NCBI GenBank assembly: GCA_022510545.1
Contig: JAFLTG010000011.1
Coordinates: forward strand, 1-49,500
Direction: 5' to 3'
Origin: Lachnospiraceae bacterium
Lineage (GTDB): Bacteria > Bacillota > Clostridia > Lachnospirales > Lachnospiraceae
Length of the DNA: 49,500 nucleotides
Below are positions 1 to 49,500 of this stretch, one piece after another. Position numbers and translations under genes: made by a program. Every line of letters begins with the position of its first letter. The first letter of the stretch is position 1. Under the pieces are notes generated by a model that saw nothing but the letters and a program-made list of their open reading frames with translations, ran no database searches and had not been told where the DNA came from.

Positions 1-828
1 AAAATGGTGAGGCGTAGCTTCTGCAAAAATATGACACGAGTGTCGTTTTGCTTGTCTCACAAGTTCAACTGCCTCTTTTGTACTTATATGTTGAATGGAC
101 AAATCCGTCTCTTCTTCAATCGCAATTTTAATGTCGCGCTCTACCATACTGATTTCGGCTTCTCTCGGCGAACCGCCTATTCCATAGTATTGTGCAGCCT
201 TGCCTGCATTAATACCGTTATTCGTAATATATTTCGGATTCTCCTCATGCAGACTCACCGGTTTTCCAAGCCTCGCAGCCTGCCTCAAAGCATCACGCAG
301 TAAAACTTCATCCAGAATGGGAATCCCGTCATCTGTAAAACCGGACGCCCCCGCATTGCTCAAAGCCTCCATATCAACCAGTTTTTCGCCCTTCAGACCC
401 TTGGTGACATTGGCACAGCTATACACCCGGATTCCGGTTTTTTCCCCTTTTTCAAGCACATACCTAAGGGTTTCTATGTTATCAACCGCCGGCTTGGTAT
501 TCGCCATCAGAACCACACTCGTAAAACCGCCCCTGGTCGCAGCGGCTGCCCCGCTCTCAATATCCTCTTTATAGGTAAATCCCGGATCCCTGAAATGTAC
601 ATGCACATCCACAAGCCCCGGTGCAACAATCATGCCCTGAGCATCAATCCGGTCAATTTCATCCATATGCTCCGCATACGCTCCCAAACCATTCTGCTTT
701 AATAATTCAACAAGAGAGCTTCCCGTCTTCTCAATACAAACTATACTATCATCCTTAACCAGAATATCCCTTAACCCTTCTAAACCTGATTTCGGATCTA
801 TTACATAACCACCTTTAATATAAAGCAT
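1..828 (-). CDS. pyrC: Dihydroorotase (type I amidohydrolase), 3' part cut by window edge
   Basis: Minus-strand reading not in the ORF list because it runs off the window: MLYIKGGYVIDPKSGLEG...GMIVAPGLVDVHVHFRDPGFTYKEDIESGAAAATRGGFTSVVLMANTKPAVD; HVHFRDPG metal-binding motif is typical of dihydroorotase. Confidence 0.93.
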   Translation of the reverse strand, partial: MLYIKGGYVIDPKSGLEGLRDILVKDDSIVCIEKTGSSLVELLKQNGLGAYAEHMDEIDRIDAQGMIVAPGLVDVHVHFRDPGFTYKEDIESGAAAATRGGFTSVVLMANTKPAVDNIETLRYVLEKGEKTGIRVYSCANVTKGLKGEKLVDMEALSNAGASGFTDDGIPILDEVLLRDALRQAARLGKPVSLHEENPKYITNNGINAGKAAQYYGIGGSPREAEISMVERDIKIAIEEETDLSIQHISTKEAVELVRQAKRHSCHIFAEATPHHF

Positions 829-876
829 GATCTTTATCCTCTATACTTTGATATAATTAGTATTATATCACATTTC

Positions 877-1296
877 TCACTTAAAAACCACCGGCTTATC
901 AATGTACTCCGTCTTCACCACAACATATGGATAGCTTGGTGACTTTTTCCCTTTATCCTCAACTCCCGGTCCAAGCAGATTCGTATCAATATAAATTGCA
1001 TTACTCGTCTCATACAGCTCATTTACCGTAATGCTGTAACCTCCTGTCTCCTGCTCTCCATAGCCGATACAGATATATACATATCCCTGATCCTGGAATG
1101 TCAGCTTGAAGGGAGATACTTTTTTCTCCGAAATTATACTAAGCAGTTCTTCAGGCAGATTATCCTCCGCAATTACACTGAACTCCAAATCCCTGATCTT
1201 CTCCATCGGATCCTGCTTTGCTCCGCAGGCAATTACGCCCAGACACAAGAGCGCTACCAAAATGACACTCCATATTCTTTTTTCTAAATCATACAT
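877..1296 (-). CDS. Small lipoprotein with PrcB C-terminal-like (protease complex subunit) domain
   Basis: Lipobox-like LGVIAC after hydrophobic N-terminus; GGYSITVNELYE...PYVVVKTEYIDKPVVF resembles PrcB_C. Confidence 0.65.
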   Translation of the reverse strand: MYDLEKRIWSVILVALLCLGVIACGAKQDPMEKIRDLEFSVIAEDNLPEELLSIISEKKVSPFKLTFQDQGYVYICIGYGEQETGGYSITVNELYETSNAIYIDTNLLGPGVEDKGKKSPSYPYVVVKTEYIDKPVVFK

Positions 1297-1418
1297 AGCA
1301 ACAGTCTTTCCTTTCTATTTACAATGAATCATTGTTATTACTAATTTATTAGAAAACAGAAAGGTCTATTCCTATTGATTAAAAAAGTGATTTATTATAA
1401 AATGAAAAGGGTGATTTT

Positions 1419-2153
1419 ATGATAAGGTTTATTATAATTGTAATTTTTGTAGTGCTGTTTTTAGTCTGCAGTATACCGCTTTTGATAATCGAATATTTTA
1501 TAGGCAAATTTAACATGGACATTAAGAACCGCAGCTCACTGGCAATCGTCAACTGGGCATTCGGTGTCTGTTTATTCATAGCCGGAACCAAGGTTACCGT
1601 CATAGGCGAAGAAAACGTTCCGACGGATAAACCTGTACTGTATATCGGTAATCACAGGAGTTACTTCGATATACTGATTACATACGTAAGAGTTCCCAGA
1701 CCTACCGGGTATGTTGCGAAAAAAGAAATGCTGAAGTATCCTCTCCTGCGTAACTGGATGAAATATCTGCATTGTCTGTTTTTGGACCGCGATGATATAA
1801 AGCAGGGACTTGAAACAATAAAAGAAGGTATTGAAAAAATTAATTCCGGGATTTCCATCTGTATTTTCCCTGAAGGAACCCGCAATAAAGAAAACGACAC
1901 TTTTCTGCCCTTTCATGAAGGCAGTTTTAAAATCGCAGAGAGAAGCGGCTGCGCAATTATACCTATGAGCATCAACAACACCGCCTCAATATTTGAAGAC
2001 CAATTTCCCCGGATTAAGAAGTCTCACGTAGTAATTGAATACGGCAAACCAATTTATATGAGCGAGATGGCACGTGAGGACAAGAAGAAAATCGGTGCAT
2101 CTGTGCGGGAAATCATCAAAGATACTTATTTTAAAAATAAAAATCTCGTATAA
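1419..2153 (+). CDS. plsC: 1-acyl-sn-glycerol-3-phosphate acyltransferase
   Basis: NHRSYFD (NHx4D) and FPEGTRN motifs; N-terminal membrane segment. Confidence 0.9.
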   Translation: MIRFIIIVIFVVLFLVCSIPLLIIEYFIGKFNMDIKNRSSLAIVNWAFGVCLFIAGTKVTVIGEENVPTDKPVLYIGNHRSYFDILITYVRVPRPTGYVAKKEMLKYPLLRNWMKYLHCLFLDRDDIKQGLETIKEGIEKINSGISICIFPEGTRNKENDTFLPFHEGSFKIAERSGCAIIPMSINNTASIFEDQFPRIKKSHVVIEYGKPIYMSEMAREDKKKIGASVREIIKDTYFKNKNLV

Positions 2154-3758
2154 TCATTCCGTAAGCAGATTTTTTTCAATTGCACTCATTAATAAAATAA
2201 ATTTTGCATTCAAATCCACTTGTTTCATGATTCCTGTTTTTTCATTAATAAACTGATAATTTCTGCTGCCGATTCCATCCAGATAACTAATGGATACGGC
2301 ATTTCTTCCCAGAAAATAATGCAGATGATTCTCAAGTACCGTTGTATACTCATGGTTGGTAATGATATGGTCAACTACCGTCAGTCTTTCCATTTTATGA
2401 AGCAGTTCATCATTGTTATCCTGCTCTTTATTCCCCTCAGTCAAATACTTGGAACTTTTGGAGTCAAATGATACTTCTTCAACATACTTCAGCAAAATAC
2501 TGATCAATTTATCACATATATTTACATCCACTTTCTGTTTGGTAGAAAGATATGTTACACTGCCCCAGAAAACATAATCATTTTCCATATCGGGAGAAGC
2601 TTCGGCATTCAGATAATCCTGTGCGGCCTTACGATAACCATATGTTCCGGTCGCCCTATAAAGTTCCGTAGCGGCGCAGAAATATTCTTCCGGCGAAACA
2701 TCATTAAGATATTTTCCGGCATAGCGGTAAGCTCTGTCAGCTGCATTAAGACATTTTGTTGCAAAGTTTAAGTCATAACCCCGATAAAGATAACTGAACT
2801 TTGCCATCGTGGATGCAAAGCGGATTGTTGCCTCCATCGAAACAGGCTCCAGATAAAGCTGATATGCCGCCTGAGAATTATCAATTACGCTGACCGCGGA
2901 GTATACCGCACCGCTGGAGGAATCCTGCATCTTAAGAAGCCAGTCTATCTCGTATTTTATTTCATCCATTATATCGGGAATTCCATTTCCGCTTTCAGGT
3001 ATGCCAATATCATCGTTAAAAGCACTTCCGTACAGCTCATAAGCCAGTAATAGGACAGTGACCGCCTGACAGCCATCGGCTACATCTCTAAGTCCGTTTC
3101 CGTCAATATGCCATCCTCCTGATACATCAAACTCCGAAGCACCCTGCGACGCAGAATCATTCATAAGTCTTGCCGTTTTGGTATGGCAGGCATTATGTGC
3201 CGTATCTCCGGCAAACTCCGGAGCAAGTGTAAGCCCACAGCGATTATAATAGTACTGTTTCAACGCCATTTTAAAAATATCCTCATAAGGATTGTCTTCA
3301 ATAACAAACGTATAAGAGCGTCCGATTATATCGGCCTGCAGATAATAAGTTCCGGCAGTTGTATAATCAGAAAAATCGCCATGGCATATATTTTCCTGCG
3401 TTATTTCGTTATATCCTTTCTGCTCAATCTCTCCTGTATATACAATCTCCTCCGTATCCGCATTTATCAGATCATATGTATCCGGCAGTATTTCTCCACG
3501 AAATACCGCTATTTTTTTGCTGTTCGTTGCATACCCCAGCTGATTTACCATAATATCCGGGAGAATTTCAGGTATATCATAATCAAATTCCGGCGACAGT
3601 CCAAGACTTGCAATCTCATTGTCCTGCTCCTGATTGTCCTCACCTGCTTGTGATAAACCAGAAAGTCCGTTGCATCCGGATAATAGTCCCATACATAAAA
3701 CTGCAGCAATTGTAACACTAATATATTTCTTATTGATGTATCTTTTAATTATATTCAT
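2154..3758 (-). CDS. Secreted lipoprotein related to GH9 cellulases (CelD_N Ig-like + (alpha/alpha)6 domain), apparently catalytically degenerate
   Basis: Lipobox LLSGC; IMVNQLGYATNSKKIAVF (CelD_N), DVSGGWHIDGN..., GNGIPDIMDEIKYEIDWLLKMQ, HYFLGRNAVSISYLDGIG. Confidence 0.75.
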   Translation of the reverse strand: MNIIKRYINKKYISVTIAAVLCMGLLSGCNGLSGLSQAGEDNQEQDNEIASLGLSPEFDYDIPEILPDIMVNQLGYATNSKKIAVFRGEILPDTYDLINADTEEIVYTGEIEQKGYNEITQENICHGDFSDYTTAGTYYLQADIIGRSYTFVIEDNPYEDIFKMALKQYYYNRCGLTLAPEFAGDTAHNACHTKTARLMNDSASQGASEFDVSGGWHIDGNGLRDVADGCQAVTVLLLAYELYGSAFNDDIGIPESGNGIPDIMDEIKYEIDWLLKMQDSSSGAVYSAVSVIDNSQAAYQLYLEPVSMEATIRFASTMAKFSYLYRGYDLNFATKCLNAADRAYRYAGKYLNDVSPEEYFCAATELYRATGTYGYRKAAQDYLNAEASPDMENDYVFWGSVTYLSTKQKVDVNICDKLISILLKYVEEVSFDSKSSKYLTEGNKEQDNNDELLHKMERLTVVDHIITNHEYTTVLENHLHYFLGRNAVSISYLDGIGSRNYQFINEKTGIMKQVDLNAKFILLMSAIEKNLLTE

Positions 3759-3832
3759 AAGTACTAACCTTTCAAAATACTCTTACAGTATTTTACCATA
3801 AAAGTTTTGTATTTACATCAGTTAGTATTTTA

Positions 3833-5008
3833 TCACAAAAGTTTTGCATTTTCATCAGTATAAACAACTTTTCCTTCTATAATCGTACACAAAGCCTTGG
3901 TAAATACTTCCATTGGATTTCCATCAAATATGACCACGTCTCCGTCCTTGCCAATCTCAAGACTCCCAACCCTGTCGTCAACACCGCATATTTTAGCCGC
4001 ATTTATTGTAATCGCACGGAAGCCCTCATCCTCGGATAAGCCTGATTTAACGGCAAGACCCGCACAGATTGGAAGGAACTGAATCATTGAGACCGGATGG
4101 TCCGTCGTAACCGCAACCTGCACACCTGCCTGACTTAAAATACCGGCTGTTTTAAATGCCATATTCTGAACTTCAATCTTATTTCTGCTTGCCATATCGG
4201 GTCCTAATATTGCCGGAAAGCCGCTTTCTTTAATTTCTTCCGCTATCAAATGCCCCTCGCTGCAATGATCTAACGTCATCGACAGATTATACTCCCTGGC
4301 TATACGTATAGCGGTAAGAATATCATCGGCACGATGGACATGCGCCTTTAACGGAATCTTTCCCTCAAATACAGGAACCCAGCATTCATATCTAAAATCC
4401 ACAGGACAATTATCGTTTTTTCGTTTATCATAATATTGTTTTGCATCAAATAATTCCTGACGCAACATTGCCGCTATTGCCATTCTCGTTGCCGGCGAAA
4501 CGTCTTTTCCCGAAAAATTCACCTTCGGATTTTCTCCGAAGGCAATTTTCATGGCGGCAGGCGCCTTTACTATCATATTGTCTATACATCTTCCGTGAGT
4601 CTTGATAAATGCAAACTGTCCTCCGACCACATTGGAGCTTCCGGGACCTATCATTGCAGAAGTTATACCGGCTCTCAACGCATCATCGAATGCTGCATCC
4701 ATTGGATTAATCGCATCAATAGCACGCAGATACGGAGTGATGGGATCAACGCTTTCGTTACAGTCATCTCCCTCCATACCTTTTTTCTCTTCCGTTATGC
4801 CCATATGGCAATGTGCTTCTATGATTCCCGGCATTACCAGATTACCTTTGGCGTTTATAACTTGTATATCATTATTCTCGCTTTTTCCCAGCGGACATTC
4901 CGCCATACTTCCTATAGCCGTAATCTTTCCGTTTTCTATCTGTAAAAAACCGTCCTCATACACCACATCCGCCATAGTTTTTATTTTTCCATGAACAATA
5001 GTAAGCAT
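3833..5008 (-). CDS. Amidohydrolase (imidazolonepropionase-like)
   Basis: VMPGIIEAHCHMG, HVHRADDI, LDHCSEGH, VTTDHPV; start moved from 5023 to the ATG after GGAGGAAGCAGGC. Confidence 0.85.
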   Translation of the reverse strand: MLTIVHGKIKTMADVVYEDGFLQIENGKITAIGSMAECPLGKSENNDIQVINAKGNLVMPGIIEAHCHMGITEEKKGMEGDDCNESVDPITPYLRAIDAINPMDAAFDDALRAGITSAMIGPGSSNVVGGQFAFIKTHGRCIDNMIVKAPAAMKIAFGENPKVNFSGKDVSPATRMAIAAMLRQELFDAKQYYDKRKNDNCPVDFRYECWVPVFEGKIPLKAHVHRADDILTAIRIAREYNLSMTLDHCSEGHLIAEEIKESGFPAILGPDMASRNKIEVQNMAFKTAGILSQAGVQVAVTTDHPVSMIQFLPICAGLAVKSGLSEDEGFRAITINAAKICGVDDRVGSLEIGKDGDVVIFDGNPMEVFTKALCTIIEGKVVYTDENAKLL

Positions 5009-5024
5009 GCCTGCTTCCTCCATG

Positions 5025-5978
5025 CTAATTGAGCTTTTGTAATGGATTAACCGGTTCTCCGTCCTTAGTCAGCTTGAAATAAACATTTGCACCTTCTAAA
5101 CTGTAATATTTGGTCGGGGATGCTACATTTCCGATAATATCTCCGGTCACCACATAGCTGCCTTCACTTACAGTTATATTGTCAAGCTGTCCATAGGTAA
5201 GCTCGTACTGATTACCAAGATCCATAACGACCGTATTACCCAGCTGCGGATCGTAGTTCACTGAAATTACCCTGCCGTCTGCTGCCGCAGTTATGGTTTC
5301 GCCCTCCGTTGCGGAAATTACTATTGCAGGATGATATTTATACTGCTGAAGAGTCGGGAAATATATAGTCTTGTCCATACTGTAATTAAGCAAAATATCA
5401 CCCACTATAGGCCATACCAGACCATCATCCTCACTAAAATCAAGCATAGGCTGTACTGTGGTTGCAATTGCCTCAGTATCTTCAGGCATCTCACTAATAG
5501 TTTCCTGAGACTCGTCAAACATTCCCTCTTCATTGTTGCCGTTTTCATTGTCATCACTTTTTTTATTGTCTGCTTTTGTAGAAGTTTTATCCTGTTCGTT
5601 TTTATTTTCCTTTGTGTCCGATGTGGCTGCATCATTGCTTCCGGACTTTTTATTACCTTTATTTTCATTTTTATCGGTATCTGAATTTTCTACATTTCCG
5701 GAATTAGCCTCCTGAAAGCTTGGGTCATAATCAAGATCATCCGTACCTACGTCCGCAAAGAGCGCGCTCATATCCTCACTACTTAAGATATTTTCCGCCG
5801 TATCGGAAACACCGCTTTCAATCGCACTAAAATCCACTACATTACTTCCTTCATCCGCCTGACGGTTACTTCTCACAAAAACTCCTGTAACAGTCAGTGC
5901 TGCAAGAACAAGAACCGATGAAGTCAGCATAATAATTCGTTCTTTTCTAACACCATTTCTATTTCTTCTCATACTCAT
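5025..5978 (-). CDS. spoIIQ: SpoIIQ-like membrane-anchored LytM/M23 family protein
   Basis: N-terminal TM segment, Asn/Asp/Lys-rich linker, C-terminal LytM fold (YHPAIVISATEGETITAAADGRVISV...VNPLQKL); directly downstream of spoIID. Confidence 0.72.
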   Translation of the reverse strand: MSMRRNRNGVRKERIIMLTSSVLVLAALTVTGVFVRSNRQADEGSNVVDFSAIESGVSDTAENILSSEDMSALFADVGTDDLDYDPSFQEANSGNVENSDTDKNENKGNKKSGSNDAATSDTKENKNEQDKTSTKADNKKSDDNENGNNEEGMFDESQETISEMPEDTEAIATTVQPMLDFSEDDGLVWPIVGDILLNYSMDKTIYFPTLQQYKYHPAIVISATEGETITAAADGRVISVNYDPQLGNTVVMDLGNQYELTYGQLDNITVSEGSYVVTGDIIGNVASPTKYYSLEGANVYFKLTKDGEPVNPLQKLN

Positions 5979-6047
5979 AATTCAAATAGCCTCCTACTGA
6001 GAAATCATTTTCGTTTTATGGTGTTAGTCTTTCCCGAATTTGTCACA

Positions 6048-7070
6048 TTATTCAATTTTTGCTAATTCTGTATTAAAAAAGTAATATTTAAGAATCTGAT
6101 CAAAAGTTTCTCCCGAAAAAGCTCTTTCATTGGCGCCATACTGGCTCATACCAAAACCATGTCCCACCCCCGTTACATGAAATATCACTTCATCATCTTT
6201 CCATTCCGCATTAAAACTTGCCGAATTCAGGCCAAATGCAGTTCTGAAAGTTTCTCCGCTTAAAGAATATCCGTCTACATTTGCCTCAACCACATAACCT
6301 GCACTGTCGTATGAAAACTCCACGTTCTTCCATGTGTTATATGGATTATTTTCTATCGCTTCTGCGTTTATATATAATTCCGGAATAATACGGCAGTATT
6401 CATCTTTAGACACAATGACCTGAGTGTGATAATCATCAGCTAAGATATCCTGATTACATTCTACACTTACCAGATATGGATAACTTATACTTCCCCATAC
6501 CTCTGATGCCGCCCTTGTATGCCCGTTACTTACCGGAAAAAAAGCAGCTTTAACAGGCCGATTTTCATAAGAAAGATAAATTCCGTCAGTATTTTCAACG
6601 GCCTGTTCGCAAATCGTACTCTTTCCTTTTATACCATACATAATCGTGTCATCTTGAATGATCACATTCTTATCATTATCTCTTTCATTATTATTAAGTA
6701 TGAGCCCCCACAGCTCTGTCCTTAAAAGTATTGCCTGTGCTTTCAATGTCTCAAACTCATACGTCATACTTTCTTCTTCATCCTGTCCAAGCACAATTTC
6801 CAGTTTTCTTATAAGATACTCATGCATAGACATTTTTCTGATTCCCCAATTGCCGGAAATTGCGATTTCATACTTTTCATCAATCCATTCGTTTTTTTCT
6901 TTTTTTCCTTCTGTTAGATTATCTGTTTCTTCACCTATATGTCCCCACAGAGATGAAATCACATATGGTAATAAAAAAACAAACAAAAGCACAGTTCCCA
7001 CATCCCGGTACGGATTGCTTTTACTAATGCCTTTGTCTGTTTTTTTTCGGACGATTTTAAATAAGTTCAT
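6048..7070 (-). CDS. spoIID: Stage II sporulation protein D (SpoIID/LytB lytic transglycosylase)
   Basis: FETLKAQAILLRTELW, GHTRAASEVWG...YPYLVSVEC, GVGHGFGMSQYGANERA signatures. Confidence 0.9.
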   Translation of the reverse strand: MNLFKIVRKKTDKGISKSNPYRDVGTVLLFVFLLPYVISSLWGHIGEETDNLTEGKKEKNEWIDEKYEIAISGNWGIRKMSMHEYLIRKLEIVLGQDEEESMTYEFETLKAQAILLRTELWGLILNNNERDNDKNVIIQDDTIMYGIKGKSTICEQAVENTDGIYLSYENRPVKAAFFPVSNGHTRAASEVWGSISYPYLVSVECNQDILADDYHTQVIVSKDEYCRIIPELYINAEAIENNPYNTWKNVEFSYDSAGYVVEANVDGYSLSGETFRTAFGLNSASFNAEWKDDEVIFHVTGVGHGFGMSQYGANERAFSGETFDQILKYYFFNTELAKIE

Positions 7071-7127
7071 AGGACACCTCTTTTAAGTCTATGTACGAGG
7101 TCCTATTTTTAATACTAACTCTATTTC

Positions 7128-8210
7128 TTACTGTGCAAGATCCAGATGCTGTACAGTGCCGACACCTCCGTTTTCATACAGGAAGATACCGGTATTTCTG
7201 ATTATGCCGTTATTTCGATTATCGGACATAGAGTTAAGGGAAAACTCTGTCGAAACATTTTGCAGGCATATAGCTCCCACTCCGGCTTCAGCAAGTGTGT
7301 ACAGCTTATCCTTTCCGTTTTCATCCTTGCACCAGATTAACAGCTTACTCCAGATGTCATCATCTTCGTCAATCCAGCCGTCTCCATCGGAATCATACTT
7401 AGCCAGGTCCTTAAACCCGTCACCTGACTTAGTTCCAAACAACTCGCTTCCATCATTAATGATACCGTCTCCATTCAGATCCAATGCCAGGAAACCGCTT
7501 CCCGCATTCAAAGATGATATCTCATCTTCTACACCATCACAGTCCAGATCAAAGTAGAACTTCTGGTCGGATAACCCTGCAATATTACCATCAAGATTGA
7601 TGACCAACGGATCAAGATACCTCTGCTGCATTACTTCCATGTCATAATGCTCTTCATAATACTCCTTAAAGCTTCTGCTCATTTCCATATTAAGTCCAAA
7701 GCTGATCTCTCTTCCGTCTGCGGTTCTTACAACTCCATTCGTGTTAAATGATGTTGTCTCTGACTCACTGTGAAAGTAGCTGGCAGTATAGCCAACCTTA
7801 AAATTAGCAGATGACATTCCCGAATCAATAGATTGGGAGTTTCGCCAATTTTCTCCCCAGTCATATGGCTTCTTATGACTGCTGCCAAACAAAATATACA
7901 TTAAGAAGTTCATGCAGGACTGCCTGATATTTTCTATGGCTTTTTTCTCCTCCACGCTTGCTTCTACCCTGCCTGTATTAGACAGGTTACGGAAGTGAAG
8001 TGTGACATCTTCAAGAGTAGTCTGCGCATTACTACTCTCTTTGCTCTGCTCCTCTCCACCTTCCATTGCCCAAAAGCCTCCAAGAAATCCATTTCCGTCT
8101 CCAGCTGTCAAGCTTTTGGTATTCGCCCCGTAATAAAGGGTCGCTTTTGATGTTACTGAAGAATAATTTCTGGCGGATTCCATTCCTATGTAACTGGAAC
8201 TTATTCGCAA
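7128..8210 (-). CDS. Putative calcium-binding protein with EF-hand/dockerin-like loops, no Sec signal peptide
   Basis: DLDCDGVEDEIS, DLNGDGIINDGSELFG, DSDGDGWIDEDDDIW; start is TTG with AAGGAGG ribosome-binding site; N-terminus MRISSSYIGMESARNYSSVTS has no hydrophobic segment. Confidence 0.7.
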   Translation of the reverse strand: MRISSSYIGMESARNYSSVTSKATLYYGANTKSLTAGDGNGFLGGFWAMEGGEEQSKESSNAQTTLEDVTLHFRNLSNTGRVEASVEEKKAIENIRQSCMNFLMYILFGSSHKKPYDWGENWRNSQSIDSGMSSANFKVGYTASYFHSESETTSFNTNGVVRTADGREISFGLNMEMSRSFKEYYEEHYDMEVMQQRYLDPLVINLDGNIAGLSDQKFYFDLDCDGVEDEISSLNAGSGFLALDLNGDGIINDGSELFGTKSGDGFKDLAKYDSDGDGWIDEDDDIWSKLLIWCKDENGKDKLYTLAEAGVGAICLQNVSTEFSLNSMSDNRNNGIIRNTGIFLYENGGVGTVQHLDLAQ

Positions 8211-8267
8211 ATATACCTCCTTTTTGCTTTAGCTTACTTGCCCAAACTTATTTTTAGGCAAAATAAA

Positions 8268-8313
8268 GGACGGTATTTTTATGGAAATTCCCTTTTCCGT
8301 AAAAACACCATCC
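8268..8313 (-). terminator. 20-bp hairpin followed by TTTATTTT on the minus strand
   Basis: GGAUGGUGUUUUUACGGAAA-AGGGAA-UUUCCAUAAAAAUACCGUCC: 20 positions, two G-U wobbles and one C-A mismatch, then UUUAUUUU. Confidence 0.65.
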
Positions 8314-8337
8314 GTGGCTAAGCATAATATTAATATT

Positions 8338-8375
8338 CAAGGGGTAACTGTCTGGCCAGATGCAGCCACCCCTTG
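8338..8375 (-). ncRNA. 13-bp hairpin with palindromic loop in the leader of the EF-hand gene (orphan structured RNA candidate)
   Basis: CAAGGGGUGGCUG-CAUCUGGCCAGA-CAGUUACCCCUUG; 13 pairs with two G-U wobbles in the minus-strand transcript; no U-tract after it. Confidence 0.45.
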
Positions 8376-8513
8376 TAATTAATATATCGGACGTTTTATT
8401 TTTTTCTTAATCGTATAACGGTAAAATATTACAATTACTACTTAATCTCATACGCAAAAATATAATCGTTATCATTTTTTAGTGAACAAATTTCCGATTA
8501 AACATTTGCAACA

Positions 8514-10808
8514 TTATACCCTATTATAATTGATCAAACAGCCTTTAAGTATGATCTGACGTTCCTCATCAGTCAGCTCGCCTAATTTCAGTTCGAAAGA
8601 ATTCAAAGTATCTTCTTCTACCGAAACTTTATATGCGGTAATCGTCTCCCATTTTTCGGCAACTGCCTTTTTGATATCAGGTATAAAAAGATAGTCCAGA
8701 TTCTTAAAGGGAAGCTCACCTTCTTTTATCACAAAAGGAAGCATACCCCAGTTAATGAGGTTGGAACGGTATCTCTTGGTAGCATATTCATTGGCAATGT
8801 TAGCCCAGCCGCCAAGCACTTTCTGACAGCTTGCCGCCTGTTCTCTCGCAGAACCGTCACCCGGTTTTACTGCAAAAATAGTTGAGCCAAAGCCTGTATT
8901 TTCATGTGAGGCATCTGCAAAGGTCTTCTTAACCACATTCATAACAGGTTTAACATCAGGATGTACATTGCATGGATGCTCGCCTGCCATTCTTGCTTTC
9001 TCCGCCTTCTGTATATCCTTTGCGCGGCCTACATATTCAGGGTCTTTTCTTGACAATGCAAATTCCGCAAGACCTAAGGGGTTGGAGCGGTACGAAGAGG
9101 TTTCTCCGGAAGGAATAAGTTCATCCGTTGTTGTAACAGGGTCATGAATCTCCGAAACAACACGCAGTACCAGATTCTCCGGGAGTTCACCCATGGCAGG
9201 CCAGTCTTTTATATTAGGACCGAACTGGATTTCAACACTCTCATCTGCCACGCCTTTTGAATCAAATACACGGTTAGCATAAATATTTGCATCAAAATGA
9301 TATTTATATTTACCGATTTCCCCGTCAAATTCTGTTGCCGGTGTAAGCACACCCTTATTAGCCGCAGTTGCTGCAATGGAACGTGCATCCATAAGCGCAA
9401 CGGAAGAAATCTGTCCGCTTTGCAGCTTGGAGCCTTCACGGTTCGGGAAATTTCTTGTGGAATGACGGATACTGAAGGCATTGTTAGCCGGAGTATCGCC
9501 TGCACCAAAGCATGGTCCGCAGAATGCTGTCTTAATAACCGCTCCGGTTTCAAGAATCGCAGCTGCACAACCGTTTTTAATAAGCTCCATATAAACAGGC
9601 ATGGATGCAGGATACACGCTCAGGGTGAAGCCGTCAGAACCTATGTATGAACCTTTGAGTATATCAGCCGCCGAACATATGTTCTCAAATCCGCCGCCTG
9701 CACAGCCTGCTATAATACCCTGATCTACCATAAATTTACCGTTTACCACTTTATCCTGAAGAGAATAAGGTACGGCGCCGTCCAGACTTACTTTCGCTTT
9801 CTCTTCCACGTCATGCAGGATATCGGTAAGGTTAGCATTTAATTCATCGATTGTGTATGTATTACTTGGATGGAAAGGCATCGCAATCATCGGTCTTACA
9901 GCTGATAAATCAACTTCAATCATTCCGTCATAGTATGCTATTTCATCCGGATTCAACTCCTTATAATCTTCGCTTCTTCCATGGATGTCATAAAATTCCT
10001 TGATGTTTTCATCCGTAGTCCATATGGAAGAAAGACAGGTTGTCTCGGTCGTCATAACATCAACGCCGATACGGAAATCCGCACTTAGGTTTTTCACACC
10101 TGGACCGACAAATTCCATTACTTTATTTTTAACATAGCCATTGGCAAAAACCGCACCTATAATAGCAAGTGCCACGTCCTGAGGACCTACTTCCTTGACA
10201 GGTTCGCCTTTCAGATATACACCGACAACCTCCGGCATATTTATATCATAGGTCTGTGACAACAGCTGTTTTACAAGCTCAGGACCGCCCTCGCCTACAG
10301 CCATGGTTCCTAATGCACCGTACCTGGTATGTGAATCGGAGCCGAGAATCATCTTACCGCCGCCGGCAAGCATCTCCCTTGCATACTGATGTATAACAGC
10401 CTGATGAGGAGGTACATAAACTCCGCCGTAACGCTTTGCGCAAGTAAGACCAAACATATGGTCATCCTCGTTGATGGTACCGCCTACTGCACATAAAGAG
10501 TTGTGGCAATTGGTCAAAACATATGGAATCGGGAATTTGGTAAGACCCGAAGCTCTTGCTGTCTGGATTATTCCTACGAAGGTAATATCGTGGGAAGTCA
10601 GCTTGTCGAACTTGATTTTGAGTTTTTCCATATTGCCGGAAGTATTGTGATCCTTCAAAACAGAATATGCCATTGTACCCTGTTTAGCATCCTGTTTGGA
10701 AATCTCTTTTCCGGTTTGGTTTTTTATCTGCGCTGCGGCATCGGCATTATCCGGGATAATCTGTGTGCCGTTAATTAGATAGGCGCCGCTGTCTGATAAT
10801 TTGATCAT
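8514..10808 (-). CDS. Aconitase-family hydratase (YbhJ-like aconitate hydratase)
   Basis: [54 protein letters not shown]; 764 aa; RBS AGGAGG. Confidence 0.85.
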
Positions 10809-10831
10809 TTGAAAGTCCTCCTGTATATAAT

Positions 10832-13800
10832 TTATCCTATTAATTTTTTCAAATTATTTGCCACAATACTAAAGGTTGCTGTCTTGCTGCCTATATACTT
10901 ATTTTGATTAGGCATTCCGGTAATCACTACTGTTGCCTTTCCTTTATTCACATTGTTTACAAATGTTACCGTATAGTCTTCGCCCTCATTAAGCGTAACG
11001 GTTTGCTTACCTATCTTGTATGTAACCACTACTTTGATATTATCTCTGATAATCGGTTCGCCTGTATATTCAACCTTCTTGATTGGCTTTCCCTCCTTAT
11101 CCTGGAAAGAAATCTTTGCCTTGGATAAATCATAGCTTTCCGACGAAGCCAGGCTGCGCACTCTGTATGAAGCAGTTACATAACAGGTATCATCTGCGGC
11201 AGCATAATTACCCTTACCTACAATCTTCACCCATACGGTTGTATCTCCATTGCTAAGTTTGTTCTTACTGTCCATCACTCTGGGATTAGAATTGGTTAGA
11301 GGATTATCCAGATAGTAGGTTACAGTATAATTGGATGCCTTTATTAATACACCTTTTATGCTCACATAAGGACTGGATTTATAAACTCCGGCTTTCTTGA
11401 AAACCTTGTCGGCAATTGCCACTTCCAAACCTTCGGTTTTACCGGCTGTACTGCTCGGATTATTATTCAGCGCCGCCGTATTGATTGTAAAAGTTTTGCT
11501 GCATTTACTTCCTTTGTAACTTCCAAGGCCCGTCACGGTAAACTTTGCATCAGCTCCTACTTTCTTATTACCACTGTAGGACACTTTGTAGTCCTTACCT
11601 TCCTCCAATGTGATACTGCCGTCTTTAACTACCAGATCATCAACTTTAGTTCCGGTGCTTACAAAAGTATAACCTCTATTATTCTTATCATATTCCACGG
11701 TAAGCTCTGTCTTCTTCGGCTTGATAGCAAAAGATTTGGTAACAGTTCCTATACATTTATCGCTTATACCGGTGACAGTGAACTTCTTGGTTCCTGCGCT
11801 TGTTATATCATCCGGATAAGATATGACGTAGTCGCCATCATGCCCGTTCTTGGCTTCCTTAAGCTCTGATGCCGGCGTATTTTTAGTCGATATCGTCAGT
11901 AGACCCATTGCAGCGATGTCCTTAGGCTGGCCATCATAAGTAATTTTCTTAGCATCTTTGCCGACACTTACAATAAGTTTGACATTCTTCTGCTCGGCCT
12001 TTGATATTATTATAACATCAAGGATTCGACTGCCTTGGAAATTACCCTGTCCGGTGACGGTTATAGTTTTCTTGCTGTTATCATCTTTATCTTCCAGCTT
12101 CCACTTGTAGCTCTTGTATTCATCAGGCACTTTGAAGTCCTTGGATGTCAGCTTAATGCCGTTATATGTAAGTACCGGGGATATCTTGGAACCTTCGACT
12201 ACCGTTACATAATCGCCTTCTACTCTATCAAGCTGTTTCTTCTCAATAGTAAATAGTTTAGTGTAACTTTTGCTCAGATTACCTTTTCCGGTTACTGTAA
12301 TCTTAGCGGACTCGGAGGCTTTGACATTATTGGAATACTTAACCGTGTAGTCGATGCCTTCGGTAAGCGGTTCTCCGTTGTTGGTTACTATAATTGCAGG
12401 AGTAATTGCGTAACCGGTATATGTATAGACCTTATTAAGGTCTTTAAGCTCTATCTTTATTCCTTCTTTATTTGCAGATGTTACATGTATATTGACCGAT
12501 GCGGTCAATCCAGCATAGGTTACAATCAGTTCTTTTGTTCCTACTGTGGACATATCTATACCGGCTGCATTTGTGGTGTAGTCAGTGACTATTGAATCAG
12601 CACCTAAACTATCATAATACGTTACAATAAGATCATCAATATTTAATTTATCTCCACAGACATAAGAAGTCTTTATTTTGGTAACTGTAATATATGGTTC
12701 TGTTGTTATTGGTGGTTCTTCAACATTTTTTTCTACGGTTACACTACAAGCAGCGTCTTTATCTCCTGCTTTTGCGGTTATTACACAACTTCCTTCTGAA
12801 ACTGCCGTTACTTTGCCATCTGTTACTCTTGCAATGGAAACATTACTGCTTTCCCATGTTACAGTAGCATTTGTTGCATCAGACGGAATAACAGTGGCAT
12901 TAAGTTCAGCTGATTCTCCTACTTTCAACGCCAGTGTAGCAGGACTCAGTTCAATAGCTGTTACAGGAATAATTGTCGGTCCTCCAACATTTTCTTCTAC
13001 GGTCACATTGCATACAGCTGTTTTACCTCCCGCTGTTGCGGTTATAGTACAGTTCCCTACTGAGACTGCAGTTACTTTGCCGTTTGCAACACTTGCAATG
13101 GAAGCATCACTGCTTTCCCATGTTATAGCAGAATCCGTGGCATAGCTCGGAGTAACTGTGGCTACAAGGTCTGCGGTTGCGCCCTCTGTCAATGTTAATG
13201 CAGTATGGCTCAATACTATACTTTCTACGGGGATTACTGTAGGTTCTTCCTGTATTGCAATATCAGCCTCCAATACGGTTGTCTTTACATTATAACTTGG
13301 ATCCTGTAGCAGAGTATAAAGAACTTTTCCCTGACACAATGCACTGCCATATATGTATCCTCCGGCAATTTCAGAATCTATAGTAAACTCAGTGTTTTTA
13401 TTCGTACCATCAAAATCAATACTGCAAATAGATGTTTTATCATTAAAATACAAACGGTCATTGTATTGGAACAGACCGGAATATGCACCTAACCAATTTC
13501 CGCCTCCACCCCAAACAGGCCATGTGCCAATATTATAAACGCCAGTTACATCAGCGGATAAATCCGAAAGCACTCTTTTACCAATTTTACCAGTCTTCGA
13601 AGTAGATCCAGAATCATAATATATATAATAGCAGTCATTCCAGCCCTCTCCAGCCAGTATCATAGGTGAGTTAACGTCTGACCAAAAAACCGAATCGTAT
13701 GTTGTATCATCGGCTGTATAATTTACTACTTCCACGCCCTTTGTAACCTGCCAGTTATTGTGCCCGCTTCCTGCTTTCTCAAAAGACTCATCACTGAGAA

Positions 13801-14875
13801 ACATATATTGATGACGCACCCTTCCAATTCTATCCCAGGTCGGATCATCCCATGTGACATCCACCTGATAGAATTCACCATCAATCTTTACAAGGTTCCA
13901 TGCATGATTCATCACAGCACTGTCTACCATGTAACACTCAATTCCAACTTGGTTTAATAGATATTTATATGCAAGGGCATAACCTTGACACACAGCCGCA
14001 CGATTTACAAATGCACCGTATGCTGTATATGACATAGGTGGAATATCCTTAGCAAGATAATTTTCATAATCATATTCACAATTTGCAGCCAGATAATCAT
14101 GTAGAACAATTGCCTTCTGCAAGTCACCCATACCACTTTTAACACGGGATAAGGCTGCCCTGGTTTCTGTTTTAAAAGCATCATCATCCAAGTCTTCAAT
14201 ATAAGTAAGCCAAACTCCTTTTACAATTGAATTACTAGGTAAATACCGCAATTTCTTGTTAACATAATAAAGGTCAGGATGTTCATTTAACAAGCCGCTG
14301 ATTATGTTCACAGCACTGTCAGCGCTAATACCGTAAGCTGAAATATCAATCATCTCTGTATTACGTTTTAATGCCTCCTGGTAAATGTAGTCAACCACCG
14401 ACATTCCATTAACTTCTTCAAGCGGACTATCTGATTCAACAGAGAATGACGGATCCACGCTCTCTGAAGCTTTACCAGACGGAGCATCACCAAACTGATA
14501 TGCACCTTCAATCTCAGTCTCGACTATGGTAATTTCTGAGTCTGCCTCAGGCTCTTCTTCTACGTCTAGCTCTTCATCTTCAGCTTTAAGTTCCTCTCCT
14601 TCATCCCGCACAACTTCAAATGCAATTTCATCATTAGCATCTTCTATGTTTTCAGATACACTCTCCTTGTCATCTTCAGCATTTCCGGACGCACTACCAT
14701 CCTCATCACTCTCCAATGATGAACTCACTTCGCCAGCGTCCGTCTCAGCTGCCACATATGTTGATTCTTTACCTGCTTCTTGTGCATAAACATCGTATGC
14801 AGAAAACTGCAATGAAGAAACAATCATTGTAATTGCCAACAGACCTGCTACAATTCTTTTTCTTAAAAGCTTCAT
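10832..14875 (-). CDS. Large secreted protein: transglutaminase-like domain + two Big_2 Ig-like domains + Big_3-like domain + repetitive C-terminal modules
   Basis: Signal peptide; acidic N-terminal linker; Cys-His-Asp triad contexts [61 protein letters not shown]... repeated twice; C-terminal YTG...GxDYTVxYxNN modules. Confidence 0.85.
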
Positions 14876-15033
14876 TTTGTTACCTCTCTTATCCTTTTAG
14901 AATTATCCTATCAGTCCTTTTCCCTATATCTATATATAAGGAAATATATTTTCTTAAAATTACACTTAAATCAATAATATTTATAATTATAACTTATATT
15001 TGCTATAAATTCAATTTTCAACTCTAAGTAATG

Positions 15034-16344
15034 CTAAACCAAATATTTACTATAGTACTGATAATCCTCCACCTTACAATTCACTCTGATCAAAACCCCG
15101 TCTTCCTTATACTGCGTATCATATACCACCGCGTTCTCATTCAGATAAGACACCGCTCTGCCATCCGTATACGGTATGAGCATACTGCATTCCTTATAGC
15201 CTCCGGAAAGTTTCTCTTCAATCAGACATATCAATTCTTCCATACCGATTTTTTCTCTGGCAGATAAATATATACTGTCAGATATGACGATTGGCAGTTT
15301 GTTTCTACGCGTTCTATCGTCAATATCAGGAGAGGCCGGAAGCTCATCGGATGTCACCTTATCCGCCTTATTATATACATAAATCATAGGTATGCCTTCC
15401 GCACCCAGCTCCTTTAGCGTCCGCTCTGTAACCGCTATCTGCTCCTTATAATGCTCGTCACTGTAATCAATCACCTGCAGCAGAATATCCGCTTCTTTTG
15501 CCTCCTCAAGTGTGGAGCGAAAAGCATCTACAAGATGATGAGGCAGCTTATGAATAAACCCGACCGTATCAGAAAGCAGAAAAGCATGATGATTCTCCGG
15601 CGCTATCTTACGCACAGTCGTATCAAGCGTGGCAAAAAGCATATCCTTTTCCATAACTTTCTTCTCTTCCACATCAATTTCATCCACACCATACAACTCC
15701 AGCATAGCATTTAGCAAAGTTGACTTGCCTGCATTAGTATAACCCACCAGTGCCACCCGCGGTATTCCGGATGAAGCACGCTGTTTACGCTGCACCTGCC
15801 GCCTCGCACTTACTTCCTTAAGCTCCCTTCTGCACTCGGCAAGTCTATGCTCCAATACACGCCTGTCCAATTCCAGTTTTGTCTCACCGGCACCCCTGTT
15901 GCTCATTGAACCGCTTGCACCGCCCTGCCGGCTGAGGGCTGCGTGAAGTCCTACCAGTCTAGGAAGCATATACTGCAATCTAGCCACTTCCACCTGTAAC
16001 TTAGCCTCCCCGGAACGCGCCCTTTTGGCAAAAATATCAAGTATAAGCGTACTCCTGTCCATAACGGGTATTCCGATTCTATCCTGAAGGTTACGAAGCT
16101 GCATAGGTGAGAGCGAGTTATCAAAAATAACCACATCTGCTCCCTGATATTCCGCCTCTTCTTTCACCTCATCCACTTTTCCGGTTCCGATATAAAAAGC
16201 CTTGTGGATTTCCGGCAGGTTCTGCTCTACGACTGCGACCACTTCCATGTCGCAGGCTTTAGCAAGACTATCCAGTTCTTCTAATGATAGTTTATAATCT
16301 TCACCGTTATTCAAATTAACTCCTACAAGTAATGCCTTTTCCAT
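15034..16344 (-). CDS. hflX: GTPase HflX
   Basis: GTGKVDEV, SNRGAGETKLELDRR, GYTNAGKSTLLNA, DTVGFIHKLPHHLVDAFRSTLEE. Confidence 0.95.
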   Translation of the reverse strand: MEKALLVGVNLNNGEDYKLSLEELDSLAKACDMEVVAVVEQNLPEIHKAFYIGTGKVDEVKEEAEYQGADVVIFDNSLSPMQLRNLQDRIGIPVMDRSTLILDIFAKRARSGEAKLQVEVARLQYMLPRLVGLHAALSRQGGASGSMSNRGAGETKLELDRRVLEHRLAECRRELKEVSARRQVQRKQRASSGIPRVALVGYTNAGKSTLLNAMLELYGVDEIDVEEKKVMEKDMLFATLDTTVRKIAPENHHAFLLSDTVGFIHKLPHHLVDAFRSTLEEAKEADILLQVIDYSDEHYKEQIAVTERTLKELGAEGIPMIYVYNKADKVTSDELPASPDIDDRTRRNKLPIVISDSIYLSAREKIGMEELICLIEEKLSGGYKECSMLIPYTDGRAVSYLNENAVVYDTQYKEDGVLIRVNCKVEDYQYYSKYLV

Positions 16345-16547
16345 CCCTATATTTATGCCTTTCTGTTATTCTCATACCGATTAATGGAAGATACCAATTA
16401 AGTCAATTCTAGCATAGGAGCTTTGAATTCTCAATAAATGCTTTTACTGGTATTACCATACTTACTATGTTATAATAAAAAACAATATAAAATCTATCAT
16501 TAATTTCATTTTTCGGGAATAATCAGCATTAAGAGCAGGAGGACCAT

Positions 16548-17630
16548 ATGGAAAGTTTCAAAGACAAAAAACTTTATATAGAATTTTTAAGAACTTTTGC
16601 TATATTTTGGGTTATATTTAATCATACCGAACATAAAGGATTTTCTCTTTTTACATCATACCCCGCAAACAGTATAGAGTTTTGGATTTATCTTTTTCTT
16701 TCAGTCTTTTGCAAATTATCTGTCCCCTTGTTTTTTGCTATTTCAGGCTCTTTATTATTGAATAAAGAAGAATCAATAAAAGATGTGTATCTAAAGCGCA
16801 TTACAAAAATATGCATTGCACTTATCGTTTTTTCATTTATATTTTATCTCCAAAACATTCATGACACTTCGGGCACTTTATCATTACATGACTTTTTTAA
16901 ACAACTATATATCTCTGATTGGAATTATTCATACTGGTACCTGTATGCCTTTATTCCATTTCTTATGAGCCTGCCGTTACTGCGTCCTCTTGTCCAAAAT
17001 ATGAAAAAAGAGCATTTCTACTATTTATTCGTATGCGCAATATTTTTTATGGCTATTCTGCCTATTGGCGAGTACTTATTATGGCATGGTAAATACACTT
17101 TAAACAAGAATTTTAGAATGGCGTGGATCATATCAGATATTGTTTTATATCCATGTTTAGGCTATTTTTTAGAACATAAACTGGACATAGAAAAAATCAA
17201 AAAATGGATTCTTCCATTATGGCTGATTAACTTTATTACGATATTCATTTCCTGTTTTATGACTTTTTATAAGGCCAACTTAATAGACAATTATGATATA
17301 TCACGTATACAGACTTTTTATATGTCATTTGTTCCTGTTAATGTAACAACAGTATTTATTACGGCCAAATATTTTTTCACAAAAAATGCACTGTCACCAA
17401 CGGTTTCAAAAATAATACTTTCGTTGGGCAGTGCGACTTTCGGTATATATTTACTCCATATTCTGTTTTTATATCTTCCTGTTACAATTTCACTATGGCC
17501 ACTGCTAAGAGATACTCTGCACATTAATAGAATGATTGTAACATTTATCATTTGCTTTTTAATAATGGCCGTATGTTATGTTATTACTATCATCATAAAA
17601 AAGATTCCTTTTATAAATAAACTTATTTGA
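16548..17630 (+). CDS. Acyltransferase family 3 (OafA/WecH-like) multipass membrane protein
   Basis: N-terminal IEFLRTFAIFWVIFNHTEHKG, about 10 hydrophobic segments; RBS GGAGG. Confidence 0.85.
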   Translation: MESFKDKKLYIEFLRTFAIFWVIFNHTEHKGFSLFTSYPANSIEFWIYLFLSVFCKLSVPLFFAISGSLLLNKEESIKDVYLKRITKICIALIVFSFIFYLQNIHDTSGTLSLHDFFKQLYISDWNYSYWYLYAFIPFLMSLPLLRPLVQNMKKEHFYYLFVCAIFFMAILPIGEYLLWHGKYTLNKNFRMAWIISDIVLYPCLGYFLEHKLDIEKIKKWILPLWLINFITIFISCFMTFYKANLIDNYDISRIQTFYMSFVPVNVTTVFITAKYFFTKNALSPTVSKIILSLGSATFGIYLLHILFLYLPVTISLWPLLRDTLHINRMIVTFIICFLIMAVCYVITIIIKKIPFINKLI

Positions 17631-17666
17631 TCAAAATACGTTCTTAACGAATTCATTGTCATTAAA

Positions 17667-17692
17667 AAAGTCAGGCCAAACAGTCTGACTTT
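17667..17692. terminator. Bidirectional intrinsic terminator between convergent genes
   Basis: AAAGTCAG...CTGACTTT stem with A-run before and T-rich stretch after. Confidence 0.6.
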
Positions 17693-17717
17693 CAATTACT
17701 TGCTTCATAATTACCAA

Positions 17718-18155
17718 TTATAATAGCTGGTCAGCAAAAATACTGTTTCCAAGAATATTGGAAATTCCACCATAAGCTGATGTTGCCAGTCCCCCGAGTC
17801 CATACTGAGAATATGACGAAAGACCTGTGAGTCCGCTTGAAATTCCTGAAGATAAAAGACTCATCTGCACCTGCATCTTCTGTTGGTTATTATACAAAGC
17901 TGACAATGCGGTTCCAACATCCTCCCATTCAGGGTCATTCTTCAAACGTGCAAGAGCTTCCTCAATAGTAAGAGATGTTTTAGGATCTTCAGCTAATGCT
18001 GCGACCTGACTTTCCACAGCATTTTCAAGCGCTGTCGGAAATTTTCTTGTATTAGTAGTCTTTGTAGCGGAAGACTTTGAAGTTGTTATATTATTTGCAT
18101 TTGCGGCAATGCTGTGAGCCGCTCCATCGCGCATTCCGAGATTATTTATGTACAT
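17718..18155 (-). CDS. Hypothetical protein with Gly/Ser/Leu-rich C-terminus
   Basis: ORF; likely start MYINNLGMRDG (RBS AAAGGGGTG). Confidence 0.6.
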   Translation of the reverse strand: MYINNLGMRDGAAHSIAANANNITTSKSSATKTTNTRKFPTALENAVESQVAALAEDPKTSLTIEEALARLKNDPEWEDVGTALSALYNNQQKMQVQMSLLSSGISSGLTGLSSYSQYGLGGLATSAYGGISNILGNSIFADQLL

Positions 18156-18248
18156 TGGAATCACCCCTTTTATACATGTACATTATATCTCATATTAATA
18201 AATTTGTCTACTAAATGTAATGAGAAGAATAATATTTGTAATAAAAAC

Positions 18249-18278
18249 TGCCCCACCTGTCAATAGACAGATGAGGCA
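18249..18278 (-). terminator. Intrinsic terminator of glgP
   Basis: Minus strand TGCCTCATCTGTC-TATT-GACAGGTGGGGCA then GTTTTTAT; G-U wobbles compatible with minus-strand RNA. Confidence 0.75.
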
Positions 18279-18292
18279 ATATTCGTATTTTC

Positions 18293-20779
18293 TTATTTAG
18301 CAGATTTACCTGTCTTCGCCGGAATCACTACCTTATCCAGCTTCCAGATATCGTCTACATACTCCTGAATAGTTCTGTCAGAAGTAAACTTACCGGAGCA
18401 GGCCACATTCAGAATAGCGCTCTTAGCCCAGCCCTTTTCATTCTTGTATGCTGCCTCTACTCTCTTCTGAGCCTCAGCATAAGATTTGAAATCTTTCAGA
18501 ATAAAGTAAGTATCTGCTTTAGACGTACTCTGCGTATTAAGTAATGAGTTATATAAGGTTCTGAACAGGTCAGGATCATTCGGTGAGTAAGTTCCGTTGA
18601 TCAACTGCATAAGTACTTTTCTAATGTCAGGATCGTTATTAAATATATCCATCGGATTATATCCGCCAAAGTTCTCAAACTGGATAACTTCATCGGAACT
18701 CAAACCGAAGATAAATGCATTCTCTTCTCCGACCTCTTCAACAATCTCCACATTTGCACCATCCATAGTGCCGATTGTGAGTGCACCGTTCAACATAAAC
18801 TTCATATTTCCGGTACCTGATGCTTCTTTACTTGCGGTAGAAATCTGCTCGGATACATCAGCAGCCGCAAAAATCATCTCAGCATTGGATACTCGGTAAT
18901 TCTCTATGAAGACTACTTTAATCTTGCCGTTAATACTTGCATCATTATTAATCACATCAGCAACCGAATTAATAAGTTTGATGGTCAGCTTTGCATTGAG
19001 ATAGCCTGCTGCCGCCTTGGCACCGAAGATAAATGTTCTCGGATAGAAATCCATATCCGGATGCTCTTTAAGCTCATTGTATAAATACATAACGTGTAAA
19101 ATATTTAACAACTGACGCTTATACTCATGCAGTCTCTTTACCTGCACATCAAAGATTGAGCGGGGATCTACGTCAATACCGTTGTGCTCCTTGATATATT
19201 TAGCAAGACGCACTTTGTTCTGGTACTTAATGTTCATAAATTCCTGCTGTGCCTTTTCATCATCAGCATAGACTTTCAATTTATTAATCTTAGGCAGGTC
19301 TGTAATCCAGTCACTTCCTACATGGTCGGTAACCCATTTTGCAAGCAACGGATTTCCGTGCAATAAGAAACGTCTCTGCGTAATACCGTTAGTCTTGTTA
19401 TTGAACTTCTCAGGCATCATCTCATAGAAGTCTTTTAATTCCTGATTCTTCAGGATTTCTGTATGTAATCTTGCTACACCGTTAACCGAATAGCCGGATG
19501 CGATTGCAAGATGAGCCATCTTAACCTGACCGTCATAGATAATGGCCATCTTTTTAATTTTTTCCTGATCACCGGGATAGCGCTGCTCAATCTGTGCAAT
19601 GAATCTACGGTTAATCTCCTCTACAATCTGATATACACGCGGAAGCAGTCTGGAGAAAAGTTCAATAGGCCATTTTTCCAATGCTTCTGCCATAATTGTA
19701 TGGTTTGTGTAAGCACAGGTCTTGGTTGTAACATCCCATGCCTCATCCCATGTAAGATAATATTCATCCATTAGGATACGCATCAACTCTGCAACCGCAA
19801 CTGTCGGATGGGTATCATTCAACTGGAAGGTAACTTTTTCATGGAACTTCTTTATATTTTTATGCTTACGCATATATTTTTCCACAGCTTCCTGTACGGA
19901 TGCGGAAATAAAGAAGTACTGCTGTTTTAAACGCAGCTCTTTTCCTGCATAATGATTATCGTTCGGATACAACACCTCTACGATGTTTCTTGCAAGGTTC
20001 TCCTGCTCAACGGCTTTGTGATAATCACCCTTGTCAAAAGAATCCAGATGGAAACACTCTACCGGTTCCGCATCCCAGATACGCAATGTATTTACAATAC
20101 CGTTGCCATAACCGACAACCGGAATATCGTAAGGAATTGCACGAACTGACTGGTAGCCTTCCTGTTTGAAGTTGTTTCTGCCGGTTTCATCTACATACAC
20201 ATTGACATAGCCGCCGAATTTAACCTCTTTGGCATATTCCGGCCTGCGCAGTTCAAAAGGATTCCCATCCTGCAGCCAGTTATCCGGTGCTTCTACCTGA
20301 TAACCATCTTTTATTTCCTGCTTAAACATACCATAACGGTAACGTATGCCACAGCCATATGCAGCATAACCAAGCGTAGCAAGTGAATCCAAAAAGCAAG
20401 CTGCTAGCCTTCCTAAGCCTCCGTTTCCAAGAGCTGCATCCGGCTCCTGATCTTCAATTATATTGATATCTATACCGAGTTCTTGCAATGCATCCTTAAA
20501 AACGTCATATGCCTGCAAATTAATCATATTATTGCCAAGTGCACGACCCATAAGGAATTCCATAGACAGATAATACACCATCTTGGGATCCTGTTTTTCA
20601 TATTCTTCCTGGGTTGCAAGCCACTGGTCTACAATTGCATCCTTAACTGCATAGGACACTGCCTGAAAAATCTGCTGCTCAGTTGCTTCCTCAAGAGTTT
20701 TTCTGTAAAGCGTCTTAACATTATAAAGTACACTTCTCTTAAAAAGCTCTGTATCAAATGTTGCTGTTTTCTTTTGCAT
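18293..20779 (-). CDS. glgP: Glycogen/starch/alpha-glucan phosphorylase
   Basis: [75 protein letters not shown]-type PLP-site sequence. Confidence 0.97.
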   Translation of the reverse strand: [828 protein letters not shown]

Positions 20780-20889
20780 GTATCTACCTCCTCATACTAT
20801 GTCGCAACTTATTTAAAAGGATTTGCGAAGCAATTCCTTTATGAAGCCGTTAGGTCCTAGTCTATTATATCAGATTGACGAGTTCTTTG

Positions 20890-23800
20890 CTACTTCTTTT
20901 CTATTCCGATAACAACCTTTTCTCCATTGACGTTCCATTCTTTGGATACAGACAGGTTCTCACCGGCTGTAATCTCCTCTGCAAGCACCTTTCCGGAGAT
21001 TATGTCTGCGTTATTCCGCACAATATCTGCCACTTTTTCGTTATCATTGATAGATACCTTTATATGATCCATAACTTCAAAGTCAGCATCCTTACGCATA
21101 GTCTGAATCTTGCTTATTACTTCATATACAAAACCTTCCTCGATCAGCTCATTTGTTAAATTCGTATCAAGTACAACCGTTATATTGTTATCAGCCTCGG
21201 ATACATACCCTTCTTTCTGAGCCATCTCTATCAACAAATCTTCTTTTGACAAAGCAATTTCAGTACCATCCACATCAAATTTAAGGACTCCGTTTGCATT
21301 AAGCTCGTCCATCGCCTTGTTACCGTCCAGACTTCCAAGCACTTTCTGAATGCCGCCCAGCTGTTTGCCATACTTAGGTCCTACAGTACGAAGCTGCGGT
21401 TTGAAGCTGTAACTTGTAAACTCTCTTACATCCTCTGTAAATTTGATTTCTTTTACGTTAAGTTCGTCTTTTATTATTTCTTTATAAAAATCACTAAGCT
21501 CATTTTCAGCCTTCACAAACATTGTACCGATAGGCTGACGGTTCTTGATATTGGCAGCGTTACGTGCAGCCCGTCCCATTACGACAATCTTAAGAACCTC
21601 ATCCATATCCTCTTCAAGCTTCTTATCGATCATCTTTTCATCGGCTACAGGGAAGTCACACAGATGGATACTTTCCGGAGCAGCCGCATCTATACTTTTA
21701 ACCAGATTCAGATAAATCTCTTCCGTCATAAAAGGAATCATCGGAGCAGCACACTTGGATATCTCTACAAGCGCCGTATACAATGTCATATATGCATTGA
21801 TCTTATCCTGTTCCATTCCCTTTGCCCAGAAACGCTCACGGCTTCTTCTGACATACCAGTTACTCATCTCATCCACGAAATTATCAAGCACCCTGGCTGC
21901 CTCGGGGATTCTGTAAGCATCCATATTCTGATCCACTTCTTTAATCGCCGTATTCAATTTGGACAACAGCCACTTATCCATAACCGGAAGCTTGTCATAA
22001 TCCAGAGTATATTTAGTTGCATCAAAGTCATCAATATTTGCATACAGTACGAAAAATGCATAGGTATTCCACAGCGTACCTAAGAATTTACGCTGTCCTT
22101 CCTGTACGGCCTTGCCATGGAATCTGTTGGGCAGCCATGGAGCGGAATTAATATAAAAATACCATCTTATTGCATCAGCACCGTAAGTCTCCAATGCCTC
22201 AAACGGGTCAACCGCATTACCTTTGGACTTGGACATCTTCTGTCCGTTCTCATCCTGTACGTGACCCAATACTATTACGTTTTCAAAAGGCGCTTTATTA
22301 AACAGCAACGTAGATTCGGCCATAAGTGAATAGAACCAGCCTCTGGTCTGATCTACGGCCTCTGAAATAAACTGTGCCGGGAACTGGGCATCAAATAAAT
22401 CTTTATTTTCAAACGGATAATGATGCTGTGCAAAAGGCATAGCTCCTGAATCAAACCAGCAGTCAATTACCTCCGGAACACGTTTCATAGTCTTACCGCA
22501 ATCCGGACAAGTTATCGTTATTTCGTCAATATATGGACGGTGCAATTCCACTGTCTTAGCTGCCGGATTACCACTCATTTTATCAAGTTCTTCCCTGGAA
22601 CCGATTGCTTCCATATGTCCGCAGCCTTCGCACTCCCACACATTCAAAGGAGTTCCCCAGTAACGGTTTCGGGAAATTCCCCAGTCCTGAATATTTTCAA
22701 GCCAGTTACCAAAACGTCCTTCACCGATGGACTCCGGTATCCAGTTAACTGTTTTATTGTTGCGTACAAGATCATCCCTTACGGCTGTCATCTTAATAAA
22801 CCATGATTCTCTTGCATAGTAGATAAGCGGAGTATCACATCTCCAGCAGAAAGGATAATCATGTTCAAATTTGGGTGCGGAGAAAAGCTTTCCTTCCTTA
22901 TCCAAATCTTTTATGATTTCAGGGTCTGCCTTCTTTACAAAAATTCCGGCATAAGGTGTTTCCTGCGTCATTTCACCCTTGCCATCAACAAACTGAACAA
23001 GCGGAAGGTCATACCTGCGCCCTACATTGGCATCATCTTCACCGAATGCAGGTGCAATATGAACTATACCTGTACCGTCTGTCATTGTGACATATGTGTC
23101 ACATGTTACAAAATGAGCTTTCTTGCGCAGCTTGGCTGCCATTTCACCTGCACAGGCAAATAACGGCTCGTATTCTTTATATTCCAAATCGGTCCCTTTA
23201 TAGGTCTCAAATATTTCATATGCCTTCTCACCTTCATCGGCCAACGAACCAAGCACATTATCAAGCAGAGCTTCCGCCATATAATAAGTATAGCCGTCAA
23301 CTGCTTTAACTTTTACATAGTTCTCGTCAGGATTCACACAAAGTGCCACATTGGAGGGCAGTGTCCAAGGGGTTGTGGTCCATGCAAGGAAATATGCATC
23401 CTCTCCAACCACTTTAAATCTTGCTATTGCGGAACGCTCTTTTACAGCCTTATAACCCTGTGCCACCTCATGTGAGGAAAGCGGGGTTCCACAGCGTGGA
23501 CAGTATGGAACAACTTTAAATCCTTTATATAAAAGACCTTTATCCCAAATCTGTTTCAATGCCCACCACTCGGATTCAATAAAATCATCATGGTATGTTA
23601 CATAAGGATCGTCCATATCAGCCCAGAAACCGACCGTACCGGAGAAATCCTCCCACATTCCTTTATATTTCCAGACAGATTCCTTACATTTACTGATAAA
23701 AGGATCAAGCCCATACTCTTCTATCTGCTCTTTTCCGTCCAGACCCAATAACTGCTCTACTTCCAGTTCCACCGGCAGACCATGGGTATCCCAGCCTGCC

Positions 23801-24045
23801 TTACGTGGAACAAAACAGCCTTTCATGGTGCGATATCTGGGAATCATATCCTTGATTACTCGTGTCAGGACATGCCCTATATGCGGTTTACCGTTTGCTG
23901 TCGGAGGTCCGTCATAAAATGTATAAGTTGGTCCTTCCTTACGTGAGTCCATACTTTTCCGGAAAATATCGTTATCTTTCCAAAAAAGCTCTACCTCTTT
24001 TTCTCTATCTACAAAGTTCAAACTGGTATCAACTTTCTGATACAT
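20890..24045 (-). CDS. ileS: Isoleucyl-tRNA synthetase
   Basis: PHIGHVLTRVIKD (HIGH), KMSKSKGNAVDPFE (KMSKS), WAKGMEQDK; start reassigned to MYQKVDTSLNF after GGAAAGGAG. Confidence 0.97.
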   Translation of the reverse strand: MYQKVDTSLNFVDREKEVELFWKDNDIFRKSMDSRKEGPTYTFYDGPPTANGKPHIGHVLTRVIKDMIPRYRTMKGCFVPRKAGWDTHGLPVELEVEQLLGLDGKEQIEEYGLDPFISKCKESVWKYKGMWEDFSGTVGFWADMDDPYVTYHDDFIESEWWALKQIWDKGLLYKGFKVVPYCPRCGTPLSSHEVAQGYKAVKERSAIARFKVVGEDAYFLAWTTTPWTLPSNVALCVNPDENYVKVKAVDGYTYYMAEALLDNVLGSLADEGEKAYEIFETYKGTDLEYKEYEPLFACAGEMAAKLRKKAHFVTCDTYVTMTDGTGIVHIAPAFGEDDANVGRRYDLPLVQFVDGKGEMTQETPYAGIFVKKADPEIIKDLDKEGKLFSAPKFEHDYPFCWRCDTPLIYYARESWFIKMTAVRDDLVRNNKTVNWIPESIGEGRFGNWLENIQDWGISRNRYWGTPLNVWECEGCGHMEAIGSREELDKMSGNPAAKTVELHRPYIDEITITCPDCGKTMKRVPEVIDCWFDSGAMPFAQHHYPFENKDLFDAQFPAQFISEAVDQTRGWFYSLMAESTLLFNKAPFENVIVLGHVQDENGQKMSKSKGNAVDPFEALETYGADAIRWYFYINSAPWLPNRFHGKAVQEGQRKFLGTLWNTYAFFVLYANIDDFDATKYTLDYDKLPVMDKWLLSKLNTAIKEVDQNMDAYRIPEAARVLDNFVDEMSNWYVRRSRERFWAKGMEQDKINAYMTLYTALVEISKCAAPMIPFMTEEIYLNLVKSIDAAAPESIHLCDFPVADEKMIDKKLEEDMDEVLKIVVMGRAARNAANIKNRQPIGTMFVKAENELSDFYKEIIKDELNVKEIKFTEDVREFTSYSFKPQLRTVGPKYGKQLGGIQKVLGSLDGNKAMDELNANGVLKFDVDGTEIALSKEDLLIEMAQKEGYVSEADNNITVVLDTNLTNELIEEGFVYEVISKIQTMRKDADFEVMDHIKVSINDNEKVADIVRNNADIISGKVLAEEITAGENLSVSKEWNVNGEKVVIGIEKK

Positions 24046-24318
24046 GATTTTCTCCTTTCCAAGCAAACAGTTATTATGCCGTCTGCAATGAAAGTGATGG
24101 CTATTTTTTTACCACTTTCTACCGCATTATTTTATCATAGGGAACTGGTTTTTGCAATGTATTCTAAATCGAAGAAATACATTTGCTATTTCGTTAAGTA
24201 TGTGATATTATGATTAAAAGCATATTTTCTTTAAAGCAAATCAATTATTCTAAAGCTCATTCAAGATTTTGATGTTTCAGAAAATCCATGCTTTTAATTC
24301 CAATCAACATTTTAATAA

Positions 24319-24897
24319 GCAGGAGAATCTGAGGCTGCATGTGTTTCTCCTGCTCCCAGGTTTGTGGTTCTGTATAACGGTACGGAAGACCAGCCTGAAT
24401 ATCAGATATTGAAACTGTCTGATTCTTATGAGAAAAAACAGGAAAACCCGGAACTGGAACTGACAGTGCTAGTGTACAACATTAATTGGGGGCACAATAA
24501 GGAGCTGTTGGAATCTTGCCAATTATTAAAGGAATATGCTCAATTCGTAAACCAAGTCAGGGGATTTGCCAGAAAAGCTCCTATTGAAGCGGCAGTAGAA
24601 AAGGCAATAAACTATTGTATAGAACATAACATACTGGTAGATTTCCTATACAAGAATCGTATGGAGGCGGTAGAAATGTGTATATTTGAGTTTGATGAAG
24701 AAAAGTTCCTGAAAAGTGAGCGGGAATGGTCATATAATAGCGGTCGCGAAAAAGGACGCGAGGAAGGCCGAAAAGAAAATCTAATAAAAAACATAGAGAC
24801 ATTAATGCAAAACTTAAGCATTAATCTGCAAGAAGCCTGTGATGCTCTTGGTATATCCATCGATGAATATGAAAATGTCAAAGAAAATATCTCATAA
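24319..24897 (+). pseudogene. N-terminally truncated Rpn/PD-(D/E)XK transposase-nuclease family remnant
   Basis: In-frame PAPRFVVLYNGTEDQPEYQILKLSDSY...VRGFARKAPIEAAVEKAINYCIEHNILVDFL...SGREKGREEGRKE is the central/C-terminal part of this family; the reading frame is closed by a stop at 24316-24318, so the N-terminal nuclease core is absent. Confidence 0.75.
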
Positions 24898-24925
24898 AAG
24901 ATTGTTGCGAAATAAACCTTAAAAT

Positions 24926-24967
24926 AAAGAGGGCGTTGATTTATTTTAACTAATCAACGCCCTCTTT
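24926..24967. terminator. Bidirectional intrinsic terminator
   Basis: AAAGAGGGCGTTGAT ... ATCAACGCCCTCTTT, 15-bp perfect stem with flanking A/T runs. Confidence 0.85.
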
Positions 24968-24995
24968 GTCTCCATTCAAACAGTTATTATATCAA

Positions 24996-27900
24996 CTACC
25001 AACTGAAGCCATTTAAACTATGTGAAACAATACTATATGTTGCTGTCTTGGCACCTATGCAGCCGGACTCGTCTTTTGCATAAACCAATACAGTTGCCTT
25101 GCCTTTATTCACATTATTTATGATCTTACACTCATATTTGTCACTGGAAACCTCTGTTTTACCAATCATAACCACTACTTTTCCGGGTACAACAACATCT
25201 CCTGTGTATTCTAACTTGCTAGTTTTTGTCTTGCCTGCCTCATCTTTGTAGAATACCACTTTTGCCTTGGTTAAGTCAACCTCATTAGATTTTTTAACCC
25301 AGACCTTATATGAACCTTTTATAGCTTTTTCGCCATCAGTAGTCTTATAATTTTTACTTTTAGCCTTGGCAGTAATTTTTACATAAACAGTGACATATGG
25401 TTTATCAGCCGTAATATTCGTAAATTTCAGCTTATGATCTTTATCCATCGGTGTTGTAAAACCAGCATCCTGATAGTAGGCAACATCATACTCGGAAGCC
25501 TTCACCGTTACTCCGTCCATACTTACAATAGGAGCAGATTTATAAATACCCTCTTTTCCTTTACTTACCTTATCGGCAATCAAAATATCATCTTCACTAA
25601 CGGTTTCTGTGCTCAGTTCCGCTTTTCCTATTGAGAATTTCTTCACAGACTTACCTTTATAATTTCCCTTGAAAGTTACGGTAAGTTTTGCACTGTCCGG
25701 TGTTGCGCTTGCTTTCTTGTTGCCGCTGTAGGATATCTTATAATCCTTTCCTTCCGTAAGCGGTAATGTATGTGGAATATCATCAGCATCTTTATAATTC
25801 CATGCAAGCGTCAAACCGTCATATGTTGCCCCTGTACTCTTATAAGATGGAGTACCAATCATACCTGTAATCACCATTTTACCGTCAGTATTCTCTGTCT
25901 TTTCAGCTAATACCACATCGGCATCCGCAATAGCTTTGGGTTGGATTTTACAAGATTTAACAACGTTGCATCCACTGTATTTATCCAAACCGACAATCGT
26001 AAATTTCACGGTACCTGCATCCGTTACGTTATCAGGGAAAGCTATTTCATACTGGTTAGCTTCAAGTGCCGTTCCGGTTTTCTTGTCTGACACTTTTGTA
26101 ATACATGCTCTAATCTGTTCTCTTAAATCATTACCTGTGTACTTTACACCATTTAGCGCAGTCTTATTGAGTTCAACTGTGAACTTCTCTGCAGCGGCTT
26201 TAGCAGCCTTACTATCCGCTACAACCAGTACGTCAATTTCACGCTCACCTGTGAAATTATTACCGATTCCTGTGATTATCGTTTTTTCGTTCTCATTTTC
26301 ACCATTAAACGTCGCATTGCCGTTTTTAAATTTTATATCCTTTGAAGTGAGTTTAATACTTCCATAATATAGTATAGGAAGTTTAGCCTGCTGATTTTTA
26401 ATAACTACTATTCTGCCTGCTTTTATGTTGTCTGTATCGCCAATGTCCTTCTTTTCAATAGTGAAGAGCTTCGGGTTGGATTTGCCGGCATAAATTCCTT
26501 TACCCGTTACGGTAATCGATGCTCTTTTGGAGTCAGTGGACGGTTTTACATTGTTAGAATACTTAACAGTATAATCAACGCCCTCAACCAGCACCTTATC
26601 ATTTAGACTGTTTGTAACAATGATTTCAGGCTTAATTGCGCTGCCGGTATAGGTGTAAATTTTGTCTTCGTTCTTAAACTCTATCTTCAGACCCTGGGTA
26701 CTATCAGGATCATTACCGGGATTTGTTGATTTAAGTGTCCATTTTGCATATAAAATAATATCTTCATTAACCGGAGTATTGAATTCATACTTCGACTCTT
26801 CTGCAAATTGGGGATCCTTATACCAGCCGTCAAAAGTATAACCGCTCTTGGCAGGGTCGGAAGGTTTAGAGCAGTTCTGTCCAGCCTCAACCTCCGTGGT
26901 ACCTATAATGTCACCATTGTCATCTTTGAATGTAACAGTATATTTTACAGGGTCGTTATCAGACCTCCACTTTGCATATATTGTAATATTCTCTTCTACC
27001 GGAGCATTAAAATCATATAATTGCGTACATGCTTCGTCTTTATACCAATCCACAAAAGTATAATCTTCTCTGGTGGGATTTGTGGTGGGTCTCGTACACT
27101 TATCACCAATTTTAATTTCCTGAGCTGGCACTGCTGAACCACCATTCGTATTGAATGTCACAGTAGCAAGCCACCTAGGTTTAATGGCAATATCTGTAAG
27201 AGGCAGGTAAGGAAGTTTAATCTCCTCACCGTAATTATTTTCCCAATTGCTAAATTTGTATCCTTCTCTAGAAGGAGTACCAAGTTGAGCAGATGTAATT
27301 TCGTTTCCTTCATTAACTTTTAACTCTGCAGGACTCTCCCCATCTTCTTTATATACAGTAACAGTAAACTGTCTGGATGAATCTAAAGGTACTACCATGA
27401 TTGCGTAGAGTTGATTAGTATTTTTATTAGTTATAGTATGTTGCTTTGCATCATTAAGGATCTTAGTTATAATGCCATCGGTCGGATATATATCAGTTCC
27501 GTCAATAGTAACTCTCTTATCATCTGCAAAAGTTCTTAGAAACAGTACTATTCCAGCCTTAGTAGTAGTAGTAAAGGTAATTTTTGTGGTTTCCCCCAAA
27601 TTCAACCTACCTTTTCCATCTTTTGTAGAACTATATTTTACTCCATTATAGCTTGCGGATGTACCTGCTTGAGTATCCAATTTTCCGGTAATATCAAAAT
27701 AGGGACTCTCCAGACCATCCTTATTAAATTCGTGTATGACAGTTTCCGTTCCTATAGGTTTAGCTTCATAACCACCTGGCTCTTCACCTTCTTTCAACCA
27801 CTGTCCAACAAGAGTCATGTCTTCGGTTACAACATTTTCAAAATTCCATTTGCGATATCCCTTATACCAGCCATCAAAAGCAACTTTTCCCTCCGGAACA

Positions 27901-30167
27901 GTTGTCGGATCATCAGGTTTTTCCATAGCAGTATTTGCTTCAACCTTTTTTACAAAACTATCTTCACCGTTACCAGGATTAAATGTCACAGTATAATAAA
28001 CCGTTGTAGCAACTCTTTGAATACCGCCTACCGAAACAAGCGTTGACTCGTATGTTGTTAATATTGTTTTTAATACTTCATCGACATCCGAAGATGTATC
28101 GGCATTTGGTGTATCAAATGAATACTTCAAGTCACCGCCGTTAACACGTCCTGCATGTGCCTTTACATTATTAGGGACATCGTCAACAGGATCAGGTTCA
28201 CAGCTATAAAAATCAGGCTGTATATCAAAGTTATTATAGGTATGCTCACCTTTTCTGGTTTTAACCTCAGGCGGAACCATGTCGCCTCTCTCTTTAACCT
28301 CGTATGCATCAAAATCTACAGATGCATCATCTGAAAAGTTATCAGATCGAGCATAATTTACAGTTGCCTCAAAAGTATCGTCTGTTGTTTCACTATCATT
28401 AGATAAAATTTCTTTATCATCATCAATACTATTTCCATCAAATACATTATCCGCATCTATATCTGAATTTTTATTCTCTTGAGATGTCTTATCTTCATCT
28501 ACTTCTGCATTTTCACCATCTTCAGATGCATTATCTTCATTTACTTCTGTATTTTCATCATCTTCAGATGACTTACCTTCATCTACTCCTGCGTTTTCAT
28601 TCTCCTCAGGCTCATCGTCTGTTACCGCATCCTCTCCATTAACATCCGCAAGGGCCTCATATTCACTTTCACCTAACGCAACATATGCAACGAATCCATC
28701 TGTTTCAATTTGAGATGAAACTGTTGAATCTTCAGTCTCTTTAGCTTTATAAGGATAGTAACGAGTCGCGCCTTCTATATGATTGTTATACGCTTTGATC
28801 ATACTACCGTCTTCGTATTCTTCATTAGGAGACACATCTTTAACAGATTCAAACTTTCCTTTACTGTCATACAAATCGGAACCCTGTTGTGATATCAACA
28901 TAGGATATGCGCAATTCCTAAAATAATTATTTTCGGCAAAAATAGAAGCTCCGCCTGCTGCCGCGCCAATACCATACTTTGAATTTCCATCATAATAGTT
29001 ATTATATATGTGAGTAGTAAAATAACGTATTCTGGGATGTCTGGAATCCGAATGGTCAAACCAGTTGTGGTGATAAGTAATACGGCCCACAAAATCCGGA
29101 TCATCATAACCTTCTCTTAATCCTAACAAACTGGATTTCCCTGAATCCCAGAAATGATTATAGGAGAATGTAATCAAATCAGACTTCTTACAGTCAAGCA
29201 TTCCGTCGCCCTTTTTCTGGTCACCTTCGCTTCCGGCATTACCATAGAAAAAGTCGCAATTATGTACCCAGATATGCGTATTATCCTGCTGTATACCAAT
29301 ATTATCTCCTTCCGTACTGTCACAGTTCATAAAACCAAGATTACGTATTTCAACATTAGACGCATTCAATACACGAATACCCCAGCCATTTGCTACAGCA
29401 TCCTCACCAACGCCTTCAACGGTGATACCTGCTCCAACATTTTTGCCATTTTCAATCGCAATATCACCTTTATCCATATCCTTAAAATCATTTACATTGC
29501 CGATAATACGAACATCAAGAGGTTTGGTTATCTTTAGGCTTTTGTATGCATTCAAAATATTTTGAAGACCTACATATTCTGTATTATCCTCTGATTTAAG
29601 CGTTACCCTATCCTTATTTGCATCAGTAACATAAATGACATAAGTGTCATCTTTTAAAGTTCCGTCCTTCTTATATGCGCCGGGTGTATTGATATTTACA
29701 TTTTCGGACTTGTCTTCATAATTCTGCCAGGCATAACCCGTACGGTCATGACTTGTTACATTTTCTATTGCCACAGTCTCTTCCGCAACAGTATCTCCTA
29801 CCTGCTTACTTCCATTAACTGTGTTTACCTTGACTGCAACAATCTTTATATACCATGTACCTTCTGTAAGACCAAGTATATCCGCCCGATAACAGTCCGG
29901 ATATTCTCTGATCAATTCATCATCAATCGGTTTATCAGGCCAATTTTTTTGATCCTTCGACACATACACCTGATATCCATCTGCACCCGTTACAGAATCC
30001 CACGTAACATATGCGCCCTCCTCATATCCGTTACTGGCTTTCACCGTAATCTGTCCTTCTGCCTGCACGGTCATCACTGCACCAAAATCCACAGCCGGAA
30101 CCGCAATAACCAATGCCAGCATCAACGCAAACGCTCTTTTTAACAGTTTCTTACTTTTTTTGCTCAT
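24996..30167 (-). CDS. Large secreted pectate lyase (PL1-like) with N-terminal FN3-like domain, InlB-type (Listeria-Bacteroides) repeats and repetitive C-terminal modules
   Basis: Signal peptide; ITVEGVGEDAVANGWGIRVLNASNVEIRNLGF...IWVHNCDFFYG...RITYHHNWFDHSDSRHPRIR...THIYNNYYDG; several YTVTFxxxxG...GWYKD...IxLYAKW repeats. Confidence 0.85.
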   Translation of the reverse strand: MSKKSKKLLKRAFALMLALVIAVPAVDFGAVMTVQAEGQITVKASNGYEEGAYVTWDSVTGADGYQVYVSKDQKNWPDKPIDDELIREYPDCYRADILGLTEGTWYIKIVAVKVNTVNGSKQVGDTVAEETVAIENVTSHDRTGYAWQNYEDKSENVNINTPGAYKKDGTLKDDTYVIYVTDANKDRVTLKSEDNTEYVGLQNILNAYKSLKITKPLDVRIIGNVNDFKDMDKGDIAIENGKNVGAGITVEGVGEDAVANGWGIRVLNASNVEIRNLGFMNCDSTEGDNIGIQQDNTHIWVHNCDFFYGNAGSEGDQKKGDGMLDCKKSDLITFSYNHFWDSGKSSLLGLREGYDDPDFVGRITYHHNWFDHSDSRHPRIRYFTTHIYNNYYDGNSKYGIGAAAGGASIFAENNYFRNCAYPMLISQQGSDLYDSKGKFESVKDVSPNEEYEDGSMIKAYNNHIEGATRYYPYKAKETEDSTVSSQIETDGFVAYVALGESEYEALADVNGEDAVTDDEPEENENAGVDEGKSSEDDENTEVNEDNASEDGENAEVDEDKTSQENKNSDIDADNVFDGNSIDDDKEILSNDSETTDDTFEATVNYARSDNFSDDASVDFDAYEVKERGDMVPPEVKTRKGEHTYNNFDIQPDFYSCEPDPVDDVPNNVKAHAGRVNGGDLKYSFDTPNADTSSDVDEVLKTILTTYESTLVSVGGIQRVATTVYYTVTFNPGNGEDSFVKKVEANTAMEKPDDPTTVPEGKVAFDGWYKGYRKWNFENVVTEDMTLVGQWLKEGEEPGGYEAKPIGTETVIHEFNKDGLESPYFDITGKLDTQAGTSASYNGVKYSSTKDGKGRLNLGETTKITFTTTTKAGIVLFLRTFADDKRVTIDGTDIYPTDGIITKILNDAKQHTITNKNTNQLYAIMVVPLDSSRQFTVTVYKEDGESPAELKVNEGNEITSAQLGTPSREGYKFSNWENNYGEEIKLPYLPLTDIAIKPRWLATVTFNTNGGSAVPAQEIKIGDKCTRPTTNPTREDYTFVDWYKDEACTQLYDFNAPVEENITIYAKWRSDNDPVKYTVTFKDDNGDIIGTTEVEAGQNCSKPSDPAKSGYTFDGWYKDPQFAEESKYEFNTPVNEDIILYAKWTLKSTNPGNDPDSTQGLKIEFKNEDKIYTYTGSAIKPEIIVTNSLNDKVLVEGVDYTVKYSNNVKPSTDSKRASITVTGKGIYAGKSNPKLFTIEKKDIGDTDNIKAGRIVVIKNQQAKLPILYYGSIKLTSKDIKFKNGNATFNGENENEKTIITGIGNNFTGEREIDVLVVADSKAAKAAAEKFTVELNKTALNGVKYTGNDLREQIRACITKVSDKKTGTALEANQYEIAFPDNVTDAGTVKFTIVGLDKYSGCNVVKSCKIQPKAIADADVVLAEKTENTDGKMVITGMIGTPSYKSTGATYDGLTLAWNYKDADDIPHTLPLTEGKDYKISYSGNKKASATPDSAKLTVTFKGNYKGKSVKKFSIGKAELSTETVSEDDILIADKVSKGKEGIYKSAPIVSMDGVTVKASEYDVAYYQDAGFTTPMDKDHKLKFTNITADKPYVTVYVKITAKAKSKNYKTTDGEKAIKGSYKVWVKKSNEVDLTKAKVVFYKDEAGKTKTSKLEYTGDVVVPGKVVVMIGKTEVSSDKYECKIINNVNKGKATVLVYAKDESGCIGAKTATYSIVSHSLNGFSW
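28447..28614 (-). repeat. Four 42-bp tandem repeat units encoding an acidic 14-aa repeat
   Basis: Units at 28447-28488, 28489-28530, 28531-28572, 28573-28614; e.g. TTATCTTCATCTACTTCTGCATTTTCACCATCTTCAGATGCA. Confidence 0.85.
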
Positions 30168-30192
30168 TACCCCATTGCTCCTTCCTGATTTT

Positions 30193-30780
30193 TTATTTAT
30201 TTTCCCCCATAAAATTGTTTACATCTTCCTCACATGAACGCATCGCCATGATAGTATCCTCCAGAAGTTTATCCAGCTCGATACCCATCATTTCCGCGCC
30301 GCGCTCTATAACTTCCCTTGAGCATCCGGCTGCAAAGGCCTTGCTCTTATATTTCTTTTTCAGGGATTTTAGTTCCATATCCTGTACACTCTTAGACGGT
30401 CTCATCAGTGCCGCTGCACCAATCAGACCTGAGAGTTCATCTACCGCATACAGCACCTTCTCCATCTCATGCTCAGGTTTAATATCAACAGTCAGCTCAT
30501 AACCGTGAGAACATACCGCATGAATAATATCCTCCGAAACGCCTCCTGCACGAAGCAGCTCCGGCGCCTTGATACAATGCTCTTCCGGATATTCTTCAAA
30601 ATCAATATCGTGCAGCAGCCCGACAATTCCCCAGTACTCTGCCTCATCTGAATATCCCAGTTCTTTGGCATACCATTTCATTATTCCCTCCACTGTCAGT
30701 GCGTGCTGGATATGAAACGGGTCCTTATTATGCTTTTTTAATAGTTCAAAAGCATCGTCTCTTTTTATGTATACACTCAT
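30193..30780 (-). CDS. HD-domain hydrolase (HDIG-like)
   Basis: IQHALTVEGIMKWYAKELG...GIVGLLHDIDFEEYPEEH...AVCSHGYE. Confidence 0.8.
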   Translation of the reverse strand: MSVYIKRDDAFELLKKHNKDPFHIQHALTVEGIMKWYAKELGYSDEAEYWGIVGLLHDIDFEEYPEEHCIKAPELLRAGGVSEDIIHAVCSHGYELTVDIKPEHEMEKVLYAVDELSGLIGAAALMRPSKSVQDMELKSLKKKYKSKAFAAGCSREVIERGAEMMGIELDKLLEDTIMAMRSCEEDVNNFMGENK

Positions 30781-30881
30781 TGAAAAAAATGCCCCTTTCA
30801 GACTGCAAATCTCACCTATTTTAAATAATTATAGTATTTCAAAAAAGTGGTTGTCAAGGTGCATTTTAAAGACAATAAACA

Positions 30882-30903
30882 GGTCAGGCGCAAGCGCCTG
30901 ACC
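30882..30903 (-). terminator. Intrinsic terminator of the giant secreted protein gene
   Basis: GGTCAGGCGC/GCGCCTGACC perfect stem just downstream of the stop at 30916, followed by TGTTTATTGTCTTT on the minus strand. Confidence 0.6.
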
Positions 30904-30915
30904 CCATTAAAATAC

Positions 30916-33900
30916 TTATTTAACTAAAACTTTATATGTTACATTTACATCCTTCATATTGCCTGCCTTGTCACGATAACGGACAGCAAACTTCACCTTC
31001 CATGTCTTTCCGGATTTAAGAATCTCTTTTCCGGTGTTCTGCGTTGACAAACGGATTGACTGTGTATCAGGATTATAATCATACAGAATCAAGTCATCCT
31101 TATAATTCAACAGACTCACATTACTTATTGCGACGTTTTTCTGCTTAAGCAGTGCATTAAAATCAATCTCTATTTCATTATTAAACTGTCTGTAAATCGT
31201 ATTACCGCCGGCAGACAAGGTCAATTTAGGTTTACCCTGCTTTACTTTAATGGTAAATTCTTTGGATGCAGCCTGATAGCTAGCATTGTCTTCATTTGTG
31301 ATATCAAATTCCGCCTTTACTTTATATGAAGATTTTGTAGTTACAGCCGCACCATCTTTTAGCCTTACTTCCAGCTTACCGTCTTTAAATACGCTGTCAA
31401 AAAGTGATTGATCCGTTCCTTTCAGACGGCCATCTGTAATCTCTCCTGCCAGATTATTAAGTTTCGGTGTATACACAATGGAGGTTCCGTCTCTGTCAAG
31501 TGCATCAATGGATCCTTTGGCAGTTAACTTAATACCTTTTTCCGGAGCAGTGTCTACAACTTTAACCTTCAAGGTTGCAGATACCACTTTGGTATGATCT
31601 TTATCATCATCCCAATCCCCTTCCAAATCAAACGTCATAGACACTTTGTATTGGTAAGTTCCGGTCTTGATGTTATTATGATTAAATTCCTTGTCAAACT
31701 CTGCAGTAAGCGTTCCATTCTTTGAGTTGTAATTTACAAGCAGACCATTATTATTATTTGACTTCGGTTTAACACTGATATCGTTTTTAATGACACTGCT
31801 GCATCCTTTCATACTCAAATTCGTTGTAAGCTTCTGGTTAGTCCAGACTGCATCGTTTTTATTCAAGGTAAGAGTTGAGGTACTCAGTTTAAATTTGGGT
31901 ATTGCATTGGTTACACTAATTTTGTAAGAGACTTCAACCGGGTTTTCCCAACCGTCTACATGTATCTGAATTTTAAACCGTGCTGTCTCTTTCTTGTAGC
32001 CACCTTCATCTCCACCATCCCCATCATCGTCTTCATCATCTTCACCACGTTTATTATGTTCATTAAGTTCATAATCTTCATAGTCTTCACCGCCTCCGGC
32101 ATCTCCTCCCAGTTCAAAGGACAAAATGCCTTTATCACCATCAAGATGTACGCCAAAGTCATTCTTTCCGGGTTTTGCGCTTCCTGTATTTCCACTATCT
32201 ATGCTGAGTGGTTTGCCGCTTGCATCTTTGCTGTTTAAAATCACAACTTTCTGTATGGCCAACGCTTTACCTGTTGCTTTATCCGTAAGGCTGACTTTTG
32301 ACTCGGTAACGTCTGCTCTTAAATAAAACGTATCGGAAGTCGACGACAATTTAATAGTGGGTTTAGTCTTAGACACACCTATGGTAATGTTTTTCTCGAT
32401 TGCAGTCGAATAGCCTTTCAACTTACAGCTAAGAACACCCTTTTTATCAGATATAGTTTCTCTTGTCCTTATGATTTCATACCGGGAGGAATCATCCGCC
32501 AGGGGTTTTATTTCAAAATCACAATCGCTCAACGTAAGTGTATCTATTTCATATCCGCCTGTATTGACTGTAAGCAAGCCATAGCCTTTTTCATTATCCA
32601 TTGCATAGAAAGTATTGACTTTCTGTGTTTGTTTGAAGGTAAGAGAAGGTGCTTTATCCTCTACTTTTATGGTCAGTGCTGCCTTATATGTTTCCTGATG
32701 CGATTCAGAAAGATTTTCACCTGAATTCTCATTCCAACTTACCGGAAGTTCTACGGTAACAACATACTTCTTCTTACTTAAATTCGTTACGTTTTTCGGA
32801 GAAAGCAGGTAATGGTGCAGAATGTATGCCCTATCTGCAGTTGGCTCCTGTTGACGATGTTCAATATCAAATAAACCGCTGTCATTTCCGCTAAGTACAA
32901 CACCTGCCGTTCCTAACTCAGTATCTTTTCTCGTTAATACAAGCACTTCTACTGACACATCTGTCAGTTTTTTATTGAGTATTACAGTAGAGCTGTCAAG
33001 CTTCGGTTCTCTGTCCGGAAATTCAAAACGGAACACTTTTGATGACTTCACTTCATCCATAGCCGTTACGGTAACATATACCACGCCACGCTTTTTCAAG
33101 GTATAAGGGATAGATACATCCATCCACTTACCTTCCTCGTCTTCGAATTCTGTGGCAGATACCTGTTTAACATTAAGGGTCATCATCGCAGTATCGTTGC
33201 TTTTGAATGTCAGCTTCTTGCCCGTTAAGTTTTTGTACCGCTCCTCTTCAATGAAGAAATGCAGCTTGGATTCGTCATATTTATAACTTACCTTGCTAAA
33301 ATCTACAGTCGGATGGTTGGTCACCGTAATGGAATATGTGCCTTTGAGAACCACCGCATTCGTATTGTCGGCATCCTTGATAGACACCGTAAAAGTCTTT
33401 TTCTCCGCTTTGCTGCCGCTTAATCTTCCTGTATAACGATAACTGATTTTTCCCGACGCATAACCGTCATTCACAAGAGTTCCTGTTACGGCAGGTTTGG
33501 AACTCCATTCTGTTTTTATTCTGTCAAAATAAGTTTTTAAAATATCTTCGCCATGTCTGTTTTTATAATATTCAACAATATCATCCCAACTTCCGCGGTC
33601 GGTTTCAAATCGGTACCCTAATTCAACGGTATCCCCATTTGCCACTGCCAAAGGAGCATCCGCACTATTTCCCGATTCATCAAAAGCTAGGAAAGAAATG
33701 CCTGTCAAAGTATACATATTAAGTGTAATGTTATACTCATTTTCCCTACCATCATTTACCTTATAGATTGCTTTAAATACAGCTTCTTCCTGTCCTTTAA
33801 ACTGTTTCAGGGATGTATTAGGTTCTACCCATGACCAGGTCCCTTCTTCCTTTGTTCCATCCCGATGAACCCATGAAGTCAAAGGAATACTGACATCGGA

Positions 33901-36900
33901 AAGCTTCAAGTCAAAGTTGGTAACGGCAAACACCTCCGGCCAATCCTCATCTGTAATCTTAACCGGATCAACTACCTTTACCGTACAGGTATCTTTTAAC
34001 ACATTGCTGCCTTCGGCAGGCTTAGTTGTATCTTTGATGTATGTTATGGTAATTTGCGTTTCTCCTGCTTTAAGCGCCCTGATGGTGCCGTCATATATCG
34101 GATTCTGTGAGTCTCGCCCGATATTTACCATTTCTACTATTGACGAATCCGAAACCTCCCACTTGATTTTCTCCGGATCGTCAAGTTCCCACTTTGTCTG
34201 TGCGGAATCAAATTCCACCTGAAGAGTCGTTTTTGCCGGCTCATAATTTTCACCTAACTCTATCGCTTCTTCCGGAGGCACTAATTTAATCGATTGCGCG
34301 GTCTTGGGCAGTATATGTATTTTGTATACGGAATTAACTTTACTTCCATAATATGGATAAATATATGCATATCCCGGTCCACCGGCACTAAGCACAGCTG
34401 ATGAAAGACTGACTTCTCCGGTACCTTTTAGAACCTTGTATTCAACACCGGAATTCAGCCCAAGTTCTTGCAAAGTTCTTGAAGTACCAACGTCAATCGT
34501 ATCCAAATCTTCACAGCAGAAAATAAGGTAAGGGGTTCCTGAACTCAGAGCGCCAACATTATAGATGTTCATATTTTCCTGTTCATACCAACCATAACTT
34601 CCATTCACCCACGAACTAATGCCGGCTTCTTCATCATCTGAAATCTTAAAGATATCCAGCTGCTTATTCTTTCCTCCAAAGACACTGCTTACACCCCATC
34701 CATAGACGCTCCATCCTTCAATGGAGAGGTCAACCTTATCTGCCACCGCTTGGAACCCACTATACAGCGTAAACCGCATATGGTTATCTTCGCTCATACA
34801 TGACGCATCCACATCCCCGGAAATACTTCTGGTTATTTTCTTCGGATGATAAAGTGTCCACATACAAGATCCACGACCGTAATCATGAAATCTATATTCA
34901 AAGCGGCAGCTATTACTTGCAGGGTCAAGCATATCAACAACTGTGTTGACAATATCCTTATCTATCTCTTTAGGAATATTTTTCCTCTCATACTCGTCAA
35001 CCAGCTCAAGTGTAATATTATCAAATATCATTACATCCTTATAAGTCTCAAGAATTTGCACTATCCGTTCTTTGGTCAGGCCATAGCCATATATGAACAG
35101 TGTTTTCTCTCCTGTCTCCGGATCAACGTCAATCCCGCCAAGATAGTCATCCTCTGAAGAACCTACAACGATTTTATATGCCTTGAAACAGTCTTCTCCT
35201 CCTGTCTGATACTTGGCTATGACATAGGTATCTCCTCCGACAACGGCTGTCACCATACCCGTATCATCAACGGTTGCCACATATTCCGTTAAAGATTTCC
35301 ATACAGCGCCATCCGGTGCATCAGGCAGCTGCAGCGTTTCTCCGGGCATTAAGGATATCGGCTCTACTCCTTCATTATCCGCATCACCTTCGCAGTACAT
35401 CAGCAGATATTCCGAGTCTTCGGCTATATACGCTGCATTTATCGATACCCCATAATCTCCGTAGTAAGCAGTGCGGTACCATCCGACAGTCCCGATAATT
35501 TCACCGTTTTTAAGCAGGAAAATTGTAAGGTATCCCCCATTGCCTCCAAACAGCTTATCAGAAATCTTACCGGTATCATCCTTCCATGCATTCCGCTCCA
35601 AATATATTTCCGACCACTGTGCAGGGAGTCCTTCAAGTGAATGATTCACTTTTAATTTGATTCCCTGATAATCCGCATTAGAAGCTTTTTGTGCTGTAAC
35701 GGCATCGGTAAAGTCAAAGTTGACACCCTCAGTTGTCTGAGGATTATAGAGTATTAATGATGTATAATCAGAATCTTCACTATTACTGAAACGATATTCC
35801 ACATTACCGGTATATGTAAAACCGGCAGCTTCTGCATTTTCTACCATAATATCCACTGCGGCATTGATAACTTCTCTGTCAATTTCATGTTTGTCATTAG
35901 GCGTAAAGTCAAAAACTATTTTATTAAACTTTTGACCTTTTTCCTGATATTCTTTTAATATCTCAATAACCTGCTGTGCCTCAAGTTCTCCGGAATCTGT
36001 GTCGCGCCAGTCAAAAACAAGCTTATTAATCTGAATTCCATTTACAGTCTCTTTCTCAATTACTCCTTTATAATAATTCGAGGGTTCGTCGATTTTTATG
36101 CGGTATACCGTGTGGATGTAATTATATGTTCCTGAATCATTCGCGCTGATAGCGTAAGCAAAACAAACATAAGCTTCTCCCGTATCGGCTTTTGTAGTCA
36201 CATATCCGTCTCTATCTGCATCTTCTATCAGCGTACTCCCAAAGGTAATACATTGACGTGCCTCTTCATCATTATAAATATCCTCAGGAAAAACCATCAA
36301 TTGTACCTTACTATTCGGCGGAATCACCTTGGGTCTTACACCTGCGTTATCCGTATCTCCTTCACAACATATAATCAGGTGCTTCACACCCGGTACCAAG
36401 CTGTTAACATTGTTGATGGTTATCCCCTTTTCATCACAATATGCTGAACAGCCTTCTTTAATGGCATCTATGTGATTTCTCTGCATTGTAAATACTTTGA
36501 GGTTCAGATTCCTGCCTCCAAAAATCACATCGGAAATCACCCCGTTTGAAAGCCAATTACTATTTTCTACATACAGTCCAATGTTCGTGGCATGGAGCTT
36601 ACTCATATCTGTATTGCCGCTCAGCTGTATCGAGATACCCTGCTTTTTATAGTCATTACTACTATTGCCACGATTCACTGTGGCCGCTCCGTACACACCG
36701 AAGTCTCCTTCATCGAATTCGGAAGGCTTAACAAGAGTCCACTTATAAGTAGTCGCACCATCATAAAAAGAGTATTCAATTCCGCTCTGATTATCTGAAG
36801 GATTCAAAAGCTCTATTGCTTTATTAACAACATCGCTTGAAATTACAGCATCTGCTTCATATTTCAATCTGAGTGAAATCAAGTTGAAATATTGGTCATT

Positions 36901-38214
36901 ATCTTTATATTTCTGCATAATTGCAACAATATTATCCGGTGTCAGAGCATCTGCTCCACCTTCGTCACAACTTATGACCAATACTCTTTTACCATCCCGA
37001 TCTTCTACTCTTCCTTCATATTCTACGGAAGGGGCGCCGACTATTATTTTGTAAACCGTATGAATATAATTGCTTCTGTTAGTGTTTAGGTAAGCAAAAT
37101 AAGCATAACATTCTCCTGTCCCGGCGTGTGTAGTCACATTTCCGGACTTCTCTGCATCTATCAGAGTACTGTTAAAATCATAAACATAGCGGTCATCGTC
37201 AACAACACTATCAGGAAAACTCATCAATTTAATAGTGCTATTCGGCTGAATCACTATAGGTTCTACGTCTTCGTTATCCGTATCTCCTTCACAGCATAGC
37301 ATCAGATTCTTACTATTTGGCGTCAGGCTGCCGACATTGTCAATGGTTATCCCCTTATCTCCACAATATGCCGAACATTCTTCTTTAATGGTATCTATGC
37401 GATTAGACTGCAATGTAAATACTTTGAGGTTCAGATTCCTGCCGCCAAAAATTATATCGGGAATCATCCCGTTTGTAAGCAACTCGCTTTTTTCTACATA
37501 TAAGCTGATATTCGCTACAGGGAGCTTCCTCATATCTATACCATTCAGCTGTATCGAGATGCCCTGCTTAGTATATTGATTATTAGTGTTGTTACGTTTC
37601 ACATCGAGTCCGTATACTGATAATTCTTCCTCACCAAATTCAGAAGGCTGAAAAAGCGTCCACTTATAAGTTTCTGCATCATTAGAAAAACAATACTCGA
37701 TTCTTCTCTGCTCATATGCAGGCTCCAAAAGCCCTATTGCCTTATTGACAACAGCGCCTGAAATTACCGCACCTTCCTTGTATTCCAAGTTGAGTGAGAT
37801 CACTTGGAAATGTCTGCCTTGACTTTCATATTCCTGCATTTTTGCAACAATATTTTCAGGAGTCAGAGCATCTGCTCCCCCTAAATCTTCACTGCCGATG
37901 ACCAGTACTCTTTCTCCATCCAGTTCTTCTTCGCTTCCAAGTACTGTGGACATTTCTATGACATCAGTTTCGTCGATATTTTCCTGTTCATCATAAGTAT
38001 CATACGAACTCTCCTGCCCGTCTTCACTTTCACCAAGACTCTCCTGCTCTACATTATCCTCAATAACAAATTCTGTATCAGCATCAATATCACTTGTCTC
38101 AGCAGCCGATACTGTTATTGCACCTCCTAAAGATTGAGGCAGCATGGTTACCAGCATAGCCACAATCAATACTCCGGAAAGTGCCTGTTTCATTTTACGT
38201 AACACCTTTTTCAT
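30916..38214 (-). CDS. Giant secreted repeat protein; four tandem ~300-aa modules then multiple Ig/cadherin-like domains
   Basis: Signal peptide (LSGVLIVAMLVTMLPQ...VSAAE); start reassigned to MKKVLRKMKQ after GGGAGG; internal repeats visible by eye (LTPENIVxxMQEY, FGGRNLNLKVF, CCEGDTDN, YIHTVYKI). Confidence 0.85.
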   Translation of the reverse strand: MKKVLRKMKQALSGVLIVAMLVTMLPQSLGGAITVSAAETSDIDADTEFVIEDNVEQESLGESEDGQESSYDTYDEQENIDETDVIEMSTVLGSEEELDGERVLVIGSEDLGGADALTPENIVAKMQEYESQGRHFQVISLNLEYKEGAVISGAVVNKAIGLLEPAYEQRRIEYCFSNDAETYKWTLFQPSEFGEEELSVYGLDVKRNNTNNQYTKQGISIQLNGIDMRKLPVANISLYVEKSELLTNGMIPDIIFGGRNLNLKVFTLQSNRIDTIKEECSAYCGDKGITIDNVGSLTPNSKNLMLCCEGDTDNEDVEPIVIQPNSTIKLMSFPDSVVDDDRYVYDFNSTLIDAEKSGNVTTHAGTGECYAYFAYLNTNRSNYIHTVYKIIVGAPSVEYEGRVEDRDGKRVLVISCDEGGADALTPDNIVAIMQKYKDNDQYFNLISLRLKYEADAVISSDVVNKAIELLNPSDNQSGIEYSFYDGATTYKWTLVKPSEFDEGDFGVYGAATVNRGNSSNDYKKQGISIQLSGNTDMSKLHATNIGLYVENSNWLSNGVISDVIFGGRNLNLKVFTMQRNHIDAIKEGCSAYCDEKGITINNVNSLVPGVKHLIICCEGDTDNAGVRPKVIPPNSKVQLMVFPEDIYNDEEARQCITFGSTLIEDADRDGYVTTKADTGEAYVCFAYAISANDSGTYNYIHTVYRIKIDEPSNYYKGVIEKETVNGIQINKLVFDWRDTDSGELEAQQVIEILKEYQEKGQKFNKIVFDFTPNDKHEIDREVINAAVDIMVENAEAAGFTYTGNVEYRFSNSEDSDYTSLILYNPQTTEGVNFDFTDAVTAQKASNADYQGIKLKVNHSLEGLPAQWSEIYLERNAWKDDTGKISDKLFGGNGGYLTIFLLKNGEIIGTVGWYRTAYYGDYGVSINAAYIAEDSEYLLMYCEGDADNEGVEPISLMPGETLQLPDAPDGAVWKSLTEYVATVDDTGMVTAVVGGDTYVIAKYQTGGEDCFKAYKIVVGSSEDDYLGGIDVDPETGEKTLFIYGYGLTKERIVQILETYKDVMIFDNITLELVDEYERKNIPKEIDKDIVNTVVDMLDPASNSCRFEYRFHDYGRGSCMWTLYHPKKITRSISGDVDASCMSEDNHMRFTLYSGFQAVADKVDLSIEGWSVYGWGVSSVFGGKNKQLDIFKISDDEEAGISSWVNGSYGWYEQENMNIYNVGALSSGTPYLIFCCEDLDTIDVGTSRTLQELGLNSGVEYKVLKGTGEVSLSSAVLSAGGPGYAYIYPYYGSKVNSVYKIHILPKTAQSIKLVPPEEAIELGENYEPAKTTLQVEFDSAQTKWELDDPEKIKWEVSDSSIVEMVNIGRDSQNPIYDGTIRALKAGETQITITYIKDTTKPAEGSNVLKDTCTVKVVDPVKITDEDWPEVFAVTNFDLKLSDVSIPLTSWVHRDGTKEEGTWSWVEPNTSLKQFKGQEEAVFKAIYKVNDGRENEYNITLNMYTLTGISFLAFDESGNSADAPLAVANGDTVELGYRFETDRGSWDDIVEYYKNRHGEDILKTYFDRIKTEWSSKPAVTGTLVNDGYASGKISYRYTGRLSGSKAEKKTFTVSIKDADNTNAVVLKGTYSITVTNHPTVDFSKVSYKYDESKLHFFIEEERYKNLTGKKLTFKSNDTAMMTLNVKQVSATEFEDEEGKWMDVSIPYTLKKRGVVYVTVTAMDEVKSSKVFRFEFPDREPKLDSSTVILNKKLTDVSVEVLVLTRKDTELGTAGVVLSGNDSGLFDIEHRQQEPTADRAYILHHYLLSPKNVTNLSKKKYVVTVELPVSWNENSGENLSESHQETYKAALTIKVEDKAPSLTFKQTQKVNTFYAMDNEKGYGLLTVNTGGYEIDTLTLSDCDFEIKPLADDSSRYEIIRTRETISDKKGVLSCKLKGYSTAIEKNITIGVSKTKPTIKLSSTSDTFYLRADVTESKVSLTDKATGKALAIQKVVILNSKDASGKPLSIDSGNTGSAKPGKNDFGVHLDGDKGILSFELGGDAGGGEDYEDYELNEHNKRGEDDEDDDGDGGDEGGYKKETARFKIQIHVDGWENPVEVSYKISVTNAIPKFKLSTSTLTLNKNDAVWTNQKLTTNLSMKGCSSVIKNDISVKPKSNNNNGLLVNYNSKNGTLTAEFDKEFNHNNIKTGTYQYKVSMTFDLEGDWDDDKDHTKVVSATLKVKVVDTAPEKGIKLTAKGSIDALDRDGTSIVYTPKLNNLAGEITDGRLKGTDQSLFDSVFKDGKLEVRLKDGAAVTTKSSYKVKAEFDITNEDNASYQAASKEFTIKVKQGKPKLTLSAGGNTIYRQFNNEIEIDFNALLKQKNVAISNVSLLNYKDDLILYDYNPDTQSIRLSTQNTGKEILKSGKTWKVKFAVRYRDKAGNMKDVNVTYKVLVK
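34309..37920 (-). repeat. Four divergent tandem copies of a ~300-aa coding module
   Basis: Approximate copies (minus strand): 37920-37033, 37011-36079, 36066-35161, 35139-34309; copies 1 and 2 are the most similar. Confidence 0.8.
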
Positions 38215-38498
38215 TATAGTCTTTCCTCCCACTTAATTTTAGATTCGCAAAATCTCCCACTATGTAATTCCATCTAGAATGATAACTTATATAATATTAA
38301 TATAATAATATGTTCCCATTATATTTTATACAATTTATTATGTATTGTCAAAGAATCAGCAAAGTATCTCTTTTCTAATTTATAAAACTGGTGTAAAATG
38401 GTATAATAGATTAATTCTCTTACGAATGTTGTTACTGTCATACAAACGAGGGAATTTATATGCAGTATCTATAAAACGGAAGGACATAGGGTAAATAT

Positions 38499-39953
38499 AT
38501 GGATAGACAGAACTTAACTCTGCTCACGGATTTATATGAATTAACAATGATGCAGGGTTATTTCAAAAACAAAGATCAAAATGAAACCGTAATCTTTGAT
38601 GCCTTTTACCGCAACAACCCCTGCGATGGCGGCTTTGCCATATCCGCAGGCTTGGAGCAGTTGATACAATATATAAAAGAACTGCACTTTGAGGATGAAG
38701 ACATTAAATATCTTGCGAGTCTTGGTATTTTTGAGCAGGATTTTCTTGATTACCTCCATGAATTCAAATTTACCGGAGATATCTATGCGATTCCTGAAGG
38801 TACCGTTGTCTTTCCAAGAGAACCTATTGTAAAAGTTATTGCACCTATTATGCAGGCGCAGCTTATTGAAACTGCCATCCTGAATATCATAAATCATCAA
38901 AGCCTGATTGCCACCAAAGCGGCAAGAGTATGCTATGCCGCACATGGCGATGGTATTATGGAATTTGGCTTAAGGCGTGCTCAGGGACCTGATGCCGGAA
39001 TCTATGGAGCCAGGGCTGCGGTAATCGGCGGCTGTATCGGAACCTCCAATGTTTTGTGCGGTCAGCTATTCGATATTCCGGTAAAAGGCACACATGCACA
39101 CAGCTGGATTATGAGTTTTCCGGATGAATATACCGCATTTAAGACCTATGCCAACATGTATCCATCTGCCTGCATTTTACTGGTTGATACTTATGATACA
39201 TTAAAATCCGGTGTACCTAATGCAATTAAGGTATTCACTGAAATGAGGGAGGCCGGAATCCCCCTCACTTTCTATGGAATCCGTCTGGACAGCGGCGACC
39301 TTGCATACCTTTCCAAAAAGGCGCGTAAGATGCTCGATGAAGCCGGATTTACAGATGCTGTAATATCTGCATCCAATGATTTGGACGAGTTCCTTATCCA
39401 GAGCTTAAAAGATCAAGGTGCTGAAATAACCTCCTGGGGTGTGGGAACACATCTTATTACTTCTAAAGACTGCCCTTCATTCGGAGGTGTTTATAAACTG
39501 GCTGCCATTATGGGAAAAGACGGAAAATTCATCCCTAAGATTAAACTGTCCGAGAATACAGAAAAAATTACAAATCCGGGAAACAAGACTATTTATCGTA
39601 TCTATGAAAAAGAAACCGGCAAGATTAAAGCCGACCTTATCTGTCTGGTTGACGAGGAGTTTGACGAATCTAAACAGCTTATGCTCTTTGACCCTGCCGA
39701 GCCTTGGAAAAAGACTATGCTTAAAGGTGGCAGTTACACACTTCGCGAACTTATGGTTCCGGTTTTTAAAAACGGTGAATGCTGTTACACCTCTCCCAAG
39801 GTAATGGATATACGTGATTACTGTCAGGAAGAATTAAATACACTCTGGGATGAAACAAGACGACTTGTAAACCCGCATAAGGTTTATGTGGATCTGTCCA
39901 GTAAATTATATGACATTAAGATATCTCTGTTAGATCAGATGAGCATAACCTAA
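38499..39953 (+). CDS. pncB: Nicotinate phosphoribosyltransferase
   Basis: LLTDLYELTMMQGYF, FGLRRAQGPDAGIYGARAAVIGGCIGTSN, GTHAHSWIMSFPDE, YGIRLDSGDLAYLS. Confidence 0.95.
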   Translation: MDRQNLTLLTDLYELTMMQGYFKNKDQNETVIFDAFYRNNPCDGGFAISAGLEQLIQYIKELHFEDEDIKYLASLGIFEQDFLDYLHEFKFTGDIYAIPEGTVVFPREPIVKVIAPIMQAQLIETAILNIINHQSLIATKAARVCYAAHGDGIMEFGLRRAQGPDAGIYGARAAVIGGCIGTSNVLCGQLFDIPVKGTHAHSWIMSFPDEYTAFKTYANMYPSACILLVDTYDTLKSGVPNAIKVFTEMREAGIPLTFYGIRLDSGDLAYLSKKARKMLDEAGFTDAVISASNDLDEFLIQSLKDQGAEITSWGVGTHLITSKDCPSFGGVYKLAAIMGKDGKFIPKIKLSENTEKITNPGNKTIYRIYEKETGKIKADLICLVDEEFDESKQLMLFDPAEPWKKTMLKGGSYTLRELMVPVFKNGECCYTSPKVMDIRDYCQEELNTLWDETRRLVNPHKVYVDLSSKLYDIKISLLDQMSIT

Positions 39954-41059
39954 CTGTTCTTTTCTTTTTGCTGTAAATAAAACATAGTTTTCTGAGTTTC
40001 AATTTCATTCCTCAGTTCTTCTTCAGTTGGCAGATACAATTTATATTTTGAAGCAAATAATTGTTCATTGCCATGCAAAACAGAATACCTCGCTATATCT
40101 TCGTCTGTTTCTGTACAAAGCACAATCCCCAACGTCGGGTTGTCATCAGTACTTTTCTTCAACTCGTCATACATACGTATATACATATCCATCTGACCGA
40201 CATCCTGATGTGTGATCTTATCTGTTTTCAAGTCTACCAGAACAAAGCACTTCAAAATGTAATTATAAAATACAAGATCGATAAAGTAGTCCTCTTTCTC
40301 GGTCTTTATGTGTTGTTGACGCGCAACAAAGGCATATCCTTTTCCCAATTCCATAAGGAATTTTTGAATATTGGATATAATGCTGGTTTCCAAGTCGGTT
40401 TCTGTAAAGTCTGTATTTGATGATAAACCAAAAAATTCAGCAATAACAGGATTTTTTATGAATTCCAGCTTATCATTTTGGAAATCAGCAGTCTTTTCCT
40501 GCATTTCTTTCTCTACTAATTCTTTATTCTGAGATTGTAATATCCGATAGTAATATTGCGTATTAATATTACGCTGCAATGTACGGACGCTCCATGTCTG
40601 TTGGTATGCTTCTTTTTCGTACCAACTACGAGCTTTTTCATCTTTTACTTGTATTAGGCATCTATAGTGCGACCATGAAAGCACCCCCTGAGATTTTCCA
40701 CACAGTGTGTGGAAAATCTCAGGAAAGCATTTATAAAAAGAATAGAAACTGTACAGATTTGTTTTGGTAAAACCTTTTCCATATATTTTAGTTAATTCAT
40801 TTGACAGTTTTTTGATTACATTTAGACCATATTCTGCACGATTTTCGCCTTTTAACTCTTCCTCAGCAATTCGATATCCTATCAGCCAGTTTCTTTGAGA
40901 CAAAATCGTGTCCACAGCATTATATGCCTGTCGCCTGGAAGTTTCTATGATGTTTTGTATATCGGTTAGTATATTTTCTGATTTTTGATATGTTTCCATA
41001 ATATCAGTATTTTCAATTTTTATTGGTTCATTCATGATGAAGTCTCTCCTAAAATACAT
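39950..41059 (-). CDS. PDDEXK nuclease domain-containing protein (DUF1016/YhcG)
   Basis: RQAYNAVDTILSQRNWLIGYRIAEEE, LSWSHYRCLIQVKDEKARSWYEKEAYQQTWSVRTLQRNI, FIDLVFYNYILKCFVLVDLKTDKITHQDVGQMDMYIRMYDE. Confidence 0.92.
   Translation of the reverse strand: MYFRRDFIMNEPIKIENTDIMETYQKSENILTDIQNIIETSRRQAYNAVDTILSQRNWLIGYRIAEEELKGENRAEYGLNVIKKLSNELTKIYGKGFTKTNLYSFYSFYKCFPEIFHTLCGKSQGVLSWSHYRCLIQVKDEKARSWYEKEAYQQTWSVRTLQRNINTQYYYRILQSQNKELVEKEMQEKTADFQNDKLEFIKNPVIAEFFGLSSNTDFTETDLETSIISNIQKFLMELGKGYAFVARQQHIKTEKEDYFIDLVFYNYILKCFVLVDLKTDKITHQDVGQMDMYIRMYDELKKSTDDNPTLGIVLCTETDEDIARYSVLHGNEQLFASKYKLYLPTEEELRNEIETQKTMFYLQQKEKNS
40687..40723. repeat. 37-bp near-perfect palindrome inside the DUF1016 gene
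   Basis: cctgagattttccacaca-g-tgtgtggaaaatctcagg: 18-bp arms around one central base. Confidence 0.95.
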
Positions 41060-41106
41060 TCCTTAATTATTTTCATATGAATCCAGCCTTTTATAAATAA
41101 TATTTG

Positions 41107-42225
41107 TTATTTAAACAATTCAACCATATATTCCACCGCACCATACAACATCCCTGTATCAACCATAAACTCCGGATGATGAATCGGATGTCCGACTCCT
41201 GTACCGATTTTTATATAGCATCCCGGTATATTTTCTTCATAAAAAGCAAAATCATCTCCGCCTAAAGAGCTTTCTTCCACTGCGGTTGCAAGTGTCATTT
41301 CCTTTGCTTTTATCTCACACAGATTAACCATATCCTTATCATTATAAGTTGCCGGACAGCCTGCAATCCATTCCACATCCACTTCTGCGCCATAGGCTTT
41401 AGCCGTCATTTCCGCAATCTCGCGAAGCCTTCTTTCATAAAGGATACGGTCATCCCGCTCCATCGTCCGAACAGTTCCCTCCATAACTGCCTTATCCGGT
41501 ATCACATTCCATGTCGTTCCTGCACTTACCCTTGTTACACTTAATAACGATGGATGAAAAGCATTGACATTCCTGCTTACTATCGACTGCAGCGACAGTA
41601 TTATAGCTGCCGAAACCGGAATAGGATCAATACCGTCATCCGGATGCGCACCATGACAGCCCACACCCTTGACCGTAACAACAAAACGATCTACAGCAGC
41701 CGTCACATAACCTTCACGAATGGCAATCACTCCGGCAGCATTCGTTGGGTCTGCGTGAATCCCCCATATACGCTCAACATCATCCATTACATCCGTTTCC
41801 AGTATTTTCAATGCTCCAATCGAACTTTCTTCCGCCGGCTGAAAGATAATCTTGACGCTGCCTTTCAAATCCGCCTTATTTGCCTCAAGCAGTATCGCAC
41901 ATCCAATTCCAATCGTTATATGCATATCATGTCCGCAGGCATGCATTACTCCATCTTTATCGGATTTATAATCTAAATCAGTCTTCTCCTCAATCGGCAG
42001 TGCATCAATATCACACCGCAACGCCTGTACCGGCCCTTCCTTTTCTCCGCGCACAATTGCCACTAATCCGGTCTCAAGTTTATATGGTAGGATTTCTATA
42101 TTTTTTCCAGTCAAAATTTCTCTTATTTTTTGTGTTGTCCCATATTCCTTATAAGACAATTCCGGGTGCCTATGAAACCACTGAAAATATTCTTTTAATT
42201 CTTCTTCTAAATATTCTATATTCAT
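41107..42225 (-). CDS. M20 family amidohydrolase (N-acyl amino acid/hippurate hydrolase-like)
   Basis: FHRHPELSYKEYGT, LRCDIDALPIEEKT, MHACGHDMHI, FQPAEESSIGA, SLGGDDFAFYEENIPG. Confidence 0.92.
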   Translation of the reverse strand: MNIEYLEEELKEYFQWFHRHPELSYKEYGTTQKIREILTGKNIEILPYKLETGLVAIVRGEKEGPVQALRCDIDALPIEEKTDLDYKSDKDGVMHACGHDMHITIGIGCAILLEANKADLKGSVKIIFQPAEESSIGALKILETDVMDDVERIWGIHADPTNAAGVIAIREGYVTAAVDRFVVTVKGVGCHGAHPDDGIDPIPVSAAIILSLQSIVSRNVNAFHPSLLSVTRVSAGTTWNVIPDKAVMEGTVRTMERDDRILYERRLREIAEMTAKAYGAEVDVEWIAGCPATYNDKDMVNLCEIKAKEMTLATAVEESSLGGDDFAFYEENIPGCYIKIGTGVGHPIHHPEFMVDTGMLYGAVEYMVELFK

Positions 42226-42259
42226 GACAGACTCCTATCTCGTCCTGACAACTACAAAA

Positions 42260-43144
42260 CTACCTCATCTCACTATTAGGATCCAATGCATCCCTCAAAG
42301 CATCCCCGACAAAATTAATCGCCACCACCAGCACAACTATCATAAGTCCTGCTGGAATCCAAAGCCAGGGTTGATCCGTCAAAACAGTAAGCGACTGCGC
42401 ACCGTTAAGCATATTTCCTAAGCTTGCCGTCGGCGGCTGCACTCCCATACCAAGAAAACTAAGTGCCGCCTCATCCAGCATAGATAAAGCAAGTACAGAA
42501 GTTGCATAAACAAGAATCGGTGCAATAGTATTCGGTAATATTTCAGAAAATAAAATATGTCTAAGCGGCATTCCCGCCACAATATTTCCTTTAATAAAAT
42601 TAGTTTCACGAAGAGATAATACATTTCCCCTGACCAGTCTGGCAATTCCCGGCCAATCCACAAAACCGAGTATAAGAATGATATTCCACAATCCCGGCTT
42701 AAAAATAGCTGCCGCAACAAGCACCAGCAAAATATAGGGAAATGACATTACCATATCCGTAAACCGCATGATGATCATATCAGCCACTCCGCCGAAATAT
42801 CCTGCCACCAACCCCAGAATAACCCCTATTACTGTAGATATCAGAGTAGCCATAACTCCTACCAGCAGTGATATTCTCGTAGCATATAAAAGTCTGCTTA
42901 AGACATCTCGCCCTATCTGGTCTGTACCGAGTAGGAACTCCTTATTTGGTGCACCTCTGAAACTTCCCACAATAGCATCAGGATCATATGGTGCAATAAC
43001 GGGTGCAAGAACCGCTGCACCGCATAAAATTGCCAGAACGATCAGGCTTATTGATGCCAGATGATGCCTTTTAAACCTTCTAAATACTGTCTGAAAATAG
43101 CTTTCTGTAGAGATTTTATCAATGTTATTTGTTTCCGATTTCAT
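42260..43144 (-). CDS. dppC: Peptide ABC transporter permease (DppC/OppC)
   Basis: LAPVIAPYDPDAIVG, LLGTDQIGRDVLSRLLYATRISL, EAALSFLGMGVQPPTASLGNML; start reassigned to MKSETNN. Confidence 0.92.
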   Translation of the reverse strand: MKSETNNIDKISTESYFQTVFRRFKRHHLASISLIVLAILCGAAVLAPVIAPYDPDAIVGSFRGAPNKEFLLGTDQIGRDVLSRLLYATRISLLVGVMATLISTVIGVILGLVAGYFGGVADMIIMRFTDMVMSFPYILLVLVAAAIFKPGLWNIILILGFVDWPGIARLVRGNVLSLRETNFIKGNIVAGMPLRHILFSEILPNTIAPILVYATSVLALSMLDEAALSFLGMGVQPPTASLGNMLNGAQSLTVLTDQPWLWIPAGLMIVVLVVAINFVGDALRDALDPNSEMR

Positions 43145-43201
43145 TATAACCTCCACGCCTTTCTTAAGATGAAAAATCAATTTTCACCCGCATGATTGTT
43201 A

Positions 43202-44149
43202 CTATTGCAACTGTATAGTCGGATCAACCAATGCATATAAAATATCCGTAATCAGATTTCCGACTAAAACGACAACTGCCGAGAGCAGACATACTCCCAT
43301 AATAACCGGATAATCCCTGTTACTTATTGCGCTCATAGTCATAAGACCAAGCCCCGGCCACGAGAACACCTGTTCGATTATTATTGCGCCACCAAAAAGC
43401 ACCGGAATCTCCATTCCAATTACTGTAACGATAGGTACCAGCGCATTTCTAAGTGCGTGCTTATAAATAACCTTAAACCTTCCGATACCTTTTGCCCGTG
43501 CTGTCCTGAGATAATCCTGCTGCAGGATTTCCAGTACGGCACTTCTGATGTAACGAATATTGCTTCCTGCCATAGAAGCAGCCAGTACTATTACAGGCAT
43601 TACCATATGCTTTGCTACATCCCCCGCCGTAGCCTTTATCCCAAGCGTACTCATACCGCTTGACGGCAGAACTCCGAATTTTATTGTAAAAATATAAATC
43701 AATAACAAAGACAGGAAAAATCCCGGAATACTGCTTCCAAGAAACGAAAGTGTTACCACCGTATAATCGCCTTTGGAATACTGGTGTATTGCACTGTATA
43801 TCCCTGCAGGTATCGCAATAAAAAGACTTATGATCAAAGACACTCCCATTAGCAGCAAAGTAGGTCCCAGATGACTTCCTATCATAGAACTTACCGACTG
43901 ATAGGACTTAACCGAGTATCCCAGATTTCCGTGTAACAGCTGCTCCAACCATATGAAATACTGTATATAAAAAGGTTTATCCAAACCCATTGCAATCCTT
44001 TTAGCTTCCAGGGCTCCCTCTGATACACGCGGACCCTGCAGCATAGAAAGCGGACTTCCTGCCATACACATAATTGCGTAATCAATGATTGTAATTCCAA
44101 TCAAAACAGGAATCGCTATTAAAATTCTTTTCAATATATATTTTCCCAT
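43202..44149 (-). CDS. dppB: Peptide ABC transporter permease (DppB/OppB)
   Basis: MGKYILKRILIAIPVLIGI, LDKPFYIQYFIWLEQLLHGNLGYS, RTARAKGIGRFKVIYKHALRNALVPIVTVIG. Confidence 0.93.
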   Translation of the reverse strand: MGKYILKRILIAIPVLIGITIIDYAIMCMAGSPLSMLQGPRVSEGALEAKRIAMGLDKPFYIQYFIWLEQLLHGNLGYSVKSYQSVSSMIGSHLGPTLLLMGVSLIISLFIAIPAGIYSAIHQYSKGDYTVVTLSFLGSSIPGFFLSLLLIYIFTIKFGVLPSSGMSTLGIKATAGDVAKHMVMPVIVLAASMAGSNIRYIRSAVLEILQQDYLRTARAKGIGRFKVIYKHALRNALVPIVTVIGMEIPVLFGGAIIIEQVFSWPGLGLMTMSAISNRDYPVIMGVCLLSAVVVLVGNLITDILYALVDPTIQLQ

Positions 44150-44166
44150 CAGCAATTACCTTTCCG

Positions 44167-45159
44167 CTATTTACCCATAACACAGGGGCAGGCCGCATAG
44201 TGCTCTTTGCCCACTTTGGTCATTACTTCCTGCATCTTTGGTTCATCCAAACTGCACTTTTCCTTCACATGCGGACATCTGGTATGAAACCTGCAGCCTG
44301 ACGGCGGCTCCATACTGCTGCCTATATCTCCCTGTAAAAGTCCGCGCCCACTGTCCGCATCTTCAGGGTCGGGCACCGGTACTGCATCAATCAAAGCCTG
44401 CGTGTAAGGATGTACCGGATTATTAAAAACTTCCTTGGCATCTCCTATCTCAACAATCTTACCAAGATACATTACCGCAATTCTGTCGCTTACATAATTA
44501 ACTGCGCCAAGCCCATGTCCTACAAAAAGCAGTGTCAGATTAAGCTCTTTCTGAAGGCTTTTTAACAGATTAAGAATCTGTGCCTGAATCGATACATCCA
44601 GCGCACTTACAGGTTCGTCACATACAATGAACTCAGGATTCAGTGAAAGGGCCTTGGCAATGCCAATTCTCTGACGCTGTCCACCGGAAAATTCATGAGG
44701 ATATCTTCCAAGCACATTTTGTGACAAACCTACCATATCTAATATTTTAAGTATATCTTTCTCCACGGTATCCTTAGTCGAAATATTATGATACAGCATA
44801 GGCTGTGCCAAAATTTCATAAATATGTTTTCTTGGATTCAATGAAGAATACGGATCCTGAAATACCATCTGAAGGCCGGTACGCACATCCTGCATTTCAG
44901 ATTTTTTCATCTCCGACAGATTTTTACCCTTATAATAAATAGTTCCGGCCGTAGGTTTTTCAAGCCCTACCAGCTGTCTTCCGACAGTAGATTTTCCCGA
45001 ACCGGACTCACCTACCAGTCCTAAAATCTCTCCCCGGTTTATGGAAAAGCTTACTCCGTCCACTGCCTTCACATAACCTAAAGTATGTGTAACAATGCCG
45101 CCTTTTACAGGGTAATATTTTTTCATGTTTTCTACTTGTATCAGTGGAACAGTTTCCAT
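44167..45159 (-). CDS. dppF: Peptide ABC transporter ATP-binding protein (DppF/OppF)
   Basis: GLVGESGSGKSTVGR, FSGGQRQRIGIAKAL, VCDEPVSALDVSIQAQ, CRFHTRCPHVKEKC. Confidence 0.94.
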   Translation of the reverse strand: METVPLIQVENMKKYYPVKGGIVTHTLGYVKAVDGVSFSINRGEILGLVGESGSGKSTVGRQLVGLEKPTAGTIYYKGKNLSEMKKSEMQDVRTGLQMVFQDPYSSLNPRKHIYEILAQPMLYHNISTKDTVEKDILKILDMVGLSQNVLGRYPHEFSGGQRQRIGIAKALSLNPEFIVCDEPVSALDVSIQAQILNLLKSLQKELNLTLLFVGHGLGAVNYVSDRIAVMYLGKIVEIGDAKEVFNNPVHPYTQALIDAVPVPDPEDADSGRGLLQGDIGSSMEPPSGCRFHTRCPHVKEKCSLDEPKMQEVMTKVGKEHYAACPCVMGK

Positions 45160-45176
45160 TTTGTTATACCTTTCTC

Positions 45177-46148
45177 TTAAACTGCAAATTTCTGCCTTAC
45201 ACACTTTGCCGTGTGGTCCTGTGCAAACTCATAATCTTTTTGCGGCTTATCACATTCAGACCTGTAACGCTCGCAGCGTCCCGCAAAACGGCAGCCTTCA
45301 ATATCATCATAGTTTTCCGGCACAATACCCGGTATAGAAAAAAGCTGTCTGTCCTCACCGTCCCGTATTGACGGTATTGATGCAAGCAGAGCCTGAGTAT
45401 AAGGATGCTTGGGATTATTAAAAAGTTCCTTAACCGATGCTTCCTCTATCAGCTGACCCGCATACATAACAAGCACTCTGTCAGCCATCTGTGCAACCAG
45501 ACCAATATCATGGGTAATCAAAATGACAGCCATGTCATTTTCTTGCTGCAGCTCTTTTAATAGTTTCATAATCTGAGCCTGTATAGTAACGTCTAATGCA
45601 GTAGTAGGTTCATCTGCAATCAAAAGCTTGGGATTGCAGGAAAGTGCCATTGCAATCATTACCCTCTGCCGCATACCCCCGGAAAGAGTATGGGGATATT
45701 TCTTCATTGTTGCTTCCGCATCAGGCATTCCAACCTTTTGTAACAGCATAATAGCCCTCTCTCTGGCCTCTTTCTTAGATAATCTCATATGAGTTATGAT
45801 ACTCTCCGTAATCTGGCTGCCTACGGTAAAGACAGGATTCAGTGAAGTAAGAGGATCCTGAAATATCATTGTTATCTGATTTCCTCTTATCTCATCCAAT
45901 TCTTTTTCCGTCAGGCTAAGCAGGTTTTTTCCATCGAATATGACCTTTCCGTCCGTTACTTCTCCGTTTCTTGCAAGAAGACCCATAATCGAAAGTGAAG
46001 TCACGCTCTTCCCGCAGCCGGATTCACCCACTATACAGACAAACTCACCCTTATCCACATGAAAATCAATATGGTCTACTCTTATATTTGTACCAAAATC
46101 TCCCTTGAACGATGTTGTAAGATTTTCAACTTCTAATAAATGCGACAT
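45177..46148 (-). CDS. dppD: Peptide ABC transporter ATP-binding protein (DppD/OppD)
   Basis: CIVGESGCGKSVTSLSIMGL, LSGGMRQRVMIAMAL, IADEPTTALDVTIQAQ, CRFAGRCERYRSEC; start reassigned to MSHLLEVENL. Confidence 0.94.
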   Translation of the reverse strand: MSHLLEVENLTTSFKGDFGTNIRVDHIDFHVDKGEFVCIVGESGCGKSVTSLSIMGLLARNGEVTDGKVIFDGKNLLSLTEKELDEIRGNQITMIFQDPLTSLNPVFTVGSQITESIITHMRLSKKEARERAIMLLQKVGMPDAEATMKKYPHTLSGGMRQRVMIAMALSCNPKLLIADEPTTALDVTIQAQIMKLLKELQQENDMAVILITHDIGLVAQMADRVLVMYAGQLIEEASVKELFNNPKHPYTQALLASIPSIRDGEDRQLFSIPGIVPENYDDIEGCRFAGRCERYRSECDKPQKDYEFAQDHTAKCVRQKFAV

Positions 46149-46176
46149 AGCCTCTCTCCATTTATTATTATACAAA

Positions 46177-46207
46177 TACCACAGACGGTCATATACCATC
46201 TGTGGTA
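46177..46207 (-). promoter_or_regulatory. Hairpin between substrate-binding protein gene and dppD
   Basis: TACCACAGATGG-TATATGA-CCGTCTGTGGTA, 12 pairs with one U-G wobble on the minus strand, no following T-run. Confidence 0.6.
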
Positions 46208-46264
46208 CTTCACTTAACGCTTATAATAACATATCACTATTCCGTACTGCAAGCACTAAAAGAA

Positions 46265-47977
46265 TTATTCTGCAATCTCCCACTCATGCACATTTGCAAA
46301 AGTACCGTAAACATTGGAATTTACATTTTTAACACGCTTACTTACCGCTCCCTGTGCACTGATAATATATGCTGAGAACATCGGAACATCTTCCTGTACT
46401 TTCGTATCAACAATTGTATAACAGTCTCTTATCTCATCAATGCTTCCGGCAGTCTGGGTCGCCTCTAAAGCCTCATTTATTTCATCATCTGCATATCCGG
46501 TCCAGCTTCCCTCACCGCCGAGCAGCCATGCCACATCCGGATAAGGATCTACAGGTGCATAAGTATACTGTACAGCGAAGAAATCATAATCGGTTGTTCC
46601 GGCTATCTCCATCAATCCGGCAAGGTCTCTTTGAGTAACTTCGACCTTGATACCTACCTCTGCCCATTGAGCAACCATAACCTGAGCCGCATTAACAAAC
46701 GCACCGTCACCTGAATTTACAAAGAAACGCAGGGTCTGTGAACCATCCCAGCCGGCTTCGTCAAGCAGTTCTTTAGCTTTCTCGGGATTATATTCCAGAG
46801 GTGTTATGCTGCTATCATAAAACGGTCCTGCAGAAGAAAGGAAACCGTCCACAACCTCACCATGACCTTTCATAAGTTCATTTAAAATCTTGTTTCTGTC
46901 AATTGCATATACAAGTGCCTGACGAACTCTCGCATCAGGAATATTTTCTGTCTGGATAAATACGGACTGATTTGTAACCGGCGAACCGTATACAACATCT
47001 ATATTATCAAGAGCTTCAATATTTTCATAATCTTCCTGAGGAATTGCAGTCATTGTATGGTGTGTCATATCAATTTCCCCGGACTGAAGTCCTGCGTAAA
47101 CCTGGCTTGAATCCACTATACGGAAATTGAGGTTGTCAATCTTAGGCGCACCTTTCCAATAGTTCTCATTGGATTTATAAGAAATATAATGATCAACATC
47201 ATAATCTGTTAAGATATAAGGACCGCTTACCACATCAGGATGATTGAACCAATCCAGTGTTGAAAGCTCATCCTCAGTGTAATCACCAAGTATATGTTTA
47301 GGCAGCGTATGAATATAGTAAGCATAAGTATTCTCAAAGGTTGTCATTGCAATAGGATATTTGGTAGTAAACTGAATGGTTTTCTCATCAATAACCTGCA
47401 CACCTTCAACACTCTCAGCTCCCTCTTCTACAAATCCATCATCATCAACGCCTTCAAATGCATAAAGCATATAGGTCGGATTGGCAATTACAGGGCTTGC
47501 CATGCGCAGGAAGGTAAACTCTACATCCTCTGCCGTAACAGGCGTACCGTCTGACCATGTTGCTTTCTCATCAATATGAACAACAAAATTGATATTGTCA
47601 TCAGTGGTAACGGAATCTGCCAACATCGGCTGAAAGTTTAGCTCACCGTCCAAATCTACCAATGGAAGGAATTCCATTGCTATGGCATACTTATTGATCC
47701 AAGTCTGGTCTACGACAAGCGGGCTGACTCCACCCAGCGAATCCGTAACACCAATGTTTACACTGCTTATCCCATCTGAGCCAGCAGCATCATTATTTTC
47801 ACTTCCTGAATCATTGGATTCCGTAACATCATTGTTTTCATTTACTGAATCATTAGATTCCGTAATATTATTGCTTTCATTTCCTGAGTCATTAGCTGTT
47901 GAACCACAGCCTGCCGTTGCAAACAGCATTGCTGATACAAGCGTCCAACTAAGTGCCTTACTAATAAATCTTTTCAT
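46265..47977 (-). CDS. Peptide ABC transporter substrate-binding lipoprotein (SBP family 5)
   Basis: Lipobox LFATAGC; ATWSDGTPVTAEDVEFTF, ARVRQALVYAIDRNKI, YNPEKAKELLDEAGW. Confidence 0.93.
   Translation of the reverse strand: MKRFISKALSWTLVSAMLFATAGCGSTANDSGNESNNITESNDSVNENNDVTESNDSGSENNDAAGSDGISSVNIGVTDSLGGVSPLVVDQTWINKYAIAMEFLPLVDLDGELNFQPMLADSVTTDDNINFVVHIDEKATWSDGTPVTAEDVEFTFLRMASPVIANPTYMLYAFEGVDDDGFVEEGAESVEGVQVIDEKTIQFTTKYPIAMTTFENTYAYYIHTLPKHILGDYTEDELSTLDWFNHPDVVSGPYILTDYDVDHYISYKSNENYWKGAPKIDNLNFRIVDSSQVYAGLQSGEIDMTHHTMTAIPQEDYENIEALDNIDVVYGSPVTNQSVFIQTENIPDARVRQALVYAIDRNKILNELMKGHGEVVDGFLSSAGPFYDSSITPLEYNPEKAKELLDEAGWDGSQTLRFFVNSGDGAFVNAAQVMVAQWAEVGIKVEVTQRDLAGLMEIAGTTDYDFFAVQYTYAPVDPYPDVAWLLGGEGSWTGYADDEINEALEATQTAGSIDEIRDCYTIVDTKVQEDVPMFSAYIISAQGAVSKRVKNVNSNVYGTFANVHEWEIAE
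47784..47900 (-). repeat. Three 39-bp tandem repeat units encoding an Asn/Ser/Glu-rich linker
   Basis: Units 47784-47822, 47823-47861, 47862-47900 encode variants of ESNDSxNENNDVT after the lipidated Cys. Confidence 0.85.
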
Positions 47978-48153
47978 TTCACTCCTCCTATTCATTTCCT
48001 ACTATTCACATAGGAACTGTGGTATAATTATATTTCTATATATTTCCATTGTCAATATTTTTTATATAAAAAGCTCTTTTTATAAACCGTTTTTTGACGT
48101 AATTCCCCAATTATCGGGCTTTTAAGCATACATGAGTGTATAATAGCATATTC

Positions 48154-48182
48154 TTGACAAAAAAGGCAATACATTGTATATT
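48154..48182 (+). promoter_or_regulatory. Sigma-A type promoter for the C39-like gene
   Basis: TTGACA, 17-bp spacer, TATATT; about 50 bp upstream of the ATG at 48233. Confidence 0.7.
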
Positions 48183-48232
48183 ACAATCACTTTCATAGGA
48201 CGAATTTCGTTAGTCAACAAAATGGAGGAAAT

Positions 48233-48874
48233 ATGAAAAATTTACTTAATTACCAATCCAGCGAGTACGATTGTGGCCCTGTTACACTCACTAATGCAAT
48301 GCGTTACCTCTTTGACAGGGAAGTGCTTTATCCTGATATAATTAAATATATAATGCTATATTGTCTTGATTCTTATAATGAAAAGGGAGAAATAGGCAAG
48401 CTTGGTACTTCTGCATCTGCAATGATGTTTCTTGCCAACTGGATGAATCAGTTTGGTAAGATGAAAAATTTTCCGGTTGCCTGTGAATTTTTATCAGGAG
48501 ATGATGTATATATAAGTCAGGACAGCAAAATTCTCTGCGCCCTGCAACAGGGAGGTGTTGTTGTGCTGCGCCTGTATCTGGAAGTCGCACATTATGTACT
48601 TTTGACCGGAATAGAAGGTGATAGCCTTTACATTTTTGATCCCTACTATGAAGAAGAAGACGATCCTGAATTTGATGCTGAATATTATGACCCCGGTATC
48701 ACATTTATAAATGACCAGCCCAAACGGGCCAACCGCTTGATCTCAATTGAAAAACTTAACCGTACCACGAAAAATTTTTACGAAATGGGACCTTATGATA
48801 TCCGGGAGGCGGTCATCATCTTTAACACTGACACCCGCCTCCTTCCGGAAAATACCATTGACTATTTTATTTAG
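48233..48874 (+). CDS. Peptidase C39-like cysteine protease fold protein
   Basis: NYQSSEYDCGPVTLTNAMRYLF (Q...DCG), VAHYVLLTGIEGDSLYIFDPYYEEE (His/Asp); RBS ATGGAGGAA. Confidence 0.7.
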   Translation: MKNLLNYQSSEYDCGPVTLTNAMRYLFDREVLYPDIIKYIMLYCLDSYNEKGEIGKLGTSASAMMFLANWMNQFGKMKNFPVACEFLSGDDVYISQDSKILCALQQGGVVVLRLYLEVAHYVLLTGIEGDSLYIFDPYYEEEDDPEFDAEYYDPGITFINDQPKRANRLISIEKLNRTTKNFYEMGPYDIREAVIIFNTDTRLLPENTIDYFI

Positions 48875-48877
48875 CTT

Positions 48878-49423
48878 TTATTGCTCCATCTGTCTGCCTA
48901 GGAAGCCTGCGGCAGACTGGATGAGCTTCTGTTCTACTTCGCCCATCTTCGACTTATTATCCATTTCCAGTAAAATCACAGAGCCGATAACATCACCTTC
49001 ACATATGATAGGACTTATTGCTTCATACTGATATTCATCATCATATTCATGACAGACCGAAATGAAATTTCTGTCTCCTTTTGCTGCTACTACGCTTTCC
49101 CTGTTATTGATTTTTTCTTCCAGATCTTTGCTGATGGATTTCCCAAGGACATTCTTCATACCTCCGGAAACAGCAATAAACTGATCTCTGTCAGATATCA
49201 TTGCAATATGGCCTGACACCTGTGCCATACTTTCTGCATACTGCTTGGCAAATGTTCCCATCTCCCCGATAGGAGAATATTTCTTTAAAATAATCTCGCC
49301 TTCCCTGTCAGTATAGATTTCAAGCGGATCTGCCTCTCTGATACGGAGCGTACGACGAATTTCCTTAGGAATTACAATACGCCCAAGGTCATCTATTCTT
49401 CTAACAATTCCTGTTGCTTTCAT
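48878..49423 (-). CDS. spoVT: Stage V sporulation protein T (AbrB-type regulator)
   Basis: MKATGIVRRIDDLGRIVIPKEIRRTLRIREADPLEIYTDREGEIILKKYSPIGE followed by a GAF-like domain. Confidence 0.95.
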   Translation of the reverse strand: MKATGIVRRIDDLGRIVIPKEIRRTLRIREADPLEIYTDREGEIILKKYSPIGEMGTFAKQYAESMAQVSGHIAMISDRDQFIAVSGGMKNVLGKSISKDLEEKINNRESVVAAKGDRNFISVCHEYDDEYQYEAISPIICEGDVIGSVILLEMDNKSKMGEVEQKLIQSAAGFLGRQMEQ

Positions 49424-49500
49424 AAACTCAAAACCTCCATCTATTCTAATAGTATTTTATATAAGTCGTGCTACTAGTATCTGTAAATGGTGGGAGTTTA

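Follow-up and report, generated by a model that had tools for sequence, protein, structure and literature searches.

Organization of the locus

The window analysed here, a 49,500-nucleotide stretch from a Lachnospiraceae bacterium, carries a gene for a giant secreted protein on its minus strand (30916-38214). An open reading frame of 2438 amino acids is confirmed at 30916-38232 (-) if the GTG at 38232 is taken as the start; judged from the sequence, the in-frame ATG at 38214 is the likelier start, being preceded at a distance of about 9 nt by a GGGAGG ribosome-binding site, and would yield a protein of 2432 amino acids. Residue numbers used here count from the GTG, that is, from the 2438-aa version. 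A predicted signal peptide (aa 7-44; 38101-38214), with SPase I cleavage predicted after VSAA, is the sole strongly hydrophobic stretch in the protein and is followed by an acidic, low-complexity linker evident from the sequence (aa 45-98; 37939-38100). Linkers of a similar kind occur in the homologs of four other genomes (G026, G076, G025, and G469), and homologs of the window protein are between 1617 and 2854 aa long. Beyond the linker lie four tandem homologous modules at aa ~99-404, 405-720, 721-1029, and 1030-1310, and the remainder of the protein is a C-terminal stalk region (aa 1311-2438; 30919-34302), which is defined by a profile designated A3 and in which no anchor was recognised.

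Several other minus-strand genes in the window are of note. The gene at 24996-30167 specifies a second giant exoprotein, a 1723-aa secreted protein with a pectate lyase domain (PF00544), a CBM77 domain, and several List_Bact_rpt/Flg_new repeats, which points to pectin use. A 1347-aa secreted protein encoded at 10832-14875 combines a transglutaminase core with Big_2 and Big_3 domains, and its C-terminus gives no match to the stalk profile; the idea that the stalk also occurs in these two neighbouring giants, the pectate lyase and the transglutaminase protein, was not supported. A cellulase-type protein of glycoside hydrolase family 9 with a CelD_N domain is encoded at 2154-3758, and a lone YhcG/DUF1016 PD-(D/E)XK nuclease gene (39950-41059) is flanked by an NAPRTase gene on one side and by a cluster of peptidase M20 and oligopeptide transporter genes on the other.

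The repeated core and its spacers

The initial annotation described four tandem copies of a module of about 300 aa at 34309-37920, and comparisons between the copies bear this out. The BLASTP alignments range from copies 1 and 2 (59% identity, E 1e-116), through copies 1 and 3 (28%, E 9e-26), copies 2 and 4 (28%, E 3e-18), and copies 1 and 4 (E 9e-11), to the weakest pair, copies 3 and 4 (22%, E 1.6e-8), and core-domain scores between copies lie 12-112 SD above those of shuffled sequence. At the DNA level copies 1 and 2 are only 75% identical and the other pairs 58-60%, so that the repeats are not an assembly duplication. Copies 1 and 2 are indeed the youngest pair, as had been proposed, their node in a tree of cores receiving support of 99/99, which indicates a recent duplication; the accompanying claim that copy 4 is the most diverged did not hold, copies 3 and 4 being about equally so. 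A group of three cores specific to G215, a genome of another genus, was supported at 97/95. The rest of the core tree is largely without resolution, and copy-by-copy positional orthology between species could for the most part not be assigned from it.

The motifs by which the copies had been recognised are present: (V/I)LVI..LTPENIVAxMQxY....F..ISLxLxY, VVNKAIxLLxP...IEYxFxxxxxxYKWTLxxPxEF, FGGRNLNLKVF (FGGNGGYLTIF and FGGKNKQLDIF in copies 3 and 4, respectively), and YIHTVYKIxVGxPSxxYxG. The (C)CEGDTDNxGVEP signature was also found, but copy 4 lacks its GDTDN part. A reading of this signature as a calcium loop was rejected: its residues are not spaced as in DxDxDG, and it occurs only in window copies 1-3 and one copy in G004.

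While the repeat is real, each module divides into a core of ~210 aa and a following Big_2-type Ig-like spacer of ~75-95 aa. Pfam detects Big_2 (PF02368) at aa 977-1013, in the tail of copy 3, at 24.0 bits against a gathering cutoff of 22.8, and the rest of the module has no Pfam or NCBIfam match. Spacers 1, 2, and 4 are assigned as Big_2-type by homology to copy 3 or from the model of copy 4 rather than by a Pfam score of their own. The stretch ending in FGGRNLNLKVF, initially described as an Ig-like strand set, lies within the core, and no Ig match could be detected for it. On this division, and with all cores delimited by BLASTP between copies and the core profile, core 1 (aa 99-312; 37297-37938) is followed by spacer 1 (aa 313-404; 37021-37296), identified through the Big_2-matching part of copy 3; core 2 (aa 405-622; 36367-37020) by spacer 2 (aa 623-720; 36073-36366), identified through homology between copies; core 3 (aa 721-946; 35395-36072) by Big_2 domain 3 (aa 947-1029; 35146-35394); and core 4 (aa 1030-1239; 34516-35145) by spacer 4 (aa 1240-1310; 34303-34515), which the copy 4 model shows as a second domain, its strands running from E212 to E279. 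In G215 (L124) and G495 (L125) the cores repeat back to back without a spacer; these spacer-less arrays, in two other genera, identify the ~210-aa core as the repeating unit. A profile of the whole module (A4) was rejected as proof of wide spread, since nearly all of its matches (158 of 397 family genomes) are made only through the Big_2 tail at positions ~190-285.

A profile built from the window alone (A1) found at most four congeners and no locus in the genome_contigs set; iterated profile searching widened the set to 19 cores from seven genes, which define the core profile with E-values of 1e-42 to 1e-65. None of the 19 scores above a curated cutoff in Pfam or NCBIfam, the best values (E 0.015 and 0.007, respectively, from one member each) being at chance level, and no relative of the core was found among PDB sequences. 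AlphaFold2 models were obtained for the core of copy 2 with the 19-core alignment (pLDDT 85.8, pTM 0.84) and for the entire copy 4 module (pLDDT 84.2, pTM 0.85). Both are predicted to adopt a beta-beta-alpha-beta-alpha-beta-beta arrangement followed by a mainly beta half, with elements in identical order, and in copy 4 the core is followed by a separate, small, beta-rich domain consistent with a Big_2 spacer. Since the modelled copies are only ~27% identical yet share a predicted topology, the objection that the copies might have unrelated folds fails. Foldseek comparison of both models with 350,542 PDB chains gave no match at E ≤ 0.001 and a query TM-score of at most 0.22 among the matches listed, and comparison with the viral predicted structures of BFVD gave no match; a 'new fold' in this sense, as judged from the models, means only one absent from the PDB. 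The suggestion of a new domain family is thus upheld: outside the Big_2 tail none of the copies has a match to a named domain in Pfam or NCBIfam, and the family is present in other genomes and genera. The domain family is new and of narrow distribution, and the protein plan to which it belongs is a known one.

Distribution of the core and its association with a stalk

The core was found in eight genomes representing four Lachnospiraceae genera. Five are among the 78 genomes of the genus to which the window belongs (G000, G004, G025, G026, and G076), and three further genera are represented by G215, G495, and, in more diverged form, G469. Genes carry between one and six copies: one in G076 and G025, two in G026, at least two in the truncated gene of G004, three in G495, four in the window, six in G215, and at least three in G469. 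The G469 gene (L138, 1-8567 of G469:C46) encodes a diverged relative of 2854 aa in which at least three cores can be detected, together with the same stalk and an acidic linker rich in E and T. No further core was found in a phylum-wide sample of 379 genomes. Weak core matches were inspected and set aside as a nucleotidyltransferase-like protein unrelated to the family (G787) and unrelated, repetitive Gly/Thr-rich proteins (G720 and G776), and matches of the L008/L014 type, to open reading frames of 350 and 310 aa, were discarded at 18-19 bits. Carriage as mobile-element cargo was also considered and rejected; phage and plasmid records contain no match to the core, and no operon partner is conserved. 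The homologs lack a conserved gene neighbourhood, G025 and G026 sharing only an adjacent purine-synthesis gene.

In all eight core-bearing genomes, the core and one ~1,100-aa C-terminal region share a single open reading frame. The region is conserved as a unit of ~1,130 aa whose subdomains have little detectable mutual similarity (best pair, 45% probability); judged by its residues it is beta-rich and presumably Ig-like. The A3 profile of this stalk matches 37 of the 78 congeners and few other genera, among them all three head-bearing genomes from outside the genus. In congeners the same stalk bears other heads, namely CAP (the own-genome L078, and L061 and L075), LRR, and Big_2. The own-genome example (G000:C158:6737-11284, minus strand) is a giant in which CAP and LRR_5 domains are joined to part of the same C-terminal stalk. 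Because the strong stalk matches outside the genus all carry the core, the combination of core and stalk may have come first and the exchange of heads may have followed inside the genus, as far as the genome sample indicates. Searches of the window protein with Pfam and NCBIfam and by hydrophobicity found no C-terminal sortase motif (LPxTG), SLH domain, or transmembrane helix, and the C-terminal ends of the other inspected stalk-bearing proteins have no anchor motif.

Putative function and comparison with known systems

Fibrillar-adhesin-like (FA-like) proteins of Firmicutes usually have their head at the N-terminus and their stalk at the C-terminus, and Big_2 is a known stalk domain (PMC8286594). 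New adhesive domains have come to light in N-terminal regions left unannotated on Big_2 and other stalks, and proteins of this kind count as adhesin candidates (PMC9210967). By analogy, the window protein is probably, if only modestly so, FA-like, with heads most likely to bind an extracellular target. The signal peptide would export the protein, and the long C-terminal stalk of putative beta-sandwich-type domains would carry, at its distal N-terminal end, one to six copies per protein of the ~210-aa head domain, in the window interleaved with Big_2 spacers. Candidate targets are glycans of plants or mucin, host proteins, and neighbouring cells, and tandem duplication of heads may tune reach and avidity. 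A surface location for the protein is inferred, and a binding role for the cores is suggested by the head-on-stalk layout, the interchangeability of heads, and the lack of conserved catalytic-type residues. Against the adhesin reading, no adhesive domain of Pfam or NCBIfam was found in the window protein, and the core, by sequence and predicted fold, appears to resemble no known adhesive domain.

Across the 19 cores, conservation falls on hydrophobic and aromatic positions and on Gly and Pro, and the sole near-invariant polar residue is an Asn in helix 2. Such almost purely structural conservation makes an enzyme unlikely and favours a binding or structural domain. It is therefore very improbable that the core is, for example, a polysaccharide-active enzyme, as might be suggested by the secreted pectate lyase with CBM77 encoded two genes downstream and by the GH9 cellulase elsewhere in the window: no constellation of acidic, His, Ser, or Cys residues is conserved, Foldseek found no significant similarity to any PDB enzyme, and the gene neighbourhood is not conserved among homologs. 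The same structural conservation would suit cores that serve as mere stalk, lengthening the fibre either without any binding of their own or with binding confined to the outermost copy, and their tandem arrangement, variable number (1-6), and alternation with Big_2 spacers in the window would fit such a role as well. We nevertheless regard this as unlikely, since the predicted fold, a large mixed alpha/beta plus beta domain, is unlike typical small stalk beta-sandwiches, cores are found only at the N-terminal end, a single core (as in G076 and G025) would add little length, and core-less relatives have other functional domains, such as CAP, at that position. The protein may also be released, as the signal peptide and the lack of an anchor in it and its inspected stalk-bearing relatives would permit, and act in the gut lumen or matrix as a soluble multivalent binder or inhibitor, whether by aggregating polymers, by neutralising a molecule of the host or of a competitor, or by building up extracellular matrix. 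We rate this lower still; the missing anchor motif is weak evidence for release because about half (nearly half) of FA-like proteins lack a recognised anchor (PMC8286594, PMC9210967), and binding to the wall may be a property of the conserved C-terminal region.

A separate alternative concerns novelty and is compatible with any functional reading: the core may belong to a known family from which it has diverged so far as to be missed by profiles and by Foldseek against the PDB, perhaps one present only in predicted-structure databases. Many taxon-restricted domains prove to be remote relatives, copy 4 has feeble, non-significant local matches to STAS-like proteins (Foldseek E about 0.5-0.8), and the fold comparison was confined to the PDB and BFVD. 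Set against this are the confident models lacking any match at E ≤ 0.001 in the PDB chains or BFVD and the failure of all 19 members to match Pfam or NCBIfam, and we consider a hidden known family possible but doubtful. A comparably tentative status attaches to the boldest version of the adhesin reading, in which the core would be both a new fold and a new adhesive (ligand-binding) family limited to a few Lachnospiraceae genera, carried on an equally undescribed, head-exchangeable stalk of ~1,100 aa whose attachment to the cell would follow an uncharacterised mechanism.

Uncatalogued domains are common in gut Firmicutes. The gain here is a confidently modelled domain family without a catalogued relative, and the combination of such a model, unmatched in the PDB, with an exchangeable stalk lifts the case above the routine. 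A stalk with exchanged heads (new core, CAP, LRR) in gut Lachnospiraceae offers a handle on what these bacteria grip in the herbivore gut and on how giant Firmicutes proteins lacking an anchor are retained by the cell; the bearing is on annotation and microbiome ecology rather than on new mechanism.

Among known systems, the nearest in plan are the FA-like proteins (PMC8286594, PMC9210967), with which the window protein shares great length, secretion, an N-terminal head, a C-terminal stalk presumably of beta domains, Big_2, the Firmicutes orientation, and the lack of a recognised anchor. It differs from them in that its head is unlike the listed adhesive domains, its stalk lies mostly outside Pfam, and its adhesion is predicted only. 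The CAP-domain (PF00188) giants, such as those of G000:C158 (L078) and G060:C54 (L061), are alike in signal peptide, acidic linker, and C-terminal stalk family, but their head is a CAP domain, to which LRR_5 and Big_2 may be added, in place of the new core. The bacterial Ig-like Big_2 domain (PF02368) is the counterpart of the ~75-95 aa that close each module in the window, whereas the ~210-aa core ahead of the spacer is unlike it.
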